A DNA stretch of 64,000 bases from Spirochaetota bacterium (GTDB lineage: Bacteria > Spirochaetota > UBA4802 > JAFGJZ01), in assembly GCA_016934935.1 (NCBI GenBank), contig JAFGRW010000093.1, positions 1 to 64,000 of the forward strand, given 5' to 3'. The translations under genes and the position numbers were made by a program. A model generated the notes under the pieces. It saw only the letters and a list, made by a program, of their open reading frames with translations, made no database searches and had not been told where the DNA came from. Of the stretch, positions 1 through 64,000 are shown piece after piece (within the stretch, counting starts at the first letter, position 1; each line of letters starts with the position of its first letter).

Positions 1-62
1 CGGAATGACACCAGTCGAGTTCAGAAATATTCAAAATAGTATTAAAATAGAAGAATAAGTGT

Positions 63-242
63 TTACAGTTTAAAGGGGGCACTCCAGTTTGAGAAATTTT
101 GAGAATAGTCTTTTTCTGAATTAATTGGCACAATCCTGACTAAGGCTCTGCCTCTGTAAGTAACAGTAATGCTTTCACCGTTAGAGGCCATATCAATTAT
201 TCTGCCCGGTTGAATTCTTAATTCTTTTGTTGTAATGGTCAT
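63..242 (-). CDS. Phd/YefM-type antitoxin (prevent-host-death family)
   Basis: A 59-residue protein that reads like the DNA-binding half of Phd/YefM antitoxins: the MTITTKELRIQPGRIID start matches the usual 'threshold' opening of the family, followed by an ITVTYRGRALVRIVP strand resembling the 'vltrnGkpvavivp' segment. These proteins bind their own promoter and neutralise a partner toxin. The frame stays open upstream to 404, but the ATG at 242 has a GGAG about 8 nt upstream and matches the family start, so I use it. No toxin start with a ribosome site is visible in the 62 bases left before the window edge, so the partner is either further left or absent. A perfect palindrome lies just upstream. 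The family call is good; whether it is a working toxin-antitoxin pair is unknown. Confidence 0.75.
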   Translation of the reverse strand: MTITTKELRIQPGRIIDMASNGESITVTYRGRALVRIVPINSEKDYSQNFSNWSAPFKL

Positions 243-251
243 TTTGTTCTC

Positions 252-277
252 CAGTATACACTTGTAAGTGTATACTG
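252..277. promoter_or_regulatory. Perfect palindromic operator upstream of the Phd-like gene
   Basis: Two 12-bp arms, CAGTATACACTT (252-263) and AAGTGTATACTG (266-277), are exact reverse complements separated by 2 bp. The site overlaps the region just before the ribosome site and start codon of the antitoxin gene. Phd/YefM proteins autoregulate by binding TGTAC/TATAC-rich palindromes, so this is the likely autoregulatory operator. The palindrome is seen; its role is inferred. Confidence 0.75.
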
Positions 278-469
278 AATTGTGATGAATTGCGATCAAA
301 TTTTTTTGAACATTGGCGATATTCTTGCCGTCGCATAAGAAATTATTATTATTCAGGCAAAAAAAATAAGGGTAGAAATTAAAGAAGCAGCATCGATACT
401 GCAAAAGTATTTCAGATCAGGCAGATAAAGATTGAATTTGGGATAAATAATTATTGATAAGGAAAAAAG

Positions 470-880
470 ATGAAAGCCAAACCGAAAACCAATGCTGAAG
501 ATTTGACGAACAGTATCGCGTACTGCGGATTAATTTGCAAACTATGTTTTCTTAAAGACTCATGCAGCGGGTGCAGGAGTGAAAGAAACTTATGTGATAA
601 AAATCTGGCAGACAAGGGTTGCTTTCAGAAGCTGTGCTGCTCAGAAAAAAATTACGAAGGTTGCTGGGATTGTGATAATCTCTATTCCTGTACAGAAGGA
701 ATTTATTCGTTAGGCGATTATTCAAAAATCAAGGCATTTGCTATTTGTATTAAAGAAGACGGCAGGGAGAGGTTTATAAACTATATTCTTGAAAATACAA
801 AAAAAGGGTGGAGCGTCGAAAAAGATAAAGATTATGATGGCAAAAAAATTGATGAGGTACTTGAAATGCTAAGAGGATAA
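470..880 (+). CDS. DUF3795 family Cys-rich protein
   Basis: A 136-residue protein with the DUF3795 opening IAYCGLICKLC (about residues 17-27) and many further cysteines in CxxC-like spacing (CSGC, CFQKLC, CWDC), suggesting metal binding. The function of the family is not established. An AAGGA-rich stretch precedes the ATG. It stands alone on this strand between the divergent antitoxin gene and a small envelope protein gene that has its own promoter. Family membership is fairly sure from the YCGL-C-x2-C pattern and Cys content; role unknown. Confidence 0.72.
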   Translation: MKAKPKTNAEDLTNSIAYCGLICKLCFLKDSCSGCRSERNLCDKNLADKGCFQKLCCSEKNYEGCWDCDNLYSCTEGIYSLGDYSKIKAFAICIKEDGRERFINYILENTKKGWSVEKDKDYDGKKIDEVLEMLRG

Positions 881-909
881 TTACATCGCAGAGTAAAACA
901 TTTGAATGA

Positions 910-939
910 TTGACAAACCTCTGTTGTTTTAAATATTAT
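910..939 (+). promoter_or_regulatory. Sigma70-type promoter for the 990 gene
   Basis: TTGACA (910-915) and TATTAT (934-939) are separated by 18 bp, about 50 bp before the ATG at 990. The -35 is a perfect consensus. Confidence 0.6.
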
Positions 940-989
940 GCATAAAATACAATAAAAAACAGGCCTCTTTCTGCTGATTAGGAGATTAC

Positions 990-1583
990 ATGAAAAAATA
1001 TATGGTTATAGTACTGATTGTCTTTTGTACATTTGAGATTTTTGCATCCGAAGACGAAGTTTTCAAACGTGGTGATTCTCAAATATCTTTCGGACTTGCC
1101 GCAACATCCGGGTCAGATTATTCTCTCTTTTATTTAAACGGGGGCTACGGATATTTTTTAACAAACCGTTTAGTTCTTGGTCCAGCTATAGGGTTATATG
1201 TTACATCTGATAGCGATATAATATATGAACCAATGGCAACTGCACGATTTTATATAATGAACCGAAGACCTGCGATGCCGTTTATAGGGGTTAATACCGG
1301 ATATATCTATTCGCCTAATTATACATATCGAACATCTTATACGGTTTTTTGTGATGCCTCTATTGATGCGGCTTTTGCTGAAGATGAATTTGAATCTGAA
1401 CTTTCTATTTTACGATTATCGCCGGAGGCCGGGGTGTCGTATCTGGTATCGAAACATGCTGTTGCAACATTAACAGTTTCCATGGATATGTTTTATCCGA
1501 TGAATGAAGAGCCTGAAAAAGGATACAAGTTAGAAGAAACAGGGTCACTTTCGGTTAAAGTGGGTTTTTCCATGATGCTATAA
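990..1583 (+). CDS. Predicted exported outer-membrane beta-barrel protein
   Basis: A 197-residue protein with a signal peptide (MKKYMVIVLIVFCTFEIFA, likely cleaved near residue 20). The rest consists of alternating hydrophobic/polar strands rich in Tyr, Gly and Phe, with several 'GYGYFLTNR'-like and 'GVNTGYIYSP'-like segments and an aromatic-containing final strand ending KVGFSMML. This is the pattern of small OmpX/OmpW-like eight-stranded barrels. GGAG lies 5 nt before the start. It converges with the spsG-like gene after only 3 bp with no obvious terminator between them. No specific family is recognised, so the barrel call rests on composition. Confidence 0.6.
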   Translation: MKKYMVIVLIVFCTFEIFASEDEVFKRGDSQISFGLAATSGSDYSLFYLNGGYGYFLTNRLVLGPAIGLYVTSDSDIIYEPMATARFYIMNRRPAMPFIGVNTGYIYSPNYTYRTSYTVFCDASIDAAFAEDEFESELSILRLSPEAGVSYLVSKHAVATLTVSMDMFYPMNEEPEKGYKLEETGSLSVKVGFSMML

Positions 1584-1586
1584 AAA

Positions 1587-2468
1587 CTAATTGGCAGCGA
1601 TTTCTAAAAGTTTAACAAAAAGGGACTGCATTTCATTAATCCTGTTTTTTGTTTCTTCCAGATTAAACATTGATAAAGCAGTTTTTTCCAGAATTGTTTT
1701 TTTAAGAGTACTTTGCAGCTCTTTGTTGATGTTGGCAAAAGTTCCAAGATTAATAACAGGTATTCTTTTTTCGTTGTCAGTCAATTTAGAGTGATAATCT
1801 GAAGGGTTCAGTGCGAAGATATTGCAGTTACATATATAGGCTTCGTATAAAGATAGTCCAAAATGTGAAAGAAAGTTTTTGCTTTTAAAGAGCAAATTAT
1901 AATAGCTTGAACCACTTAGTGTTGACCCTTTGTAATAACAGTTTGAACCGTTAAAAAAAGCAATTTCCAGACTTTGATTTTCTGACAAGAGGGGATAATC
2001 GTTATTGCCAAAACCGGTGTAAATCAGAAGATCCAGATCTTTTTCAGGTGTAGAGTGTAAATCGTTAATAGCTTTACTAAAGTGGTAACCAAAAACAAAC
2101 GGAAAATTTCCATAACCTGTTTCGATAGGATGTTCGGCTCGAGGCAAAAGATCTATATTCTTGTTATAAAGAGATGTGTAACCTGCATCATCAATGGAAA
2201 TGATTCTTCTATACTTCGCAGCTAAAAGTGAAGCCGCATCTTTTGTCGAATCTCTCATATCACGGATTAGAATTTCGGCTTTGACAGGCGAGTGTGAGGT
2301 GTAAGGTCTCAGATTATCAGGAAAGTTGTCGGGATAGCAGTCACAGCTGATATAAACATTAAGACCCTGATTTCTGAGAATCGATAACAGGTTGGTCATT
2401 CGCCAGAAGTGTCCGCTGCCATAATCAGAACCGCAGCGGGTCATTATGCAGATATCAGCCGTTTTCAC
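1587..2468 (-). CDS. SpsG/PseG-like UDP-sugar hydrolase or GT-B-like glycosyltransferase
   Basis: A 293-residue protein. The N-terminal GSGHFWRMTNLL (about 18-29) matches the G-x-GH-x-x-R-x-x-x-L loop of PseG/SpsG proteins, which remove UDP from a 2,4-diacetamido sugar in nonulosonate synthesis or act on related nucleotide sugars. A later SHFGLSLYEA motif (about residue 200) corresponds to the family's 'sagGltlyEa' nucleotide-binding loop. It overlaps the spsF-like gene by 14 nt and is the last gene of the surA-like/spiro-SPASM/spsF/spsG operon. The usual partners PseB, C, H and I are not in the window, so the actual sugar is unknown. It might decorate flagellin or surface glycans, but that is inference. 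Confidence 0.68.
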   Translation of the reverse strand: MKTADICIMTRCGSDYGSGHFWRMTNLLSILRNQGLNVYISCDCYPDNFPDNLRPYTSHSPVKAEILIRDMRDSTKDAASLLAAKYRRIISIDDAGYTSLYNKNIDLLPRAEHPIETGYGNFPFVFGYHFSKAINDLHSTPEKDLDLLIYTGFGNNDYPLLSENQSLEIAFFNGSNCYYKGSTLSGSSYYNLLFKSKNFLSHFGLSLYEAYICNCNIFALNPSDYHSKLTDNEKRIPVINLGTFANINKELQSTLKKTILEKTALSMFNLEETKNRINEMQSLFVKLLEIAAN

Positions 2469-3216
2469 AGTGTGTCATTGGGCGCTGTTTTATTTCGCTA
2501 TTAATAAGAGCCATATCAGGAAAAAGCCTAAGATGATTTAATATCTGATGTAATGAAAAAATGGAATCTTCGTTGTAAAGAGCATTATAAAGTTCACATG
2601 CCAGCTCGTAATCTTCTTTAGTATCTATGGTAAGACGAAGATCGGGAATATTATTATAAATGAAGACAGGTTTGCGGCAGATATTAAAAATATGCTCATT
2701 TTCCTTAATATATGGTGTTACATGCTCAAAATGGTGAGCTTCAGAAGCGTTTTTGTAGCAATCAGCTAAAGCTTCTTTCTTTATTACTTCGACTGCTGTA
2801 CCCAACGGAATATTTGTGACAGAAGCAAGATCAGCATCGGTTTCGATAGCGTATTCAATTGCCATATTGGCATAATCTACATCTGTGAAGGGATTGTCCC
2901 CGGTTATGCGAACTATGTAATCACAATCATACAATTGAGAAGCATTATAGTATCTCTCAAGAACATTGGTTTCTGATCCAGGCAAAGCCACTGCTCCCTC
3001 AGATTCGGCAAGAGCAATAATATCTTTATTGGCGTTTGCATCACCTGTTGCAACTATAACCTGAGAAACACCTTCAATTGCCTGTGCCCGTTTAATTATA
3101 TGTGAAAGTACAGCCTTACCCATAAGTGTTTTAAAACACTTCTCATGAAGCCTTTTTGAGTTTTGACGAGCCTGTATAACTGCAATGGTATTAACTGAAT
3201 TTTCAGTTTTTTTCAT
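2455..3216 (-). CDS. SpsF-like CMP-sugar cytidylyltransferase
   Basis: A 253-residue protein of the SpsF/CMP-Kdo synthetase-like group: AVIQARQNSKRLHEKCF near the N-terminus is the 'iiQARmgStRLPgKvl' CTP-binding motif, and RITGDNPFTD is the metal-binding 'R-TgDnPl-d' motif. The C-terminal LRLTIDTKEDYEL also matches the family. Such enzymes join CMP to an acidic or amino sugar. The frame is open to 3318, but the ATG at 3216 has an AAGGA site, sits 22 bp after the spiro-SPASM stop and matches the family start. It is translationally coupled to the SpsG-like gene by overlap. The substrate is not predictable from sequence. Confidence 0.82.
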   Translation of the reverse strand: MKKTENSVNTIAVIQARQNSKRLHEKCFKTLMGKAVLSHIIKRAQAIEGVSQVIVATGDANANKDIIALAESEGAVALPGSETNVLERYYNASQLYDCDYIVRITGDNPFTDVDYANMAIEYAIETDADLASVTNIPLGTAVEVIKKEALADCYKNASEAHHFEHVTPYIKENEHIFNICRKPVFIYNNIPDLRLTIDTKEDYELACELYNALYNEDSIFSLHQILNHLRLFPDMALINSEIKQRPMTHCENG

Positions 3217-3238
3217 AATGCTTTCCTTATTGAGTTGC

Positions 3239-4720
3239 TTAAAGATTAAACGTAAACCATTCGTCACAGGATTTACAGTCGGGCCTGGTAGCATATTTTT
3301 TATTAAAATTATCCACAAACAGAGGCTTACGCTCTTCCCATATTTTTAAAATCGGCATATCTTTTGCGGATAATAAGGAAAATTCGGCACCGGGATCCTG
3401 TTTGCAGAAGGGAATAGATCCATCTGAAAGTATAAGCAGATCCCTTAAAAGATGCCAGCATGGAATTCGTTTTAGCGGTGTAAGATCATAGTAGCGGCGG
3501 TCTGTAAGGCGACCACAGTAGGTGTTCTGTTTCTGAAGTATGATTTGAACCTTATGACCTTCCCAATAGTCATAGTATGCATCAAGAAACGGCTCAGTCT
3601 CATTTATCTTCATTATTTGTACATACAGGTTTTCTTTCAAGACAGGTTCAAGATTAAGAATGTTTTTGTTAACTGTATCAAACCCGTCAAGATTATGTAT
3701 CGATTTATACGTCTCGGCAGAATATCCGTTGCATTCTACAATTACACGCAGTTTTGATACATCACGATTTTGGATAAAATTCATAAAATTCTGATCAAGA
3801 GCAAGGCCATCGGTTTCTAAAAGCAGAATCGAAATATTAGTAGTATTCAGCGCTTTTTCAAAAATAGAATAAAATTCACTGTGTTTAAGAGGTTCTCCAA
3901 AACCTGAAAGGCTTAAAGCAACGGGGGTATTAAAGAGGTCTAATTCAGTAATAATTTTATCAAAAAGCTTGCTATCCATTTGACTACGCCCTTTTTTGGC
4001 AAGAGCAACTGGTGAATATAGTGGATTTGCGTTTGTCTCAGGTGAAAGCTCTATTTCAATGTAAGAAGGTGTTGTATAAAGTATATCCGGGTTTTCAGTG
4101 AGTACTTTCTCTACAGAATCATACGAAATATTATCAGCAACGTTAATCATGTTTTGCATGATCATGTTTTCTCGTTTGTTTCCGCTTAAAAAAGAGAGTC
4201 GGTATGCCCGTATATCAGGTTCCTTGTAAAAAAGCTCTACATCAAACTGATTAATATTATCTTTAATAACTTTTTCTACAGGCAGTATTGATTTGCCGTT
4301 TTCACTTGAATCAGGAAGAGATTTTATAAGCTCGGAAGAGAGAATGTCGCAGGCAAAACCAGCTGGAATGTTTTCTGAATAGGTATATTCGGCTATATAT
4401 TTTGTATGAACATCTAGCATTTCGCCTATTATCTGCATATCGCAGAAAGGAGCATCTGCTTTTATTCTTATATAGTTATCAAAAGAAAACTGTTCGTTGA
4501 GGTTTTTCCAGTTTTCTGTTTCGTTATCGCTTCTTACATAAACTTTTGAAAATTTGACAAGTTCTCCTGTATAAGCTTCCGGTAATGAAGCAATAATTTC
4601 GGTATCTGCAAAAGCATTGTTAATTTTTTCTTTTATAATGTAAAAGGTCCTGGAACCATTAAAGTTAAGATCATCGTCATCTGTATGTTTTTCTAAGTAT
4701 AAAACAAAAGCGTTATTCAT
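3239..4720 (-). CDS. Spiro-SPASM family protein with degenerate cytidylyltransferase-like N-terminus
   Basis: A 493-residue protein that I match to the spirochaete-restricted 'spiro-SPASM' family. Residues about 1-195 follow the SpsF fold: IRIKADAPFCD (84-94) aligns with RITGDNPFTD of the neighbouring SpsF-like enzyme, and DIRAYRLSFLSGNKRE aligns with its DLRLTIDTKED. The CTP loop is not conserved. Residues about 218-400 look like a radical SAM barrel that kept LSLSGFGEPL (269-278) but has no CxxxCxxC (the equivalent stretch reads ELSPETNANPLYSP). The C-terminus keeps SPASM-type cysteines C402, C421, C439, C482 and C485. It therefore probably binds an auxiliary Fe-S cluster without radical SAM chemistry. 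It overlaps the surA-like gene by 4 nt. Function unknown. Confidence 0.78.
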   Translation of the reverse strand: MNNAFVLYLEKHTDDDDLNFNGSRTFYIIKEKINNAFADTEIIASLPEAYTGELVKFSKVYVRSDNETENWKNLNEQFSFDNYIRIKADAPFCDMQIIGEMLDVHTKYIAEYTYSENIPAGFACDILSSELIKSLPDSSENGKSILPVEKVIKDNINQFDVELFYKEPDIRAYRLSFLSGNKRENMIMQNMINVADNISYDSVEKVLTENPDILYTTPSYIEIELSPETNANPLYSPVALAKKGRSQMDSKLFDKIITELDLFNTPVALSLSGFGEPLKHSEFYSIFEKALNTTNISILLLETDGLALDQNFMNFIQNRDVSKLRVIVECNGYSAETYKSIHNLDGFDTVNKNILNLEPVLKENLYVQIMKINETEPFLDAYYDYWEGHKVQIILQKQNTYCGRLTDRRYYDLTPLKRIPCWHLLRDLLILSDGSIPFCKQDPGAEFSLLSAKDMPILKIWEERKPLFVDNFNKKYATRPDCKSCDEWFTFNL

Positions 4721-5706
4721 TTTTTATCCTGGGATGCGCTATATTTGTCGAAACCGTCAATATAAACGCTAATATGAGAATTGGCTCGTTCACCTTTAAC
4801 CCATTCTGTAAACTGGTTCATTCGGGCATCTTGCGATATCATCTGGAAAATCCTATCACGAATCTGATCGTAAGGCAAATAGCGGCGTCCATAATATTTT
4901 ACAACATGGTATCCAAAAGAAGACTTGAAAACAGAGGATATTTCCCCCCTGGATTTCATATTAAAGACATGATAGGCAAAGCGTTGATCAAGTTGTCCCG
5001 GCGAAATCCAGTCAATAAAACCATCAGCTCTGGCGGAAGCCTTGTCATCAGAATATTGTCTGGCAAGTCTGGCAAAAGATTCTCCACTCATTGCTCGTTC
5101 TCTTAATTGGGATGCTAGTTCATTTGCCTCTTTTTCGGCAGAAAACGATTTTCCTTTTGGAATAATTAATATATGCTGAAAACGGAGTTGAAGCAGTTGT
5201 TTTTTGTTTTTTTCGTACCAGGCTTTCGCCTCAGCTTCAGATGGAGGGGTAAATGTCATCGCGTAGACCATGATCAGCTCCATTGTGATCTGCTTTCTCA
5301 TTTCTTCGCGGTATACTTCAAAAGGAATTTTTTCCTCGCGCTCAATATTCTTTTTAAATTGCTCAATATCCTTTATTCCGGTATGCTCCATAACATCTTT
5401 AATACGGTTGTCAACTTTCTCGTCACTTACTATAATGTATTCACGGTTTGCTGCCTGCATTAAAAGAAGTTCATTTATATATGAATCCAGGGTAACATAG
5501 AGCATGTTTTTCCTGTCTTTAGCTGTAATACCTTTACGGTTTTTGTTTATTTCGACTCTTTTGTACAGATCGCTGTACAGTATCGGGTCATCATTTACAA
5601 GAGCTACGACTTTGTCCACGGTGTACCATTTTCGATTATCCGCTGTAATAGATGAAAAAGCCGAAATGGATATAACTAATAATAGAATAATTTTTGTAAT
5701 TTTCAT
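4717..5706 (-). CDS. SurA-like periplasmic peptidyl-prolyl isomerase
   Basis: A 329-residue exported protein: signal peptide (1 to about 22), a SurA_N-like helical chaperone region (VVALVNDDPILYSDLYKR, 33-50, onward to about 150), then one parvulin (PpiC) domain at about 174-273 with FQHIL, RQYSDDKAS, GFIDWISPGQL and SFGYHVVKYY motifs. Such proteins escort outer-membrane proteins through the periplasm. E. coli SurA has two parvulin domains and about 430 residues, so this is the one-domain form. It is the first gene of the four-gene leftward operon. GAAGAG lies 5 nt before the ATG. The class is sure, the exact name less so, as it could be called PrsA/PpiC. Confidence 0.82.
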   Translation of the reverse strand: MKITKIILLLVISISAFSSITADNRKWYTVDKVVALVNDDPILYSDLYKRVEINKNRKGITAKDRKNMLYVTLDSYINELLLMQAANREYIIVSDEKVDNRIKDVMEHTGIKDIEQFKKNIEREEKIPFEVYREEMRKQITMELIMVYAMTFTPPSEAEAKAWYEKNKKQLLQLRFQHILIIPKGKSFSAEKEANELASQLRERAMSGESFARLARQYSDDKASARADGFIDWISPGQLDQRFAYHVFNMKSRGEISSVFKSSFGYHVVKYYGRRYLPYDQIRDRIFQMISQDARMNQFTEWVKGERANSHISVYIDGFDKYSASQDKK

Positions 5707-5717
5707 AATACTCTTCG

Positions 5718-5747
5718 GTTGTTTATAGTTGTTTATAGTTGTTTTTG
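5718..5747. repeat. Tandem 10-bp repeat next to the surA-like start
   Basis: GTTGTTTATA occurs exactly twice (5718-5727, 5728-5737), followed by a partial third copy (5738-5747). On the minus strand it reads as helically phased TATAAAC boxes just upstream of the operon's first start codon. Confidence 0.7.
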
Positions 5748-6046
5748 TTACTTATTGTAGTCTTTATTTGAACTATGACTGGTTAATATTTTGGCTACCT
5801 CAAGTAATTAACATTTCAACAAGGAACTTGCGAAAAATTCCTTTAAAATAGGCACTTAAACGAGGTCGCCTTTTGAAAAATGGTAATTTTTCGAAGTTCC
5901 CTTTTAAAACTTTAAACGGATATTTGATACGTAAAACATCTTAATAACCTATTTAAGCAAAATAACGCAAGTTTTTTTTATAATCACGAACTTTGAAAAC
6001 AGAAGTTTTAAAACAACGTTAATAAAAACGGCTTTAAAGAAATCTC

Positions 6047-6074
6047 TTGACTAAAAAAAGAGATAAACTATAAT
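6047..6074 (+). promoter_or_regulatory. Strong sigma70-type promoter for the STAS gene
   Basis: TTGACT (6047-6052) and a perfect TATAAT (6069-6074) with a 16-bp spacer, 20 bp before the ATG at 6095. GGGAG at 6084-6088 is the ribosome site. Confidence 0.75.
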
Positions 6075-6094
6075 ATTATGTATGGGAGTAGGCA

Positions 6095-6436
6095 ATGGAT
6101 TATAAGATAAACAGAGAAAATGCGACCTGTCTTGTAGATCTTAATGGATCATTGTCAAATGACTTAATTGATGATATTAAAAATGTATTGGTTAAAGAAG
6201 TTAATGAATCAAAAAAAGGGCTTATTGTAAGCTTGGAAAATGTCTCTTTTTTGTGCAGCGCGGCTTTCGGGATGTTTTTTGCTCTTCATACTCTTGCTCA
6301 AAAAAGTGGAAAAAAAATATGTTTTTGCTGTGTCAAACAGGAGATCGAAAAGCTTTTTGCCATAACAGGTGTACATCGTCATATGAATATAGCTAAAACA
6401 AGAGATGAGGCATTGTCTTTTATGAAATCCTATTAG
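6095..6436 (+). CDS. STAS-domain anti-sigma factor antagonist-like protein
   Basis: A 113-residue single STAS domain. The N-terminal strand CLVDLNGSLSNDLIDDIKNVL and the KGLIVSLENVSFLCSAAFGMFFAL core match SpoIIAA/RsbV-type antagonists, which bind an anti-sigma kinase when unphosphorylated. In canonical members the phosphorylation loop is F-[IM]-D-S-S-G-L-G; here it is F-L-C-S-A-A-F-G, so the usual second serine is alanine and the aspartate is cysteine. It may therefore not be phosphorylated by a SpoIIAB-type kinase and could act as a constitutive partner or a scaffold. No kinase or phosphatase lies nearby. The gene has its own strong promoter and a terminator follows. Confidence 0.82.
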   Translation: MDYKINRENATCLVDLNGSLSNDLIDDIKNVLVKEVNESKKGLIVSLENVSFLCSAAFGMFFALHTLAQKSGKKICFCCVKQEIEKLFAITGVHRHMNIAKTRDEALSFMKSY

Positions 6437-6474
6437 TTTTAATCTGATTTTATTTAATTGTTAAGACTTAGTAT

Positions 6475-6511
6475 AAAGAGTTTCCGGTTCTTTGGAGAAG
6501 CTCTTTTTTTG
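6475..6511 (+). terminator. Rho-independent terminator after the STAS gene
   Basis: AAAGAG (6475-6480) pairs with CTCTTT, extended imperfectly by TTTCC/GGAGAA, and is followed by a T-run ending at about 6510. It ends the STAS transcript 36 bp before pth. Confidence 0.6.
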
Positions 6512-6546
6512 TTTATATATCCTTGGAAAATAATTGGTAATTATAT

Positions 6547-7080
6547 ATGATAATTATTGCGTGCTTAGGGAATCCGGGAACAAAATACCGGTTTAACAGA
6601 CATAATTGCGGGTTTTTGACAGCTTACTATCTGGCAGAGAAAAATGGTGCTGATATATCAAAAAAACAGTTTAATGCTTTAACTGCAAAGTTCAGGATTG
6701 CAGAAAAAGAAGTGATGCTTGTTTTGCCGCAGACATATATGAATTTAAGCGGAGAATCTGTTTCGGCAGCACTGAAATATTACGATCTTGATCACAGCAG
6801 CCTGATAGTAATTCATGATGAGCTTGAGCTGCCTTTTGGGGATATTCGGGAAAAAAAGGGGGGCGGGCACAAAGGTCATAACGGTATTCGTTCAATTATT
6901 GCTTCAATAGGCAGTGCCGATTTTGCCCGGGTTCGTTTTGGAATTGGCAGGCCGCCTTCGGACAAGATACCTGTGGCTTCTTATGTTTTATCAGATTTCA
7001 GCCCGGAAGAAAAAACTGAACTTGAAGATTGTTATGAAAAAGCTTCGCGTTTGATTGAAGCTTTTTGTATCGCGAAATAA
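6547..7080 (+). CDS. pth: Peptidyl-tRNA hydrolase
   Basis: A 177-residue cytosolic esterase that frees tRNA from prematurely released peptidyl-tRNA. All hallmark residues are visible: GNPG (8-11) with the Asn, RHNCGF with the catalytic His near residue 20, PQTYMNLSG with its Asn, HDELELPFG with the catalytic-His-orienting Asp, and GHNGIRS. Length is slightly short of the 185-195 usual, with a trimmed C-terminus. The ribosome site is weak (GGTAATTAT before the ATG). The DJ-1 family gene follows after 23 bp and is probably cotranscribed. Confidence 0.96.
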   Translation: MIIIACLGNPGTKYRFNRHNCGFLTAYYLAEKNGADISKKQFNALTAKFRIAEKEVMLVLPQTYMNLSGESVSAALKYYDLDHSSLIVIHDELELPFGDIREKKGGGHKGHNGIRSIIASIGSADFARVRFGIGRPPSDKIPVASYVLSDFSPEEKTELEDCYEKASRLIEAFCIAK

Positions 7081-7103
7081 TCAATTATTTAAAAGGGGGT
7101 ATC

Positions 7104-7652
7104 ATGAAAACAGCTATTCTATTAGCGGAAGGTTTTGAGGATATCGAAGCAATAACCACAATTGATGTTTTACGACGGGCTGGGATCAGTATCGATGTAG
7201 TCTCGGCCGCTTCCGAGCTTGTCAAGGGAGCCCGTGGTATTGTAGTAAAGAGTGAAAAAAATATTGATGAAATTGATTCTTCCGAATACGCCTGTGTTGT
7301 TTGTCCTGGAGGTTTGCCTGGTAGTGACAATCTGATGAATGATGAACGGGTGATCGGTTTTGTACAACAGGTTTATGATAAAGGAGGAATAGCTGCTGCA
7401 ATTTGCGCAGCGCCTCAGGTTCTTAACAGGGCCGGTCTTTTAAAGGGCAAAAAAGTTACATGTTACCCCGGCAGGGAAAAGAGTTTCGATGAATCCGTGA
7501 TTTATACAAAAGAACAGTTTACTATTGACGGAAGAATAATTACCGCGGATGGTCCCGGCAGTGCAATGATTTTTGCGCTGGAACTGGTCGCGTTGCTTGC
7601 TGGTCGCGAAAAGTCCGAAACTGTAAGGTTGGGGCTCAGATATAATCTCTGA
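7104..7652 (+). CDS. DJ-1/PfpI family protein
   Basis: A 182-residue protein of the DJ-1/YajL subgroup: AILLAEGFEDIEAITTIDVLRRAG at the N-terminus, a nucleophile elbow AAICAAP carrying the conserved cysteine, and the oxidised-cysteine partner Glu in AEGFEDIE. Members are linked to oxidative stress and to repair or removal of glyoxal-type damage, though the exact reaction is debated. The ATG at 7104 has a strong AAGGGGG site, whereas an upstream in-frame start at 7065 would overlap pth and lacks support. A hairpin lies just downstream. Confidence 0.9.
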   Translation: MKTAILLAEGFEDIEAITTIDVLRRAGISIDVVSAASELVKGARGIVVKSEKNIDEIDSSEYACVVCPGGLPGSDNLMNDERVIGFVQQVYDKGGIAAAICAAPQVLNRAGLLKGKKVTCYPGREKSFDESVIYTKEQFTIDGRIITADGPGSAMIFALELVALLAGREKSETVRLGLRYNL

Positions 7653-7662
7653 CAACATAATC

Positions 7663-7684
7663 CTTAAGCCTCACCGGGCTTAAG
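7663..7684. terminator. 8-bp hairpin after the DJ-1 gene, no T-run
   Basis: CTTAAGCC (7663-7670) and GGCTTAAG (7677-7684) are perfect complements with a 6-nt loop. No T-tract follows, so this could be an mRNA 3' stabiliser rather than an intrinsic terminator. Confidence 0.4.
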
Positions 7685-7785
7685 ATGCCAAAAAATGTTA
7701 TTGACTCGATATTGAATTATATTAGTTTAATCTGTCCCAAGGGGCTATAATATTAACACAGATAAATTGTTTGTAACGAGGTAAT

Positions 7786-8421
7786 ATGGATTATCGTCTG
7801 GTAAAACAGTTTTTAAATGATGCTATTGATAACTTTTTTAACTTTTTCTATAAGCTTATAGACTTTGGAAAAGTAATAATCGATACTTTCTGGGCTTTCA
7901 TGGAGATCTGGTACAACTTCTTCATGTTTTTTATTAATATCTTTTTGTACGGATATTATCTGCTTCTTTTTGTTATTGACCGAATGACTATGTCTTCAGC
8001 GCCCATTTTCTTCTGGCGAACAGCAGGTCGTGCTACCCGTCAGGAATTCAAGCGTGCCTATGATCGAAACCTTGTTATTCCGGTATCGGGTGCATACGGA
8101 AAAGGTTCTTCCAGATCCGCAGTTGCGTCTGCAGCATCTTCTGTTTCGTCGGCTGTATCTTCTGGAGCATCTTCTGTTTCGGGCGCAGCCGCTTCATCCG
8201 TTGCAATGGGCAAATACTCTGCAAAACCAAATTTCATTATTCGCTTTTTTGCCTTAATTGGAAGAGCAATCGTTGCTGTAATAAAAGGAATCGGCGGAGC
8301 ATTTTGCGCAATCGGAAGGTTCTTTACCTCGCGACTTGTTCCAGTTAAGGAGAAGCCGGTTGGGCGTAAAAATCTTGTGGAAGATTATCTTAAACAGTAC
8401 GATAGTCGAAAAAGCCGTTAA
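7786..8421 (+). CDS. Hypothetical membrane protein with Ser/Ala-rich linker
   Basis: A 211-residue protein, not recognised. Residues about 10-65 are strongly hydrophobic and aromatic (FFNFFYKLIDF ... FFMFFINIFLYGYYLLLF) and probably form two membrane helices. About 105-140 is a low-complexity Ser/Ala/Val/Gly stretch, then a second hydrophobic segment (FIIRFFALIGRAIVAVIKGIGGAFCAIG) and a basic C-terminus. It ends 5 bp before the FrdC-like gene, so the two are probably cotranscribed, which suggests a partner of that cytochrome. No catalytic motif is visible. Confidence 0.6.
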   Translation: MDYRLVKQFLNDAIDNFFNFFYKLIDFGKVIIDTFWAFMEIWYNFFMFFINIFLYGYYLLLFVIDRMTMSSAPIFFWRTAGRATRQEFKRAYDRNLVIPVSGAYGKGSSRSAVASAASSVSSAVSSGASSVSGAAASSVAMGKYSAKPNFIIRFFALIGRAIVAVIKGIGGAFCAIGRFFTSRLVPVKEKPVGRKNLVEDYLKQYDSRKSR

Positions 8422-8426
8422 TCAAG

Positions 8427-9221
8427 ATGAAAGGTTTTTTTCGAAACCTTGCGCTTCAAAAGGATCTGCTTCTTTCCGTTACAGGGCTCTGTCTTGTTCT
8501 GTTTATAGTTGCTCACTTGGCTATGGATGCCACAATAATCATAGGGCCCGATGCCTTCAACGGAATCGCTATTATTCTGGAAAGATTTTATCTGGCACAA
8601 ATCGGTGTTCCGCTTGTAATTCTGGCTTTAGTTACACACATAGTAGTTGCTCTGCTGAAACAAAAAAACAAGTTCTTGTCTGTTTCTAAGGCATTTGTCC
8701 GGGCTGCACATCCTGAAACATTAATCTGGATAATTCAATTAACAACGGGACTTTTACTGATAGGTCTTGCTCTTCTTCACGTTGCGGTTATTGTGCTGGA
8801 TAATGTTACAAAAATAAATATAGTATCAACGTCAGTAAGAATTGCTGATATTAAATTTCAGATATTTTATCATGTATTAATGAATGTAACGATGGTTCAT
8901 ATCTCATGTGGAATATATCGTTTATATGCCAAATGGGTAGGATCCGGCAGAAGAAAATTTATACCTTTTGTTCTCCTCTTTTTTTTGATTTACTGGAGTG
9001 TCAGTACAGTCGCTCTGCAAAAATATATGGATTATGCCCCTCACTTTAAAAAATTGAAAGGTCTGCTTGTTGATTATGAAAAAGACCGGGAAAACGAAGT
9101 TCTTAGACATAAAATTATAGAAATTTCTCTGGAACAGAATATTTCCATTACACCTGAATTACTGAAAAAAATCGGTATTGATAAAGATATTTTGCCTGAT
9201 TTCTCGAATACTGGGCGTTGA
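8427..9221 (+). CDS. Di-haem cytochrome b subunit of the fumarate reductase/succinate dehydrogenase type (FrdC-like), orphan
   Basis: A 264-residue five-helix membrane protein resembling Wolinella-type FrdC: SVTGLCLVLFIVAH (haem His H30), VTHIVVALL (H71), HPETLIWIIQLTTGLLL then LLHVAV (H118), and MVHISCGIYRLYAKW (H158). All four axial histidines for two b-haems are present. The residue two positions before H158 is Met; in Wolinella it is a Glu used for proton transfer. A charged tail of about 60 residues (205-264) follows the last helix. FrdA and FrdB genes normally adjoin frdC, but here the neighbours are an unknown membrane protein and a secreted protein. Function as a quinone-linked cytochrome b is inferred. 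Confidence 0.8.
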   Translation: MKGFFRNLALQKDLLLSVTGLCLVLFIVAHLAMDATIIIGPDAFNGIAIILERFYLAQIGVPLVILALVTHIVVALLKQKNKFLSVSKAFVRAAHPETLIWIIQLTTGLLLIGLALLHVAVIVLDNVTKINIVSTSVRIADIKFQIFYHVLMNVTMVHISCGIYRLYAKWVGSGRRKFIPFVLLFFLIYWSVSTVALQKYMDYAPHFKKLKGLLVDYEKDRENEVLRHKIIEISLEQNISITPELLKKIGIDKDILPDFSNTGR

Positions 9222-9295
9222 TTATGTTTACTTTGTATTAAAAAAATCCGATAGTGTTACCTGGAAGTAGATTATATTGTTAAGGGTTATCTTTA

Positions 9296-9835
9296 ATGAA
9301 AAGATATGTTATGTTGCTGTTTTTATGTACTGTTTTTGTCTCTGTGGCATTAGCGCAAACAGAAGAAATTAAACAGAAAGACGGAACCAGGATAGTGCTG
9401 GATAAAAAGAAGGGTATAAAAACATTTTATTACGGTGATGGGCGGATTCAGAAAGTCGATTTGAACGGAAAAACTCCTTATGGTCTTGCTATCGAAAATG
9501 TTAAAGTGCTAATACAGGATGATCCAATACGTGTCGATTTGCAATACAGCGCGGTTTATTCGGATGAACTTTTAATAGAAAATGCAGAAAAATTTTTTAG
9601 CAAACTTGCCGGTGTCTTAAAAAATAAAAAATATATCGGCAAGAAACCATTGGATATAGTAGTCTCTTATTGCCGTTACGGAATGTATGGTTATTGTCTG
9701 GATAAACAGAATGTTATAACAGTATTTATTACCGAGAACAAAAAAATTACCAAAAAAGTTTCAGTTAGTATGATTGAACTTCGTAATGATAGTGAATGTG
9801 ATAAGTTTATACAAAAAGTAATGTCGCTATACTAA
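9296..9835 (+). CDS. Hypothetical exported protein
   Basis: A 179-residue protein with a clear signal peptide (MKRYVMLLFLCTVFVSVALA, cleaved before QTEE). The mature part begins with a short repetitive beta segment (KQKDGTRIVLDKKKGIKTFYYGDGRIQKVDLNG) of the sort seen in antitoxin-like YD or 'MORN-like' proteins, then a mixed domain with two cysteines. It is not recognised. It lies 74 bp after the FrdC-like gene and may belong to the same unit. It converges with lepB, and a hairpin separates them. Confidence 0.6.
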   Translation: MKRYVMLLFLCTVFVSVALAQTEEIKQKDGTRIVLDKKKGIKTFYYGDGRIQKVDLNGKTPYGLAIENVKVLIQDDPIRVDLQYSAVYSDELLIENAEKFFSKLAGVLKNKKYIGKKPLDIVVSYCRYGMYGYCLDKQNVITVFITENKKITKKVSVSMIELRNDSECDKFIQKVMSLY

Positions 9836-9844
9836 ATATCAGAA

Positions 9845-9887
9845 ATATCCCTTAAAAAGTATCAACTCTTTTAAAGGGATATGTTTT
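9845..9887. terminator. Bidirectional terminator between the 9296 gene and lepB
   Basis: ATATCCCTTAAAAAG (9845-9859) pairs with CTTTTAAAGGGATAT (9868-9882), with T-rich flanks in both directions. It sits in the 54-bp gap between convergent genes. Confidence 0.75.
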
Positions 9888-9889
9888 TA

Positions 9890-10582
9890 TTATTTAATAC
9901 GGCCTATTCTCTCAAATCTTATTTTAAGAAATTGCTGAGGATCTGTAGACATCCATCTAAAAATCAATTTTCCGGTTACGTTTTCAATTGGTAAAAATCC
10001 CCAGACTCTGCTGTCAGAGCTGTTGTTTCGATTATCTCCCATTACAAATATATGATTAGCTGGAACAGTTTCCTCGTAAATTGAGTCGTGTCCCAGTTTG
10101 GTATGCTGAATCATATGTTTTACACCTAACAGATCTTCTTCATAGTAGATAAACTCTTCATCTTCACCAATCTTTGTTTTGGATATTTTTTGTCCATTAA
10201 TTGACAGACTTTCGCCTTCTACCAGAATTTTGTCACCAGGCAAACCAATAACCCTTTTTGTATAATCGATGCTTTCGTCACCGGGATAAAGAAACGCTAT
10301 AATATCTCCGCGTTTAGGCACAGCCCAACGAAGCGGGTGAATTTTACAAAAAGGAAGCTTAAGGCTGTAGGCAAGCTTATTAGAGAAGAATTTATCACCT
10401 TCCAGTATTGTAGGGTTCATTGATCCTGTGGGTACCGAATAGTTGCCAAGAACAAAAAGACGTATCAGAATCAGAAAAATTACAAAAATAACATTGCTTC
10501 TGAATTCTTTACCTTTCATATACTCTATTAATGATGAAAACTTGTTTTTCAAAGACTCGGGAATCGAATTTTTTATATTCAT
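9890..10582 (-). CDS. lepB: Signal peptidase I
   Basis: A 230-residue membrane serine protease that cleaves Sec and Tat signal peptides. One N-terminal helix (VIFVIFLILIRLFVLG) is followed by SVPTGSMNPTIL with the catalytic Ser, RGDIIAFLYP, DYTKRVIGLPGDKI with the general-base Lys, and VMGDNRNNSSDSRVWGFLP. The frame is open to 10660, but the ATG at 10582 has AGAGG 6 nt upstream, so that start is preferred. It is preceded by a likely promoter at 10684-10712 and lies downstream of ftsK. Confidence 0.93.
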   Translation of the reverse strand: MNIKNSIPESLKNKFSSLIEYMKGKEFRSNVIFVIFLILIRLFVLGNYSVPTGSMNPTILEGDKFFSNKLAYSLKLPFCKIHPLRWAVPKRGDIIAFLYPGDESIDYTKRVIGLPGDKILVEGESLSINGQKISKTKIGEDEEFIYYEEDLLGVKHMIQHTKLGHDSIYEETVPANHIFVMGDNRNNSSDSRVWGFLPIENVTGKLIFRWMSTDPQQFLKIRFERIGRIK

Positions 10583-10683
10583 TTGTAACCTCTGATAATT
10601 TACTGGTTGTAAACAGCCGGAATCATTAAAAATTTTTAAAAGCCTTATCATAGGCTCCATAATAAATCAATAATTAAGATACC

Positions 10684-10712
10684 TATAAGCTTTAGCATAT
10701 AGAATCAGTCAA
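10684..10712 (-). promoter_or_regulatory. Probable lepB promoter
   Basis: Read on the minus strand, TTGACT (10712-10707), 17 bp, CTTATA (10689-10684). The leader would be about 95 nt. The -10 is only a partial match. Confidence 0.45.
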
Positions 10713-10764
10713 TAATAAATAGAATTTGATTCAGGCTGGATTTTTCATATAATTACTGATTTTG

Positions 10765-13005
10765 TCAGATTAATACATCGCGGGGTTTGCTGCCCTGTTG
10801 TGGTCCCACATAGCCGAGCTCTTCCATGCGTTCGATTATTCTGGCAGCCCGATTGTATCCAATACTGAGTCGGCGCTGAAGATAAGAGGCCGATGCTTTT
10901 TGAGTCTCTTCAATAATTTTCATTGCCTCTACAAACATCTCATCCTGTTCTGCATCAGTTCCTTCTGTTTCGACAGTCTCCCTCTTGTCGACCTCTTCTT
11001 CGATATCTATATAGTGCGGGTTGCCGTATTTTTGAGCATGACGAACAAGATCAATTATCTCATCTTCCGAGATATAGGCTCCCTGTATGCGTACAGGAAA
11101 AGAGCTGACAGGTGACTGATAAAGCATGTCTCCTCGTCCCAATAGTGTTTCCGCTCCGTTTTGGTCAAGAATTGTGCGTGAATCAGTTTTCTGTGCAACC
11201 TGAAAAGCTATACGAGCAGGAAAGTTCGCCTTGATTATTCCTGTAATTACATCAACTGATGGACGTTGTGTTGCAAGTACAAGGTGTATGCCAACAGCAC
11301 GGGCCTTTTGAGCTATTCGAGTGATATAATTTTCGATCTCCTTGGGAGCAACCATCATCAGATCCGCCAGCTCATCTACAATAATCACGATATATGGTAA
11401 TTTCTCGCGGTCACTTTGTCCTTTGTACGATTCAACCTTTTGATTATAACGTTCGATATCCCGTGTATGAATTTCGGATAATAATCTGTAACGTCGCTCC
11501 ATCTCATAGATTGCCCATTTTAACGCCTTGGGAGCGATATCAGGTTCAGTAATTACCGGAGTCAGCTGGTGCGGAAGCCCATTATAAAGTTGCAGTTCGA
11601 CCATTTTGGGGTCTATCATAATAAACCGGACCCTGTCAGGGTCATAATTAAAAACCATGCTCGATATTAATGTATTAACACATACAGATTTTCCTGATCC
11701 TGTAGCTCCAGCTATAAGCAGGTGAGGCTGTTTTTTAAGGTCCAGCATGACTATCTTGCCCAGAATATCTTTTCCCAGACCGACTTTTAGTTGCATATCC
11801 GCTTTCTGATAGTTTGAATCGTTAAAGATGTCACCGATAGTAACAGTTTCTCGTGAACGATTTGGAATCTCGACCCCAACGGCTGATTTTCCCGGTATTG
11901 GTGCAACGATTCGTACCCGGGATGCTGCTAAAGCCATTGCTATATCGTCTGATAAATTTGAAACCCTGTTTACCTTGATGCCAGCCGCGATTTGAATCTC
12001 ATAGAGTGTAATAACTGGCCCTCTGTTAACCCTTGTTACTTTTGATTCAATACCAAAATCCTGTAAAGTTTTAACAAGAAGTACAGAGTTACGTTCAATT
12101 TCTTTTTGCCAAATGTGTGAATCTAGTTCCTGAGATACAGAAAAACAGTAAGACGGAATAATATACTCATCATTGACGTTATATGTGTGAAATTTATTGC
12201 GGTAATTATCGTATTCATCGTCGTCATCACAGGATTCAGTTCTAAGGTTTTTCGCGGACAGTTGTGATATATCTTTATCATTTTTTTCATCTACATGGAC
12301 TGTATCAACCGTAGATTCTGGTGTTTCCAATTCAGCTGGTGGCTCATTAATTGCTTTCGCTAAAGACGCGGACTGATCAATCAGAGATTCACTTTCAAGA
12401 ATATCTTTTTTATCATTGATATTATCATCCTCTGTATCGTACTCAAGATGTGTTTCTTCAGGTTGTTCACAGATCGTTTCTTTAAACTTGTCTTTATAAG
12501 TCTCGTCTTCATCAATAGTAAAACGATTTGAAGGTGCTTTGGCTATGGCGTCAAAAATGGAGGTCTCTTTTGCATTAACCGGTTGCATATTATTAACAAC
12601 TTCTATTGGCTCATTGAAAGACTGTGTATTTGAATCAAGAAGAGATTCGTCAAATAGAACGTCTTTCATGAAAATACGTTTATCGCTTAAAGGGATTTCG
12701 ATTTCGTTTATATCCATATTAAAATCAGGATCTTTTTTAAATTCATCAAGAAAGCTCCCGCTGCTTTCAAATGTTTTATCTGTAGAAAAAGGTGATGCAG
12801 TTGAAATGTGATTAAGATAATCATATGGTTGAGAATTTGATTCTACAATGGTCTCTTTTGTTATCCAGGGCAATTTGGCGTCTACATGAACCTTGATTTC
12901 GCTGTGCAAAGGTATATGAGTAAAGGAGGCCTTTTGTTCAAGTATCCGGGGTTTTTGCTCTATCGGGATACTCTTTTTTGATGAGTTTTTCAGGAAAGTG
13001 AACAT
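10765..13005 (-). CDS. ftsK: FtsK/SpoIIIE-type DNA translocase
   Basis: A 746-residue protein from the ATG at 13005, which has GAGGAG 6 nt upstream. Order: a poorly conserved acidic linker (to about 270), an alpha/beta motor with GPVITLYEIQIAAGIKVNRV, Walker A GATGSGKS (about 433-440), Walker B IVIIVDELADL (about 538-548), ATQRPSVDVITG, and a C-terminal winged-helix gamma domain (about 685-746) that reads KOPS-type sites. FtsK pumps chromosome termini at the septum and activates XerCD. Unusually, no membrane domain is in the ATG-started protein: a hydrophobic FtsK-like last helix is encoded in frame upstream (13024-13141) without a normal start codon (see findings). Last gene of dut-rnj-uppP-ftsK. 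Confidence 0.92.
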   Translation of the reverse strand: MFTFLKNSSKKSIPIEQKPRILEQKASFTHIPLHSEIKVHVDAKLPWITKETIVESNSQPYDYLNHISTASPFSTDKTFESSGSFLDEFKKDPDFNMDINEIEIPLSDKRIFMKDVLFDESLLDSNTQSFNEPIEVVNNMQPVNAKETSIFDAIAKAPSNRFTIDEDETYKDKFKETICEQPEETHLEYDTEDDNINDKKDILESESLIDQSASLAKAINEPPAELETPESTVDTVHVDEKNDKDISQLSAKNLRTESCDDDDEYDNYRNKFHTYNVNDEYIIPSYCFSVSQELDSHIWQKEIERNSVLLVKTLQDFGIESKVTRVNRGPVITLYEIQIAAGIKVNRVSNLSDDIAMALAASRVRIVAPIPGKSAVGVEIPNRSRETVTIGDIFNDSNYQKADMQLKVGLGKDILGKIVMLDLKKQPHLLIAGATGSGKSVCVNTLISSMVFNYDPDRVRFIMIDPKMVELQLYNGLPHQLTPVITEPDIAPKALKWAIYEMERRYRLLSEIHTRDIERYNQKVESYKGQSDREKLPYIVIIVDELADLMMVAPKEIENYITRIAQKARAVGIHLVLATQRPSVDVITGIIKANFPARIAFQVAQKTDSRTILDQNGAETLLGRGDMLYQSPVSSFPVRIQGAYISEDEIIDLVRHAQKYGNPHYIDIEEEVDKRETVETEGTDAEQDEMFVEAMKIIEETQKASASYLQRRLSIGYNRAARIIERMEELGYVGPQQGSKPRDVLI

Positions 13006-13169
13006 GGGAACTCCTCGGGTTTTGATTAATAAAGGTATACCTGAAAAATAGAGACATACCACACTAATGATTATCGAAAGAAACAGGATTACCCTTGAGC
13101 TTGTTATTTTTAAAAAAAATGAACCAAAATAGAGACCTATATAACCGCTTTCTTGATTTACAGACGGGA

Positions 13170-14009
13170 TTAGAAAAACATATTTACTGCTACGCCTAAA
13201 AGTCCGACCGCAATTGTATAAAAACCGAATACAGGAAAAGCAGTCTTTCTGATTATAATAAATAGAAGTCGCAAAGCCAAAAGAGCCGAAACAAAACAGG
13301 CCGCCGAACCAATACCAAGCGGAATAAAAAATGAACTATCCAGTCCTCTCGAAAAAGCTTTAACAGATTCCAGAAGGCCTGCTCCGGCAATAACGGGAAT
13401 AGACATTAAAAAAGAGAAGCGAGCAGCTTTATCTGATTCGATTCCGCGTATCATTCCTCCGCTTATTGTCATACCCGCCCGGGATATTCCAGGCAATACA
13501 GCTACTGCCTGACAGCATCCTATCAGAAACGCGGTAAAAAATCCCATCTGCTCTAATTGTCGGTCTTTTCTTTTTATCCGTTTAGTATATAATAGTATTA
13601 AACCGTTAATAATTAGTAAAATTGAAACGGGCAAAAGAAACATCAAATTGTCTTCGATATATGATGAAAAAAGAAGGCCGATGATTGCCGCCGGGATAGA
13701 GGCGATAATGATATATGTACTGATTATTAGAGAATTATCAGAATAGTTCTTTTTAAAGAGAGCGCTAACAGAATCTATTACCAGTTTTATAATGTCTTTG
13801 CGGAAAAAAACGATAACAGCTGCAAGTGAGGCTAAATGTAGAGCTACGTTTATAAAGAGCATCTGATTATTGGCAACAGAATCTATAGAGTTTTTTATCC
13901 ATGGTATTTGCTGTAAAATTACCAGATGTCCGGATGAGGATATAGGTAAAAATTCGGCGATTCCCTGTACTATACCGAGAGTGATAAAGGTGATAATAAG
14001 ATTTCTCAT
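13170..14009 (-). CDS. uppP: Undecaprenyl-diphosphate phosphatase (BacA/UppP type)
   Basis: A 279-residue integral membrane protein that dephosphorylates undecaprenyl pyrophosphate to recycle the lipid carrier for peptidoglycan. The signature GIVQGIAEFLPISSSGHL (E-x-L-P-I-S-S-S-G-H) is at the N-terminus, and PGISRAGMTISGGMIRG carries the second conserved motif with its Arg. Eight hydrophobic helices follow the family layout and the length is normal. The ATG at 14009 has AGGAG 7 nt upstream; two TTG codons before it are too close to that site. It starts 15 bp after rnj and precedes ftsK. Confidence 0.96.
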   Translation of the reverse strand: MRNLIITFITLGIVQGIAEFLPISSSGHLVILQQIPWIKNSIDSVANNQMLFINVALHLASLAAVIVFFRKDIIKLVIDSVSALFKKNYSDNSLIISTYIIIASIPAAIIGLLFSSYIEDNLMFLLPVSILLIINGLILLYTKRIKRKDRQLEQMGFFTAFLIGCCQAVAVLPGISRAGMTISGGMIRGIESDKAARFSFLMSIPVIAGAGLLESVKAFSRGLDSSFFIPLGIGSAACFVSALLALRLLFIIIRKTAFPVFGFYTIAVGLLGVAVNMFF

Positions 14010-14024
14010 CAACAAGCTCCTGCT

Positions 14025-15713
14025 TTATACTTCGATTACATATATTTCAATCAGCGGATTACTGCGTGTCTGTTTGAAAATCATTGATTTTAAACTTCTC
14101 CTCAGATTGACAGAAACGCCTTCCGGTGAAACCTGTTTCCCAAGAATCTTGTCAAGTCTGTATTCGGTCTCTTCCTGCAGCCGTTGCATAAATCTTGCGT
14201 CAAGTGAAGGTGAAAACCCTTTTGCTTTTACTACGGGTTTATGAACTAACATATTTTCCGCAAGAACAATGGATATTATCACTATTCCGTCTGCCGATAT
14301 TGTCTGGCGATCCTTAATAATGTCACCGGAAATATCGCCCACATAATTTCCTTCTGAATAAACCGTTTTGATTGGAATATGGCTCTTTTTCTTGAAATAG
14401 CGGGGAGTCAGTTCCAAAACGTCACCGTTTTCGGCGACAATAATTCCCGAGGGTTTGATATCCATGTCTACAGCAAGTGAAGCGTGTGCTTTTAAATGTT
14501 TATGTTCACCGTGTATTGGCATAAAAAATTGTGGTTTCACAAGTCCCATCATCAGTTTCAGCTCTTCTTGTGAGGCATGACCCGATACATGAATATCCTT
14601 GGATTTTTCATAGTGTACTACTGTATCCTGTTTTATCAGTGAATTTATAACGACCCCTATGTCCCTCTCGTTACCTGGTATTACGGATGCTGTAATTATT
14701 ACAGTATCACCGGTGCAACCTTTGAAGTGTTTATGAGTGCCGTTAGAGATTCGAGTCAAAGCTGACATCGGTTCGCCCTGTGTTCCGGTGCAAATAATGG
14801 TCTGTTTTTTTAAAGGAATTGTATTAACTTCGTTCAGTTCGGCTATCAGTGAATCATTATAGGTAAGATATCCCAAACTTCTGGCTATTTCGATATTCTT
14901 TTGCATTGTAAGACCGGAAATAATAACCTTTCGATTGTATTTCTGTGCCGCGTTAAGTATCTGCTGAATACGTGAAATATTTGAGGCAAATGTTGCGACG
15001 ATGATCCGGGCTTTGGCCGTAGCAAAGATTTCAAAAAGTTTGCTGTTAAGTGCTTTTTCTGTTCCTGTATATCCGGGGCGTTCAGCGTTTGTGGAGTCTG
15101 ACATAAGCAGCAGTACTCCCTCTTTACCAATTTCAGCGAATCTTGCAATATCCGTGCGTCGCCCATCTTCAGGAGTGTGATCTATTTTAAAATCGCCCGA
15201 GTGAACAATCGTTCCGGTTTTAGACCTGATAGCAAGACCCATTCCTCCCACAATAGAATGATTTACAGGGATACTCTCAACTTCAAAGCATCCTATTTCA
15301 TGACGGTCACCGCCTTCCAGAATGTGAAACTCGGGTTCCTTGCCAACCGGACGTTCTTCGAGACGTTTTTTTATAAATCCAAGAGTCAGTTGTGATCCAT
15401 AAACAGGAACCATAAACTTTTTCAAAAAAAAGGGAACGGCTCCAATATGGTCCTCATGTCCGTGTGTTATAACAAGACCTTTGATTTTTTCCCGGTTTTG
15501 TTCCAAATAGGAAAAATCCGGGATTACAAAATCAATTCCAGGCATCTCTGGTGTTGGAAACATAATTCCGCAATCGACGATTAAAATTGTGTTGTCACGT
15601 TCGAAAATAGTCATGTTACGCCCTATTGCATCGAGTCCTCCAATAGGGATGATTTTTACCGGTTTAAAGTTGGTACCGGGTTTTCTGTTGCTTTTTTTGT
15701 TAGTTTTTTTCAT
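14025..15713 (-). CDS. rnj: Ribonuclease J
   Basis: A 562-residue beta-CASP metallo-beta-lactamase nuclease for mRNA decay and rRNA maturation, with 5'-exo and endo activity. Motifs in order: ITHGHEDHIGA (zinc ligands), HSGDFKIDHTP, MSDSTNAERPG, ICTGTQGEPMSALTRIS, HVSGHASQEE and PIHGEHKHLKAHA. A basic N-terminal tail of about 20 residues precedes the catalytic core. It overlaps dut by 4 nt, so translation is coupled, and uppP follows after 15 bp. An AGG site lies before the ATG. Confidence 0.96.
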   Translation of the reverse strand: MKKTNKKSNRKPGTNFKPVKIIPIGGLDAIGRNMTIFERDNTILIVDCGIMFPTPEMPGIDFVIPDFSYLEQNREKIKGLVITHGHEDHIGAVPFFLKKFMVPVYGSQLTLGFIKKRLEERPVGKEPEFHILEGGDRHEIGCFEVESIPVNHSIVGGMGLAIRSKTGTIVHSGDFKIDHTPEDGRRTDIARFAEIGKEGVLLLMSDSTNAERPGYTGTEKALNSKLFEIFATAKARIIVATFASNISRIQQILNAAQKYNRKVIISGLTMQKNIEIARSLGYLTYNDSLIAELNEVNTIPLKKQTIICTGTQGEPMSALTRISNGTHKHFKGCTGDTVIITASVIPGNERDIGVVINSLIKQDTVVHYEKSKDIHVSGHASQEELKLMMGLVKPQFFMPIHGEHKHLKAHASLAVDMDIKPSGIIVAENGDVLELTPRYFKKKSHIPIKTVYSEGNYVGDISGDIIKDRQTISADGIVIISIVLAENMLVHKPVVKAKGFSPSLDARFMQRLQEETEYRLDKILGKQVSPEGVSVNLRRSLKSMIFKQTRSNPLIEIYVIEV

Positions 15714-16144
15714 ATACCTGTGTGTCCAAAACCTCCGGAGCCTCTTTCTGTTTGAGAAAGGTCTGTATCTTCACAAAAACAGGCACGGTACACCCTGGAA
15801 ACGACCATTTGAGCTATTCGCATATGGTTGGTAATAGTAAAGCTATCCTTTCCCATATTCGTAGCTATGATTTTTAATTCTCCCCGGTAATCACTGTCGA
15901 TAGTGCCGGGAGAATTTAACAGGGTTATTCCATGCTTAAGAGCTAAACCGCTACGAGGTCGAATCTGTACCTCATAGCCCTCCGGTATTTCCAGAAAAAG
16001 TCCGGTTGGTATTAAAGTTGTATCCCCTGGGTTGATGACTGTATCTTTATCAAGTAAAGAAAAAATGTCGGCTCCTGCGGATCCCTGACTTTGATACTCC
16101 GGCTCTTTGGCTCCTTTGGTTTTTTTAATTTTAATATTAATCAT
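15710..16144 (-). CDS. dut: dUTP diphosphatase
   Basis: A 144-residue trimeric dUTPase that hydrolyses dUTP to dUMP and keeps uracil out of DNA. All five motifs are present: GSAGADIFSL, RPRSGLALKHGI, GTIDSDYRGELKI (catalytic Asp), RIAQMVV and the C-terminal RGSGGFGHTG flap. First gene of the dut-rnj-uppP-ftsK operon. No Shine-Dalgarno sequence is visible before the ATG, but a TATAAT lies exactly 6 nt upstream, so the transcript may be leaderless (see findings). Confidence 0.96.
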   Translation of the reverse strand: MINIKIKKTKGAKEPEYQSQGSAGADIFSLLDKDTVINPGDTTLIPTGLFLEIPEGYEVQIRPRSGLALKHGITLLNSPGTIDSDYRGELKIIATNMGKDSFTITNHMRIAQMVVSRVYRACFCEDTDLSQTERGSGGFGHTGI

Positions 16145-16489
16145 ATAATTATTATAGGGAATGCAGCAATTATTCTGTTACAGAAAGTGAGACCTTTGAA
16201 ACAGAAAATATTTAAGCTCCCAATTTTGTTCCATTTTTTGCAAAATAACCATAAAAATATCTTAAATTAGTTCCACCTGCTTTCGAAGGCAACAAAAAAG
16301 TGTATATTTGATGTAACTCTTTGTCAGATCAGGATTTAAGTATAAATAATAGTTTTATTTGCTTATTTATAAATCAAATTGTGTAAAAGACTATTGGTAA
16401 TTATTACAACAGTTTGTCAATAGAAACGGTTAAGAAGGCATGCAATAATTGCTTTTTAGCCATGTTTAATCAAATAAGGGAAGATTTTA
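16145..16489. other. 345-bp divergent intergenic region
   Basis: No gene is seen. On the minus strand a TATAAT (16156-16151) sits 6 nt before the dut ATG, with only a poor -35. On the plus strand TTGTGT (16379-16384), 17 bp, TATTAC (16402-16407) could serve the transglutaminase gene. The open frame at 16414 within it is a shadow of that gene in another frame. Confidence 0.5.
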
Positions 16490-18313
16490 ATGAATTTTAT
16501 AAGAATTATTTCAATTATACTTATTCTTGGTTATGGATGTTCGTCCGGACAAAGCTCCAATCACTGGGGAGAACCAGCTCAGCAGATGGAAGGACTTCCG
16601 GAAAGCGTTATAGAGTATTTTCCATTAAAGAAAAGTGAAGATATGGTTTCTTTATCGTTTTTCTTCGATAACGAAACCCTGTCGAAAGAATGGATAGTAA
16701 TTGGTGGTGATCCTGTGATAACCGGCAATCCCGTCATAGAAGGACCGTTTTCGTTATGTATAAGCCAATCGCTGCCTCAGGCAGCAAAGCGGGGTGGTGT
16801 TTCTCTTGTTTTAGATATTCCGGAAGGTGACTATTCGGTCTCTTTTTATTACAGAAACAGTCTTGATTCTGAAAATGGAGACTTTTTTGTGTTTGAAATA
16901 GACGGTGAGAAAAAGGTAGAGAGTACCGGTTTTTCAGATTTATGGCAAAAGCATACTTCTGTGTTCCGTTCAAATGGTGAAGTTATCGTGAGTTGGTATG
17001 TGACAGGCGGCTCGGGTGAACCGAATGAGCATCTTTATAATAAAGCCTGGATTGACTGTGTCAGTATAGTTCCTGACCAGGTTGTCAAGGTAGGAATTAT
17101 TCCCGGAGGGCCGCAACTGGCGGTAGTAGACGAAACCACCATAGAGTACTTGGCAGTTGCCTTGCGAAGTGACAATTCTGTGAAAAATGGAATTGATTTT
17201 GATTATAATCTGGAATTTGATGGTGGCAGTGGAACATTTGATAATGGATTTTTTATTGGAACTTCACCTGGAAAGGTTTTTGTGACTGCGAAAACAGATA
17301 CTTTAAGTGCGGTTTCAGAACCGATTACAGTTCTAAATAGTAATTATATCGCGCAAACCGTTGTATATAACGACACCTGTTACTCAGGTGCCCAAGCTGC
17401 CGGCGATGGATCTCCGCAGGTTATAAGTGATGACAAGATTGAGATAGAGTTGCCGGTTTATTCAAATTTTAAAGCGGATGCTTTTTTTACAGTTAAAGGT
17501 TGCAACCAATATACAGGAGCTGAGAAATATATTTTTGTTCGTGTAAAAAAAGGTGAATATGAGTATGATACATTCTTAAGTGGTGATTTTTATCAACGAA
17601 TATGGCTCCCGTATGGCGCTGGGATTTATAATGTTGAGATATACAGATGTACCGTGCAGGCTGCGGCTGTTGATGAAGAGTATGATGGAGATATTTTTGT
17701 ATATAGCTGGACAAATGAATCAGATATGCTCTATCGTTTTGAAATTGAAAATACACGAAATGAAGATGGAAAATTTCTTTACCCTTCAGGATATATACAA
17801 TCAGATTCTGTTGAAATATACAATTTAATGCAAAAAGAGAGTTATTACCTTGGAGATGATCTTTTAAAACGTATTGTGAGACTTCACGACTATACGGTAG
17901 CATTTTTGCAATACGATATGGACTCCCTGACTCCGGCTCAAAGAAAGAAACAGGACGCGCTTTCGGTACTTAATTATCAAACAGCTGTTTGTGAGGGTTA
18001 TGTTTCATTATATTCTGCCCTCCTTCGAGCCGCGGGAATTAGAACACTAGCGGTTGCCGGTACTGGATATCAGGGGGACTCTGGTCAATTGCATGCCTGG
18101 TGTAATGTTGAGTATAACAGCAACCTGTATCTTGTTGATGCTACATGGGATGACCCAAGGCCTGATGGCAGTAATTCCGGCTTTGTCAGCAGAAAATATT
18201 TGATGCTTGAGACCTTAACCGGGGACTATGGTAGCCATGAACCAGCCGATGAAAGACCCGGTCGTTATGGCAGTAGGCGGAGAGATAAATTTTTTGATAT
18301 TTCTGTGCAGTGA
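16490..18313 (+). CDS. Lipoprotein with bacterial Ig-like region and transglutaminase-like domain
   Basis: A 607-residue protein. The first 17 residues are a lipoprotein signal ending in the lipobox LGYGC. Residues about 60-200 look like a beta-sandwich carbohydrate-binding-type module (DYSVSFYYRNSLDSENGDFFVF), then an Ig-like segment (about 205-285, VDETTIEYLAVALRSDNS). The C-terminal part (about 440-600) is a transglutaminase-like fold with a Cys-His-Asp triad: AVCEGY (C501), LHAWCNV (H535) and LVDATWDD (D550). Such domains act as proteases, amidases or crosslinkers; which applies here is unknown. AAGGGAAG precedes the ATG. It stands alone before the V-ATPase operon. Confidence 0.8.
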   Translation: MNFIRIISIILILGYGCSSGQSSNHWGEPAQQMEGLPESVIEYFPLKKSEDMVSLSFFFDNETLSKEWIVIGGDPVITGNPVIEGPFSLCISQSLPQAAKRGGVSLVLDIPEGDYSVSFYYRNSLDSENGDFFVFEIDGEKKVESTGFSDLWQKHTSVFRSNGEVIVSWYVTGGSGEPNEHLYNKAWIDCVSIVPDQVVKVGIIPGGPQLAVVDETTIEYLAVALRSDNSVKNGIDFDYNLEFDGGSGTFDNGFFIGTSPGKVFVTAKTDTLSAVSEPITVLNSNYIAQTVVYNDTCYSGAQAAGDGSPQVISDDKIEIELPVYSNFKADAFFTVKGCNQYTGAEKYIFVRVKKGEYEYDTFLSGDFYQRIWLPYGAGIYNVEIYRCTVQAAAVDEEYDGDIFVYSWTNESDMLYRFEIENTRNEDGKFLYPSGYIQSDSVEIYNLMQKESYYLGDDLLKRIVRLHDYTVAFLQYDMDSLTPAQRKKQDALSVLNYQTAVCEGYVSLYSALLRAAGIRTLAVAGTGYQGDSGQLHAWCNVEYNSNLYLVDATWDDPRPDGSNSGFVSRKYLMLETLTGDYGSHEPADERPGRYGSRRRDKFFDISVQ

Positions 18314-18590
18314 ATTTTTTTTGATTTTTAACTTTTATATGGTTATTTTCCACCTGAACCGTCTATTTTATGGCACCGTTTCAAACAGGGTCAAGATGTT
18401 TAAAAAAGATAATTGACGGTATATGTTAAAGGCAAATTAATTGTTTCAGCTGCTTTTTCCGCTCTATTTTGTCGAATGGAAGCGGAGGGTAACTGTTTAA
18501 TTTAACATCCAGCGGGGCAGGCAATGAGCCCGTATGTCGGGAACCGGCGCTACCGTCTGTAAAAAACCGATTATTCTTCCGGAGGACGTA

Positions 18591-19217
18591 ATGAGCAATA
18601 CGACTCAATCACCACAAACATTTGAAACAAAAATGCAGAATATCTCTGAATATCTGAAAGAGCGGGTTCTTGATCCGGCGGAACAGGAGAAAAAAAACAT
18701 TCTCGCTGAAGCCAGAGAGGAGAGCAGTCGAATTCTTGAAGAGGCCCGCAAAGAGGCCGGGAAGATTGTCGCTGAGGCCAGAGAACATGCCGAACGTGAA
18801 AAAAATTCTCTTCATTCAGCTTTGCGCATCGCTTCAAAACAGGCTATCGATACATTAAAATTGGCTCTGGAAAAATCAGTATTAAAACAGCTTGTTGCTG
18901 AACCCGTTTCCGGTGTTATTAGTTCGGAAGAAGTGGTAAAGTCGTTTATAGCCGAAGTAATAAAGACGACTGCCGGACAGAGTGCCGAGATTATGATTTC
19001 TGATGATTTAAAAAATAAAATATCTGATTACGTTAAGAATGAGATTATTGCCAAAAGCTCATCAAAAATAGCTCTCTCGGCAGAGAATGTTCCGTCCGGC
19101 TTTGCTGTAGTTCTTTCTGACAAGCAGCTTATGCTGGATTTTACCGAAGAGTCGCTAATAGAGCTTCTTTCCGGTTTTGTTCGAAGCGAATTGAGAGAAT
19201 ATCTTTTTGAAAAATAG
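18591..19217 (+). CDS. atpE: V-type ATP synthase subunit E
   Basis: A 208-residue peripheral-stalk subunit linking the catalytic head to the membrane part. The N-terminal half is a charged coiled coil with AEAREESSRILEEARKEA-type repeats, and the C-terminal half is globular and ends FVRSELREYLFEK. The ATG at 18591 follows GGAGG by 5 nt; an upstream in-frame start at 18534 lacks support. First gene of the operon. A possible -35 TTGACG is at 18413-18418, but its -10 is weak. Confidence 0.9.
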   Translation: MSNTTQSPQTFETKMQNISEYLKERVLDPAEQEKKNILAEAREESSRILEEARKEAGKIVAEAREHAEREKNSLHSALRIASKQAIDTLKLALEKSVLKQLVAEPVSGVISSEEVVKSFIAEVIKTTAGQSAEIMISDDLKNKISDYVKNEIIAKSSSKIALSAENVPSGFAVVLSDKQLMLDFTEESLIELLSGFVRSELREYLFEK

Positions 19218-19226
19218 CAGGTGCTT

Positions 19227-20009
19227 ATGAAATTGAACTACTACATAGTAGGTTCGCTGCCTGCTTTGACCTGGGACGGCGATATTCGCGGAACTCTTCA
19301 AGAGTATCTTAACGAGAATGGTTGTATGCTTGATTCGTTTAATGATGGAATTGATAATATTCTTTTATACAATGAAATCCGCACGCTTGAGATGATATTG
19401 AACAATAACGAGGCGGAAATGTTTGATCCGTCCATTATATCAAAAGAGAGAGCAGTTGCTTTTTTAGAACAGCCCATGTTAAACAGACCGGATGAATATC
19501 CGGACTATATCGAAGACTACTTTGTAAGGTATGGTGATACGCCTTCTCGCCTGGATAATCTGAATGAGCTTTATCTCGATTATTTCACTACTCTATGTGA
19601 TAGTGATATCCCTTTCTTCAAATTTTTTGGAAAAACCGCTCTGATTATACGAACCATTGTGTCTGCATATCGCCTTCAATCCAAAAACATCTCTTTGGAT
19701 GAAAAACTCGTTGGAGACGAAGAGGTTGTACAGGCTATTATTGCCCATAAAAATTCAGCTGATTTTGGTCTTGCTCAAGTTTTTCCAGAGATAGGCCGTC
19801 TGCAATCGATCATGGAAAAAGATACTCTTGAGAAGGAGAAAGAGTTGGATCTATTTCTTCTTGATCTGTTATCAGAGTATAGAGCCGACGATCCTTTTGG
19901 AGATCATGTTATCTATTTATATATTTATTCACTTTTCTTGAGAGACCGCTGGGTTATGCTTGATAGCACAACGGCGGAAAGTATGGTACAGGAAATAATT
20001 CAGGGGTAA
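19227..20009 (+). CDS. V-ATPase-associated DUF2764 protein
   Basis: A 260-residue soluble, largely helical acidic protein opening MKLNYYIVGSLPAL, typical of DUF2764 proteins found between atpE and atpA in spirochaetes, chlamydiae and some Bacteroidetes. No separate C, F or G subunit gene is present in this operon, so it may fill the place of subunit C (the rotor adaptor). That is inference from position and helical content, not proven. AGGTG lies 5 nt before the ATG at 19227, 9 bp after atpE. Confidence 0.82.
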   Translation: MKLNYYIVGSLPALTWDGDIRGTLQEYLNENGCMLDSFNDGIDNILLYNEIRTLEMILNNNEAEMFDPSIISKERAVAFLEQPMLNRPDEYPDYIEDYFVRYGDTPSRLDNLNELYLDYFTTLCDSDIPFFKFFGKTALIIRTIVSAYRLQSKNISLDEKLVGDEEVVQAIIAHKNSADFGLAQVFPEIGRLQSIMEKDTLEKEKELDLFLLDLLSEYRADDPFGDHVIYLYIYSLFLRDRWVMLDSTTAESMVQEIIQG

Positions 20010-20024
20010 AGAGGAGAATCATCC

Positions 20025-21785
20025 ATGGCATTAGAAAAAGCTACAGGTAAAATTGTTGCTGCACAGGGAAACCTGATGACAGTAGAGTTTACCGGAATTA
20101 TACGGCAAAACGAGCTGGTTTATGTCAAGACCGGCGGTCAAAGCCTTAAAGGAGAGGTCATAGAGATTAATGGAAACCTTGCCAAGGTTCAGGTTTTTGA
20201 ACCTACAAGAGGTGTTCGTTATGGAGACCTTGTAGAGTTTGATGAGGAGCTTCTTTCAGTAGAATTGGGTCCGGGATTGCTGAAAAGTATTTATGATGGT
20301 CTTCAGAACCCTCTTGAAGACGTTGCTAAAGAAGCCGGATATTTTCTTCCTCGCGGTATGTATCTGACACCGCTTGATCGAGAAAAAAAATGGTCATTTA
20401 CACCGATGGTTAAGGCCGGAGACCCAGTCGAAAGAGCTTCTTATATTGGTTGGGTTCCTGAAGGTGTAATCGAACACAAGATAATGGTTCCTTTCAGGTT
20501 TCAGGGAAAGGGAACCATTGTCGAGATAAAAGATGCAGGCGAATATACAATTGATGATGAGATAGCGAAGATTAAAGATGAAAACGGAAATGTGCAATCC
20601 ATAACAATGGCTCAAAAGTGGCCTTCAAAGTTTCCTCTTCGATTTGGTAAAAGACGTTATCCTGATCAACCGATTATTACAGGTTCGCGGATCATTGACG
20701 GACCTTTCCCGGTTGCTAAAGGCGGAACATTTTGTACTCCCGGTCCTTTCGGAGCAGGCAAGACAGTGTTGCAGCACCAGATTTCGAAAAACGCGGAGGC
20801 ACAGGTTGTTATTGTTGTCGCTTGCGGAGAGCGTGCTGGTGAGGTTGTCGAAATATTACGAGAATTTCCTCTGCTTGATGACCCGCAAACAGGAAAAAAA
20901 CTTATCGATAGAACATGTATTATTTGCAACACATCATCAATGCCGGTCGCGGCTCGTGAATCTTCAGTCTATGTTGGCACAACAATCGGTGAATATTATA
21001 GACAAATGGGTCTGGATACACTTCTTCTTGCAGACTCGACTTCACGATGGGCACAGGCCTTGCGCGAAATGAGTGGACGCCTTGAAGAGATCCCGGGCGA
21101 AGAGGCTTTCCCGGCCTACCTTTCATCCCGAATAGCAGAGTTTTACGAACGTGCCGGACTAATCGAAAATGTAATGGGCGACACAGGTTCTCTCACCATG
21201 GGGGGCGCTGTTTCTCCCGCAGGTGGTAACTTTGAAGAGCCTGTAACCCAGTCGACGCTTGCGGTTGTAGGCTGCTTTCTTGGTCTTTCAAGATCACGCT
21301 CAGATGCGCGGCGTTTCCCTGCTATTGACCCTCTAATATCGTGGTCCAAGTATTTTGACCGTTTTGGAGAAACAGGTGACGATGATCTTAAGAAGAAAGT
21401 AAAAATCATTCACAAGGCTCAGACTGTTTTGAAAGAGTCTGACGAGATAGGGAAAAAGATGTCCGTTGTTGGTGAAGAGGGTATTTCACTGGAAGACATT
21501 GTTGTTTTTCTAAAAGGTGAATTCTATGATTCGGTATTTTTACAGCAAAACGCCTTCGATAAAGTAGATACAACCTGCGATGTCAATCGTCAGCTTGAGT
21601 TGGCTGAGGTTGTCGGGACTGTAATAGACACAAAATTTAAATTTAACACAAGAGACGATGCAAGAAAATTCTTTGTGGATCTTTCTAACCAGGTGATACA
21701 GTGGAACTATACCGCTAAAGGAGATCCCGATTATAAAGTACAAAAAAATGCAATTTTAGAACAAGTCCGGGGTGAAAAAGAATGA
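20025..21785 (+). CDS. atpA: V-type ATP synthase subunit A (catalytic)
   Basis: A 586-residue catalytic subunit. Walker A is [11 protein letters not shown] (about 242-252), with the bulky non-homologous region of V-type A subunits before it (about 115-185), then [16 protein letters not shown], the Walker B strand [28 protein letters not shown] and [20 protein letters not shown]. It hydrolyses or makes ATP in the A3B3 head. GAGG precedes the ATG by 9 nt, 15 bp after the DUF2764 gene. Its stop overlaps the atpB start by 4 nt. Confidence 0.97.
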
Positions 21786-23083
21786 TTAAAGCATATAACA
21801 AAATAGAAAGAATTAAAGGTTCCATCGCCCAGGTTAAAGCCGAAGGTGTGTTTTTGGGCGAGCTGGCTCAGGTTAAAATGAAGAGTGGCGGCTCGACACT
21901 TGCAGAGGTTATCTCTTTTGATGGGGACAGGGTAAACCTCCAGATTTATCAGGGTACAAAAGGAGTCTCGACCGGTGATCAGACACGATTTATCGGCAAA
22001 CCAATGCAGGTGCGCTTCGGCGATTCTCTTTTGGGCCGGGTCTTTAACGGTTCTGGCGACCCTATTGATGAAGGTCCCGAAGTCATGGAAGAGAGTGTTG
22101 ATATAGGTGGTCCTTCTTTTAATCCGGCTCGCAGAATTATTCCGCGTCGAATGATTAAAACAAATATTCCCATGATAGATATGTTTAATACTTTGGTAAT
22201 CTCTCAAAAGATTCCAATTTTTTCGATTCCGGGTGAACCATACAATGAACTGCTGGCGCGAATTGCAAGCCAGACAGATGCTGATATTATTGTACTTGGC
22301 GGTATGGGTCTTAAGTATGACGATTATGAATTTTTCCGCCAATATTTCACCAAATCGGGTGCTATGGAAAAGACATGTATGTTTGTACATATGGCTTCTG
22401 ATCCTGTAGTTGAATGCCTTTTGGTCCCTGATATGGCTTTGGCCGTTGCAGAACAGTTTGCTGTACAGGATAAAAATGTACTGGTTCTGCTTACCGACAT
22501 GACATCGTTCGCAGACGCTGGAAAGGAAATATCAATTTCAATGGAGATGGTTCCTTCTAACCGCGGTTATCCCGGATCACTCTATTCGGATCTTGCTTCA
22601 CGTTACGAAAAAGCTGTCGATATTGATGGATCAGGTTCAATTACCCTGATTGCAGTAACCACAATGCCCGGCGATGATGTAACGCACCCTGTTCCTGACA
22701 ATACCGGTTATATTACAGAAGGTCAGTTCTATCTGCATAATGGTGTTATTGATCCTTTTGGTTCTCTTTCAAGGTTAAAACAGCAGGTTATGGGTAAGGT
22801 AACACGTGAAGATCACGGTGACCTTGCAAACGCGATGATTAGATTATATGCCGACGCCAAAAAAGCCAGAGACCGTGAATCAATGGGTTTTAGATTGAGT
22901 GAATGGGATCAGAAACTTATTAAATTTTCTGTAATGTTTGAAGAAAGAATGATGGATCTTGGTGTGAACCTTGATATAGAGGATCAGCTTAATCTTGGCT
23001 GGGAGATACTTGCCTCATGTTTTGGAAAAAACGAAACAGGTATCAAGAATGAGTGGATACAAAAGTATGGAAAATGGTCCTGA
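21782..23083 (+). CDS. atpB: V-type ATP synthase subunit B (regulatory)
   Basis: A 433-residue non-catalytic nucleotide-binding subunit. As in other B subunits the P-loop is replaced ([17 protein letters not shown]). Other hallmarks are [48 protein letters not shown] and [21 protein letters not shown]. The ATGA overlap with atpA indicates coupled translation, fitting a 3:3 stoichiometry. Confidence 0.97.
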
Positions 23084-23095
23084 CAGGAGTATTTG

Positions 23096-23716
23096 ATGGC
23101 CGAAATTAAATTAAATAAGACAGAGCTAAAGAGTCAGCAGATGCTGATGGATCAGCTTTCAAAATATCTTCCTACCTTGCAGCTGAAAAAGCAACAGTTG
23201 CAAGTTGAGGTAAACTCTGTTAAAAATTTCTTTGATGAATTGAATCAGAAAATGGATAAAATGAAAAATGATTTTTTATCCTGGTCCATTTTACTGTCGC
23301 AAAGGGAGCCGGTTGACATTAAAGAATTTTTAACTGTCGAAGAAGTTATCTCTTTGCAGGAAAACATCGCAGGTGTTGAGGTTCCTTTTTTTGATAAGAT
23401 AATTTTTACCGATAGGGAATACTCATCGTTTTCGACACCGCTCTGGTTTGATAAAGCCATTGAATCATTAAAAGAATTAATTACTGTACGTGAACAGATG
23501 AGAATTACTGAGATAAGGCAGCAGCTTCTGGAAGAAGAGCTGCGCCAGACAAACATCAAGGTTAATCTTTTTGAAAAGCGTCTTATTCCGCGATGTAAAA
23601 ACAATATTAAAAAAATTAAAATCTTTCTTGGCGATCAGGAGATTGCTTCCATTTGTAATGCCAAGATAGCAAAGGATAAACTTAAACGTAAAGAACTTAC
23701 GGCGGAGGCAGTTTAA
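23096..23716 (+). CDS. atpD: V-type ATP synthase subunit D
   Basis: A 206-residue central rotor shaft subunit: two long helices that form an antiparallel coiled coil, with LNKTELKSQQMLMDQLSKYLPTLQLKKQQL at the N-terminus and VNLFEKRLIPRCKNNIKKIKIFLGDQE near the C-terminus, the conserved end of the family. The ATG at 23096 has AGGAG 6 nt upstream. The stop is directly followed by the GTG of atpI. Confidence 0.93.
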   Translation: MAEIKLNKTELKSQQMLMDQLSKYLPTLQLKKQQLQVEVNSVKNFFDELNQKMDKMKNDFLSWSILLSQREPVDIKEFLTVEEVISLQENIAGVEVPFFDKIIFTDREYSSFSTPLWFDKAIESLKELITVREQMRITEIRQQLLEEELRQTNIKVNLFEKRLIPRCKNNIKKIKIFLGDQEIASICNAKIAKDKLKRKELTAEAV

Positions 23717-25600
23717 GTGATACAAAGGATGCAGAAGGTTCTCTTTGTGGGGCCGGAATCTAAAAAAGAAAATTTTCTAAAAAAACTACAAAAAGCCGGA
23801 GTTCTTCAAATTGATGACTATACGGGCTCAAAGTTTAACAAATCAGATAATTTTGTTGATACTGCCAAAACCGATCGGATTGTACAGTCTTGGAAATTAT
23901 TAAAACAGTATCAAACTTTGGCTGATAATATTATGCACCACAACAACAAAACAGATGATATCTCTGCTGTTGTGGATGATGTGCTGGCAATCGAGCGGGA
24001 GCTTGGTGATCTTTATGATGAGCAAAAAAGTCTTGAAAGCAAGATTGCAATGATTGAACCCCTGGGTAATTTTGATCTTGATGTTATCAGGAATATAGAG
24101 AATCTTTCCTCTTCGATAATCCAGTTTTGGGAGGTTTCTGAAAAGAACTATTCCCGTCTTGATATTCCAAAGAAAGCTTTTGTAATTGAGGTTCAAAACA
24201 GAGGTGGCCGGATATATTTTATTACAATTTACCACAAAACTCTTCAGATAGACAAGACCTCTGAAATTGTTATAACTGAATCCTTAAAAGAACTGCAATA
24301 TCAGCTTGTTAATAATGAACGTAAACAGAGCGAATTTAAGAATAAGCTTATTGATTTTACAGTATATCTTGACGATATTCATCTCTTGTATTTATCAGAA
24401 CTAAACGAATTAAATTATAAGAAGGCTCTTGGTGCAATGATTACCCCTCTGGACGGGATGCTTTTTGCGTTGCAGGGATGGACATCAAAAGAAGATCTTG
24501 ATTCGTTACGAAAATTGTCAGGTAATAATGAAGCGGAGCTTATAGAGATAGAGCCGGATAAGGGAGAAAAAGAGCCCACTCTTCTAAAAAACAAGGGGCT
24601 CGGTGAAATGGGACAGGATCTTGTTCTTTTTTATGATACTCCTTCAAGTAAAGAGTGGGATCCAAGCACATGGGTTTTTCTCTCTTTTATTGTGTTTTTC
24701 GCGATGATTATGGGAGATGGTGGATATGGCATTACGCTTTTTTCTTTATTACTCTTCTTTAGAATAAGGAATCGAAAGGCATCGGCTTCGACTAAAAGAT
24801 TTTTGAATATGGGTATGGTTCTTACTTTTGCTACTTTTATTTATGGGGCGCTGTTTGATAATATCTATGGGGTCAATTTTTTTATACCCAAAGGGCTCTC
24901 TTTTCCAGAATTTATGCTTCCGGCAGTAGAGTGGATTAATAACTTCAAGGGGCTCGAAAGTGCGCAAAAGAATTCCGCGCTGATGAAAACATCGGTATTG
25001 ATCGGCATGGTGCATATCTCGCTCTCGCTGATTTTGAAAGTGCTGCGCGATTTTTCTAATCGTGTTTTCATCAAACCTCTTTCGAATATTGCGTGGATCG
25101 CCATAATCTGGGCCTTCTATTTCTGGTATTCGTCGGGTGCACAGACTTCAGGTCTATTACAGACAACACCTGGATTGGTTTTGACAGCAGGCTTGGGAAT
25201 TGTATTTTTAACAAGCGCCGGAACATTGCATCCTGGTAAATTGATAGTTGGCGGGCTTGGAGGAATATATAATGGAGTACAGTTTTTTTCAGATGTACTT
25301 AGTTATATACGAATTTTCGCACTGGGATTATCGGGTTCACTGATAGCAGTTGTTTTTAATGATTTAGCCGGAATGGTTTTTAATTCGGGAATGAATATAT
25401 TTTTAGCCGGATTATTGGGTGCTTTGATTTTAATTTTTGGGCATCTTTTAAATATCGGGCTTTGTCTGATGGGCGCTGTGATTCACGGGCTTCGTTTAAA
25501 TTTTCTTGAGTATTACAGGTGGTCTTTTGATGGTGACGGACGACCGTTTAAACCATTTTCGGATCTTTTGTTAAGGGGAGTTGCTGCTAAAAATCAGTAA
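23717..25600 (+). CDS. atpI: V-type ATP synthase subunit I (a-subunit)
   Basis: A 627-residue stator subunit carrying the ion half-channels. The N-terminal half (to about 320) is cytosolic with coiled coils (MQKVLFVGPESKKENFLKKLQ, then ALQGWTSKEDL). The C-terminal half has seven or so helices, including the FFAMIMGDGGYGI segment, DVLSYIRIFALGLSGSLIAVVFN with the essential Arg, and NIGLCLMGAVIHGLRLNFLEYYRWSF. It starts with GTG immediately after the atpD stop, with GGAGG 8 nt upstream. Confidence 0.95.
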   Translation: MIQRMQKVLFVGPESKKENFLKKLQKAGVLQIDDYTGSKFNKSDNFVDTAKTDRIVQSWKLLKQYQTLADNIMHHNNKTDDISAVVDDVLAIERELGDLYDEQKSLESKIAMIEPLGNFDLDVIRNIENLSSSIIQFWEVSEKNYSRLDIPKKAFVIEVQNRGGRIYFITIYHKTLQIDKTSEIVITESLKELQYQLVNNERKQSEFKNKLIDFTVYLDDIHLLYLSELNELNYKKALGAMITPLDGMLFALQGWTSKEDLDSLRKLSGNNEAELIEIEPDKGEKEPTLLKNKGLGEMGQDLVLFYDTPSSKEWDPSTWVFLSFIVFFAMIMGDGGYGITLFSLLLFFRIRNRKASASTKRFLNMGMVLTFATFIYGALFDNIYGVNFFIPKGLSFPEFMLPAVEWINNFKGLESAQKNSALMKTSVLIGMVHISLSLILKVLRDFSNRVFIKPLSNIAWIAIIWAFYFWYSSGAQTSGLLQTTPGLVLTAGLGIVFLTSAGTLHPGKLIVGGLGGIYNGVQFFSDVLSYIRIFALGLSGSLIAVVFNDLAGMVFNSGMNIFLAGLLGALILIFGHLLNIGLCLMGAVIHGLRLNFLEYYRWSFDGDGRPFKPFSDLLLRGVAAKNQ

Positions 25601-25634
25601 TTCTATGTCTTATTTTGAAATAATGAGCATTATG

Positions 25635-25688
25635 TCAGAGCAAAAAACAGGGTAATTAATACTCTGAAAAAATAAAGAGTACGCTCTT
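25635..25688 (+). promoter_or_regulatory. Two small hairpins between atpI and atpK
   Basis: TCAGAG (25635-25640)/CTCTGA (25662-25667) and AAGAG (25675-25679)/CTCTT (25684-25688) with a TACG loop fall in the 109-bp atpI-atpK gap, the only sizeable gap in the operon. The c-subunit is needed in many more copies than subunit I, so mRNA processing or protection here is plausible but unproven. Confidence 0.35.
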
Positions 25689-25709
25689 AAATGAATAAGG
25701 AGATTATAT

Positions 25710-26138
25710 ATGTCTGAATTGATTAATGCGCAGTTCGTAGGAGCTATTTTAGCGCTCGGTCTTGGAGCAATAGGAAGTTCGATAGGATGTGGTCTTGCGG
25801 GTATGACATCTCACGGCGTTATGGCAAAAGTAGACGAGGGGCATGGACTGATTCTTGGTCTATCTGCAATGCCGGCTTCGCAAACAATTTACGGGTTTGT
25901 TTTGATGATACTTCTTCAGGGCTCAACTGTTCAGGCGTCTACTGCCTTCGGTATCGGTCTTGGTGCTGGCTTGGCCTTTATGACCAGTGCAATTTATCAG
26001 GGAAAGGCTTGCAGCTCGGCGATTTTGGGAGTTTCGAAAAAATCCTCCATTAGCGGTAAGGTGTTTCTTGCACCGGGTATTGTAGAGTCGTTTGCTCTTT
26101 TTGCGCTTGTTGGTGGTATCGTTCTGCTTCAGGGGTAA
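25710..26138 (+). CDS. atpK: V-type ATP synthase subunit K (proteolipid, Na+-type site)
   Basis: A 142-residue proteolipid with four helices (two fused hairpins) forming the rotor ring. The ion site resembles Enterococcus hirae NtpK: S57-Q58 with Y61 in helix 2 (hirae T64, Q65, Y68), Q97 in helix 3 (Q110) and E126 in helix 4 (E139). The Q97-E126 distance of 29 residues equals the hirae distance. This pattern suggests Na+ rather than H+ coupling. AAGGAG precedes the ATG. Last gene of the operon. Confidence 0.95.
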   Translation: MSELINAQFVGAILALGLGAIGSSIGCGLAGMTSHGVMAKVDEGHGLILGLSAMPASQTIYGFVLMILLQGSTVQASTAFGIGLGAGLAFMTSAIYQGKACSSAILGVSKKSSISGKVFLAPGIVESFALFALVGGIVLLQG

Positions 26139-26326
26139 TAGATCATTATCGGTAATAGAGAGTATTTGAAAAATTAGTCGCTGCTGTTTGTATTGAAAAA
26201 GTATAAACCTGCCGGTTTTTCAATGCTCTCTGAGACTATTGCATATTCTTTGCTAAAGATCTATTTGTTAAAAAAGCCTGTGTTATTCCTTAGAAATCTT
26301 GTAAGACAAAACTTTCAAAATAACCA

Positions 26327-27280
26327 TCAATTATGTATGAACATGGCATGAGTTATTGCTTTATCCAAGGAATAAATTTCTTCACGGTGCTCTGTAAGAG
26401 CCCGATCTTTTAAAATATTCTTCTTAACCACTGCTAATATCTCTTTTATCTGAAAAAGATCGGATTTTCTTGTTATTTGCCGATCTTCGATTAGCTGTTG
26501 AATATAGCCAAACTTGTATCGGCGAAAATAGATTTTCGTAAAAAAATCTATTCCGTAAATATTAAGTATGCGGTTGAGCGGATATTTCTGGGATTTGTCC
26601 GTGAAATCTGTATATTCTTCAGTGTCAACAGCCCTCATACCTTCCGGAATAATAGCTGAAATTGTCTGATCATTATTATCCGCAGATTCTGTTTTTAAAT
26701 CTGTTTCGAACGACTTGTTCTCTTCGTTAAGTTCGGGAATATCCGAGTGCCAACGAAATCCTCTCTCGACAGCCAGCTCGATCATCTTTTTTTCCTGCCA
26801 CTCGTGAGAATATGTTGTAAAATCCTTTTCGATCATTTTTTCGTATTCGCCGAGAATTATTGTCTTGTTTAGAATTTGTCCTATTTCTGTCATATTAATT
26901 GTATGCATTTGGCCGAAAAGTTCTTTGATTATTGACGCGGCACCCATGTTCTTGTGATATTGTTTTTCATAAAGAATAATAAGCTGTTTTTCAAAATAAC
27001 TTTTAAGATTTCGTATAACACTCAACTCAGTTACTACAAATCCATCTATGCGGTCAATGTTTCTGGCTGTGTCCTCGGCGATAATTTCGATATGAAGTAT
27101 TTTATGCGCGTCCAGAAGTATGGAGACAACTTGCGCGATTATATCTTTCGATACACCTAGCTGAGCCGATAGTATATTTTTAAGTTCATCAGAATGAATT
27201 ATTGCCTGATTATTGCTGGCGTGATTGCGGGTTTCTATTTGCCTGAATACAGATTCGATAATGTCTTGAGATAGTTTCAT
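26327..27280 (-). CDS. Hypothetical protein
   Basis: A 317-residue soluble, mostly helical protein, not recognised. It opens MKLSQDIIESVFRQIETRN and has a C-terminal Tyr/Arg-rich segment (FFTKIYFRRYKFGYIQQLI), with an acidic low-complexity middle (about 200-235). The start at 27280 has GGGAAGAG just upstream; the longer frame to 27328 is not supported. Nothing in the sequence indicates membrane location or catalysis. It lies between the V-ATPase operon and a divergent transporter. A member of a spirochaete-specific family is likely but unproven. Confidence 0.6.
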   Translation of the reverse strand: MKLSQDIIESVFRQIETRNHASNNQAIIHSDELKNILSAQLGVSKDIIAQVVSILLDAHKILHIEIIAEDTARNIDRIDGFVVTELSVIRNLKSYFEKQLIILYEKQYHKNMGAASIIKELFGQMHTINMTEIGQILNKTIILGEYEKMIEKDFTTYSHEWQEKKMIELAVERGFRWHSDIPELNEENKSFETDLKTESADNNDQTISAIIPEGMRAVDTEEYTDFTDKSQKYPLNRILNIYGIDFFTKIYFRRYKFGYIQQLIEDRQITRKSDLFQIKEILAVVKKNILKDRALTEHREEIYSLDKAITHAMFIHN

Positions 27281-27449
27281 TGACTCTTCCCAGTACAGTA
27301 TTTTATTACATATACAGTTAACCAACACTCTTACGCGGTTGTCAATTCATAATATCACAAGGTGAATAATGAAACAAAATTTTATGTTGCGTTAAATTAC
27401 CGGAATATTCAGAGTTGGCATATTTGATATATATTGGAGAATTTAGAAA

Positions 27450-28133
27450 ATGAGTAATGAAGTGCTTTGGATTGTTTTTCTGATTGTTGACCTTCTATTT
27501 ACATTAATAACATTTAAGGTATTTGGCAAAAAGGGTTTGTTTGCCTTAATAGCTGCAAATATTATTCTATGTAATATACAGGTTGCCAAAACAATAGATT
27601 TATTTGGTTTTACAGTTACCCTGGGAAATATTCTTTACGGTTCAATTTTTCTTTCTACAGACCTTCTTTCAGAGTTTTTTGGAAAAAAAGAGGCTCGTCA
27701 AGGAGTTATAATCGGATTTTTCTTCATGCTATTTATGACGGTAGTGATGCAACTGGCTCTTTTCTTTGTTCCAACGGAAGAAGGGCTGGTTGTACATGAA
27801 GCTTTAACAGTGATTTTTTCTGTAATGCCGCGTATTGCTGCCGGATCATTGGCTGCATATCTTGTTTCCCAGCTGCATGATGTCTGGGCATTCAATTTCT
27901 GGAAGGTGAAAACCGGCGGTAAAAAACTCTGGTTACGTAATAATCTATCCACTCTGGTTTCACAGGCTATTGATTCGCTTATCTTCTGTTTTATTGCTTT
28001 CTGGGGCATGGAGCAATCAATATTAATTGAAATAATTATTACAACTTATATAATGAAGGTTTTTGTTGCAATTGCCGATACTCCTTTTATATACATTGCA
28101 AAAAAAATATGTCCATCAGATCAGAATGCGTGA
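27450..28133 (+). CDS. Queuosine-precursor transporter family protein (VUT/YhhQ)
   Basis: A 227-residue membrane protein with six predicted helices, matching the VUT family (E. coli YhhQ imports preQ0/preQ1 for queuosine tRNA modification). Recognised by LANILYGSIFLSTDLLSEFFGKKEAR (about 58-83, the conserved L-N-x-x-Y-x-x-x-F-x-x-T-D-x-x-x-E motif) and by SQLHDVWAFNFWK ... RNNLSTLVSQAIDSLIFCFIAF. I saw no preQ1 riboswitch in the short leader. GGAG is about 10 nt before the ATG. The substrate is inferred from the family. Confidence 0.85.
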   Translation: MSNEVLWIVFLIVDLLFTLITFKVFGKKGLFALIAANIILCNIQVAKTIDLFGFTVTLGNILYGSIFLSTDLLSEFFGKKEARQGVIIGFFFMLFMTVVMQLALFFVPTEEGLVVHEALTVIFSVMPRIAAGSLAAYLVSQLHDVWAFNFWKVKTGGKKLWLRNNLSTLVSQAIDSLIFCFIAFWGMEQSILIEIIITTYIMKVFVAIADTPFIYIAKKICPSDQNA

Positions 28134-28172
28134 TAAAGCGGTCATATATATCTATACAAGCGGGTTTCTTTC

Positions 28173-29027
28173 ATGAAAAAAATCAGCGCAAAATTAAAAT
28201 TCTGGGGAGTTAGAGGTTCAATACCTGTACCTGGAAATGATTTTGCGTGTTATGGAGGGAACACCTCTTGTGTGGAGCTGCGTTGCGGTGAAACCATTAT
28301 TGTTCTGGATGCCGGAACCGGAATACGCCCTTTAGGTTTAAGTTATCTAAAAGAGTTTGGTGATAAACCGGTTCATTTTAATATTCTTATTTCGCATTCT
28401 CACTGGGATCACCTGCAGGGTTTTCCTTTTTTATCGCATATTTATATACCGGGTAATTCCGTCACGTTTTACGGAGGGCATACGGTCAATACTCTTGAAA
28501 AACTGGTTATGACTCAGCTATCCGAAGAGTTTCATCCAAAACAATTATACGAGTTGTCCGCAGATATAAAATTTGTTGAACTTAAAAAGAATAATTTTTC
28601 GATCAATGATGTTCAAATATCTTTTACGCATCTTCTTCATCCAGGATTATCGTTGGGTTATCGTATCTGTTATAAAAATCATGTGTTTGCTTATGTAACA
28701 GATAACGAAATTCTTGCGGATGAAAAAATGGCGCATCATAATTGGGAAAACATCGGTTCAATTATAAAAGGTGCCGATGTTGTTATTCATGACGCCCAAT
28801 ACACTGACGAGGAGTATAAATCAAAGCTGGGCTGGGGGCACTCTTCCATAGAAAACGTGGTAAAGATTTGCAACAAATTTCGCGTAAAGAACCTATATGC
28901 TTTCCATCATGATCCTTTGCACACGGATAAAGATATTAAAAAAATGATAAAAAACGCCCGCAAATTGGCTAATAAAGAATTAAAGGTTTATGCTGCTCGC
29001 GAAGGCGTAGAGCTTCTTTTTTACTAA
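28173..29027 (+). CDS. MBL-fold metallo-hydrolase (GVRGS type)
   Basis: A 284-residue cytosolic metallo-beta-lactamase-fold protein of the subgroup opening FWGVRGSIPVPG and ACYGGNTSCVELR. Zinc-binding motifs are ISHSHWDHLQGF (H-x-H-x-D-H), YVTDNE, the HDAQYTDEEY Asp and FHHDP near the C-terminus. Members are related to tRNase Z and PhnP and probably cleave a phosphodiester, sometimes a cyclic nucleotide; the substrate is unknown. Only a weak GGG ribosome site is seen. It lies 39 bp after the transporter and may be cotranscribed with it. Confidence 0.88.
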   Translation: MKKISAKLKFWGVRGSIPVPGNDFACYGGNTSCVELRCGETIIVLDAGTGIRPLGLSYLKEFGDKPVHFNILISHSHWDHLQGFPFLSHIYIPGNSVTFYGGHTVNTLEKLVMTQLSEEFHPKQLYELSADIKFVELKKNNFSINDVQISFTHLLHPGLSLGYRICYKNHVFAYVTDNEILADEKMAHHNWENIGSIIKGADVVIHDAQYTDEEYKSKLGWGHSSIENVVKICNKFRVKNLYAFHHDPLHTDKDIKKMIKNARKLANKELKVYAAREGVELLFY

Positions 29028-29030
29028 TCA

Positions 29031-30122
29031 TTAGCCATTATCAGAAATATCCTCGGCAGATATCTCTTCTACTTCAAAAAAATCCGGAACCAACTCTTCA
29101 AAATGTTTATTTGTATCGAAATATTTTTTAGTTTGTACAAGATATAATGTACCATTATGCGCTATTAATAGATAATCATTAATAAGTCTTTTAATAGAGT
29201 AAAGACCTTTTTCCGAAAGCTGTTTTGTAAAAAATGTGTCAGTTATATGAAAATCATCGGCATCGACATAGAAAATTGTTTCACCGCTTATTGAAATATC
29301 CCTTAGAGTTTTAAATACTATTACCTGTTCCGGTTTGTCATATGTGAAAAAATGCCGGTATATAACCCAAGCTCCTGTTTTGCCGCCAATATACAATATT
29401 CGGTCATTCAAAAGAGCGAAAAATATGGATGTTGTTTTTTTGTTTTGAAACACCTTTTTGTTTGTGGTTAGTGAATAAAGAGAAAGATTATAAGAACCCG
29501 CGTTTCCTATGCAGACAGCAAGATGGTCTGAACGAATTTTTAATGACACGCGAAATTGATCTTTTTTGAAGGGTGCTGAAAAAGTCGTGTCAGGAAAGAG
29601 ATTGTTAGCTTCTCCGCTGGAGATATCTGCGGTAAAGATTCTGTTATTGTAAAAATAATACAATGAATCACTTTCGACGTAAAAAGCGTCAATCGGTTTT
29701 TCTTCATCTTTAGTAAGTTCAATAGTATTGACCCGTTTGACAGTCTGTTCCCGGGTCTCTTCGTTTCTTCCAAATACAAAAAACTCGGCCTTGTATCCGT
29801 CGGAAGTACATAAAACTTTTGTTTCAGGGTTATACGAAGCATGAAGAATATCTTCGGACCAGGGTTCTTTAAAACCATCAGAAGTAATTATGGTAGTTAA
29901 TGACTCTTTTTCAAGAATAATACAGTTATGCCCCGCAATATAATTATCAGCTTTATCAATTTGAACTGCACCTAGTGAATTGAAATAGTTTTCTTCAATA
30001 ACAAGCCTGGCTTCCGGGTCTTTTGATTCGTTATATTTTAAAACAGCTTCCTGGAATTTTTCTTCGGGCGTTTTGGAACAGGAAAAACAAATAAGAAGTA
30101 GAAGAGGTAGAGCTTTTTTCAT
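29031..30122 (-). CDS. Hypothetical lipoprotein
   Basis: A 363-residue protein with a lipoprotein signal (lipobox ICFSC, lipidated Cys at about 15). The mature part is a run of beta-strand repeats with 'YNPETKVLCTSDGYKAEFFV', 'IRSDHLAVCIGNAGSYNLSLYS'-like blades, which suggests a beta-propeller sensing or scaffold domain. It ends acidic (DFFEVEEISAEDISDNG). It overlaps the TPR gene upstream by 4 nt and is the last gene of a three-gene operon, so it probably sits on the outer face of a membrane with the TPR protein on the inner side. No known family. Confidence 0.65.
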   Translation of the reverse strand: MKKALPLLLLICFSCSKTPEEKFQEAVLKYNESKDPEARLVIEENYFNSLGAVQIDKADNYIAGHNCIILEKESLTTIITSDGFKEPWSEDILHASYNPETKVLCTSDGYKAEFFVFGRNEETREQTVKRVNTIELTKDEEKPIDAFYVESDSLYYFYNNRIFTADISSGEANNLFPDTTFSAPFKKDQFRVSLKIRSDHLAVCIGNAGSYNLSLYSLTTNKKVFQNKKTTSIFFALLNDRILYIGGKTGAWVIYRHFFTYDKPEQVIVFKTLRDISISGETIFYVDADDFHITDTFFTKQLSEKGLYSIKRLINDYLLIAHNGTLYLVQTKKYFDTNKHFEELVPDFFEVEEISAEDISDNG

Positions 30123-31492
30123 GTTTCAGATCCTTTAACTTTGGCCTTGCCTTTAATTTTTTCGATTGATTTTGACAGAAAATCCTTGGCATATAATTCA
30201 ATTGATTTTGCGGTCGCCGCTGATTTTGCCTTTAATCCGTATCTTGACGTGGTTATGTATATGCCGGATTTACATTTTTCATCACGTAAAAGCCGCGAAA
30301 AGAAGTTAATATCGTTTTCTGAAATTTCGTGAGTTGATCTGGCAAAAAATATTAATATCGGCGGTTCATTAATTCTTTTAGTGTGATACACCTTGTAATA
30401 GGCCTGATTTTTATTCAAGAATGTTTTACTAATGATATTATAGTTCAAACGCGCAATAATTTCTCCCAGAAGCGGCTGAAGCGCGTCAAAAGAAGAAGTG
30501 AAAATTTGTTTCATGTAAACATCTTCCAGCAATGCTTTGTATTCATCAAGTTTAATCTGGGTGCTACGGTAGTTGGGCTGTTCGGACTGGATTTTTTCCC
30601 AGTGATGAACAGCTTCTTGTACTTTGTTATCCATCTCGTAAGATTCAGCCAAAAGATAACGAAATTCAATCGATTCTTCGTCTCGTGGCTTGAGGGAGCT
30701 TAAACCTGTTTCAAGGGTTGTTATGGCCTGGTCATAGTTTGCTGTTTCAAAATAAATTTCTCCAATGCGCATAAGACTTTTTCGAAACAGTTTGCTGTCT
30801 GTTTTGGACCTTTCAAACGATATTATGGCATTATCGTAGTCTTTTTTACCTTTCAGAATCAGCCCCAGGTAGTAGTGGGCTTCCTCTTGTTTGTATGGCC
30901 GTTCGATTGCTTTCAAAAGAAAATTTTCGGCATTATTATAATCCGCTATCTGGTAACATGAAATTCCTAAAGGTAAATAGCAATCATCAAGCGAGGGGTC
31001 TGAGTTGATAGCACGCATCAAAGCATCCTTGGCATCTTTATAACGGTTTTGTTTATAATAGCTTAAACCAAGCCTGTGATTAGCATTAATATCGTCTGGA
31101 TTGAATGTCAGTATAATTTTATATTCATCAATTTCTTTTTTCCAGGCCTTTGTACTGTTATAAAGTTCTGCCAATTCGTAATGAATTTTAAGCTCGTTAA
31201 CATGGCGGCTGAAATCGGGTGTTTGAAGAATAGCATTAAATTCGGAAATTGCCAGTACAAACTGTCCTTGTTGATGAAGCATTTGTGCCCGTAGATAACG
31301 TGCCGGAACATAGTCCTTTTTTTTGTTAAGAACAGTCTTGATTATTTCGCTGGCTTCCTTATCGTTGCCGTTTTTAATCATCTCCTGAGCCCTTCTGACA
31401 CGGGCAGGCAGTCTCATGGTTTTATAATAATAGACAAAAGAGGAGATCAGAGAGACTATTATAAAAAAAAGGGTTATGTTGACTATATTCAT
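30119..31492 (-). CDS. Membrane-anchored TPR protein with Mrr-like C-terminal domain
   Basis: A 457-residue protein. Residues 1-22 are one membrane helix, so the rest is probably cytoplasmic. About 30-330 are eight or so TPR repeats (for example YVPARYLRAQMLHQQGQFVLAIS and ANHRLGLSYYKQNRYKDAKDALM). The last 85 or so residues end with PPILIFFARSTHEISENDINF and GIYITTSRYGLKAKSAATAKSIELY, which resemble the core of Mrr-type restriction-endonuclease-like domains ('GvfiTTs-fs--A---A----i-Li'). The catalytic Q/E-x-K is not conserved (FFAR), so it is probably not a nuclease. Middle gene of an operon of three. Confidence 0.75.
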   Translation of the reverse strand: MNIVNITLFFIIVSLISSFVYYYKTMRLPARVRRAQEMIKNGNDKEASEIIKTVLNKKKDYVPARYLRAQMLHQQGQFVLAISEFNAILQTPDFSRHVNELKIHYELAELYNSTKAWKKEIDEYKIILTFNPDDINANHRLGLSYYKQNRYKDAKDALMRAINSDPSLDDCYLPLGISCYQIADYNNAENFLLKAIERPYKQEEAHYYLGLILKGKKDYDNAIISFERSKTDSKLFRKSLMRIGEIYFETANYDQAITTLETGLSSLKPRDEESIEFRYLLAESYEMDNKVQEAVHHWEKIQSEQPNYRSTQIKLDEYKALLEDVYMKQIFTSSFDALQPLLGEIIARLNYNIISKTFLNKNQAYYKVYHTKRINEPPILIFFARSTHEISENDINFFSRLLRDEKCKSGIYITTSRYGLKAKSAATAKSIELYAKDFLSKSIEKIKGKAKVKGSET

Positions 31493-31500
31493 ATTTCTCT

Positions 31501-31968
31501 CTAATTGCTGAAAATATCAAAATCATCCAATGAATCAAGATTATCTATGAAATCAATAGATTCAGTTGTATCAAGGACGGAATCATTAATAGTATCGGCT
31601 GGAACGTCCGTGGATTTAAGGGAAAGTGCTTTGTCAGGGTCAACAATGTCAATTTCCTCTCTTTTGGACTCTTTCCATCTCTCATATATTTGCAAAAAGT
31701 CATATTTCATTTTTTTCCTGGTAATATTATCAAGATTCATTTTCTCGAAGAAATAGACCATTGTGTCCATATAGAAAGAGTCACGTTCCTGCTCTTCAAG
31801 AAGTTTTACCTCTTTAAGCGTAGTCTTGTTTTTTTCACAGATTGCTTCTATGCTCATACGAATCATTCCGCGAATGATTGATATCGATTTAGAAACCTTT
31901 GTTGATGTATAAGTTGCCAGGGCTCTGATCAAAACTTCCTGGTCAGGATAGCCAAAATTGTTGGACAT
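31501..31968 (-). CDS. Hypothetical protein, first gene of the TPR operon
   Basis: A 155-residue soluble protein, not recognised. The start has about 100 helical residues with many charges (KVSKSISIIRGMIRMSIEAICEKNKTTLKEV), and the last 45 are acidic and Asp/Ser-rich, ending DSLDDFDIFSN, likely disordered. The ATG at 31968 follows AAGGA by 7 nt; a longer frame to 32013 has no such site. It ends 8 bp before the TPR gene, so the three genes form one unit. A regulatory or adaptor partner for the TPR protein is possible. Confidence 0.55.
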   Translation of the reverse strand: MSNNFGYPDQEVLIRALATYTSTKVSKSISIIRGMIRMSIEAICEKNKTTLKEVKLLEEQERDSFYMDTMVYFFEKMNLDNITRKKMKYDFLQIYERWKESKREEIDIVDPDKALSLKSTDVPADTINDSVLDTTESIDFIDNLDSLDDFDIFSN

Positions 31969-32313
31969 TATTTTATTCCTTGGTTGACTGTGAAAAGTGC
32001 CTGTATTATTCATACAATATTATTTTGTTATAAAAAAAATCAGTAAATAATTAGGAGCTATTCAAAAAAAGACAATTTCATAGTAAAGGGGTAAATAAAT
32101 AGTTCAAGAAAAAAAAATGAAAATTGCAATCTGTTCAAAAAATGACAAGATAGCCGATGGTAAAGGCTGGGTTTTTATAGCGTATCTGATATTAACGAAG
32201 AGAAACAAAGCCCGCAAAGGCGGAAGGATTGATCAGCCCTGAGCTTTTCTTTGAAAAATGGATAAAAAAAGACAGCCTGGATAAAGTCAAATATAACGGC
32301 CTTGATGATTGTA
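31969..32313. other. 345-bp intergenic region with a short relic-like frame
   Basis: Contains the 32117-32242 short frame (listed separately) and otherwise AT-rich sequence. I recognise no promoter or terminator. It separates the TPR operon from the 32314 envelope gene, both leftward. Confidence 0.45.
32117..32242 (+). pseudogene. Possible relic of a small gene with a NifX/NifB-like start
   Basis: A 41-codon frame starting MKIAICSKNDKIADGKGW, which resembles the opening of dinitrogenase iron-molybdenum cofactor family proteins (MKIAI-S---G-I). It breaks off after residue 18 into unrelated sequence. A second open frame on the same strand, shifted by +1 (from about 32229), reads PELFFEKWIKKDSLDKVKY, which is protein-like. 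A decayed gene is possible. The evidence is weak. Confidence 0.25.
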
Positions 32314-33381
32314 TTAGATGCTGGCTCCAATGGAGATCGACGCAGCCCAACCATTGCCAGGATAAAATACAGCTGGTATTTCAATTCTTCCAGGGCCAAA
32401 TTCGAAACCTAATCCGAATATCATTTTATATCTCAGGTATGAACCATGATCATCTGTTTTGCTGTCGGTTAACTTAAGTTTTGCCGGATTGTCTGAGGTA
32501 ATCGGATTACCCTGATCATCAAAAGAGTTTGTTTTTATATCTGCGTCAGCATTTAATGTAGAACTGCCTAGATTCAGGTCTACACCGAAACCGGCAATAA
32601 TGTTCAGAAAGTGGAAAGCATTTGCTGTTGTGACCAGATCAATGGGGGTTACTACATTGTACGTGTCCATTTTAAAGGAAACATCAGTTGAGGATTCGGT
32701 TGTGATTCCGTTGTCAGCAGTTACTTCCTTTTCTAATGTATCGGAAAAAAACGAAAGAGTTGCGCTGCTGTAGTAGATGCCTGTTCCGGCAGTTAGAGAA
32801 CGTAACTGGAAAAAGGGATTTTGTACGGGTATTTCAAAAAGTTTATATCGTGCTCCAACACCAAACAGAAAAGAATCAAATTGAACATCGGTTATTAGAG
32901 AATCGGCTTTAAAATAACCGATCTTTGTGTTAAAGACAATACCTTTTATTTTAATAAAAGGTAAATTGTCGGCGTTGACATTGCAATCGACAGTAAATGC
33001 GTTTACAGCAAAGCTCGATTTTTTATCGTAACCCTGACGTATGTTGTTAGGAAATTCTTCCAAAACAAAAGGGTTTTCAGCGCCAGCCGCGAATCCAATA
33101 CTGACAGAGCCTAATCGGCTGTCCATTGCTGAAAAGAGCGATCCATTAAGGAAAAGGCCACCTGCCGCGTTATGGGTTGCCTGGGCAAGATTATTCTGCT
33201 TTCCTGACAGCATGATAATTGAATCTTCATTTATGTCTTCTGCTATTTCACTCATCTGCTCGTTAATGGTGTCAGTAATTTCGGGGGTAGCATAAGAACC
33301 TTCCGTTACGGTGACAGTTCCAGATTGTGCAGAAAAAACAGGTAAAAGCAGTATGATAATAGATAAATGAATTTTTTTCAT
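32314..33381 (-). CDS. Predicted outer-membrane protein
   Basis: A 355-residue protein with a signal peptide (MKKIHLSIIILLLPVFSAQSG). The rest is beta-strand-like with Gly/aromatic alternation (SVSIGFAAGAENPF, FDSFLFGVGARYKLFEIP, HFLNIIAGFGVDLNLG, YKMIFGLGFEFGPGRIEIP), ending ISIGASI, which fits a barrel of 10-14 strands. It resembles hypothetical spirochaete surface proteins of the Lsa36-like sort, though I cannot confirm that. A strong terminator at 33546-33579 lies upstream, separating it from clpB. Confidence 0.65.
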   Translation of the reverse strand: MKKIHLSIIILLLPVFSAQSGTVTVTEGSYATPEITDTINEQMSEIAEDINEDSIIMLSGKQNNLAQATHNAAGGLFLNGSLFSAMDSRLGSVSIGFAAGAENPFVLEEFPNNIRQGYDKKSSFAVNAFTVDCNVNADNLPFIKIKGIVFNTKIGYFKADSLITDVQFDSFLFGVGARYKLFEIPVQNPFFQLRSLTAGTGIYYSSATLSFFSDTLEKEVTADNGITTESSTDVSFKMDTYNVVTPIDLVTTANAFHFLNIIAGFGVDLNLGSSTLNADADIKTNSFDDQGNPITSDNPAKLKLTDSKTDDHGSYLRYKMIFGLGFEFGPGRIEIPAVFYPGNGWAASISIGASI

Positions 33382-33545
33382 TGAACTACTCCGGCTAATA
33401 AAAAGTTATTATCTGAAAATTTATATTATTGTCTTTAATCTATCTTTAAACGGCATGACCGTTACGTAAATGATAATTTTCAGAAGATCCCTTAGCAAAT
33501 ATATTATTCATTCATAATAAAAAATAGTATAAAATTATCTATTAT

Positions 33546-33579
33546 AAAAAAAAAGCCTGAAATATCAGGCTTTTTTTTT
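33546..33579. terminator. Strong bidirectional intrinsic terminator
   Basis: Perfect stem: A9-GCCTGA (33546-33560) and TCAGGC-T9 (33565-33579) with an AATA loop. It works in either direction and ends the leftward clpB transcript. Confidence 0.93.
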
Positions 33580-33647
33580 AAAGAAATACAGGAGTTAAAA
33601 TAAGCCAAATTGCATTTTGAGCATGCCATATCTGTAATATACAGCAA

Positions 33648-36236
33648 TTAAACTGTATTGATAGTAATACCGTCATCTTTCGAACTTATTTTTACTGTTG
33701 ATCCCGGTAATATTTCTCTTGAAAGTATTTTAAGAGAAAGCGGATTAAGAAGCTCTCTTTGAATTGTACGTTTTAATGGACGCGCTCCAAATTGGGGGTC
33801 CCAGCCTTTTTTTGCCAGAATCGCAAGTGCGTCTTTTGATATTTCAAGTTCAATATTCTGTTGTTTTTTAAGCCGCTGTGCAAGCATTACCAGTTGAAGC
33901 TTTACAATGCCTGCTATATGATCTTTGCTTAACGGATTAAATATAATTGTCTCGTCAACCCGATTAATAAATTCGGGTTTAAAGTGCATTTTAAGTTCCC
34001 GGTGAACATTTTCGTTTCTTGTTTCTATGGGTATCGATTCATCACTGATATATGTCGACCCAATGTTTGATGTCATAATAATGATTGTATTACGAAAATC
34101 TATGGTTCTACCTTTGGAGTCAGTTAATCTGCCGTCATCAAGAATTTGTAAAAATATGTTGAAAACATCCGGATGTGCTTTTTCTATCTCATCAAAGAGA
34201 ATTACAGAATACGGGTGACGCCGAACAGATTCGGTTAACTGACCTCCTTCATCATATCCGACATATCCCGGAGGGGCTCCGATTAATCGTGCTACGGCAT
34301 GTTTTTCCATGTATTCGCTCATATCGATACGAACTATGGCTCTTTCATCATTAAATAAAAACTCGGCTACGGCTTTTGCTGTTTCAGTTTTGCCCACACC
34401 TGTTGGACCAAGAAAAATAAACGTGCCTACTGGTTTATCCGGATCCTGTATGCCGGATCTAGAGCGTCTTACAGAATCAGAAATGGCTGTAATTGCCTGG
34501 TGTTGACCGACCACCCGTTTTTCAAGCAATGATTCCATTTTAAGTAGTTTCTGGGTTTCACCTTCAAGCATTTTTGACACCGGAATTCCTGTCCAGCGAG
34601 CTACAACAGAGGCTATTTCTTCTTCGCCTACCTCTTCTTTCAGCAATTTTTTTTGCGACTGTATTTCAGATAATGCTAATTGCTGTACCTGAAGATATTT
34701 TTCAAGTTCTACAATTTTTCCGTACCTGATTTCTGCCACGCGGTTAAGATCTCCGGCTCTTTCGGCCTGTTGTTCTTCGTTACGCAGATGTTCTATTTCT
34801 TCTTTTGCTCTACGCACACCTGTAATTATTTCTTTTTCATTTTGCCATTGAGCCATAAGTGTGCTTTTCTTCTCATTGAGATTAGCCAGTTCCTGTTCTA
34901 TTTTATCAAGATGCTCTTTTGATGTGGCATCTTTCTCTTTTTTGACTGCTTCACGTTCGATAATAAGCTGGCGGCTTCTTCTTTCAATTTCATCAATTTC
35001 AATAGGCATTGAGTCGATTTCCATTTTTATCAATGAAGCTGATTCGTCTATGAGATCTACAGCCTTATCCGGTAAAAACCGGTTAGTTATATAGCGGTCA
35101 GAAAGAATGGCAGCAGCAACAACGGCCGCATCAGAGATGCGTACTCCATGGTGCACCTCATACCGTTCTTTTAGTCCGCGTAAAATTGCTATTGTGTCTT
35201 CCACAGAAGGCTCCGATGTCATTACAGGTTGAAATCGTCTTTCAAGGGCTTTATCTTTTTCGATATACTTTTGATACTCGTCCAGAGTTGTTGCGCCGAT
35301 ACACTGAAGCTCGCCCCTTGCCAGTGCCGGTTTAAGCATATTTGATGCATCAACAGAACCTTCAGAAGCGCCTGCTCCAACCAGTGTATGAAGCTCATCA
35401 ATAAACAGAACTACTTCGCCGGCTGAACTTTCGACCTCTTCAATAACAGATTTCAACCGTTCTTCGAATTCACCGCGGTATTTGGCACCGGCAATAAGTG
35501 CTCCCATATCAAGCGATACAACCCTCTTGTCTCGCAGGTTTTCAGGTATGTCACCGCTTACAATACGTTGCGCGAGTCCTTCGATTATCGCTGTTTTACC
35601 AACTCCCGGCTCACCTATCAGAACAGGATTGTTTTTAGTTCGTCTTGTTAGCACCTGCATAACACGGCGTATCTCGTCGTCACGACCGATTACGGGATCA
35701 AGTTTGTTTTGTCTGGCAAGTCGTGTCAAATCACGGGCAAATTTTTCTAAAGCGTTATATTTGTCTTCCGCGTTCTCGTCATTCACCGACCGGTTTCCAC
35801 GTATTTCCGATAGTACTCGAAGTACGTTTTCATAGTTGAATCCGTTAGCGTGCAGTATCTTATATGAGGCTGTATTTTTAACCAGGGTAAGAGCAAGAAC
35901 CAGGTGTTCACTGCTCAAAAACTTGTCCTGAAGTTTTTGAGCTTCATTCCAGGCTGTATTCATGATTTCCCTGAAGGTTTGTGACAGCGATCCGCCACCT
36001 GGGCCTGCTCCAGTAACACGAGGAAGTTTTTTTACTGCTTCACTGCATTCAGATGCAATCAGGTCGACAGGAACGCCGATTTTTTGACACATGGATATGA
36101 AAATCGATCCGTCTTGCTGTGTTAAAGCAGTAAGCAAGTGAATTGGCTGAACTTCTGGATGATCCGATTTGGTTGCATTTTCTTGAGCAAGAGCTATAAG
36201 CTCCTGAGCCTTTATGGTTAGTTTATCCATTCTCAT
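33648..36236 (-). CDS. clpB: ATP-dependent disaggregase ClpB
   Basis: An 862-residue AAA+ unfoldase that rescues aggregated proteins with DnaK. N-domain (1-150), NBD1 with [10 protein letters not shown] and [13 protein letters not shown], a long coiled-coil M-domain (about 400-520, distinguishing ClpB from ClpA/C), NBD2 with [12 protein letters not shown] and [15 protein letters not shown], and the sensor-2 motif [10 protein letters not shown]. The ATG at 36236 has GGAGG 8 nt upstream, and a longer frame is rejected. A perfect CIRCE operator lies just upstream, so expression is HrcA-controlled. Confidence 0.97.
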
Positions 36237-36252
36237 AATTACGACCTCCAAT

Positions 36253-36279
36253 TTAGCACTCAACATATAAGAGTGCTAA
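36253..36279 (-). promoter_or_regulatory. CIRCE element (HrcA operator) of clpB
   Basis: TTAGCACTC (36253-36261), 9 bp, GAGTGCTAA (36271-36279): the exact CIRCE consensus. It lies between the clpB promoter and start codon, overlapping the expected transcription start, where bound HrcA would block initiation. Confidence 0.97.
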
Positions 36280-36282
36280 CAA

Positions 36283-36311
36283 AATGTACAAATATATTGT
36301 TATTTCGTCAA
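36283..36311 (-). promoter_or_regulatory. clpB promoter
   Basis: On the minus strand, TTGACG (36311-36306), 17 bp, TACATT (36288-36283), placing the start of transcription at the edge of the CIRCE element. Confidence 0.7.
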
Positions 36312-36578
36312 TGCTTTTTTTAGCAAAATAGCTGACTGCATGCTTATCGCGTTACGAAACAGAATAAAAATACCGATAAATAATAGAACGGGTGAGTTCT
36401 AAAAATTACCATTATTCCGGTTTAAATAATGTTTATAAGCATTCTTTAAAGGAGTTATTGCATTTTTACTGTTGATACGTTACTGATTACAGGATCATGT
36501 AAAGATGAAGCAACGATTAAACAGAAATGAACACAAAATCGGGACGTATCCCAAAAAATATAAATTAAGGTTTTTGCA
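36312..36578. other. Intergenic region before the channel gene
   Basis: Apart from the clpB promoter at its left edge, I see no gene, terminator or convincing rightward promoter in this AT-rich stretch. Confidence 0.45.
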
Positions 36579-38198
36579 ATGATAAATCCTGACAGTCGTT
36601 TTAAGATTATCTGGGAAGTATATATACTTCTACTTACTATAGTTGTTGCCGTTCAGGCACCGTTGATGATTGTATTTGAGATTAATCCAAAAGGAGTATT
36701 GTTCTTTTTTGATATGGTAATCAGTTTTTCATTTATGGTTGATATAATACTTAATTTTAATACCAAGATAATTGAAAAACGCAGGGTTATAGAAGACCGG
36801 AAGGGGGTAACAAAAGCATACCTTAAAGGTTGGTTCTGGATTGATTTTCTTGCGACAATTCCCTTCGATATTTTTTACGTAACCTTTCAACTTGGATCGT
36901 TATCAAGAATTCTAAGATTATTCAGATTGGCGCGGCTTTTTAGACTTTTGCGATTGATTCGAATAGCACAAACAATGAAACGTGTTAACAATTCAAATCT
37001 GTTTAACCCAAGTGTATTAAGACTTGTGTTTATGGTCTTTTGGATTTTTTTTGCGGCACATTTTATCGCATCAGCGTGGATTGTTATATTGGGAAATCCA
37101 AATAATCTGGATAATGTAACACGATATATTAGATCTGTTTACTGGACTGTTACCACCTTGACCACTATTGGGTATGGTGATATAACACCGGTTACAAATG
37201 CCCAAACGATGTTTGTAATTATAATCGAGATTATGGGTGCCGGTATGTATGGTTTTATAATTGGTAATATCGCGAACCTGATTGCCAATATTGATATAGC
37301 CAAGGCTCAGTATAAGGAGAAACTCGAGAAGATTAATACCTTTATGAAGTATCGCAATCTTCCTTCACCATTACAAAACCGTATAAATGAGTATTACAAC
37401 TATCTTTGGGAGAGCAGACGCGGATACGATGAAAGCTCAGTTCTTCTGGATTTACCAATTTCATTAAAGACTCAGGTTGCACTGTATATTAATAAGGACA
37501 TTATAGCAAAGGTGCCAATTTTTAAAGGCGCCGAGGAAGCATTTATCAAGGAGGTAATTTTGAATCTTGAGCCGGTTGTGTTTACGCCGGGAGACACAAT
37601 TGTTTACAAAGGCGACATTGGTTTTGATATGTTTTTTATAAGCAAGGGATCTGTAGATGTTGTTTCAGAGGATGAATCCGTTGTTTACGCGACCTTAACT
37701 GCCGGACAATTTTTTGGAGAAATTGCTCTTTTATTTTCTTCTCCGAGAACCGCAACAATAAAAGCGCGAGAATATTGTGATATGTACAGATTAAAAAAAG
37801 AGATCTTTGATGATATTCTTGAGCGATATCCTGATTTTGAAAAGCAGATCAAGGAGTTGGCGGACAAGCGAAAGGCCGAAATTATGGCGGAACAGATAGG
37901 AAATAATAAAAATATTAAAACGGAAGCAGTAGATTCTCCGGATACTGTTATAAATTTACGGGCTGAAAGGTCAGAAAATGGCATTACGCTTTTATGGAAC
38001 GGGCCGCACGGTGAAGTTCCCTGTCATTACGAGATAATTCGCAAACAATCGGATAACCGATGGAAGATACTTGACTCTTCGGTTAAGGCTGAAAGTTTTT
38101 CTGATAAAGACGCTGATCCAGACGAAGTGAATGTTTATAAGGTTAGAGCCGTAAACGTAGGTGGACCTGGTCCATGGAGCAGTTCGGTTAAAGTTTGA
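36579..38198 (+). CDS. Cyclic-nucleotide-gated potassium channel with C-terminal fibronectin III domain
   Basis: A 539-residue six-helix channel. S1-S3 lie in 10-100; S4 (about 108-130) has an Arg every third residue (RILRLFRLARLFRLLRLIRIA); the pore TTLTTIGYGD (192-201) has the K+ filter TIGYGD; a C-linker (240-310) leads to a cyclic-nucleotide-binding domain (about 315-425) with the phosphate cassette FGEIALL and R390-T391. The Arg-Thr pair favours cAMP and cGMP binding. A fibronectin III-like domain (about 453-539, ITLLWNG, YEIIRKQ, YKVRAVNVGGPGPWS) is an unusual addition. Related to SthK of Spirochaeta thermophila. Only a weak ribosome site is seen. Confidence 0.92.
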   Translation: MINPDSRFKIIWEVYILLLTIVVAVQAPLMIVFEINPKGVLFFFDMVISFSFMVDIILNFNTKIIEKRRVIEDRKGVTKAYLKGWFWIDFLATIPFDIFYVTFQLGSLSRILRLFRLARLFRLLRLIRIAQTMKRVNNSNLFNPSVLRLVFMVFWIFFAAHFIASAWIVILGNPNNLDNVTRYIRSVYWTVTTLTTIGYGDITPVTNAQTMFVIIIEIMGAGMYGFIIGNIANLIANIDIAKAQYKEKLEKINTFMKYRNLPSPLQNRINEYYNYLWESRRGYDESSVLLDLPISLKTQVALYINKDIIAKVPIFKGAEEAFIKEVILNLEPVVFTPGDTIVYKGDIGFDMFFISKGSVDVVSEDESVVYATLTAGQFFGEIALLFSSPRTATIKAREYCDMYRLKKEIFDDILERYPDFEKQIKELADKRKAEIMAEQIGNNKNIKTEAVDSPDTVINLRAERSENGITLLWNGPHGEVPCHYEIIRKQSDNRWKILDSSVKAESFSDKDADPDEVNVYKVRAVNVGGPGPWSSSVKV

Positions 38199-38260
38199 TT
38201 CTGATTCATTTACCAATAGTTGCAAAGTTGAGTGAATCATATTGTTAGTAAAATATTTTA

Positions 38261-38524
38261 TCAAAAAAGTGATTTCTGTATAATAATTCCATTTTGTTTT
38301 AAAAATTCTTCTGTTTTACTGCATACAGGTGCCGTTGTGCGTAGAGAGACTGTTGTATAAGGAAGTTTTTTACGTATTTTATCGGCTATTTGTAAAATTT
38401 TTTCCCCATCTTTCATAATGATTCTACTTTTAACTATCTTTACAATAGCTATATGATCAGGTGTAACTTGTTGTAGAACTGTTGAAGGCGGAAGTTCAAA
38501 ATCACGGGCATCAAGATTTTGCAT
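38261..38524 (-). CDS. Small hypothetical protein
   Basis: An 87-residue soluble protein with an AGGAG site 6 nt before its ATG. No family is recognised. It has an alternating strand-helix pattern, with PYTTVSLRTTAPVCSKT near the C-terminus containing the only cysteine, followed by a short helix (EEFLKQNGI). The strong start signal and protein-like composition suggest it is real. It is divergent from the TolC-family gene, and a 12-bp inverted repeat lies between them. Confidence 0.6.
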   Translation of the reverse strand: MQNLDARDFELPPSTVLQQVTPDHIAIVKIVKSRIIMKDGEKILQIADKIRKKLPYTTVSLRTTAPVCSKTEEFLKQNGIIIQKSLF

Positions 38525-38546
38525 GGTTGCTCCTGTTTTTTGATAT

Positions 38547-38616
38547 AATTGAAATTTTTTGCTTGTATCGATCTAACAAGAATTAAATCATTAATTAAAT
38601 CTTGAAAATTTCAATT
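38547..38616. repeat. 12-bp perfect inverted repeat in the divergent promoter region
   Basis: AATTGAAATTTT (38547-38558) and AAAATTTCAATT (38605-38616), 46 bp apart, with a nested partial repeat between (CAAGAATTAA/TTAAATCTTG). It lies upstream of the 87-residue gene and the TolC-family gene. It could be a transcription-factor site or an AT-rich chance repeat. Confidence 0.5.
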
Positions 38617-38752
38617 AAAATAAAGCGGTCTTGCGATTATTTGGCAAGTCATGTTTTGTTGGTTTCGTGCTTAATGATAAGAATTTAGCTGGACTGTTGT
38701 TCATAATAAACAGTATGTTTGCTATTACGTACGTGTGCCGGAGAACTTATTT

Positions 38753-40141
38753 ATGAAAAAACTAGTAGCCCTATCGTTGTTCTTTGTGTTTACCATAAAT
38801 CTTTATCCGTCAAGCGAACTTGATTATGAAACTTATCTGGGTTTCGTAAAAAACAATTTGCCCGAATTGATTAAAACCCGGATAAATGAAGAGATTGCAC
38901 GACGTGAAGTTCAAAAAGCAAGTGGCATAAACGATACAAAAATTAATAGTTCGTTATACTATTATAAAAATGACCCAACACAGGTACAACAGTCGCAGGG
39001 AGTCGAAAATACTACCGGGCTAACCGGAGAGGCTGAAGTATCAAAAAAAATTCTTCCCAGCGGAACGGAACTTTTCGGAGGAGCCGCATTATCGAGATCG
39101 GTTGTTGACAGAGATCCGCAACAGACTGCTTATCAGCCTTCTTTAACATTAGGAGTCAGACAACCCCTGCTTTATAATTTTCTTGGAAGTGTAGACAGAT
39201 TTTCGGAACAAAACGCCAGACTTGGATATGAAATTGAACGTATACAGACGAAAATTACAGAAAAATCTCTGCTTAACAGCTATGCTCTGTTATATCATCA
39301 ATGGATTATATATTCGCGAATTGCTGAAATAAATAGAAAAGGCGTTGTTAATGCGCGCACTGTCTATAATCAGATGTTGCGTAAAAAGAGAAGCGGATTG
39401 GCCGAAAACGACGAGGTTCAAAAATCGTATTCATCTTTACTTTCGTTTAGACAGAAGCATGAACAAAGCTTGATCGATGAAATGCAAGTCCGAGAAAAAA
39501 TTGCTGTATTAACAGGTCTGGATTACATCAAGCCTGAATCGAGTCAATTTGACAGGCAATATTCTCTAGTGAAAAAGTTTTCTTTTGATTTGCGTAATTT
39601 CGATACAACAACATCTTCAAAATACATTGATCTTCTGGCCGAAAGAATGAAACTGAGTCGTGAAACCGCAGAAAACAAACTTATGCCTCAAGTTGATGCA
39701 GTTGCTTCTGTTACGAAATGGGATGAAAACGATACTCTTTCAGATTCTGTCTCGTATGGTAAAACGGATTACAAAATCGGGATTGAGCTGTCCCACTCTT
39801 TTGGAAACAATAGCGCTGAAGCAGAGTACGAAATATCAAAATTGGAAATTGCCAAAATTCAGGAAGATATGCGATCCGCGATAAACTCATTTAATACAGA
39901 AATAAGACAGATGCGAGACGAATCTGAAAGAATAAAAACCATAATAATCTATAAAGAGAGAAATATCAGGTCTTTGAGGTCACAGTTGGCTACCGAAACA
40001 CAGAAATATCAGTCAGCCAGAATAGATCTGGCATATCTGATTAATACCAGAAACAGCATTGCTGCCGAAGAGAGCTCTCTGCTCTTGCAGAAATATAATT
40101 TAATATCTCTCTATTATGCGTATTCTGAACTGGTTGAATAA
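38753..40141 (+). CDS. TolC-family outer-membrane efflux/secretion protein
   Basis: A 462-residue protein with a signal peptide (MKKLVALSLFFVFTINLYPS) and two long repeated coiled-coil halves typical of the OEP family, for example YETYLGFVKNNLPELIKTRINEEIARREVQKASG and, near the end, YQSARIDLAYLINTRNSIAAEESSLLLQKYNLISLYYAYSELV, with SLTLGVRQPLL and IGIELSHSFGNN as barrel strands. TolC trimers form exit channels for type I secretion or RND pumps. No inner-membrane partner lies nearby. GGAGAAC is 6 nt before the ATG at 38753. Confidence 0.85.
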   Translation: MKKLVALSLFFVFTINLYPSSELDYETYLGFVKNNLPELIKTRINEEIARREVQKASGINDTKINSSLYYYKNDPTQVQQSQGVENTTGLTGEAEVSKKILPSGTELFGGAALSRSVVDRDPQQTAYQPSLTLGVRQPLLYNFLGSVDRFSEQNARLGYEIERIQTKITEKSLLNSYALLYHQWIIYSRIAEINRKGVVNARTVYNQMLRKKRSGLAENDEVQKSYSSLLSFRQKHEQSLIDEMQVREKIAVLTGLDYIKPESSQFDRQYSLVKKFSFDLRNFDTTTSSKYIDLLAERMKLSRETAENKLMPQVDAVASVTKWDENDTLSDSVSYGKTDYKIGIELSHSFGNNSAEAEYEISKLEIAKIQEDMRSAINSFNTEIRQMRDESERIKTIIIYKERNIRSLRSQLATETQKYQSARIDLAYLINTRNSIAAEESSLLLQKYNLISLYYAYSELVE

Positions 40142-40178
40142 AAAATGCTTAAAATGAAATAATGAAATGTGAAAAATT

Positions 40179-40207
40179 TTGTCAGGTCTGTTCTTTTTTG
40201 CTATATT
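40179..40207 (+). promoter_or_regulatory. Promoter for the 40225 gene
   Basis: TTGTCA (40179-40184), 17 bp, TATATT (40202-40207), 17 bp before the ATG, implying a very short leader. Confidence 0.55.
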
Positions 40208-40224
40208 GTAAATGAGATATATAT

Positions 40225-40590
40225 ATGGCCGGAAACAAAAGCAGATCCTTGCGAAATATGAAAATTGTGAGTCTTATTGATTATCGCCAGAAAAAGCTGA
40301 AGGATCAGTATAATCAAGACTGTCTTGATGAAGAAAATTTTATCATGGAATCTATTTTTGAACTAGCTCGTGATTATGATGATGAGCGGGAATGGCGAAA
40401 TAATTATATTCTGAATATTATTAATTCTGACGAGTTTGTTGATGATTATTTTTTTGGCAGGGAGTGGAACGAGAACGATAGACTTGTTAAGTATTTACTG
40501 ATGATGATGCCCGGTTATAACCCGGAAAAACTATATACTTCAAACGATATTGATCTTCTCATGGTTGAGGGGAAATTCCCTGTTGATTAA
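40225..40590 (+). CDS. Hypothetical acidic protein
   Basis: A 121-residue soluble protein rich in Asp, Glu, Tyr and Asn, not recognised. A basic N-terminal stretch (RSLRNMKIVSLIDYRQKKLK) precedes an acidic helical region with FIMESIFELARDYDDEREWRNNY. It has no signal peptide or membrane segment. It has its own promoter but only a weak GAG ribosome site. It lies between the TolC-family and FAH-family genes. Confidence 0.55.
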   Translation: MAGNKSRSLRNMKIVSLIDYRQKKLKDQYNQDCLDEENFIMESIFELARDYDDEREWRNNYILNIINSDEFVDDYFFGREWNENDRLVKYLLMMMPGYNPEKLYTSNDIDLLMVEGKFPVD

Positions 40591-40665
40591 ATAGAGCTAC
40601 TGCTATTAGAAATTCTTTTTAAAAATTAAACCTCAAAATCTTTATGTCTTTTCAATGGAGTTCTG

Positions 40666-41271
40666 ATGAATCCTTCCAAGATAATTTGTGTCGGTCTGAA
40701 CTATAAGCGTCACGCAGCAGAATTATCGCTGTCTGTTCCCGAAGAGCCGGTTATTTTTTTAAAACCTCCGAGTTCTATAATAGGATCTGGCGATTTGATA
40801 CATTATCCCGACAAAGTAACCAGAGTTGATTATGAGGCAGAACTGGGAGTTGTTATTCATAAAACCTGCCGTAATGTGGACAAGGATTCGGCTCTTAGAT
40901 ATATTTATGGCTACTGTTGTGTTAATGATGTCACGGCACGTGATATTCAAACCAAAGAGGTTCAGTGGACCAGAGCAAAATCGTACGATACTTTCTGTCC
41001 GGTCGGCAGTATCGTAAAAAAAGAGAATGTCGATCCGTCAAACCTGAAGATATGCTCGTATGTTAATGACGGGATAAAGCAGAATTCGAATACCTCTGAT
41101 ATGATTTTTACGGTTGCAGAGTGCATATCCTTTATTTCAAGCATAATGACACTGTTGCCGGGGGATCTGATTCTTACCGGTACTCCGGAAGGCATAGGGC
41201 CTTTAAACAGGGGCGATCAGGTGCGAATTGAAATAGAAGGTTTCCCGGTTCTGATAAATAGTGTTAGTTGA
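40666..41271 (+). CDS. Fumarylacetoacetate hydrolase family protein
   Basis: A 201-residue soluble enzyme of the FAH/acylpyruvase family, which cleaves or decarboxylates 2-keto acids using Mg2+. Motifs are CVGLNYKRHAAEL, FLKPPSSIIG, VDYEAELGVVI (E-x-E metal ligands), NDVTARDIQ (third ligand Asp) and GDLILTGTPEGIGPL. The short form is typical of YcgM-like acylpyruvate hydrolases or oxaloacetate tautomerases. GGAG lies 6 nt before the ATG. The exact substrate is unknown. Confidence 0.88.
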   Translation: MNPSKIICVGLNYKRHAAELSLSVPEEPVIFLKPPSSIIGSGDLIHYPDKVTRVDYEAELGVVIHKTCRNVDKDSALRYIYGYCCVNDVTARDIQTKEVQWTRAKSYDTFCPVGSIVKKENVDPSNLKICSYVNDGIKQNSNTSDMIFTVAECISFISSIMTLLPGDLILTGTPEGIGPLNRGDQVRIEIEGFPVLINSVS

Positions 41272-41532
41272 AAAGGATATAGGTGGTTTTTTCGAAGATT
41301 TTGATTGTATTTATGTTTACAAATGATTATATGGAATAACTATGGTGTAAATAATTGTTTTAGGAACAACGTCCGAGGAATATACCGCTATTATCCTGCC
41401 CCTGGTTTTATCAGATTCATTATTATCAGAACTTTTCGCCAGTAGATCATAAATCAGCAGAATAGAACAGCAGTGCTTTTTTTAGGTAAACAATGCAAAT
41501 GTTCCAAAATAAATGGACAATTTGGAGAAATA

Positions 41533-43362
41533 ATGATGACTTTTGACACAATGGGGCTTGGCCCTCTGATTTTGGATGCTATTGATAATCTGGGTTTTGC
41601 CACACCTACGCCTGTTCAGGAGAAAGTAATACCATTTGTATTGCAAAACCGGCGCGATTTAACAGCGCTTGCTCAAACCGGTACAGGCAAAACCGCAGCT
41701 TTTGGTTTGCCTATACTTGAACAGGTTAGTGAAAATAAAAATGTGCAGGCGCTGATTCTTGCCCCGACCAGAGAATTATGTATACAAATATCAAAAGATA
41801 TGCTCTCTTTTGCAAGATTCAAACCAGAGATAAATATTGTACCAGTTTATGGTGGAGAGAAAATTGAGTTACAGATTAATAAACTAAAAAGGGGTGCTCA
41901 AATCGTTGTTGGAACGCCCGGCCGTCTTAACGACATGCTTCGCCGTAAATATCTGGATGTCTCTTCAATTAAATGGCTTGTTCTGGACGAGGCCGACGAG
42001 ATGCTTACAATGGGTTTTCGGGAAGAGCTGGAATCGATTTTAATGACAACTCCTGATACAAAACAGACTCTTCTCTTTTCGGCAACAATGCCCGATTCTT
42101 TAAAAGACAACTTTATGAAAAACCCGGAAGAGATTGTGATTGGCAAGAGAAATGCCGGTAACACAAATATTGAACACCGGGTTTATATGGTTAAGTCACC
42201 AGATCGTTATTTGGCTTTAAAAAGGGTTGTCGATAATGCTCCCGATATTTACGGAATAGTTTTTTGCCGCACAAGAAACGAGACAAAAGAAGTTTCTGAC
42301 AAGCTGATTAAAGATGGATACAGTTGTGACGCGCTTCATGGTGAATTAACGCAGGCTCAGCGCGATCATGTTATGAAGAGATTCAGAGAAAAGCATTTAC
42401 GTCTTTTAATTGCTACCGATGTCGCCGCACGTGGATTGGATGTAAATGACCTGACACACGTTATCAATTACAATTTGCCGGATGATGTTGAAGTTTATAC
42501 TCACAGGTCAGGGCGAACCGGAAGAGCCGGCAAAAACGGTGTTTCCGCTGTAATTGTTAATACTCGTGAACAGAGAAAAATAGAGCAGATAGAACGGACA
42601 ATGAAGATTCATTTTGAGAGGGCTCTTGTGCCTGGAGGCCGCGAAATTTGTGAAACAAGGCTGTTTGACCTTATCCGTCGAGTAGAAGAGGTTAAACTTA
42701 AGGATGAACAGATTAATACTTTTATAGAACCGATTATTGAAAAACTGTCATGTTTTGAAAGGGATGAACTGATTAAGCGTTTTGTTTCTGTCGAATTTAA
42801 CAGCTTTCTTGAATATTACAAAAACGCTAAAGATATAAATGCTCAAAGTTCAGGAAACTCAAGAGACAGGGGGAGCGGTTTTGGAAGAAGAGATTCGTCA
42901 TCAAGATTTTCTTCTGATAAACGACGTTCCGGCCCCGGAAGAGGCAGAAATAGTCGCAGTGAAGGCTCAACTTCCGGCCGGTCACCTTATGAGAAAAAAC
43001 GAAATCCGGATGAGAGTTATAGCCGATTATATATGAATGCCGGACGAAAGGATGGAATGGGGGTTGTTGACCTTATCAGTTTGTTAAAAGAAAAAACTCG
43101 CATGAGGAATATAGAAGTCGGAAAAGTTGACATAATGGATAAGTTGACTTTTTTTGAAGTTCTAAAGAAAGACGAAAAACTTGTAGTTTCTTCTTTGAAA
43201 AACACTGTATTGGGAGCAAGGGCTGTCAGGGTAGAGCCCGCCGATGAAAACAAGACAGTAACAAGGAAAGACCGATCTTCCGGCGGAGCAAAAATTGAGC
43301 GTAGTTCAAAACCCAGGGGCACATCAAAAAAACCGGTCGGCTCTTCAAGAAAAAAAGACTAA
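41533..43362 (+). CDS. DEAD-box RNA helicase (DeaD/CsdA-like)
   Basis: A 609-residue ATP-dependent RNA helicase. Motifs: Q-motif FATPTPVQ, AQTGTGKT, PTRELCIQI, GTPGRL, LVLDEADEM, LLFSATM, GIVFCRTRNETKEV, ATDVAARGLDV and HRSGRTGRAG. After the core come an Arg/Gly/Ser-rich linker (about 445-510) and a DbpA-type RNA-binding domain (about 510-590, SRLYMNAGRKDGMGVVDLISLL), with a basic tail. This layout matches DeaD/CsdA, which acts in ribosome assembly and cold adaptation. The ATG at 41533 has GGAG 5 nt upstream; the longer frame from 41473 is rejected. The 261-bp region before it may hold a long regulated leader. Confidence 0.9.
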   Translation: MMTFDTMGLGPLILDAIDNLGFATPTPVQEKVIPFVLQNRRDLTALAQTGTGKTAAFGLPILEQVSENKNVQALILAPTRELCIQISKDMLSFARFKPEINIVPVYGGEKIELQINKLKRGAQIVVGTPGRLNDMLRRKYLDVSSIKWLVLDEADEMLTMGFREELESILMTTPDTKQTLLFSATMPDSLKDNFMKNPEEIVIGKRNAGNTNIEHRVYMVKSPDRYLALKRVVDNAPDIYGIVFCRTRNETKEVSDKLIKDGYSCDALHGELTQAQRDHVMKRFREKHLRLLIATDVAARGLDVNDLTHVINYNLPDDVEVYTHRSGRTGRAGKNGVSAVIVNTREQRKIEQIERTMKIHFERALVPGGREICETRLFDLIRRVEEVKLKDEQINTFIEPIIEKLSCFERDELIKRFVSVEFNSFLEYYKNAKDINAQSSGNSRDRGSGFGRRDSSSRFSSDKRRSGPGRGRNSRSEGSTSGRSPYEKKRNPDESYSRLYMNAGRKDGMGVVDLISLLKEKTRMRNIEVGKVDIMDKLTFFEVLKKDEKLVVSSLKNTVLGARAVRVEPADENKTVTRKDRSSGGAKIERSSKPRGTSKKPVGSSRKKD

Positions 43363-43368
43363 TCAAAC

Positions 43369-43407
43369 AAGACAGACTATCACACTATCTGTTTGACTGT
43401 CTGTCTT
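43369..43407. terminator. Hairpin between the helicase and diguanylate cyclase genes
   Basis: AAGACAGAC (43369-43377) and GTCTGTCTT (43399-43407) are perfect 9-bp arms around a 21-nt loop in the gap between two converging genes. Flanking T-runs are poor, so intrinsic termination is uncertain. Confidence 0.5.
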
Positions 43408-43444
43408 AAAAAAACTAACAATTATATAAAGGAGACGGAGTTAT

Positions 43445-44878
43445 TCAATAACTGGTCTTATTACGTCCCGAATGCTTGGCGTTGTAAAGAAGTTTGTCTG
43501 CTCTATTGATTGTTGCATCAATATCTTCTGTATCCTGGTAAACAGTCACTCCTGCACTAATTGTTATTGTAATTGGTGTATTGTTAAAATAAAAAATTGT
43601 TTTGTTAATAGTCTTTCGAATTTTGTCTAGAATTTCTACTGCTTCTTTAAGAGGGCAGTTTCTCAAAAGAATCAGAAATTCTTCACCACCCCATCTGAAA
43701 AGAATATCACTCTCTCTAATGGAAGCTTTTATTATTTCAGTTGATTTCCTTAACACCTGGTCTCCGGCAGTATGACCGTATGTGTCATTAATGCCTTTAA
43801 AAAAATCAAGATCTAAAATTGAAAGAGCAAAAGGCTGTTTTGAACGTATGCTCTCTTTCCTCATAATCTCGATATACAGGTCGAATGCTGTGCGGTTATA
43901 GGTATCTGTTAACTTGTCGGTTGTGGCCAGCAGTCTCATTTTTCTGTTGTAACGGGACATCAGAAAAAGCATTATCATCAGGATTATTGTACAGATAAGA
44001 ATGCTGACCGCGATATTTATATATAAGGAAATCTTTATATTTGCTGTGATGTTGTTTTCTATCTGTTCGACAATAAGTATCCAGTTTAATTCTGGAATAT
44101 AACGGCTGTTAATATGAATAATTTCGCCGTGATTCTCGACCATAAATGATTGCGGTGATTTTGACAGTATCAGCTTCTCTTTGCCCAGAAGTCCGGGAAT
44201 ACTGCCGATTTTTGCGCCCAGCAAACCGGTTTTTGAACTGTAAAGCACGACTCTGCCCTTCGTGTCGGAAAGATAGATGTTTTTGCCGTATTTATTATGA
44301 TAATAGTCAATAACCTGGCTAACTGTTTCAACCGGGACTCCGACGCCGGTTACGCCGATGAATTTGCCTTTTTTATCAAACATTTTCTGGTTAAAAAATA
44401 TTGAATGAGTGTTGTTGTTTGCTGCATCTGAAGCTATATTTATGTCAAAAGAATTACTGTTTTTCTTAAGATTATAGTACCAGTTGTCACGTGGGTCTTC
44501 GAGCGATACTGTTTTTAATATTCCGGCGTGAGAATAGTACTTCTTTGAGTTTTCAGAAATTACAAAAGCCGAGCTTAATCCTAAATTTTGAACGTACTGT
44601 TCCAGATAATATTCTACCCGGTTAAGTTCTTTTTCTCCTGAAAGCAGCCACTCTTTTAAAAATATATCGTTTGCCATTGTTGATGATATGTATTTTGAAG
44701 CAAGCAGATCGCTTTTGATCTCGGAATAGATCGTACTGGTGGTGAGAGGTATTTCGTTGCTTGTAATCTGAGACCGCAGGGAATGCCTGGAGACAAAAAA
44801 GCTGGATAATGTGGTCAAAATAAAACCGAACATCAGAATAATTATTGTTAAAGATATATATAACTTTGTTCTAATCAC
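43445..44878 (-). CDS. Diguanylate cyclase with periplasmic Cache sensor
   Basis: A 477-residue membrane protein. TM1 (about 8-28), a periplasmic dCache-like ligand domain (about 30-280) with the DNWYYNLKKNSNSFDINI and VTGVGVPVETVSQVI features of Cache sensors, TM2 (about 282-305, NIAVSILICTIILMIMLFLM), then a GGDEF domain (about 320-475). The active site is intact (FRWGGEEFLILL), and an I-site RESD lies five residues before it, so feedback-inhibited c-di-GMP synthesis is expected. Key metal site LDLDFFKGINDTYGH is present. Signal unknown. No effector with PilZ or EAL is in the window. Confidence 0.93.
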   Translation of the reverse strand: MIRTKLYISLTIIILMFGFILTTLSSFFVSRHSLRSQITSNEIPLTTSTIYSEIKSDLLASKYISSTMANDIFLKEWLLSGEKELNRVEYYLEQYVQNLGLSSAFVISENSKKYYSHAGILKTVSLEDPRDNWYYNLKKNSNSFDINIASDAANNNTHSIFFNQKMFDKKGKFIGVTGVGVPVETVSQVIDYYHNKYGKNIYLSDTKGRVVLYSSKTGLLGAKIGSIPGLLGKEKLILSKSPQSFMVENHGEIIHINSRYIPELNWILIVEQIENNITANIKISLYINIAVSILICTIILMIMLFLMSRYNRKMRLLATTDKLTDTYNRTAFDLYIEIMRKESIRSKQPFALSILDLDFFKGINDTYGHTAGDQVLRKSTEIIKASIRESDILFRWGGEEFLILLRNCPLKEAVEILDKIRKTINKTIFYFNNTPITITISAGVTVYQDTEDIDATINRADKLLYNAKHSGRNKTSY

Positions 44879-45189
44879 ACAATTCTCCGTTAAGTAAAAA
44901 AGGAATTACGCCATTGTTCTCTAAGGTGCCCTGATATATTTAAATGTTTCAAAAATATAAGAAACTTTTAAAACAATATCAACATACAATTACCCGGGGT
45001 TTGAAGAGAATTTTGAAAAAACATGATATTTTTCAAAAATATAATCTTGCTGTGTTAATTCCGGTGTGCCGGGAGGCATACACTTGTTAATCCTGGCGAT
45101 TTTTTAAAAATTTAATTGTCTAAAAACTTATCTATATAAGACTGTTGTCATAACCGGAAAATATACAAACTAACCAGGAAGATATATAT
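44879..45189. other. 311-bp divergent region with valS leader
   Basis: No gene is seen. It contains two copies of TTTCAAAAATATA (near 44946 and 45034) and an imperfect stem GTGTGCC/GGCATACAC (near 45064-45083) before valS. I saw no T-box features, so the regulation of valS is unclear. Confidence 0.4.
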
Positions 45190-48105
45190 ATGAAAGAGAA
45201 TTTGGCTACAGTCTATAATTCAAGTGAAATAGAGAAAGATGCATTGAAAAGCTGGTCAGAATCGGACAGTTTTTCCGCTGATCCTTCAAAACCGGGTGAT
45301 CCTTTTGCAATTGTGATTCCTCCGCCGAACGTAACAGCGGCATTGCACCTCGGGCATGCTCTTAACAACACTTTGCAGGATATTCTGATACGTAAAAACC
45401 GTATGGAAGGAAAAAATACATTATGGATGCCCGGAACTGATCACGCGGGAATCGCCACTCAAACGGTTGTCGAAAAAAGAATACTCGCAGAAGAAGGGAA
45501 AAAGCGAACAGATTTTGAACGGGAAGAGTTTGTTGCCAGAGTACAGCAGTGGAAGGATGAATACGAGGAGCGTATTATAAATCAGCTTAAGGCCATGGGG
45601 TGCAGCTGTGACTGGAATAGAACCCGTTTTACCATGGATAAAGTTTGCGCAAAGGCAGTAAGGGAAATATTCTTTCGTCTTTTTGATGACGGTTTGATTT
45701 ATCGTGGGAAAAGACTGGTTAACTGGGATCCCGCTACACAGACCGTTTTGGCTGATGATGAAGTTGAGCATGAAACCATAGAGGGCTTTTTCTGGTATCT
45801 AAAATATCCTCTGGTTGATCCTGTAGAGATTAACGGAGAGAAAATAACACATATTACTGTCGCTACCACCCGTCCTGAGACAATGCTGGGCGATACCGGT
45901 ATAGCTATGAATCCCTCAGATCCAAGAGCGGAAAAGCTGACAGGTAAAATGGTAAAATTACCTATTGTCGGGCGTGAGATTCCTATTGTTGCAGATCTTC
46001 ACGTTGTTTTACCTGATCCTGAAAGCAGTGACGAGAAGGCCAGGTTCAGTACTGGATTTTTAAAAGTTACTCCGGCACACGACCCCTACGACTGGGAAAT
46101 TGGTGTTCGTCATAATTTAAAGGTTATTAATATTATGGCTCCGGACGGATCGATCAGTGATTCACACGGTTGGGATGATGCTGTTGGTACCGAAGGTGAG
46201 CAATTTGTTGGTATGGACCGGTTCGAAGCAAGAGCAGCGATTGTGGACTGGTTCCGAAACGAAGATCTTTTGGAACAGGTTAAAGAGTACGCCCATGATG
46301 TGGGGCATAGTTATCGAAGCCATGTTCCTATCGAGCCGTATCTGTCGGATCAATGGTATATTGCTGTAAAGAAACCTGTTGAAAGACTGGAAGAAAAATT
46401 CGGAACTGACAAAATCGGCGAAACCGGGATAGCACAGAACTCTCTTGCCGGAATGGCGTTAAAACCGCTTCTTGATGAAAAGCTGACAATAATTCCTGAC
46501 CGCTACAACAAAAATTACAGAGTGTGGCTGGAGAATTTGCGTGACTGGCCGATAAGCCGTCAGTTGTGGTGGGGACATCAGATCCCTGTTTGGAGTAAAG
46601 CCGGTAAGCATGAAAACATTTTCGGTGATGCTGTACGATTGCTGGTTTTCGATTCGGCCGAGGGACCAGTTAGTTATATTTGTGTAAAGTCAGAAAACGA
46701 AGAGATAGAAAAAGAGATCGAGTCACAAGGCTGGATAAGGGATAACGACGTACTAGATACCTGGTTCAGCTCGGCCCTTTGGCCTTTCAGTACACTTGGG
46801 TGGCCCGATGAAAATGAATCGCTGAAAAAATATTACCCGGGATCGGTACTTTGTACAGCACGGGAGATAATTACGCTTTGGGTCTCACGCATGGTAATGA
46901 TGGGTCAGTATGTTTTGGGAGATATTCCGTTTAAGGATGTTTTTATTCACGCGATGATTCAGGACGGAGAGGGGCGCAAGATGTCCAAGTCTCTTGGCAA
47001 CGGAATCGACCCTCTTGAGATTATAGACAGTCACGGTGCTGATGCTATGAGATTTGCTCTGGCGGCGATGACAACCATGACTCAGGATGTCCGTATGCCT
47101 ATCGAAAAGATGACGCTGCCCGACGGACGTGAGGTTAACAGTTCTCCCAAGTTTGATATAGGAAGAAATTTCTGCAATAAAATGTGGAATGCGTCGCGTT
47201 TCGCAATGGCCAATCTTGAGAATATTGCTGAAATTGATAAAACAGAACTGGAAATCGAAGATGTCTGGATACTCTCAAGGCTTCACAAAACGATTGCTTC
47301 TGTCACAACACAGATTGACGAGTACAGATTCAGCGATCCTATAAACGGACTCTACCGGTTTTTCTGGAATGAAGTTTGTGACTGGTATCTTGAACTGATT
47401 AAGCCCAGAATGTGGGATGATAACCGCAAAGGAAGTGCTCAAAGGGTTCTGGCCTACGTGCTTGATTGTTCATTGAGAATGCTTCATCCGTTTTTACCGT
47501 ATATTACCGAAGGTATATATCAGAAACTTAACGGTTTTATGAGTGAGCGATCCATACCCGGAGTTGCCGATTTGAAGTCCTCCGAATTGTTAATAACAGC
47601 CGAGTGGCCAAAAGCAGACTTTGGTTTTTATAATGACGAAACTGAAAAACAGATGGAACTGCTTCAGGACATAATCAAGATGATTCGCGAGATAAGAACT
47701 AAATATCAAATTAAACCTAAGGACAAGGTTAAGGTTACAGTTAATGTGTCAGGAGAAAAATCTGTAATACTTAGTGATAATGAAAGATTAATTTCTAATA
47801 TTGCCGGGCTGGAAGAGTTTATTGTAACAGAGAAATTGGACTCAAAACCAGAGCGTTCTGCCGTCGCCGTGGGAGAGGGTATTGAGCTTTTTGTTCATGA
47901 TGTTGTAGATACCGAGGCGGAAAAACAGCGACTGAACAAACAGAAGGATAAATTAATTCAGGAGATTGAACGGGCCGAAAAAAAACTTGGCAATGAAAAT
48001 TTTATTTCACGGGCTAATCCTGATGTTGTTGAAAAGGAGAAGGAGAAGCTTGCTGTTTTAAAAGAGCAGCTTGAGGATATTGAGAAGAATCTTCTATCTT
48101 TATAG
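45190..48105 (+). CDS. valS: Valine-tRNA ligase
   Basis: A 971-residue class I aminoacyl-tRNA synthetase that charges tRNA-Val. PPPNVTAALHLGHALN (HIGH motif), the CP1 editing domain with TTRPETMLGDTGIA and the GTEG segment near EGEQFVG, WPISRQLWWGHQIPVW, DVLDTWFSSALWPF, KMSKSLGN (KMSKS), an anticodon-binding helical domain and a C-terminal coiled-coil arm (about 905-971, EAEKQRLNKQKDKLIQEIERAE). AGGAAG precedes the ATG. A strong terminator follows. Confidence 0.97.
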   Translation: MKENLATVYNSSEIEKDALKSWSESDSFSADPSKPGDPFAIVIPPPNVTAALHLGHALNNTLQDILIRKNRMEGKNTLWMPGTDHAGIATQTVVEKRILAEEGKKRTDFEREEFVARVQQWKDEYEERIINQLKAMGCSCDWNRTRFTMDKVCAKAVREIFFRLFDDGLIYRGKRLVNWDPATQTVLADDEVEHETIEGFFWYLKYPLVDPVEINGEKITHITVATTRPETMLGDTGIAMNPSDPRAEKLTGKMVKLPIVGREIPIVADLHVVLPDPESSDEKARFSTGFLKVTPAHDPYDWEIGVRHNLKVINIMAPDGSISDSHGWDDAVGTEGEQFVGMDRFEARAAIVDWFRNEDLLEQVKEYAHDVGHSYRSHVPIEPYLSDQWYIAVKKPVERLEEKFGTDKIGETGIAQNSLAGMALKPLLDEKLTIIPDRYNKNYRVWLENLRDWPISRQLWWGHQIPVWSKAGKHENIFGDAVRLLVFDSAEGPVSYICVKSENEEIEKEIESQGWIRDNDVLDTWFSSALWPFSTLGWPDENESLKKYYPGSVLCTAREIITLWVSRMVMMGQYVLGDIPFKDVFIHAMIQDGEGRKMSKSLGNGIDPLEIIDSHGADAMRFALAAMTTMTQDVRMPIEKMTLPDGREVNSSPKFDIGRNFCNKMWNASRFAMANLENIAEIDKTELEIEDVWILSRLHKTIASVTTQIDEYRFSDPINGLYRFFWNEVCDWYLELIKPRMWDDNRKGSAQRVLAYVLDCSLRMLHPFLPYITEGIYQKLNGFMSERSIPGVADLKSSELLITAEWPKADFGFYNDETEKQMELLQDIIKMIREIRTKYQIKPKDKVKVTVNVSGEKSVILSDNERLISNIAGLEEFIVTEKLDSKPERSAVAVGEGIELFVHDVVDTEAEKQRLNKQKDKLIQEIERAEKKLGNENFISRANPDVVEKEKEKLAVLKEQLEDIEKNLLSL

Positions 48106-48145
48106 CAATAAGTATTTCCTTGCTCTTGGCTGATATGCAATGAAC

Positions 48146-48180
48146 AAAGATCCTGCAGGACATTTCTGCAGGATCTTTTT
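48146..48180 (+). terminator. Intrinsic terminator after valS
   Basis: AAAGATCCTGCAG (48146-48158) pairs perfectly with CTGCAGGATCTTT (48166-48178), 7-nt loop, followed by T residues. It ends valS, and on the other strand may also end the aldo/keto reductase gene. Confidence 0.93.
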
Positions 48181-48212
48181 GTAATAAGAAGGCTTATCCC
48201 GTCGGTGAAAGT

Positions 48213-49079
48213 TCAGGCAAACAGATTTGTCATGCCGGCTTCTTCGGCAAGCTGTCCCATTTGCTCATCGGTTACCGGTGAACGATTGGTGTCTGCGGCC
48301 TGAGCAATTTTTTCCAGAAGTGACATCTCCGCGGCGCTGTTTATAAATGAGTTCTCAAGGTTCATTGCCCAGCCTACTGCCGTGTTGATATCCGCCTGGC
48401 TGACTAGTGGTTTGTACCATGTGTTATATGTCTGGCCTTCGGTGTCAGGGTAAGGACCCTTGGCAATTGTTTTTATAATCTGTATTGCCCTGTTCTTTTT
48501 TTTGCAGTCTTCATATAACTGACAGAAAGCTCTGTTGTACGATTCGTCCTGGATGATAGGGTAGTTGTACGGCAGAAGAACCGAATCAAAATCAAAGTAA
48601 TCCACGGCCGACTTAAGTACGACGGGTGCTTTCATACCGTGGCTTGTTACACCGAGAAATCGCACCAGCCCCCTGTCTCTGGCTTCTCTGAAAGCTCTTA
48701 TGGCGCCGTTTTCCTCGTCTTTGGCTTTTTCCCACTCCTCGGGTTCAGCCAGACAGTGCATCTGCCACAGATCGACATGGTCGGTTTTCAAAAAATCCAG
48801 TGATTTCTCAAGATCAGTCATCGCCTCTTTGAAGGACCGGGCTTCTGTTTTTGTTGCCAGAAAAAATCTTTCACGGTTATGTTTTAGCCACGGCCCGAGC
48901 ATCTCTTCACTCTTGTTGTATCCACGGGCAGTGTCAATATGGTTTATTCCAAAGCGGTCAACAGTATCCATCGTCTTTTTTACATCATCAGGATCAGTTG
49001 TGTTATAAAATGCTGCCGCTCCAAAAAGCAGCCGTGTACTTCTATGCCCGGTTCTTCCAAATTCCATTTTTTCGATCAT
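48213..49079 (-). CDS. Aldo/keto reductase
   Basis: A 288-residue NAD(P)H-dependent oxidoreductase with the TIM-barrel AKR motifs HIDTARGY (catalytic Asp and Tyr), LATKTEA (Lys) and LWQMHCLAE (His), and GVTSHGMK. Substrate not predictable. The reading frame continues to 49220, but the ATG at 49079 has AAAGAGG 8 nt upstream, and a good promoter at 49129-49157 would place the transcript start inside the longer frame. The C-terminal part has a helical region common to YhdN-like members. It lies downstream of and opposite to valS. Confidence 0.87.
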   Translation of the reverse strand: MIEKMEFGRTGHRSTRLLFGAAAFYNTTDPDDVKKTMDTVDRFGINHIDTARGYNKSEEMLGPWLKHNRERFFLATKTEARSFKEAMTDLEKSLDFLKTDHVDLWQMHCLAEPEEWEKAKDEENGAIRAFREARDRGLVRFLGVTSHGMKAPVVLKSAVDYFDFDSVLLPYNYPIIQDESYNRAFCQLYEDCKKKNRAIQIIKTIAKGPYPDTEGQTYNTWYKPLVSQADINTAVGWAMNLENSFINSAAEMSLLEKIAQAADTNRSPVTDEQMGQLAEEAGMTNLFA

Positions 49080-49128
49080 GACAAGAGCCTCTTTTTGATG
49101 TTTTCTTTTAATCTTTACATAAGTAAGT

Positions 49129-49157
49129 AATATACTCTCTCTTAAATCAGCCGTCAA
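49129..49157 (-). promoter_or_regulatory. Promoter of the aldo/keto reductase gene
   Basis: On the minus strand, TTGACG (49157-49152), 17 bp, TATATT (49134-49129). Start of transcription about 49122, giving a 40-nt leader. Confidence 0.65.
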
Positions 49158-49357
49158 GGATGATAAACCGGTCTTTGAAAGTACATCAAGCGTCAAATTT
49201 AAACCGGGTGTCTCAGTCAATCCAACTGCCGTTCCAGGAACGAAAATAGAGAGTCATCATGACAAAAGGATATTTTCAGAAAGATTATAAAAGTCGAAAT
49301 AATTAGAATGAGGCTATTCTTTCTTATCAAAATGGTTTAATAAAGGTATAATTATAA

Positions 49358-49384
49358 AGAGGTGACCTATATAAGGTCACCTCT
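49358..49384. terminator. Intrinsic terminator of the aminotransferase gene
   Basis: AGAGGTGACCT (49358-49368) and AGGTCACCTCT (49374-49384) form a perfect 11-bp stem with a 5-nt loop, followed on the minus strand by a T-rich stretch. It ends the leftward aminotransferase transcript. Confidence 0.85.
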
Positions 49385-49397
49385 ATGTGGTTGGATA

Positions 49398-50642
49398 TCA
49401 ATTTTCCAGATGTTCTGCGCTTGCGAGTTTGATGCACGCGCAAAGTACTTTCATAGCCTTGGTAACATCTTCTACGCTTGGTCTTGTGGGTGCTATGCGG
49501 ATATTCGAGTTTTTTGGGTCGTTCCCTTGAGGAAAAGTTGCACCAGCGGGCGTTAACGCGACCCCGGCTTTTTTGCAAAGCTCAACAACCCTTTTTGCAA
49601 CAGGATATTTGGTGTCAAGGCTGATAAAATATCCTCCATTTGGATTTGTCCATTCCGCAAGATTTTTGTCGCCAAGTTCTTCGTTAAGAACTTTTTGTGC
49701 AGCGTCAAATTTTGGTTTTAATATTTGGGCATGTTTTAGCATTAAGCCCTCAACTCCGCCTGGAAATTGTTTAAAAAACTTATAATGGCGGTATTGTTCG
49801 ACCTTATTAGGGCCGATAGATTGAGCCGAAAGTAGTTTGCAGGTGTAATTAATATTATCGATGCTTGATCCCATAAATCCGATCCCTGCGCCACTAAACG
49901 TAATTTTACTTGTCGATCCAAAGATATAGGCTCTGTTGGGATTGCCGGCCTCTTCACATGCACGAATAATGTTTTTTGCTTCGTCATATTCGTCAGATAA
50001 ATGGTGAACTGTATATGCATCATCAGCAAAGATGGTAAAGTCATCAGCGGCCGTTTTCATTTCTGCCAGGTGAGTTAACTTGTCATCGGAGATTGTTTCT
50101 CCAGTAGGGTTGCTGTACGTTGGAACAAAGATCAAACCCTTTACTGAAGAGTCCGAAGAAGCTAACTGTTCGATCTTCTCCACTGATGGTCCGTCACCCT
50201 CCATGGGAACAGTGATAATTTCGAATCCCAATGCTTCCAAAAGTGTAAAGTGGCGGTCATAACCTGGAACAGTAACAATTATTTTGGGCTTTTGAGTAAT
50301 CCAGGGCGAAGAACTGCTGTTCACTCCTTTAATCAGAGCCCACATTAGTGTATTCACAAGCATTGCAAGACTGGAGTTATTACCCACAATAGTTTCTTCA
50401 GGTTTGATCCCCAGAAGTTCTGAGCAAATCTCCCTTATTTCTGGAATGCCGGCTGGTCCTCCAGGATAGTTACGGATAGAAATGTTTGATGGTGTTACCA
50501 GGTCATTGTCGTCAACAATAGTTAGCATGGGGTTAGCGATATCAAAGTTTTCGTCGGCAGGTTGTCCTCGTTCGATGTTTAAATTAAGGCCTTCCGCAAT
50601 CAAGTCTTCATACTGTTTTTGCAAAACAGATAGGTTCTCCAT
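49398..50642 (-). CDS. PLP-dependent aminotransferase, aspartate-aminotransferase Ic type
   Basis: A 414-residue fold-type I PLP enzyme. RNYPGGPAGIPEIREI and GNNSSLAMLVN (cofactor phosphate loop), FVPTYSNPTGE (substrate/PLP Asn), FADDAYTVHH (PLP Asp) and the Schiff-base Lys in GSTSKITFSGAG are visible. This wording is typical of the 'Ic' aspartate aminotransferases of Corynebacterium and spirochaetes rather than of AspC. It probably makes aspartate from oxaloacetate. GGAGG precedes the ATG. The leader is 200 nt and structured (50715-50835). Confidence 0.88.
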   Translation of the reverse strand: MENLSVLQKQYEDLIAEGLNLNIERGQPADENFDIANPMLTIVDDNDLVTPSNISIRNYPGGPAGIPEIREICSELLGIKPEETIVGNNSSLAMLVNTLMWALIKGVNSSSSPWITQKPKIIVTVPGYDRHFTLLEALGFEIITVPMEGDGPSVEKIEQLASSDSSVKGLIFVPTYSNPTGETISDDKLTHLAEMKTAADDFTIFADDAYTVHHLSDEYDEAKNIIRACEEAGNPNRAYIFGSTSKITFSGAGIGFMGSSIDNINYTCKLLSAQSIGPNKVEQYRHYKFFKQFPGGVEGLMLKHAQILKPKFDAAQKVLNEELGDKNLAEWTNPNGGYFISLDTKYPVAKRVVELCKKAGVALTPAGATFPQGNDPKNSNIRIAPTRPSVEDVTKAMKVLCACIKLASAEHLEN

Positions 50643-50714
50643 GAATTCCTCCAGAATTTTGGGTCTATTTTTTAAAATAATTAACTGAAATAATTGAACC
50701 TGAGTTTTTAAAAA

Positions 50715-50835
50715 ATCTGTTTATTACGGTCTGGCGGTTATAAATATCGTGGAAGTCGCAAGAGCGACAGTCGGAAGAGTAAAGTCAGACATATATAACC
50801 GGCCCTAAAGTGTAAACAGATATTAATCCGGTTAT
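50715..50835 (-). ncRNA. Structured leader of the aminotransferase gene (candidate cis-regulatory RNA)
   Basis: Plus-strand coordinates. Outer stem ATCTGTTTA (50715-50723)/TAAACAGAT (50813-50821), 9 bp. Inner stem GGCGGTTATA (50733-50742)/TATAACCGGCC (50794-50804), 10 bp with one bulge. An apical hairpin GTCGC-AAGA-GCGAC is at 50755-50768. The inner 3' arm (50795-50802) can pair instead with CCGGTTAT (50828-50835), 8 bp perfect. All lie between the likely promoter (50852-50880) and the start codon. It matches no riboswitch class I recognise, so it is only a candidate. Confidence 0.45.
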
Positions 50836-50851
50836 GATCCGTTTAATTGAC

Positions 50852-50880
50852 AAATAGCAATTTTTTAAACCTGAAGTCAA
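50852..50880 (-). promoter_or_regulatory. Probable aminotransferase promoter
   Basis: On the minus strand, TTGACT (50880-50875), 17 bp, CTATTT (50857-50852). Transcription would start near 50845 and give the 200-nt leader. The -10 is only a partial match. Confidence 0.5.
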
Positions 50881-50944
50881 TGTGAAAAAGTGTTAGCATA
50901 TTGCAACAAAAAATAGCATTAATTAAATAAAACTCAAAATTAAT

Positions 50945-51661
50945 CTAAGGTTTGTTGCGGCGATCAAAAAAGATACAACTGTATTCCTCAAGCTTTGCTC
51001 TTTGCAAAAGGGCGTCTATTGTATTTAAAACCAGCAAATACTGCTCGGGTTCGTATTTATTGATGTCTACACCTGCTAAACGAATACTTGTTTTGGGAAG
51101 TTGTTTAATATCACCCTCTCTATTCATAAAAGAGTCAGAATTACTGTTTGCAGAAGTGTTATCCTGTTCGGATATATACTCGTCAAAACGGGTGATTATG
51201 TAGTCGGAAACTGTAACTGCTTTGTCAGAGTCAATAATGCTGATAAAGAAATCATTGTAAGCATGTCCGATAAAGTTTTCGGAAGAACCGGATTTGATAA
51301 TGCTTTTTTTTACGAGATCTGCAAGAAATTTCAACAAAGCATTTGCCTGCTCATGGCCTTGAGCAGCGTTATATTGCTTAAAATGATTAATATTGCACGC
51401 TATCACGGTATGCGATTTGTCCTCAAAAAGCATTTTTTTGAGAGACGAAATTATTGTGTTTAACCCAGGAAGTCCAGTAACTGAGTTAATGTCCGGATCC
51501 GGTAAAACAAAACTGCTGTTGTCGGAGATTATAATATCTGCTGAATCGGAACTATAATTATCGGAGACCGATATTTCAAACTCTGGCTCTAACAATTTTT
51601 TTAAATTATTAACAATTTCCGGATTGTTTACGGATAAAAGGATTTTTTTGCGCACTTTCAT
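50945..51661 (-). CDS. Degenerate receiver-GGDEF protein
   Basis: A 238-residue soluble protein. The first 50 residues (RKKILLSVNNPEIVNNLKKLLEPEFEISV) look like the start of a response-regulator receiver domain, but without the phospho-acceptor half. DINSVTGLPGLNTI then begins a GGDEF fold (about 60-235); its HFKQYNAAQGHEQANALL is recognisable, but the metal site reads NIN and the signature is GHAYNDFF instead of GGDEF. It is therefore unlikely to make c-di-GMP and may bind a nucleotide or a partner. Transcribed opposite to the hybrid kinase next to it. No ribosome site stands out beyond GGAGAAAAT. Confidence 0.75.
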   Translation of the reverse strand: MKVRKKILLSVNNPEIVNNLKKLLEPEFEISVSDNYSSDSADIIISDNSSFVLPDPDINSVTGLPGLNTIISSLKKMLFEDKSHTVIACNINHFKQYNAAQGHEQANALLKFLADLVKKSIIKSGSSENFIGHAYNDFFISIIDSDKAVTVSDYIITRFDEYISEQDNTSANSNSDSFMNREGDIKQLPKTSIRLAGVDINKYEPEQYLLVLNTIDALLQRAKLEEYSCIFFDRRNKP

Positions 51662-51816
51662 TTTATTTTCTCCGGAATAAGGAAGTTTGAAAAATTCCTT
51701 ATTGATAGTAAAATAGCTGTTAATTTCGTTTATGTCAAACCTAAATATGTTGCAAATATATCTTATACAATAAATAGTTGTTTGTCGATATCCAGCATTA
51801 TTTTATGGAGATTATT

Positions 51817-54800
51817 TTGGTAATAAGCAGGCGTTTTGCACTTTTCGTTATTACAGCCTCTATTGTGTTTTATGGAAACATTTTGTTTTCAATGGAAAAA
51901 AATATTCTGGTTCTTCACTCATATCATCCTTCATATGTATGGACAGACAGTGTCCAAAAAGGAATAGAGTCCGTATTTCCGCTCACATCTTCAAAAGTAA
52001 TGCTGTCTGTCGAATATATGGATACAAAACGCTTTCCTTTGGAAGAAATAGCACCTGCATTCGCGACATCACTAAAAGTAAAGTATAAATCTAAAGACTT
52101 TGATGCAATAATTATTGCAGATAACAATGCTTTGACTTTTTTTCATGATCAGAGAGATACCCTTTTCAAGGATGTTCCCGCAGTTTTTTGTGGAATAAAT
52201 GACTATACCGATGATATGCTTCAAAATGATCCTCTTTTAACTGGAGTTGCCGAAAAGACGAACAGTCTGGGAACATTAAAGTTGATGCAAAAAATATTTC
52301 CTGAACGTCAAAAAATTATTGTGATTGTGGATACTACCGTAACCGGTGAAGCCGAATATCAGCGATTTAAACGGTATTCAAAAGAAATAGAGGGTTTAAA
52401 TTTCGAAACATGGATGGATTACAGCCCGGATAAGATCATTCAAGGCCTTAGACGTCTTGATGATAATTGTATGGTTTTGTCTATAATATATCTTCAAAGT
52501 AGTGATGGAAGTTATATAAATTTCACCAGTTATTTGGAGATGATAAGCAAAAAATCACCTGTTCCGGTATTTGCGCTCTGGGACTTCTACTTTCAAAAAG
52601 AAAATGCCGCTTTCGGCGGTGATATTGTATCGGCTTCAGACCAGGGACAGCTTGCGGCACAAATGGCAAAACAGATAATTGAGGGTGTTTCTGTAAAGGA
52701 TATTCCGGTGATAAAAGGAAATACTTCTATTCCGGTAATAGATTACAGACAACTAAAAAAATTTCGAATAGCAAAAGGGGCAATTCCGAATAATGTGACG
52801 TATCTTTTTGATCAAGATAATTTTTTGAACGAAAAGTTATACCAATTCATAAGAACGATATTACTTGTCGGTGTTGTTGGAGCGTTATGTGTTTTGGTTA
52901 TGATTAATGTTTACTCACGGCGTAAAACGGAAAAATCTCTGATAGACGCACAAAATACCCTGGCTGCACTTTTTGAAAATATTCCGGGTATGGCCTACAG
53001 ATCAAAATCCGAGAATGGATTCCCATTTTTGTTTGTAAGCAGAGGCTCTACCCATATCACGGGTTATCATGCAAAAGAGTTAACTGATCGTACTCTTTTG
53101 GATCTTATGGTTCATGACGATAGCGAAATCGTAAATGATGTACAGAAAGCGATATATAAAAGTATAAACGAAAGAACTCCTTTTGAACTTGAGTACAGAA
53201 TAAGAAAAAAAGACGGGTCGGTTATATCGGTCTGGAATCATGGAATTTATAATAACAATGGAAAATTTATCGAAGGACTTATTCTGGATATTAGTGACCG
53301 GGTTGCTGCAAATATGGCAATGCAAGAAAGCGAGGGATGGTTTCAGAAAATATTAAATAGTCATGTTGACGGTATTGTGATACATGAGCATGACACATTA
53401 AGAACGCTTGATGTGAACGACAGTGCTCTTGAAATGTTCGGTTATGATAAAGCTGAATTCACTAAAATGTATTTATCTGATATTGTAAGTGGAAACCCGC
53501 CTTACACAACAGAGACTTTTCTTTACAGGTACAAGATTACAGACGATCTTAAAAACCAGCAGTTCGAATGTGAAGTCTGTAAAAAAGACGGATCACTATT
53601 CTGGTGTGAAATATTTGTTAAGAGTATTGAAATAAACGATAACAAGTATATACTTTCATTTATCCGGGATATAACCGAAAGAAAAAAATCCCGAATGCAG
53701 TTAAAAGAAAAAGAGGAGCAGCTGCGGCATGCTCAGAAAATGGACGCCATTGGTCAGTTGGCCGGGGGAATTGCGCACGATTTTAACAATATGCTTGGCG
53801 GAATATTGGGCGCTGCCGAGTTAATGTTGATAGATCCGCAGGACAGTGAACTTGTTAAAGAATACGCAAGATTGATAATTGATACAACTGCTCATGCGTC
53901 AGACCTGACAGAAAATTTACTGGCATTTAGTCGTAAGGGAAAGGTTCTGTCTACACCTGTTGATTGTAATAAAATAATCGAAGACACAATAAAAATTCTT
54001 AAGCGAAGTATAGACAGACGAATTGTTTTACAAAAAGACCTGCGCGCACAAAAAACAATGATTATCGGAGACCCAGGCCAGATACAAAATATTGTTTTAA
54101 ACCTGGGTATTAACGCCCGTGATGCAATGCCTGACGGAGGAAGGCTTTCAATCGCGACATCAAACATAACTCTTGATAAGCAAAAGTGCGAAAGTTCGGG
54201 ATTTGATATGTACGAAGGGGATTATCTCTGCATAACAATTTCTGATACAGGAACAGGAATTGAAGGTTCCGTAATCGATAAAATATTCGAACCTTTTTTT
54301 ACAACAAAGACCATAGGTGCCGGAACTGGATTAGGTTTGGCGGCCGCATATGGATCTGTTACTGAACATAAGGGTTCAATATCTGTCAGCAGTAAAAAAG
54401 GAGAAGGATCAGTCTTTACAATTATGCTGCCTTTATCTGATAAAAATAAAGTATCGTGTGATGAGGATGTTGGTGAAGTTCCTCTTGGCAAGGGTACGGT
54501 TTTATTGGCGGAAGATGAGTCTTTTGTAAGAAATACAGCTGTACATATTCTGGAGGATCTTGGTTACACCGTAATAATCGCCGAAAATGGAAAGGATGCG
54601 TTCCATCTCTATAAGATAAACAGGGAAAAGATTGACCTTGTTCTTCTGGATATGATTATGCCCGGGTACAGTGGAGAGGAGTGCTTTTATAAGATAAGAG
54701 AAATTGATCCAGTTATGCCAATCATTGTATGCTCGGGTTTTGCTCACGAACAGGATATAAGTAAAATGACCGAAGAGGGTCTTAACGGGTTTCTGTTGAA

Positions 54801-54867
54801 GCCGTACAGGCGTTTTGAGCTGGCTCAAATGCTTTACAAAGTACTTAACAAAGAAGACTGTGTGTGA
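51817..54867 (+). CDS. Hybrid sensor histidine kinase with ABC-substrate-binding-like sensor
   Basis: About 1016 residues. A hydrophobic leader is followed by a periplasmic region (about 25-335) that reads like ABC_sub_bind proteins (ILVLHSYHPSYVWTDSVQKGI, AIIIADNNALTFF, PVFAL). TM helix (about 346-366), two PAS domains (about 375-500 and 505-625, with ISDRVAANMAMQE and RDITERKKSRMQ ends), HisKA with GGIAHDFNNML (phospho-His at about 654), HATPase with NLGINARDAMPDGG, DTGTGI and GTGLGLAAA, and a receiver domain with LLDMIMPG (Asp at about 945). The TTG at 51817 has GGAG 6 nt upstream; ATG at 51805 and TTG at 51778 are alternatives. Signal unknown. Confidence 0.9.
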   Translation: MVISRRFALFVITASIVFYGNILFSMEKNILVLHSYHPSYVWTDSVQKGIESVFPLTSSKVMLSVEYMDTKRFPLEEIAPAFATSLKVKYKSKDFDAIIIADNNALTFFHDQRDTLFKDVPAVFCGINDYTDDMLQNDPLLTGVAEKTNSLGTLKLMQKIFPERQKIIVIVDTTVTGEAEYQRFKRYSKEIEGLNFETWMDYSPDKIIQGLRRLDDNCMVLSIIYLQSSDGSYINFTSYLEMISKKSPVPVFALWDFYFQKENAAFGGDIVSASDQGQLAAQMAKQIIEGVSVKDIPVIKGNTSIPVIDYRQLKKFRIAKGAIPNNVTYLFDQDNFLNEKLYQFIRTILLVGVVGALCVLVMINVYSRRKTEKSLIDAQNTLAALFENIPGMAYRSKSENGFPFLFVSRGSTHITGYHAKELTDRTLLDLMVHDDSEIVNDVQKAIYKSINERTPFELEYRIRKKDGSVISVWNHGIYNNNGKFIEGLILDISDRVAANMAMQESEGWFQKILNSHVDGIVIHEHDTLRTLDVNDSALEMFGYDKAEFTKMYLSDIVSGNPPYTTETFLYRYKITDDLKNQQFECEVCKKDGSLFWCEIFVKSIEINDNKYILSFIRDITERKKSRMQLKEKEEQLRHAQKMDAIGQLAGGIAHDFNNMLGGILGAAELMLIDPQDSELVKEYARLIIDTTAHASDLTENLLAFSRKGKVLSTPVDCNKIIEDTIKILKRSIDRRIVLQKDLRAQKTMIIGDPGQIQNIVLNLGINARDAMPDGGRLSIATSNITLDKQKCESSGFDMYEGDYLCITISDTGTGIEGSVIDKIFEPFFTTKTIGAGTGLGLAAAYGSVTEHKGSISVSSKKGEGSVFTIMLPLSDKNKVSCDEDVGEVPLGKGTVLLAEDESFVRNTAVHILEDLGYTVIIAENGKDAFHLYKINREKIDLVLLDMIMPGYSGEECFYKIREIDPVMPIIVCSGFAHEQDISKMTEEGLNGFLLKPYRRFELAQMLYKVLNKEDCV

Positions 54868-54990
54868 AGAACAACATAAAATAGAGCAGGATTATAAAAA
54901 TATTCTTGCATCAAAATTTTTTATGGTTAAGTATGAAATTGCAAAAGAACCTGAAAGTTAAAGCCCCTATTCTTGAATCAGGATGCAGAA

Positions 54991-55410
54991 ATGAATATTT
55001 TTATATTATCTGTTCAGTTTGAGGGAGAGGATGCTCTGGAAGCCTTTGGAGATATTACCAGAACATTGCGGCAAAACCTTAAGAAGCTGCAATCCGGAAA
55101 TTATACTGATGATTTAAAAAAACTTAAAATTTACCTGGGTGTCGGTGGCAGCCTTGGAGATTTTGTTGAACCTAATGGCTGTCACGCGGTAACAATTCAT
55201 GGAGAAACCTGCATAGTGGATGTCGTTATGCATAAAGAGATTTGGGAAAAGGGAAAAAAGTCTATTGTTCATTTTTTAGCGGATCAGGTAAAAAGAGCTT
55301 TTGTAAAAATTGTTAACACCATGAAAGCCGATAATTTAATGATAAGGGATGAAAGACTTTTAAAAGATGTAAACAGGGCTGTTGACTTGTGGTTAAAAAA
55401 TTACCTATAA
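54991..55410 (+). CDS. Hypothetical protein
   Basis: A 139-residue soluble protein with alternating strand and helix, not recognised. It has no signal peptide or cysteine motif. Notable segments are LKIYLGVGGSLGDFVEPNGCHAVTIHG and KSIVHFLADQVKRAF. AGGA lies 8 nt before the ATG at 54991; an upstream TTG at 54973 is less likely. It lies 123 bp after the hybrid kinase and 55 bp before the M48 protease, on the same strand. Confidence 0.55.
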   Translation: MNIFILSVQFEGEDALEAFGDITRTLRQNLKKLQSGNYTDDLKKLKIYLGVGGSLGDFVEPNGCHAVTIHGETCIVDVVMHKEIWEKGKKSIVHFLADQVKRAFVKIVNTMKADNLMIRDERLLKDVNRAVDLWLKNYL

Positions 55411-55465
55411 CTTGCTTAACAATATAGAGTTGTAGTTGAAAATAAAAATACGAAAGGGAATAGTA

Positions 55466-56803
55466 ATGAAAAAATTAGCGCCTTTGCTTATAATAATCTT
55501 CTTTTTAGCAACGGAATTTCTTTTTGCGTCTGTATCGGATAATTCAGTTTTGTCCAAATTCTGGACACCGGAGAATATTTTCTGGGCGATAGTCATTTTT
55601 ATCACTTTTGATTTTGTGTTAGAGCTGGTTCTGGATATTCTAAATTATCGCAACATGAGACCAGAGCTTCCTGAAGAGCTGAAAGATATATACGATGAAG
55701 AGAAGTATGCAAAGTCACAGCTTTATGAAAAGGCCCGTTTTAAAATTGGACTGATTAAAAGCATATTCAGTTATGTTTTAATAATGACGGTTCTTGTTAT
55801 TAATGGTTTTGCCATTGCGGATAATATAAGCCGCTCTCTGGTTGAGCATCCTGTGTTTACTGCCCTTATATTCTTCAGCATACTGTATATCGTGTCAGAT
55901 ATTTTATCTTTGCCTTTTCAGATATATTCGGTTTTCTCAATAGAGGAGAGGTTTGGATTTAACAAAATGACTCCCGCTCTTTTTATAGCCGATAAAATAA
56001 AGGGATACTTGTTGAGCGCTTTGATTGGCGGCGGCCTGCTTTCACTTATTATATTCATATATCTTTATACCGGCTCAATGTTCTGGGTATATGCTTGGGG
56101 GCTTGTCACAGCTTTTACTGTTTTTATAACCATGTTCTATTCGACATTAATTGTTCCTCTTTTTAACAAACAGAAACCCCTGCCTGAAGGGGAATTGCGC
56201 TCGGCAATTGAAGAGTACAGCAAAAGCGCTGGATTCAAACTTGATAATATTTACGAAATAGACGGATCAAAGCGATCAACAAAGGCAAATGCCTATTTTT
56301 CCGGGTTTGGATTTAAAAAGCGAATTGTACTTTTTGATACCCTGATCAAAGAGATGACTGCCGGTGAAATAGTTGCAGTTCTTGCGCACGAGATTGGCCA
56401 CTATAAAAAGAAACATGTGTTAATTTCCATGGTGATGGGCATATTGCAAACAGGAGCCATTCTTTTTATCTTTTCTATTATGGCAAAAAGTCCTCAGCTT
56501 TCTGAGGCTTTAGGCGTACAGCAGCACAGTTTTCACATTGCCCTTATTACCTTTGGTATACTGTTTACACCGATTAATCTTGTACTGGGAATGGCCTTAA
56601 ATGTTTTCTCCAGAAAAAATGAGTACGAGGCCGATGCTTTTGCGGGAAAGTCTTATGACGCCAATGAACTTGCATCTGCCTTAAAGAAGTTGTCTGTTAA
56701 AAACCTTAGTAACCTGACCCCGCATCCGGCTTATGTGTTTTTTCACTATTCTCATCCGCCGGTATTAAAAAGACTTAAGGCCTTAAAAAAGATAAATGAA
56801 TAG
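55466..56803 (+). CDS. M48 (Ste24/CAAX-prenyl-protease-type) zinc metalloprotease
   Basis: A 445-residue membrane peptidase. Signal-anchor helix at 1-20, further helices at about 45-70, 95-120, 130-165 and 180-225, then the catalytic motif AVLAHEIGHYKKKH (HExxH), a helix pair, and NEYEADAFAG, which supplies the third zinc ligand. This matches Ste24-like enzymes, which in bacteria degrade misfolded membrane or periplasmic proteins. AAGGGA is 6 nt before the ATG; an earlier in-frame start at 55436 is unlikely. Confidence 0.9.
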   Translation: MKKLAPLLIIIFFLATEFLFASVSDNSVLSKFWTPENIFWAIVIFITFDFVLELVLDILNYRNMRPELPEELKDIYDEEKYAKSQLYEKARFKIGLIKSIFSYVLIMTVLVINGFAIADNISRSLVEHPVFTALIFFSILYIVSDILSLPFQIYSVFSIEERFGFNKMTPALFIADKIKGYLLSALIGGGLLSLIIFIYLYTGSMFWVYAWGLVTAFTVFITMFYSTLIVPLFNKQKPLPEGELRSAIEEYSKSAGFKLDNIYEIDGSKRSTKANAYFSGFGFKKRIVLFDTLIKEMTAGEIVAVLAHEIGHYKKKHVLISMVMGILQTGAILFIFSIMAKSPQLSEALGVQQHSFHIALITFGILFTPINLVLGMALNVFSRKNEYEADAFAGKSYDANELASALKKLSVKNLSNLTPHPAYVFFHYSHPPVLKRLKALKKINE

Positions 56804-56823
56804 AGAAAAATTCATAACTTTTG

Positions 56824-57831
56824 TTATGTGGTTTCTCGTATAACCAGCTCTACGGGGATGATGGAATTTCGTATTTCACCTGTTTTAAGACAGTGATCAA
56901 GGTTTTCCACCATCTGCTCACCGGCTCTCCAGATATCATTGCGAATGGTTGTTATTTTAGGAGTAACCATCTGCGCGAGTGGAAGGTCTCCGAAACCGAT
57001 TACAGATACATCATCCGGCACATTCTTTCCGCATTCGGCAAGAGCTTCGATTGCCCCAAGAGCAATCAGGTCGCTGCAGCAGAATACTCCGTCTATATCA
57101 GGTTGCTGCTGAATAATTTTTTTCATGCTTTCATAGCCGGATGGTTGAGAATTAGTTCCATAGGCGATACAGGAAGAGCAGACGTTAATATTATGTTGTT
57201 GTGTCGCATGGTCGCACCCAAGAAAGCGCATAACGGTTTCGAAGTTGTCTTCCTCCATTCCAAGAAAGCAGATCTTTTTACGGCCTTTTTTAATCAGATG
57301 CTCTGTTGCTAGAAGACCACCGTCCAGATTGTTGCTGTTAACAGTACAGTAACCCTTGTTCTCAGGAATACCCCATGTAACAAATTTGATATCCTTTTCT
57401 ATAAGTTCTATAATTGTATTGTCGTGAGGATCAGGAGAAATAATTATTAATCCGTCGGCTTGTTTAGAGTTTACATATTTATACGAATCTCTCCATGATT
57501 CGAAGTTTGATTCGCTTAATAACAGATTATATCCGTATTTATTCGTAGCAAAAATAATTCCGCGTAAAAGTTCCATTGGAAAAGGCTGTTTTGTATAGTG
57601 ATCGTTTCCCCGATAGTGTGGAAAAAGAAAAGCAAGTGTGTCGGTTTTCTGGCGGCTTAAGTTTCTTGCGGCCTGATTAAACTGAAAATTATGCTGAAGG
57701 GCAATTTCGTGTATGGTTTCTTTAACCTTATCGCTTATCAGGGGGCTATCGTTAAGAGCCCGTGATACGGTTGATTTCGAGACCCCGGCTATATGGGCAA
57801 TATCCGAGATTGTTACTGTTTTTTCGCCCAT
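56824..57831 (-). CDS. LacI-family transcriptional regulator
   Basis: A 335-residue repressor. The N-terminal helix-turn-helix TISDIAHIAGVSKSTVSRALND and hinge (LQHNFQFNQAARNLSRQKT) precede a periplasmic-binding-like sensor domain (about 60-330) with DGLIIISPDPHDN, DGVFCCSDLIALGAIEAL and GFGDLPLAQMVTPKITTI. The effector is presumably a sugar, but no transport or catabolic genes lie close. It is convergent with the M48 gene. A 10-bp inverted repeat in its promoter region may be an operator. GGAG precedes the ATG. Confidence 0.93.
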   Translation of the reverse strand: MGEKTVTISDIAHIAGVSKSTVSRALNDSPLISDKVKETIHEIALQHNFQFNQAARNLSRQKTDTLAFLFPHYRGNDHYTKQPFPMELLRGIIFATNKYGYNLLLSESNFESWRDSYKYVNSKQADGLIIISPDPHDNTIIELIEKDIKFVTWGIPENKGYCTVNSNNLDGGLLATEHLIKKGRKKICFLGMEEDNFETVMRFLGCDHATQQHNINVCSSCIAYGTNSQPSGYESMKKIIQQQPDIDGVFCCSDLIALGAIEALAECGKNVPDDVSVIGFGDLPLAQMVTPKITTIRNDIWRAGEQMVENLDHCLKTGEIRNSIIPVELVIRETT

Positions 57832-57875
57832 AAAAGGCTCCTTGTTTGTCCGTTTATTTTAGTAACGGTATAATA

Positions 57876-57945
57876 ACAATCGCTTCTGTTAAAAGGTTAT
57901 TATGGAAAATTGATTCCGATTTAAGTATACTATTCAAGCGATTGT
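57876..57945. repeat. 10-bp inverted repeat upstream of the LacI-type gene
   Basis: ACAATCGCTT (57876-57885) and AAGCGATTGT (57936-57945) are perfect complements, 50 bp apart, in the promoter region of the regulator gene. LacI proteins bind such half-sites, normally adjacent, so this might be two half-sites for looping or a chance repeat. Confidence 0.4.
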
Positions 57946-57998
57946 GTAATATTATGATTTATCAAAAAACAGGAAAAAAAATCAAGGAGATTTTCATA

Positions 57999-59858
57999 TT
58001 AGTTGCTTTTCACATTGTTTACGAAAAAATCAGAATAATTTATCAGTTCAATGCCATTTTTTCGTGCTTTCTGAAGTTTAGAGCTTGTTCCGTTGCTGTT
58101 TTCGCACAATAAAATTGATGTATCAGATGTAATAGTCTCTGAAAACTCGTAACCCATGTTCTCGATTTCGCTAATCAGCTCCTTGCGGGGAAGGGGCCCT
58201 TTACCGGTCATACATACCTTTGGTTTTGTATCAGCCGCCTTTTCATCGATAATATCAAGCGCTTCAGAGAGATCTTTAACAAGGCTCATGTTAGTGTCGT
58301 TTTTTTTCCAACTGATAATATTCTGACCAATGATATAGGAGGGGTCATCAAAATCAAAAAAATCCTTCATTGAAAATATTTTAAGTTTAGCCAGTGCTTT
58401 TTTCTGCACCAGGGGAATACCCAGTTTGGCAATAAATTCCCTCGCGCTCATTCTTTTAGACGTTGATACCTCGGTAAGAAAAGAACTTATTTTCTTTTGA
58501 GCAAATCCTTCGACTCCTTTAAGATCATCTTGATTTATATTATAAAGATCTTTAATGTTCTGGACAATTTTTTTATTATACAAGGACCTTATTGTAGCCT
58601 CGGCTATTTGCTCGATGCCGCTTTCCCTTACCCAAAAGAGTATTTTTTGGATGGATGTTTCCGGACACTCCTTGTTAGGGCAGTGCAGATGGACTCCCTG
58701 TTCTTCAAGTTTGGTTCGGCATGAAGGGCAGTTAGAAATGATAAGGTCAGAGCCGGGCTCTGAGGATTCATCAAGATCAAGGTTCTCTCTGACATACGGA
58801 ATTACATCATTGGCCCTTTCGATTAACAGACGGTTGCCGGCGGATATTCCCATTTTTTTAACAGTTTCATAGTTTGAAAGTGATGCCCGTTCAATACGTG
58901 CTCCACCAATAAATACGGGGTCAAATACCGCAACAGGTATAGCGTTGCCTTGGCGGCTGATCTGCCACTCTACCGTTTTCAGTTTTGTCTCTTTAGCTTC
59001 GGCGGGGGGTTTAAGAGCTATTGCATAATGGTGATGATGGTTTACAACCCAGCGTGAATCAATGTCTGCAAAAAGTTTTCTGTTGTTAACCGTAATAACC
59101 AGACCGTCGGTTTCATACTTCCAGAGATTCCGCAGTTCGGCAAGGTAGTTTTTAAAATAATCATCGATCTGATTTATGGAAAAAGCTGTCTCTGTTGACA
59201 CAGTATTAAAACCGTTAGATCCAAGAAGTTCAATTGCTTCCGATTCGGTTTCGACAAGATTTTCGCAAATTATCTGAAAAGCCGCGAAACGTACAAAATG
59301 CAGTTCCTCCCTGCTCTCCTTGCGGTTAATAAGGCCAACGCAGTTGTTTCTAAGAGGCCGGCCCTGTGTGTCGTATTTCGTGTCTTTCGGCAGATAAAGC
59401 TCACCTCTAACCTCAATCCGGTCTTTAGTAAATTCTATATTTTCCGGTATATCCTGTACATGATCCGCTATATGTGTGATATCCTGTCCGGTAGCGCCGT
59501 CGCCGCGTGTAGCGACATATAGCAGCCTGCCGTTTTCGTAGCAGCAGCTTGCGGAGAGCCCGTCAATCTTTGGTTGTATACAAAAACCTGCTTGATCGTT
59601 AACCGCAAGTTTATCCATCCATTTGCCGATTTCTTCAACTGTTTTCGCTTTCTGCATGGAGAGCATTGGAAAAGTATGGCGTATCTTGTTGTCCTGAGAA
59701 CCGGTTCCAACAATTCCAAAATAGGGGTTCCGGGGATCAAGGCTTCTAAGTTCTTCTTCAAGTGAATCAAAATCGGAATCACTCATAATGGGCGAAGATG
59801 TTTCATAATATGCCTCTTTAGCGGCAATCAGTTTTTCAACTATTTCAGATATTGTCAT
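57999..59858 (-). CDS. ligA: NAD+-dependent DNA ligase, divergent
   Basis: A 619-residue ligase. Adenylation domain with the Lys motif IQPKIDGLSA (KxDG), ATRGDGATGQDIT, VRGELYLPK, TDGLVITVN, then an OB domain, a Cys4 zinc finger (CPSCRTKL ... CPNKECP), a helix-hairpin-helix region and a C-terminal BRCT-like domain (about 543-615). The usual ANPRNAAAGSLRQ motif is replaced by PLRNNCVGLINRKES, and the total is about 50 residues shorter than typical LigA. It may be the only ligase or a second specialised one. The ATG at 59858 starts 4 nt after the pcrA stop, so it is cotranscribed. The upstream TTG at 59876 lacks a ribosome site. Confidence 0.9.
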   Translation of the reverse strand: MTISEIVEKLIAAKEAYYETSSPIMSDSDFDSLEEELRSLDPRNPYFGIVGTGSQDNKIRHTFPMLSMQKAKTVEEIGKWMDKLAVNDQAGFCIQPKIDGLSASCCYENGRLLYVATRGDGATGQDITHIADHVQDIPENIEFTKDRIEVRGELYLPKDTKYDTQGRPLRNNCVGLINRKESREELHFVRFAAFQIICENLVETESEAIELLGSNGFNTVSTETAFSINQIDDYFKNYLAELRNLWKYETDGLVITVNNRKLFADIDSRWVVNHHHHYAIALKPPAEAKETKLKTVEWQISRQGNAIPVAVFDPVFIGGARIERASLSNYETVKKMGISAGNRLLIERANDVIPYVRENLDLDESSEPGSDLIISNCPSCRTKLEEQGVHLHCPNKECPETSIQKILFWVRESGIEQIAEATIRSLYNKKIVQNIKDLYNINQDDLKGVEGFAQKKISSFLTEVSTSKRMSAREFIAKLGIPLVQKKALAKLKIFSMKDFFDFDDPSYIIGQNIISWKKNDTNMSLVKDLSEALDIIDEKAADTKPKVCMTGKGPLPRKELISEIENMGYEFSETITSDTSILLCENSNGTSSKLQKARKNGIELINYSDFFVNNVKSN

Positions 59859-59862
59859 GGTT

Positions 59863-62148
59863 TTAAACAGCCTCAAGAGGAGTATATTTTTCCAGAAAAG
59901 ATTTCAGGCCCACACCGGAAAAGTTAATAGTCAGTTTTACATTATCACCGCTGCCTGTTATCGCGATAATTGTGCCTTCGCCGAATTTTGGATGCCTGAC
60001 CCTCTGCCTTTGAGAAAATGCGCTTGATGACGCGTTGGTAGAGAGGCTTGCTTTGGCAAGGTTACTGTTTTTATAGTTTTCAATCTTTGACCTTGCCGAA
60101 TCAGAACCCTCTTTTTTGTACGAAGAAAAATTGGAAGAAGATTTTGACATAAAGCGATTTGCTTCACGTGAAGCAAAACCGGAAGAGCTGTTTTCGGTAT
60201 ACTCTTTTGTCAAGAGAAGATGCGCGGGTATCTCGTCAAGAAAACGGGAGCACTCCTTGTACGAAAGCTCACCTGAATAGCTTCTGCGAAACTGTGCCGC
60301 GGTCAAGAATATTCTGTTCATTGCCCGGGTTATACCAACATAAGCTAGACGGCGCTCCTCTTCGATATCTTCATCGGTTTCGGATGAGTTCCAGTGGGGA
60401 AACATACCCTCTTCCATACCGGTTAAAAAAACGACCGGAAACTCAAGTCCCTTGGCGTTGTGAACTGTCATCATGGTTATGCAGTTGTCGGGGTCATACA
60501 TTTCGTTCAGATTGGGGTTTTCTTCAGATGTAAGCAGAGATACCTCTTGCAGAAACTCCTCAAGGGACGGTACTTCTGCTCTTTGTTCGTATTCATATAT
60601 CGAATTCACAAGTTCCTTGATGTTATCGATGCGCATCTTGTTTTCCGGGGTATCTGAAGATTCAAGCGAAGCAAGATAACCGCTGTCTTCTATGGCACAG
60701 TGAGCCAGGTCAGACAGCTTTGCCCGCTGGTCTTTGATTTTGTCTTTAAGGTCAATAAGTTTCCGCATCAGTTTCTGGAACTGAACTATTCCCTTGGGCT
60801 GCTTTTTACCAAGAGGAATATTGCGGTCGATGGTCTCCCATTCGCTAAGCTGATTGATATAAGCTGTATTGCGGAGAGTCTCGATGGTTTTTGCCCCAAG
60901 TCCCCGCGCCGGAGTGTTAATGATTCTTAGTAATGATACGGTATCCAGATTGTTTGCTGTAAAACGCAGATACGCCATTACATCCTTGATCTCTTTGCGG
61001 TCGTAGAATTTTTGTCCGCCGATCAGCCGGTACGGCATATTTGAACGGCGTAATAAGTCTTCAAAAATACGGGACTGGGCGTTTGTTCTGTAAAAAATTG
61101 CAAAATCCCTGTTGCTGAAATTTTCCCGGCTCTTAAGTGTGTTTATGGTGTTTATAACGAACTCTGCTTCTCCGTACTCGTTGTTAACGGTACAGTAAAC
61201 AGGAGTCTCTCCTTCGCCTCTGACAGCAACAAGCTTCTTGTCCTTGCGTTCGGTATTGTTTTGAATAACAGAGTGTGCTGCTTCAAGAATAGGAGCTGTC
61301 GAACGGTAGTTTTCGTTCAGTGTGATAATTTCGGCTTCGGGATAGTCGTCTTCAAAAGACAGAATATTACGTATGTCGGCTCCGCGCCAGGAGTAAATTG
61401 ACTGGTCGTCATCACCCACAACGCAGATGTTGCGGGATTTAGCCGCCAACAACTTGGCAATAAGGTACTGTGCACGGTTGGTATCCTGGTACTCATCAAC
61501 CATAAAGTATCGCCATTTGTTTTGCAAATGCTCCAGGGTTTCGCTGCTCTCGTTTAAAAGCTTATAGGTCATAATAAGCAGGTCGTTAAAATCCAGCGCG
61601 TTACGGGCCCGAAGCTCACTCTGGTACTCTTCGTACAGTTCGGCAAAGTTAAATCCGTAATGGTCCGGTAACAGAGCCGAAATATCGGCACCTGTTAAAA
61701 GCTCGGCCTTGTCTTTAACCGAAGATATCTGGTTGGCAATTGCCGACGGTTTAATCTTTTTAGGGTCGACGTTTCTTTTGCGAAGAAGTTCTTTAATTAC
61801 AGATTCCTGGTCAGAAGAGTCATAGATGGAAAACGATGACGGAATATTTATAGCGTTGCCCCAGCGCCGTAATATGTAAACCGCGGCCGAATGAAAGGTT
61901 TTTACGAAAACCTGGTCGCCCGACGGGCCTATAAGTTCGGAGACCCTCTCTTTCATCTCGGCCGAGGCCTTGTTTGTAAAAGTAACAGCAAAGATGGAGT
62001 AGGGAGGCACACCTTTTTCTCTGATAAGATGAGCGATTCTGTATGTGATAACCCTGGTTTTGCCAGAACCGGCGCCTGCCAGTATTAATAGAGGACCTTC
62101 TGTTGTTGTGACGGCCTTTTGCTGATTTTGATTAAGGTTGCTGCTCAT
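59863..62148 (-). CDS. pcrA: UvrD/PcrA/Rep-type DNA helicase
   Basis: A 761-residue superfamily 1A 3'-5' helicase for repair and replication restart. Motif I LAGAGSGKTRVIT, Ia VTFTNKASAEM, II VDEYQDTN, III VGDDDQSIYSWRGAD, IV YRTNAQSRIFED, V MTVHNAKGLEFPVVF and VI RLAYVGITRAMNRI are all visible. The C-terminal 100 residues hold a Ser-rich linker and a PcrA-type Tudor-like domain (RVRHPKFGEGTI). It is followed by ligA after 4 bp, which fits a shared repair role. AAGGAG lies upstream of the ATG. Confidence 0.94.
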   Translation of the reverse strand: MSSNLNQNQQKAVTTTEGPLLILAGAGSGKTRVITYRIAHLIREKGVPPYSIFAVTFTNKASAEMKERVSELIGPSGDQVFVKTFHSAAVYILRRWGNAINIPSSFSIYDSSDQESVIKELLRKRNVDPKKIKPSAIANQISSVKDKAELLTGADISALLPDHYGFNFAELYEEYQSELRARNALDFNDLLIMTYKLLNESSETLEHLQNKWRYFMVDEYQDTNRAQYLIAKLLAAKSRNICVVGDDDQSIYSWRGADIRNILSFEDDYPEAEIITLNENYRSTAPILEAAHSVIQNNTERKDKKLVAVRGEGETPVYCTVNNEYGEAEFVINTINTLKSRENFSNRDFAIFYRTNAQSRIFEDLLRRSNMPYRLIGGQKFYDRKEIKDVMAYLRFTANNLDTVSLLRIINTPARGLGAKTIETLRNTAYINQLSEWETIDRNIPLGKKQPKGIVQFQKLMRKLIDLKDKIKDQRAKLSDLAHCAIEDSGYLASLESSDTPENKMRIDNIKELVNSIYEYEQRAEVPSLEEFLQEVSLLTSEENPNLNEMYDPDNCITMMTVHNAKGLEFPVVFLTGMEEGMFPHWNSSETDEDIEEERRLAYVGITRAMNRIFLTAAQFRRSYSGELSYKECSRFLDEIPAHLLLTKEYTENSSSGFASREANRFMSKSSSNFSSYKKEGSDSARSKIENYKNSNLAKASLSTNASSSAFSQRQRVRHPKFGEGTIIAITGSGDNVKLTINFSGVGLKSFLEKYTPLEAV

Positions 62149-62601
62149 TAATGCCTGCTCCTTTTGTCGGCTCAGTTATCTTAAAGATTATGGTTTAACC
62201 GGTAAAATGGTGTCAAATTTATTAATACGAAAATTACAAAAATTACCATGAATATTATGGTATGCACAAATTATGCAATAATAGAAGATATTTCTTCTGA
62301 TCTTTTTCTTAAAAAAGATTATTTGTAAGTCCCTTGATTATTAGTTAATTATCTGAGGTTCAAATATTTACAAATGGAGCAGCATTTGAAGCAGAAGTCC
62401 ATTTTTGATGCTTGGGTGCCGATGAAAATGTTTTTTGAGACATGACACAACAGGTAAGAATTATATTCAGTACCCCCGCCAAGATCGATAAATCAGGTCT
62501 GATTTTTATAAAAAGAGAGGAGGTAAAGATAATCTGAAAAACTAAACCGCGGAAGAATAGATTTCTTCCGCGGATAGTGAGTTGTTTTATGGTTTTTCTG
62601 T
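62149..62601. other. 453-bp region before pcrA without a recognised gene
   Basis: I see no protein gene here. A 23-codon frame at about 62375 (MEQHLKQKSIF) and a lone AGGAGG near 62518 without a start are probably chance. The terminator of the downstream lipoprotein gene (62547-62573) lies at the right end, and the pcrA promoter must lie at the left. Confidence 0.5.
62547..62573 (-). terminator. Intrinsic terminator of the Cys-rich lipoprotein gene
   Basis: CCGCGGAAGAA (62547-62557) and TTCTTCCGCGG (62563-62573) form a perfect 11-bp stem with a 5-nt loop. On the minus strand it is followed by a T-rich tract. Confidence 0.88.
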
Positions 62602-63093
62602 TTATTCGGTTGCCGCAAGAAATGTGTATTCAGCATCACCAAGCTTGCCCAGAACATCCTCACAATGCTTTTCTAAAGCACTATTTACTGTGGAAAACTC
62701 TGCCGGGTCATAAGAACCACTGGATACATAATAGTATTTGGTGTACTTGACTTTATCTACAGTTGTAACTTCACATTTCGCAAGAGCATCTGCTTTATCA
62801 CAGGTTGCATCAGCAGTGTATTCTGTTCCCGGTAACACATCGCAATCATCTTCGGCGCTGCGAAGGTCAGTTTCCTGTGTGTAGTTATCACAGAATGTAA
62901 ATCCGTAATCATCGAGCCCTATAACGCTTGCATCGTAACTGCCTTCACATTTTGCTGTAACATCGCTTGTAAGCGCGTCTTCTGCTGCATCTTTTGCTTT
63001 GTCAAGCAGGTCGTCACATGAAGTAAAAGCAACTGCTGTGAAAATAGTCATAACAAGAATCAAAAGGCTTGGTTTTTTGAAAAACTGTTTCAT
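62602..63093 (-). CDS. Cys-rich hypothetical lipoprotein
   Basis: A 163-residue protein with a lipoprotein signal ending VAFTSC (lipidated Cys at about 26) and an acidic N-terminal tether (DDLLDKAKDAAEDALTSD). The mature domain has six or so further cysteines (for example AKCEGSYD, FTFCDN, EDDCDVL, ATCDKADALAKCEV, EKHCEDV), which suggests disulfide bonds in the periplasm or surface. It is not recognised. AAGGAG precedes the ATG and a strong terminator follows. It is a single-gene unit between pcrA and the VWA gene. Confidence 0.68.
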   Translation of the reverse strand: MKQFFKKPSLLILVMTIFTAVAFTSCDDLLDKAKDAAEDALTSDVTAKCEGSYDASVIGLDDYGFTFCDNYTQETDLRSAEDDCDVLPGTEYTADATCDKADALAKCEVTTVDKVKYTKYYYVSSGSYDPAEFSTVNSALEKHCEDVLGKLGDAEYTFLAATE

Positions 63094-63295
63094 AATTGTC
63101 TCCTTAAATTATGCTGTTTGCGTATACAAAAACGCATACTAAGCTATTGAATAAATATAGCTCATCACTGCTGTTTTGCAAGAAGAATATTAAGAACCAT
63201 TAAAAATTAATTGTTACTAAAAGATATTTTTTCAGTTTATTATGGATTATTAGGCCATTTTTCTGAAAATTTTACCGTCTGATCAGATTAATAAC

Positions 63296-63323
63296 TTGCA
63301 TTTCCATAAAAGTCAGCTATAAT
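63296..63323 (+). promoter_or_regulatory. Promoter of the VWA gene
   Basis: TTGCAT (63296-63301), 16 bp, TATAAT (63318-63323), about 62 bp before the ATG at 63386. Confidence 0.65.
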
Positions 63324-63385
63324 GAAAGGTCTTAAAAACCCTTATTATAAGAAAAATGGTCTTTCAACCGTCCGGGAGTGTGTTA

Positions 63386-64000
63386 ATGGCTAGGAAAGCA
63401 GTTATTGTTCTGATTTTTTTCATGTTTTTTGCCTCTTCGGCTTATGCTGCATCTGAGGGTGTCGATCTTGTAATCGTTGTTGATCAGAGTAAAAGTATCA
63501 AGAAAAACCTGCCTGTAATCAAGGATTTTATCGCAAAAAGGATTTTTGACCAGATTGCCCAGCCTCAGGATACGGTTTACCTGCTCTCTTTTGATGGACA
63601 GTTCTATTTCAAGCGAAAATTGAGTGGAAGTTCGAATATTTTTGATATTGGCTACGCCCTTGATTCGGTTCAGGCGGTAGGTGGTTATACAGATATTACC
63701 AATGCTGTAATAGAAATGAGCAGGTTTATAGAAAAACAAACGGATCCCAAACGCAAAAAAATAGTGTTTTTTTTAACAGACGGGCTTAACGAACCGCCCT
63801 CTTATAGCAAGTATCCCGGCAAGTTAGATCCTGCTCTGTTTGCCGAAACGCTTCATCTGAAAAAAGATGGTGGTTGGAGCGTCTTTATTACCGGTATTGG
63901 CGCAAAAACGAGTGCTCCCGATCTTGCACAAATATTGGAAGGCAAATATGCTCAAATAAGTTCCGTACCTACTCTTGAAGAGTTTGATACAAATATCACC
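63386..64000 (+). CDS. VWA-domain exported protein, partial (cut by window end)
   Basis: The first 205 residues of an exported protein. Signal peptide MARKAVIVLIFFMFFASSAYA, then a von Willebrand A domain with a complete MIDAS: VVDQSKS (D-x-S-x-S), the Thr in GGYTDITNA and the Asp in LTDGLNEP. MIDAS domains bind a metal-bridged ligand, often in adhesion or complex assembly. GGGAG lies 7 nt before the ATG. The rest of the protein, and so any C-terminal anchor, is outside the window. Confidence 0.9.
   Translation, partial: MARKAVIVLIFFMFFASSAYAASEGVDLVIVVDQSKSIKKNLPVIKDFIAKRIFDQIAQPQDTVYLLSFDGQFYFKRKLSGSSNIFDIGYALDSVQAVGGYTDITNAVIEMSRFIEKQTDPKRKKIVFFLTDGLNEPPSYSKYPGKLDPALFAETLHLKKDGGWSVFITGIGAKTSAPDLAQILEGKYAQISSVPTLEEFDTNIT

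Follow-up and report, generated by a model that had tools for sequence, protein, structure and literature searches.

The 64,000-nucleotide stretch of spirochaete DNA analysed here (the window) encodes a protein of the spiro-SPASM family (spiroSPASM) whose middle region resembles a radical-SAM barrel without the CxxxCxxC motif, next to genes for sugar-nucleotide synthesis. This raises the question of what such a protein contributes to the pathway. The original prediction, made from the DNA letters, described a degenerate cytidylyltransferase fused to a cluster-less radical-SAM barrel with SPASM cysteines, possibly acting as a non-catalytic scaffold or sensor.

Architecture of the spiroSPASM protein

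The window protein matches NCBIfam TIGR04321 (spiro-SPASM) with 391 bits over residues 22-492, exceeding the curated cut-off of 250. The family entry carries a name for which we found no function, and a literature search for spiro-SPASM returned no paper. The AlphaFold model (mean pLDDT 96.1, pTM 0.92) and the profile comparisons agree with the predicted three-part protein of pseudo-cytidylyltransferase, cluster-less barrel and Fe-S binding end (Table 1). As predicted, CxxxCxxC is missing at the aligned position (SPETNANPLYSPV) and the GFGEPL motif is kept in the middle region. The spiroSPASM protein of another genome of the genus (62% identity) is without CxxxCxxC too, excluding a sequencing error in the motif, and intact copies of the gene in the genus and in about 300 genomes rule out a pseudogene. 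Searching the genome with the protein gave no second, cluster-bearing copy, and Rfam gave no match in the window.

Table 1. Features of the spiroSPASM locus, with positions in the window and residues of the spiroSPASM protein
Feature	Position	Residues	Strand	Basis
spiroSPASM protein, TIGR04321	3239..4720	493 aa	-	391 bits, cut-off 250; AlphaFold
N-terminal pseudo-cytidylyltransferase domain	4085..4720 (boundary approximate)	1-212	-	hhalign, 6oew, fold
Radical-SAM-type barrel	3533..4084 (boundaries approximate)	213-396	-	BtrN 4m7t profile and structural matches
Twitch-type auxiliary Fe-S domain	3239..3532	397-493	-	C421, C439, C482, C485
IRIKADAPFCD, relic of TGDNPFTD motif	4439..4471	84-94	-	hhalign, orthologue alignment
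Lost CxxxCxxC position	4013..4036	T229, P233, S236	-	three Cys invariant in 84 orthologues align here
GFGEPL, relic of SAM-binding GE motif	3887..3904	273-278	-	orthologue alignment
SurA-like periplasmic PPIase	4717..5706		-	TIGR04142 E 2.1e-33, below its cut-off; SurA_N, Rotamase
SpsF-type cytidylyltransferase	2455..3216		-	PF02348 E 5.6e-31; catalytic residues intact
GT-B fold protein, weakly PseG-like (SpsG-like)	1587..2468		-	fold matches, GxGH..RM motif

The resemblance of the N-terminal domain to SpsF is far beyond chance. Aligning the spiroSPASM profile with the SpsF family profile by hhalign gave a probability of 98.6 and an E-value of 1.1e-15 over residues 21-215, and the neighbouring SpsF protein itself matches positions 3-207 of TIGR04321 (E 2.3e-5). 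The cytidylyltransferase 6oew of Leptospira borgpetersenii was found both by searching the PDB with the spiroSPASM profile (E 2.6e-10) and by comparing the fold of the AlphaFold model (E 2.5e-9), the latter confirming the proposed relation to nucleotidyltransferases. Fold and family profile are thus shared with SpsF/KdsB-type cytidylyltransferases (PF02348) over residues ~20-219, whereas the loop QARxxSxRLxxK, which binds CTP, and the second Asp of the metal-binding pair are lacking in the window domain; the first, D89 within IRIKADAPFCD, is present in the window protein and in 111 of the 158 full-length orthologues. A direct search of the window protein gave no PF02348 match. The loop is missing from all 158 full-length orthologues, which makes the domain a pseudo-nucleotidyltransferase throughout the orthologues sampled and not in the window alone. 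P119, G121, N157, E162, D169 and R174 are conserved as well. Both peptides that had been likened to SpsF motifs lie where they were placed, IRIKADAPFCD and, at residues 169-184, DIRAYRLSFLSGNKRE; the second correspondence fails, since hhalign pairs DLRLTIDTKED of SpsF with RLSFLSGNKRE of spiroSPASM and not with the stretch beginning D169-I-R.

The nearest solved relative of the remaining two domains by sequence is BtrN (4m7t), with an E-value of 1.6e-20 for a profile match in which both stretches are taken together. By structure the AlphaFold model matches BtrN (Foldseek E 6.2e-9), SuiB, DesII and MoaA, so that the partial TIM barrel of radical-SAM enzymes is recognizable, whereas the CxxxCxxC motif of this superfamily (PF04055) is absent from the window protein and its genus. 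PF04055 gives no match in the window protein and exceeds its cut-off in two orthologues with the motif (L074, L087). A SPASM domain (PF13186) is defined by the seven-cysteine motif CX9-15GX4C-gap-CX2CX5CX3C-gap-C binding two clusters, and in BtrN, a Twitch enzyme, four cysteine ligands hold a single auxiliary cluster (PMC6231123). The C-terminal domain of the window protein has only four cysteines, of which C439, C482 and C485 align with C187, C232 and C235 of BtrN and C421 is the fourth; the protein stops eight residues after C485, and its PF13186 score of 19.6 bits is below the threshold of 21.5. The cysteine count rules out a full SPASM domain. Because there are four cysteines, three of them aligned to cluster cysteines of BtrN, the C-terminal domain is Twitch-type, the truncated form of SPASM, with one predicted auxiliary cluster; the claim that SPASM cysteines remain holds for their retention but not for their pattern. 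The window protein shares the barrel and the predicted single auxiliary cluster with BtrN, a radical-SAM dehydrogenase (4m7t, 4m7s), but BtrN has CxxxCxxC and lacks an N-terminal cytidylyltransferase domain. Going by sequence, the window protein might still hold a SAM-binding cluster by a cysteine-free route.

Loss of CxxxCxxC across spirochaetes

We collected 160 distinct orthologous sequences from more than 50 families. CxxxCxxC is kept in 84 of them (keepers) and lost in 76 (losers), among which the window protein belongs. The original prediction had named orthologues with CxxxCxxC as the finding that would speak against it, and their number rules out a cluster-less barrel as a family trait. 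What remains is a radical-SAM family that has lost the motif repeatedly in particular lineages and probably descends from a working radical-SAM enzyme. Within the order of the window organism, families f2-f7 keep the motif and its own family (f1, both genera) has lost it. With the CxxxCxxC columns left out of the tree, the motif state changes at least 19 times, 11 of these changes being forced by well-supported branches, and counting losses only gives 21. Because the exact motif is hardly likely to have arisen again, we read the changes as losses; the root and weak branches leave their exact number uncertain. Keepers and losers alternate at short tree distance within f24, f43, f48 and f56. Some losers carry partial remnants of the motif (L098, L117, L137): L117 (5299-6780) has the altered spacing CxxxCxxxxC and L137 two of the three cysteines, each possibly a recent step of decay.

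The four Twitch cysteines are intact in 157 of 160 orthologues; of the other three, two have no aligned sequence for this region and the third has CCCS. Among losers the conservation of these cysteines is 99-100%. Keepers show hardly any variation in CxxxCxxC, the GE motif and other barrel residues. Faster barrel decay in losers was rejected, since at matched Twitch identity the difference was small and inconsistent. Research on auxiliary Fe-S clusters normally treats them as helpers of the radical-SAM cluster; a family in which the main cluster site was repeatedly removed and the helper kept is a natural experiment on auxiliary clusters alone.

Gene neighbourhood and phyletic distribution

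The neighbours of spiroSPASM turned out as predicted: a SurA-like chaperone, a catalytically intact SpsF and a GT-B/PseG-like protein, all four genes being co-directional. The PPIase gene lies upstream and shares 4 bp with the beginning of spiroSPASM; the SpsF and PseG-like genes, which overlap each other, lie downstream. SpsF keeps the family-invariant catalytic residues Q15, R17, S20, R22, K26, D107 and D198, and its true start is probably the orthologue-supported ATG at 3216 rather than the TTG at 3318 inside spiroSPASM (ORF 2455-3318). The GT-B protein has no match in Pfam, NCBIfam or, by sequence, the PDB; its model (pLDDT 87) gives weak GT-B matches including PseG (3hbn/3hbm, E 2e-4 to 5e-4).

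Across the phylum SpsF lies at most 1.5 kb downstream of spiroSPASM in 86 of 110 loci and is not adjacent in the other 24; it adjoins spiroSPASM in 47 of 51 keeper loci and 39 of 59 loser loci. In the Treponema-type order spiroSPASM is followed by a ~320-residue protein, SpsF, a PseG-like/methyltransferase fusion, an ATP-grasp ligase, an amidase, often a GerMN-type protein, and FlaA. The PseG-like/methyltransferase, ATP-grasp and amidase genes lie farther downstream in many families, and FlaA in several. Many Treponema-type genomes join SpsF, the PseG-like domain and the methyltransferase in one protein of ~820-900 residues (L062:4557-7136, L179:6355-9000). The conserved ~320-residue gene between spiroSPASM and SpsF (L061:7436-8389, L179:8982-9935) looks, by eye only, like a GT2-type glycosyltransferase and has no confident Pfam, NCBIfam or PDB match. 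In family f15 (L070, L096, L097, L116, L121, L130) spiroSPASM lacks the cluster motif and has no adjoining SpsF or PseG-like gene.

Of 393 spirochaete genomes, 290 have a TIGR04321 match above the cut-off, and none of these 290 belongs to the 42 genomes that lack flagellin, the spiroSPASM, flagellin and NeuB lists having been compared by hand and unlisted negatives deduced from gaps in the genome numbering. NeuB is missing from only six genomes over the TIGR04321 cut-off, all at most 83% complete. Three flagellin-less genomes (G249, G309, G371) have strong NeuB matches yet no spiroSPASM, and family f39, comprising 36 flagellin-positive genomes of ~1 Mb that by their size appear Borrelia-like, has neither. 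The phyletic correlation draws on few independent losses (f49, f45/g96, f50, f39). In a panel of 36 genomes the Maf-type transferase PF01973 is present in 26 of 26 spiroSPASM-positive versus 0 of 10 negative genomes; the genome of the window has three copies. The original prediction did not include a link with flagella, NeuB or Maf transferases, nor the gene order found across the phylum.

Function of spiroSPASM and competing explanations

From this co-occurrence and gene order we infer a link to the flagellin glycan, and we somewhat favour spiroSPASM being an accessory protein of a spirochaete pathway that makes a nonulosonic-acid-type sugar for periplasmic flagellins. With its SAM-cleaving cluster site gone, the window copy most likely works in a non-radical way, and it could plausibly take a non-catalytic part in sugar-nucleotide synthesis. 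The N-terminal domain would dock on the working SpsF enzyme or on the CMP-sugar, and the retained Twitch cluster would stabilise or redox-gate the complex; where a lineage keeps CxxxCxxC, radical chemistry by the protein may additionally oxidise the sugar or alter it in another way. Going further, we tentatively propose, at rather less than even confidence, that radical-SAM chemistry is dispensable family-wide and was dropped 11-21 independent times, the pseudo-nucleotidyltransferase and the auxiliary Fe-S cluster carrying an essential non-radical role, for instance as a heterodimeric, redox-gated regulator of CMP-sugar synthetase in flagellin glycosylation.

The near-invariance of the barrel motifs in keepers, and the presence of the sugar and cyclitol radical-SAM enzymes BtrN, DesII, BlsE and SpeY among the closest solved relatives, would also be expected of a family that is an enzyme first, its radical step adding a lineage-specific sugar decoration and the losers making a simpler sugar while keeping the protein solely for substrate binding or channelling. 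We consider this unlikely given the alternation of keepers and losers at short tree distance and the retention of the same operon in losers, including the adjoining SpsF. That the Twitch cysteines are the only ones near-invariant in both groups, and that PMC10470005 puts forward electron transfer between radical-SAM proteins, would suit a protein in which the Twitch cluster does the work, through electron transfer or redox sensing on behalf of a partner enzyme, and the barrel serves as no more than a frame; yet the N-terminal domain is conserved as well and the conserved operon shows no partner reductase or radical enzyme, which makes this very improbable.

NeuB serves other surface glycans too. 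It also occurs in some flagellin-less genomes, and many spiroSPASM loci have no flagellar gene nearby, as would be the case if spiroSPASM served another nonulosonic-acid glycan, such as a surface polysaccharide, and its flagellar link were indirect. Against this, which we regard as improbable, stand the absence of spiroSPASM from every flagellin-less genome, even those with strong NeuB matches, and the FlaA genes downstream in several families.

We know of no spiroSPASM in the sps pathway of B. subtilis. SpsF- and SpsG-type enzymes occur together there too, the sps genes leading to legionaminic acid, but that pathway serves the spore crust and not flagella (PMC7439481). Flagellins of T. denticola are glycosylated, a modification essential to motility and to assembly of the filament (PMC9481697); L. 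biflexa FlaB1 is glycosylated too, and in Leptospira flagellin glycosylation is thought to contact the sheath (PMC13144727). For this little-known spirochaete machinery spiroSPASM, as the favoured accessory protein, is a concrete candidate. The T. denticola flagellin glycan is reportedly a pseudaminic-type sugar bearing an unusual acyl group with a methoxy, and the methyltransferase and ligase of the Treponema-type operon would suit such a glycan.

Follow-up and report, generated by a model that had tools for sequence, protein, structure and literature searches.

The ftsK gene in the window (the whole stretch of 64,000 nucleotides of Spirochaetota DNA analysed here) is, judged from its sequence, a truncated gene. 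We put the probability at roughly 0.6 that a real and recent deletion of about 421 bases lies behind this, and that the remnant of the gene is translated from the ATG at 13005 as a soluble translocase. The deletion, between the end of uppP and the codons of the fourth membrane helix, would have removed the ribosome site, the start codon and helices 1-3, and the remaining gene would be read from an ATG that was formerly internal. The product would be a cytosolic translocase made up of linker, motor and gamma domain, and the helix 4 codons would now form an untranslated leader. The evidence consists of a missing segment, a conserved stump of the membrane domain, an intact motor, a conserved ribosome site and the lack of a second copy in the genome assembly; from these we infer a deletion that exists in the living organism, translation from ATG 13005 and a functional soluble protein.

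The genes concerned lie on the minus strand in the order RNase J, uppP, ftsK and lepB. The uppP (BacA) gene (13170-14009, minus strand; PF02673, 3.2e-71) is complete at both ends by comparison with that of the relative GH29 (below), and its stop codon occupies 13172-13170. The ftsK frame, which is -1 relative to uppP, runs without a stop from 13335 to 10765 (856 codons) and is thus open through the uppP stop. The earliest ATG of this frame is at 13005, 164 bases in all from the uppP stop, and is preceded by CGAGGAGTTCCC (CGAGGAG-TTCCC), in which a Shine-Dalgarno-like GAGGAG occupies 13011-13016 on the minus strand. Upstream of it, the relevant stretch holds one further usual start codon, a GTG at 13062 in the middle of a hydrophobic segment. 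The ftsK body (10765-13005, minus strand) comprises a variable linker, the alpha domain, the FtsK_SpoIIIE motor and the gamma domain.

The locus was compared with that of GH29 (G001, JAQIBV010000023.1), a Spirochaetes MAG and the sole genome of the same genus among those examined. Its ftsK is complete, with a GTG start (L031:2500), four helices and the same gene order as in the window, and the amino-terminal part of its protein matches FtsK_4TM (PF13491) at 5.7e-18. The uppP gene ends at the equivalent codon in both genomes. From the uppP stop to a glycine-rich turn ahead of helix 4 there are 444 bases in GH29 and 23 in the window (13147-13169, minus strand, the junction zone of the deletion), that is, 421 fewer. 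The bases absent from the window are those of the spacer, the ribosome site, the start codon and helices 1-3.

What remains of the membrane domain in the window is a stump of helix 4 codons and a short basic turn (13006-13146, minus strand), in frame and 5' of ATG 13005. It aligns with helix 4 of the GH29 protein, with 33 of 47 residues identical, and an alignment with 13 relatives places its beginning at the conserved glycine-rich turn. The stretch is therefore identified, by sequence likeness, as helix 4 of the membrane domain and the leftover of a lost anchor; a Pfam search with the stump returned no family at E values up to 5. These comparisons bear out much of what a sequence-only reading of this DNA had proposed. 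Its coordinates, frame and codons (ATG 13005, GTG 13062 and the -1 overlap) were correct wherever they were checked, its hydrophobic segment does represent the final helix of the amino-terminal domain of FtsK, and the good ribosome site that it ascribed to ATG 13005 has a duplex energy of -8.2 kcal/mol. The alignment of homologues and upstream DNA that it called for led to the normal start and four helices of GH29 at the same place.

The missing part of the membrane domain was sought elsewhere in the window's own genome, an assembly of 138 contigs with a completeness of 89%. The GH29 domain, a profile of 13 rows and PF13491 returned the stump or nothing, an absence that is not absolute given the completeness; with the GH29 domain as query, the stump was the only hit (E 4.2e-13, query residues 114-166 of 167).

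The stump shows no sign of decay. Its hydropathy peak is 2.66 over a 19-residue window, compared with 2.0 for helix 4 of GH29, and its pN/pS against GH29 is 0.28, equal to that of uppP, even though synonymous sites are near saturation between the two genomes (pS 0.63-0.84). When neutral evolution was simulated at 0.05, 0.1 and 0.5 substitution per site, 38%, 17% and 0.7% of runs, respectively, still had a stump free of stops whose hydropathy peaked at 2.5 or more. The undecayed state implies that the deletion is recent relative to the split from GH29, or that it is an artefact of assembly or strain, or that the stump is still translated.

The last of these possibilities, an FtsK anchored by helix 4 alone, with one helix before the motor, and made from a near-cognate codon such as the CTG at 13086, was weighed by scoring candidate starts with a spacing-aware duplex energy against the anti-Shine-Dalgarno sequence. 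The open frame, the intact and more hydrophobic helix, the AAGGG that precedes CTG 13086 in the window and the seemingly constrained substitution pattern of the stump are all consistent with such a protein. A recent deletion accounts equally well for the constraint, however, and the starts that would retain helix 4 score poorly against the -8.2 kcal/mol of ATG 13005: CTG 13086, the best near-cognate codon, reaches -4.1, ATA 13140 reaches -1.7 and GTG 13062 has no site. An anchored form thus appears, on these energies, to lack a convincing start codon in the window, and we consider its production improbable. The ATG that corresponds to 13005 in GH29 (L031:3001) lies within the complete ftsK and scores -8.3, stronger than the -6.6 of that gene's own GTG start; in sampled GH29 DNA excluding ftsK, 2 of 702 internal ATGs reach -8. 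The strong site would thus already have existed within ancestral coding DNA, and the truncated gene would have inherited a ready-made start.

The overlap of the two reading frames could also be taken to indicate programmed -1 frameshifting where uppP ends, yielding a fusion of UppP, helix 4 and FtsK, as the stop of uppP directly follows GTTTTTC and the ftsK frame is open across it. GTTTTTC, however, is not a complete slippery heptamer of the form X XXY YYZ because a G occupies a position that needs a T, the fold of the leader RNA is no better than that of shuffled sequences (z -0.29), and in GH29 uppP ends at the same codon while ftsK has its own start downstream. The slippery heptamer, stimulatory structure and conservation in relatives that mark a programmed frameshift were not found here, and such a fusion is extremely improbable. 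In GH29 a stop codon past the end of uppP closes the ftsK frame, and that genome has no equivalent of the frame segment that reaches into uppP in the window (13335 to about 13170); we read this segment as accidental and the frame overlap itself as a by-product of the deletion. Of the three origins that the sequence-only reading had offered for an anchored form, the best supported is a gene that was shortened and left a remnant; its frameshift out of uppP and its non-standard start are not supported, given the GH29 gene structure, the unremarkable leader fold and the weak CTG. A small indel that would restore the gene, which it had also raised, does not fit either, as the 421 missing bases fit no frame in the 164-base gap. 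With a start codon and three helices absent, neither a frameshift nor a small indel explains the locus.

Whatever the fate of its 5' end, the motor of the window protein is intact and under strong constraint. The FtsK body domains all score above their curated cut-offs (PF01580, 3.7e-69, 233 bits; PF17854, 1.5e-30, 105.8 bits; PF09397, 2.7e-28, 97.9 bits), and the protein is by its motor, alpha and gamma matches an FtsK/SpoIIIE translocase. The motor part is 94.9% identical to that of GH29, with a pN/pS of 0.04. The linker that adjoins it (window about 12110-13005) is highly variable, being 45.8% identical to its GH29 counterpart, with a pN/pS of 0.47. By sequence and gene order the window gene is orthologous to those of GH29 and of the anchored translocases of the E. 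coli FtsK/SpoIIIE type, from which it retains the alpha, motor and gamma domains, the linker and, as a stump, helix 4 of the 4TM domain. It differs from a membrane-anchored FtsK, which is recognized by the four-helix PF13491 domain and an ordinary start, in that this start codon and helices 1-3 are absent and the genome contains no FtsK_4TM match. Translation from ATG 13005 would likely give an FtsK of 746 residues without membrane helices, and this is the only FtsK found in the 89%-complete genome.

The second most probable reading, itself somewhat unlikely, is that misassembly or a minority strain variant accounts for the deletion and that the living population carries a complete ftsK like that of GH29. 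Several observations favor it. The assembly is in 138 contigs and 89% complete, the stump has not decayed, and 38 of the 40 motor-bearing genomes of the order keep the 4TM domain. Set against these, the junction sits inside a 72 kb contig that is collinear with GH29 and on which ftsK is the only gene truncated in this way. Where the window and GH29 are collinear (window 1590-43359), 51 pairs of open reading frames were listed, and a start more than 60 residues into the GH29 partner was seen in ftsK and two antisense shadow frames alone, which suggests an isolated event rather than a contig that is generally error-ridden. The assembly contains neither another fragment of the membrane domain nor a second near-identical copy of the junction DNA, so that no repeat that could have collapsed was seen. 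A second genome, described below, has the same kind of loss. The deletion is seen in a single MAG, the one genome of its species, which leaves some probability to an artefact of assembly or strain.

Across the order, the FtsK motor is found in 40 of 46 genomes and PF13491 in 38. Helix readings leave out loci L012 and L019, which are cut by contig ends; the amino-terminal part of G023 is taken from L060 and that of G028 was read separately, and for loci L008, L021, L025, L026 and L028, some of them without the anchor motif, helices were assigned from other readings. Exactly two genomes, both of them assemblies, have a motor without the membrane domain: the window genome (G000) and G018 (SZUA-423). 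In G018 (L034, QKCL01000084.1), the RNase J stop is at 2075, and the ftsK frame, open from 2134, begins straight away with linker codons and encodes no helix. G042, a member of that family, carries a four-helix ftsK after RNase J. The losses in the window and in G018 appear to be independent, as the families differ and so do the neighboring upstream genes, and G018 suggests itself as a parallel case in support of a deletion. The first usual in-frame start in this part of G018 (L034:2073-2260) is a GTG that lies where the linker begins and has a weak ribosome site. Neither the motor nor the 4TM domain was found in six of the 46 genomes (G012, G030, G031, G033, G034 and G040), which could reflect assembly gaps or real loss; the listed completeness is 90% or more for four of these, and three are members of a single genus (g11).

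In FtsK, the membrane domain connects DNA pumping with the division machinery, and E. coli requires this domain for viability. If the sole FtsK of this organism is indeed a cytosolic motor, nature would offer a case in which these two roles are separated and no second, anchored translocase is present; should the deletion be merely an assembly gap, the locus is a warning on gene starts in MAGs. A related architecture is known from Bacillus subtilis, where SftA, according to PMC5357621, is a translocase with a gamma domain that lacks a membrane-spanning domain and works beside the membrane-anchored SpoIIIE. The predicted window protein resembles SftA in combining translocase and gamma domain with no membrane domain, a likeness that holds if translation begins at ATG 13005, a start suggested by the strength of its ribosome site. 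It differs in that SftA coexists with an anchored paralogue, whereas the soluble form in the window is the only FtsK found in a genome that is 89% complete. Gene order and identity place the window protein within the local FtsK line, where it would have arisen by 5' truncation, and we do not file it as an SftA. Beyond this source, a literature search returned no paper on the present finding.

Some bacterial genes, such as that of ClpB, have an internal second start that gives an isoform without the amino-terminal domain. The ftsK of GH29 likewise has a strong ribosome site and an ATG right after the membrane domain (AGAGGAG-TTCAC-ATG at L031:2977-3003, immediately after helix 4), and may be a gene with two products, a likeness of sequence only. 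In a broader version of this idea, ftsK in the genus would be a two-start gene, giving an anchored form and also, by initiation at the ATG that follows helix 4, a soluble one; the species of the window would have deleted the anchored form and kept a soluble FtsK as its only one, G018 would have been converted independently, and membrane coupling would be dispensable in these spirochaetes. We regard this as doubtful. Comparable internal sites occur in some other relatives, so that the idea is put forward tentatively: in 14 of 36 rows from outside the family, the 260 codons after the last helix include at least one internal ATG or GTG that scores -6.5 or stronger, and a site at -8 or better lies at most 25 residues from the last helix in three of the 36 (L011, L013 and L016). 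For the sister genus (L032 and L033), one internal ATG considered as a sign of a family-wide internal start scored -8.2 at first and -5.7 once its spacing of 11 was counted; since, moreover, -6 is reached by 17 of the 253 internal ATGs in that DNA, the site was dropped as support. The strong internal site of GH29 may also be a coincidence of coding, its bases being codons for R-G-V.
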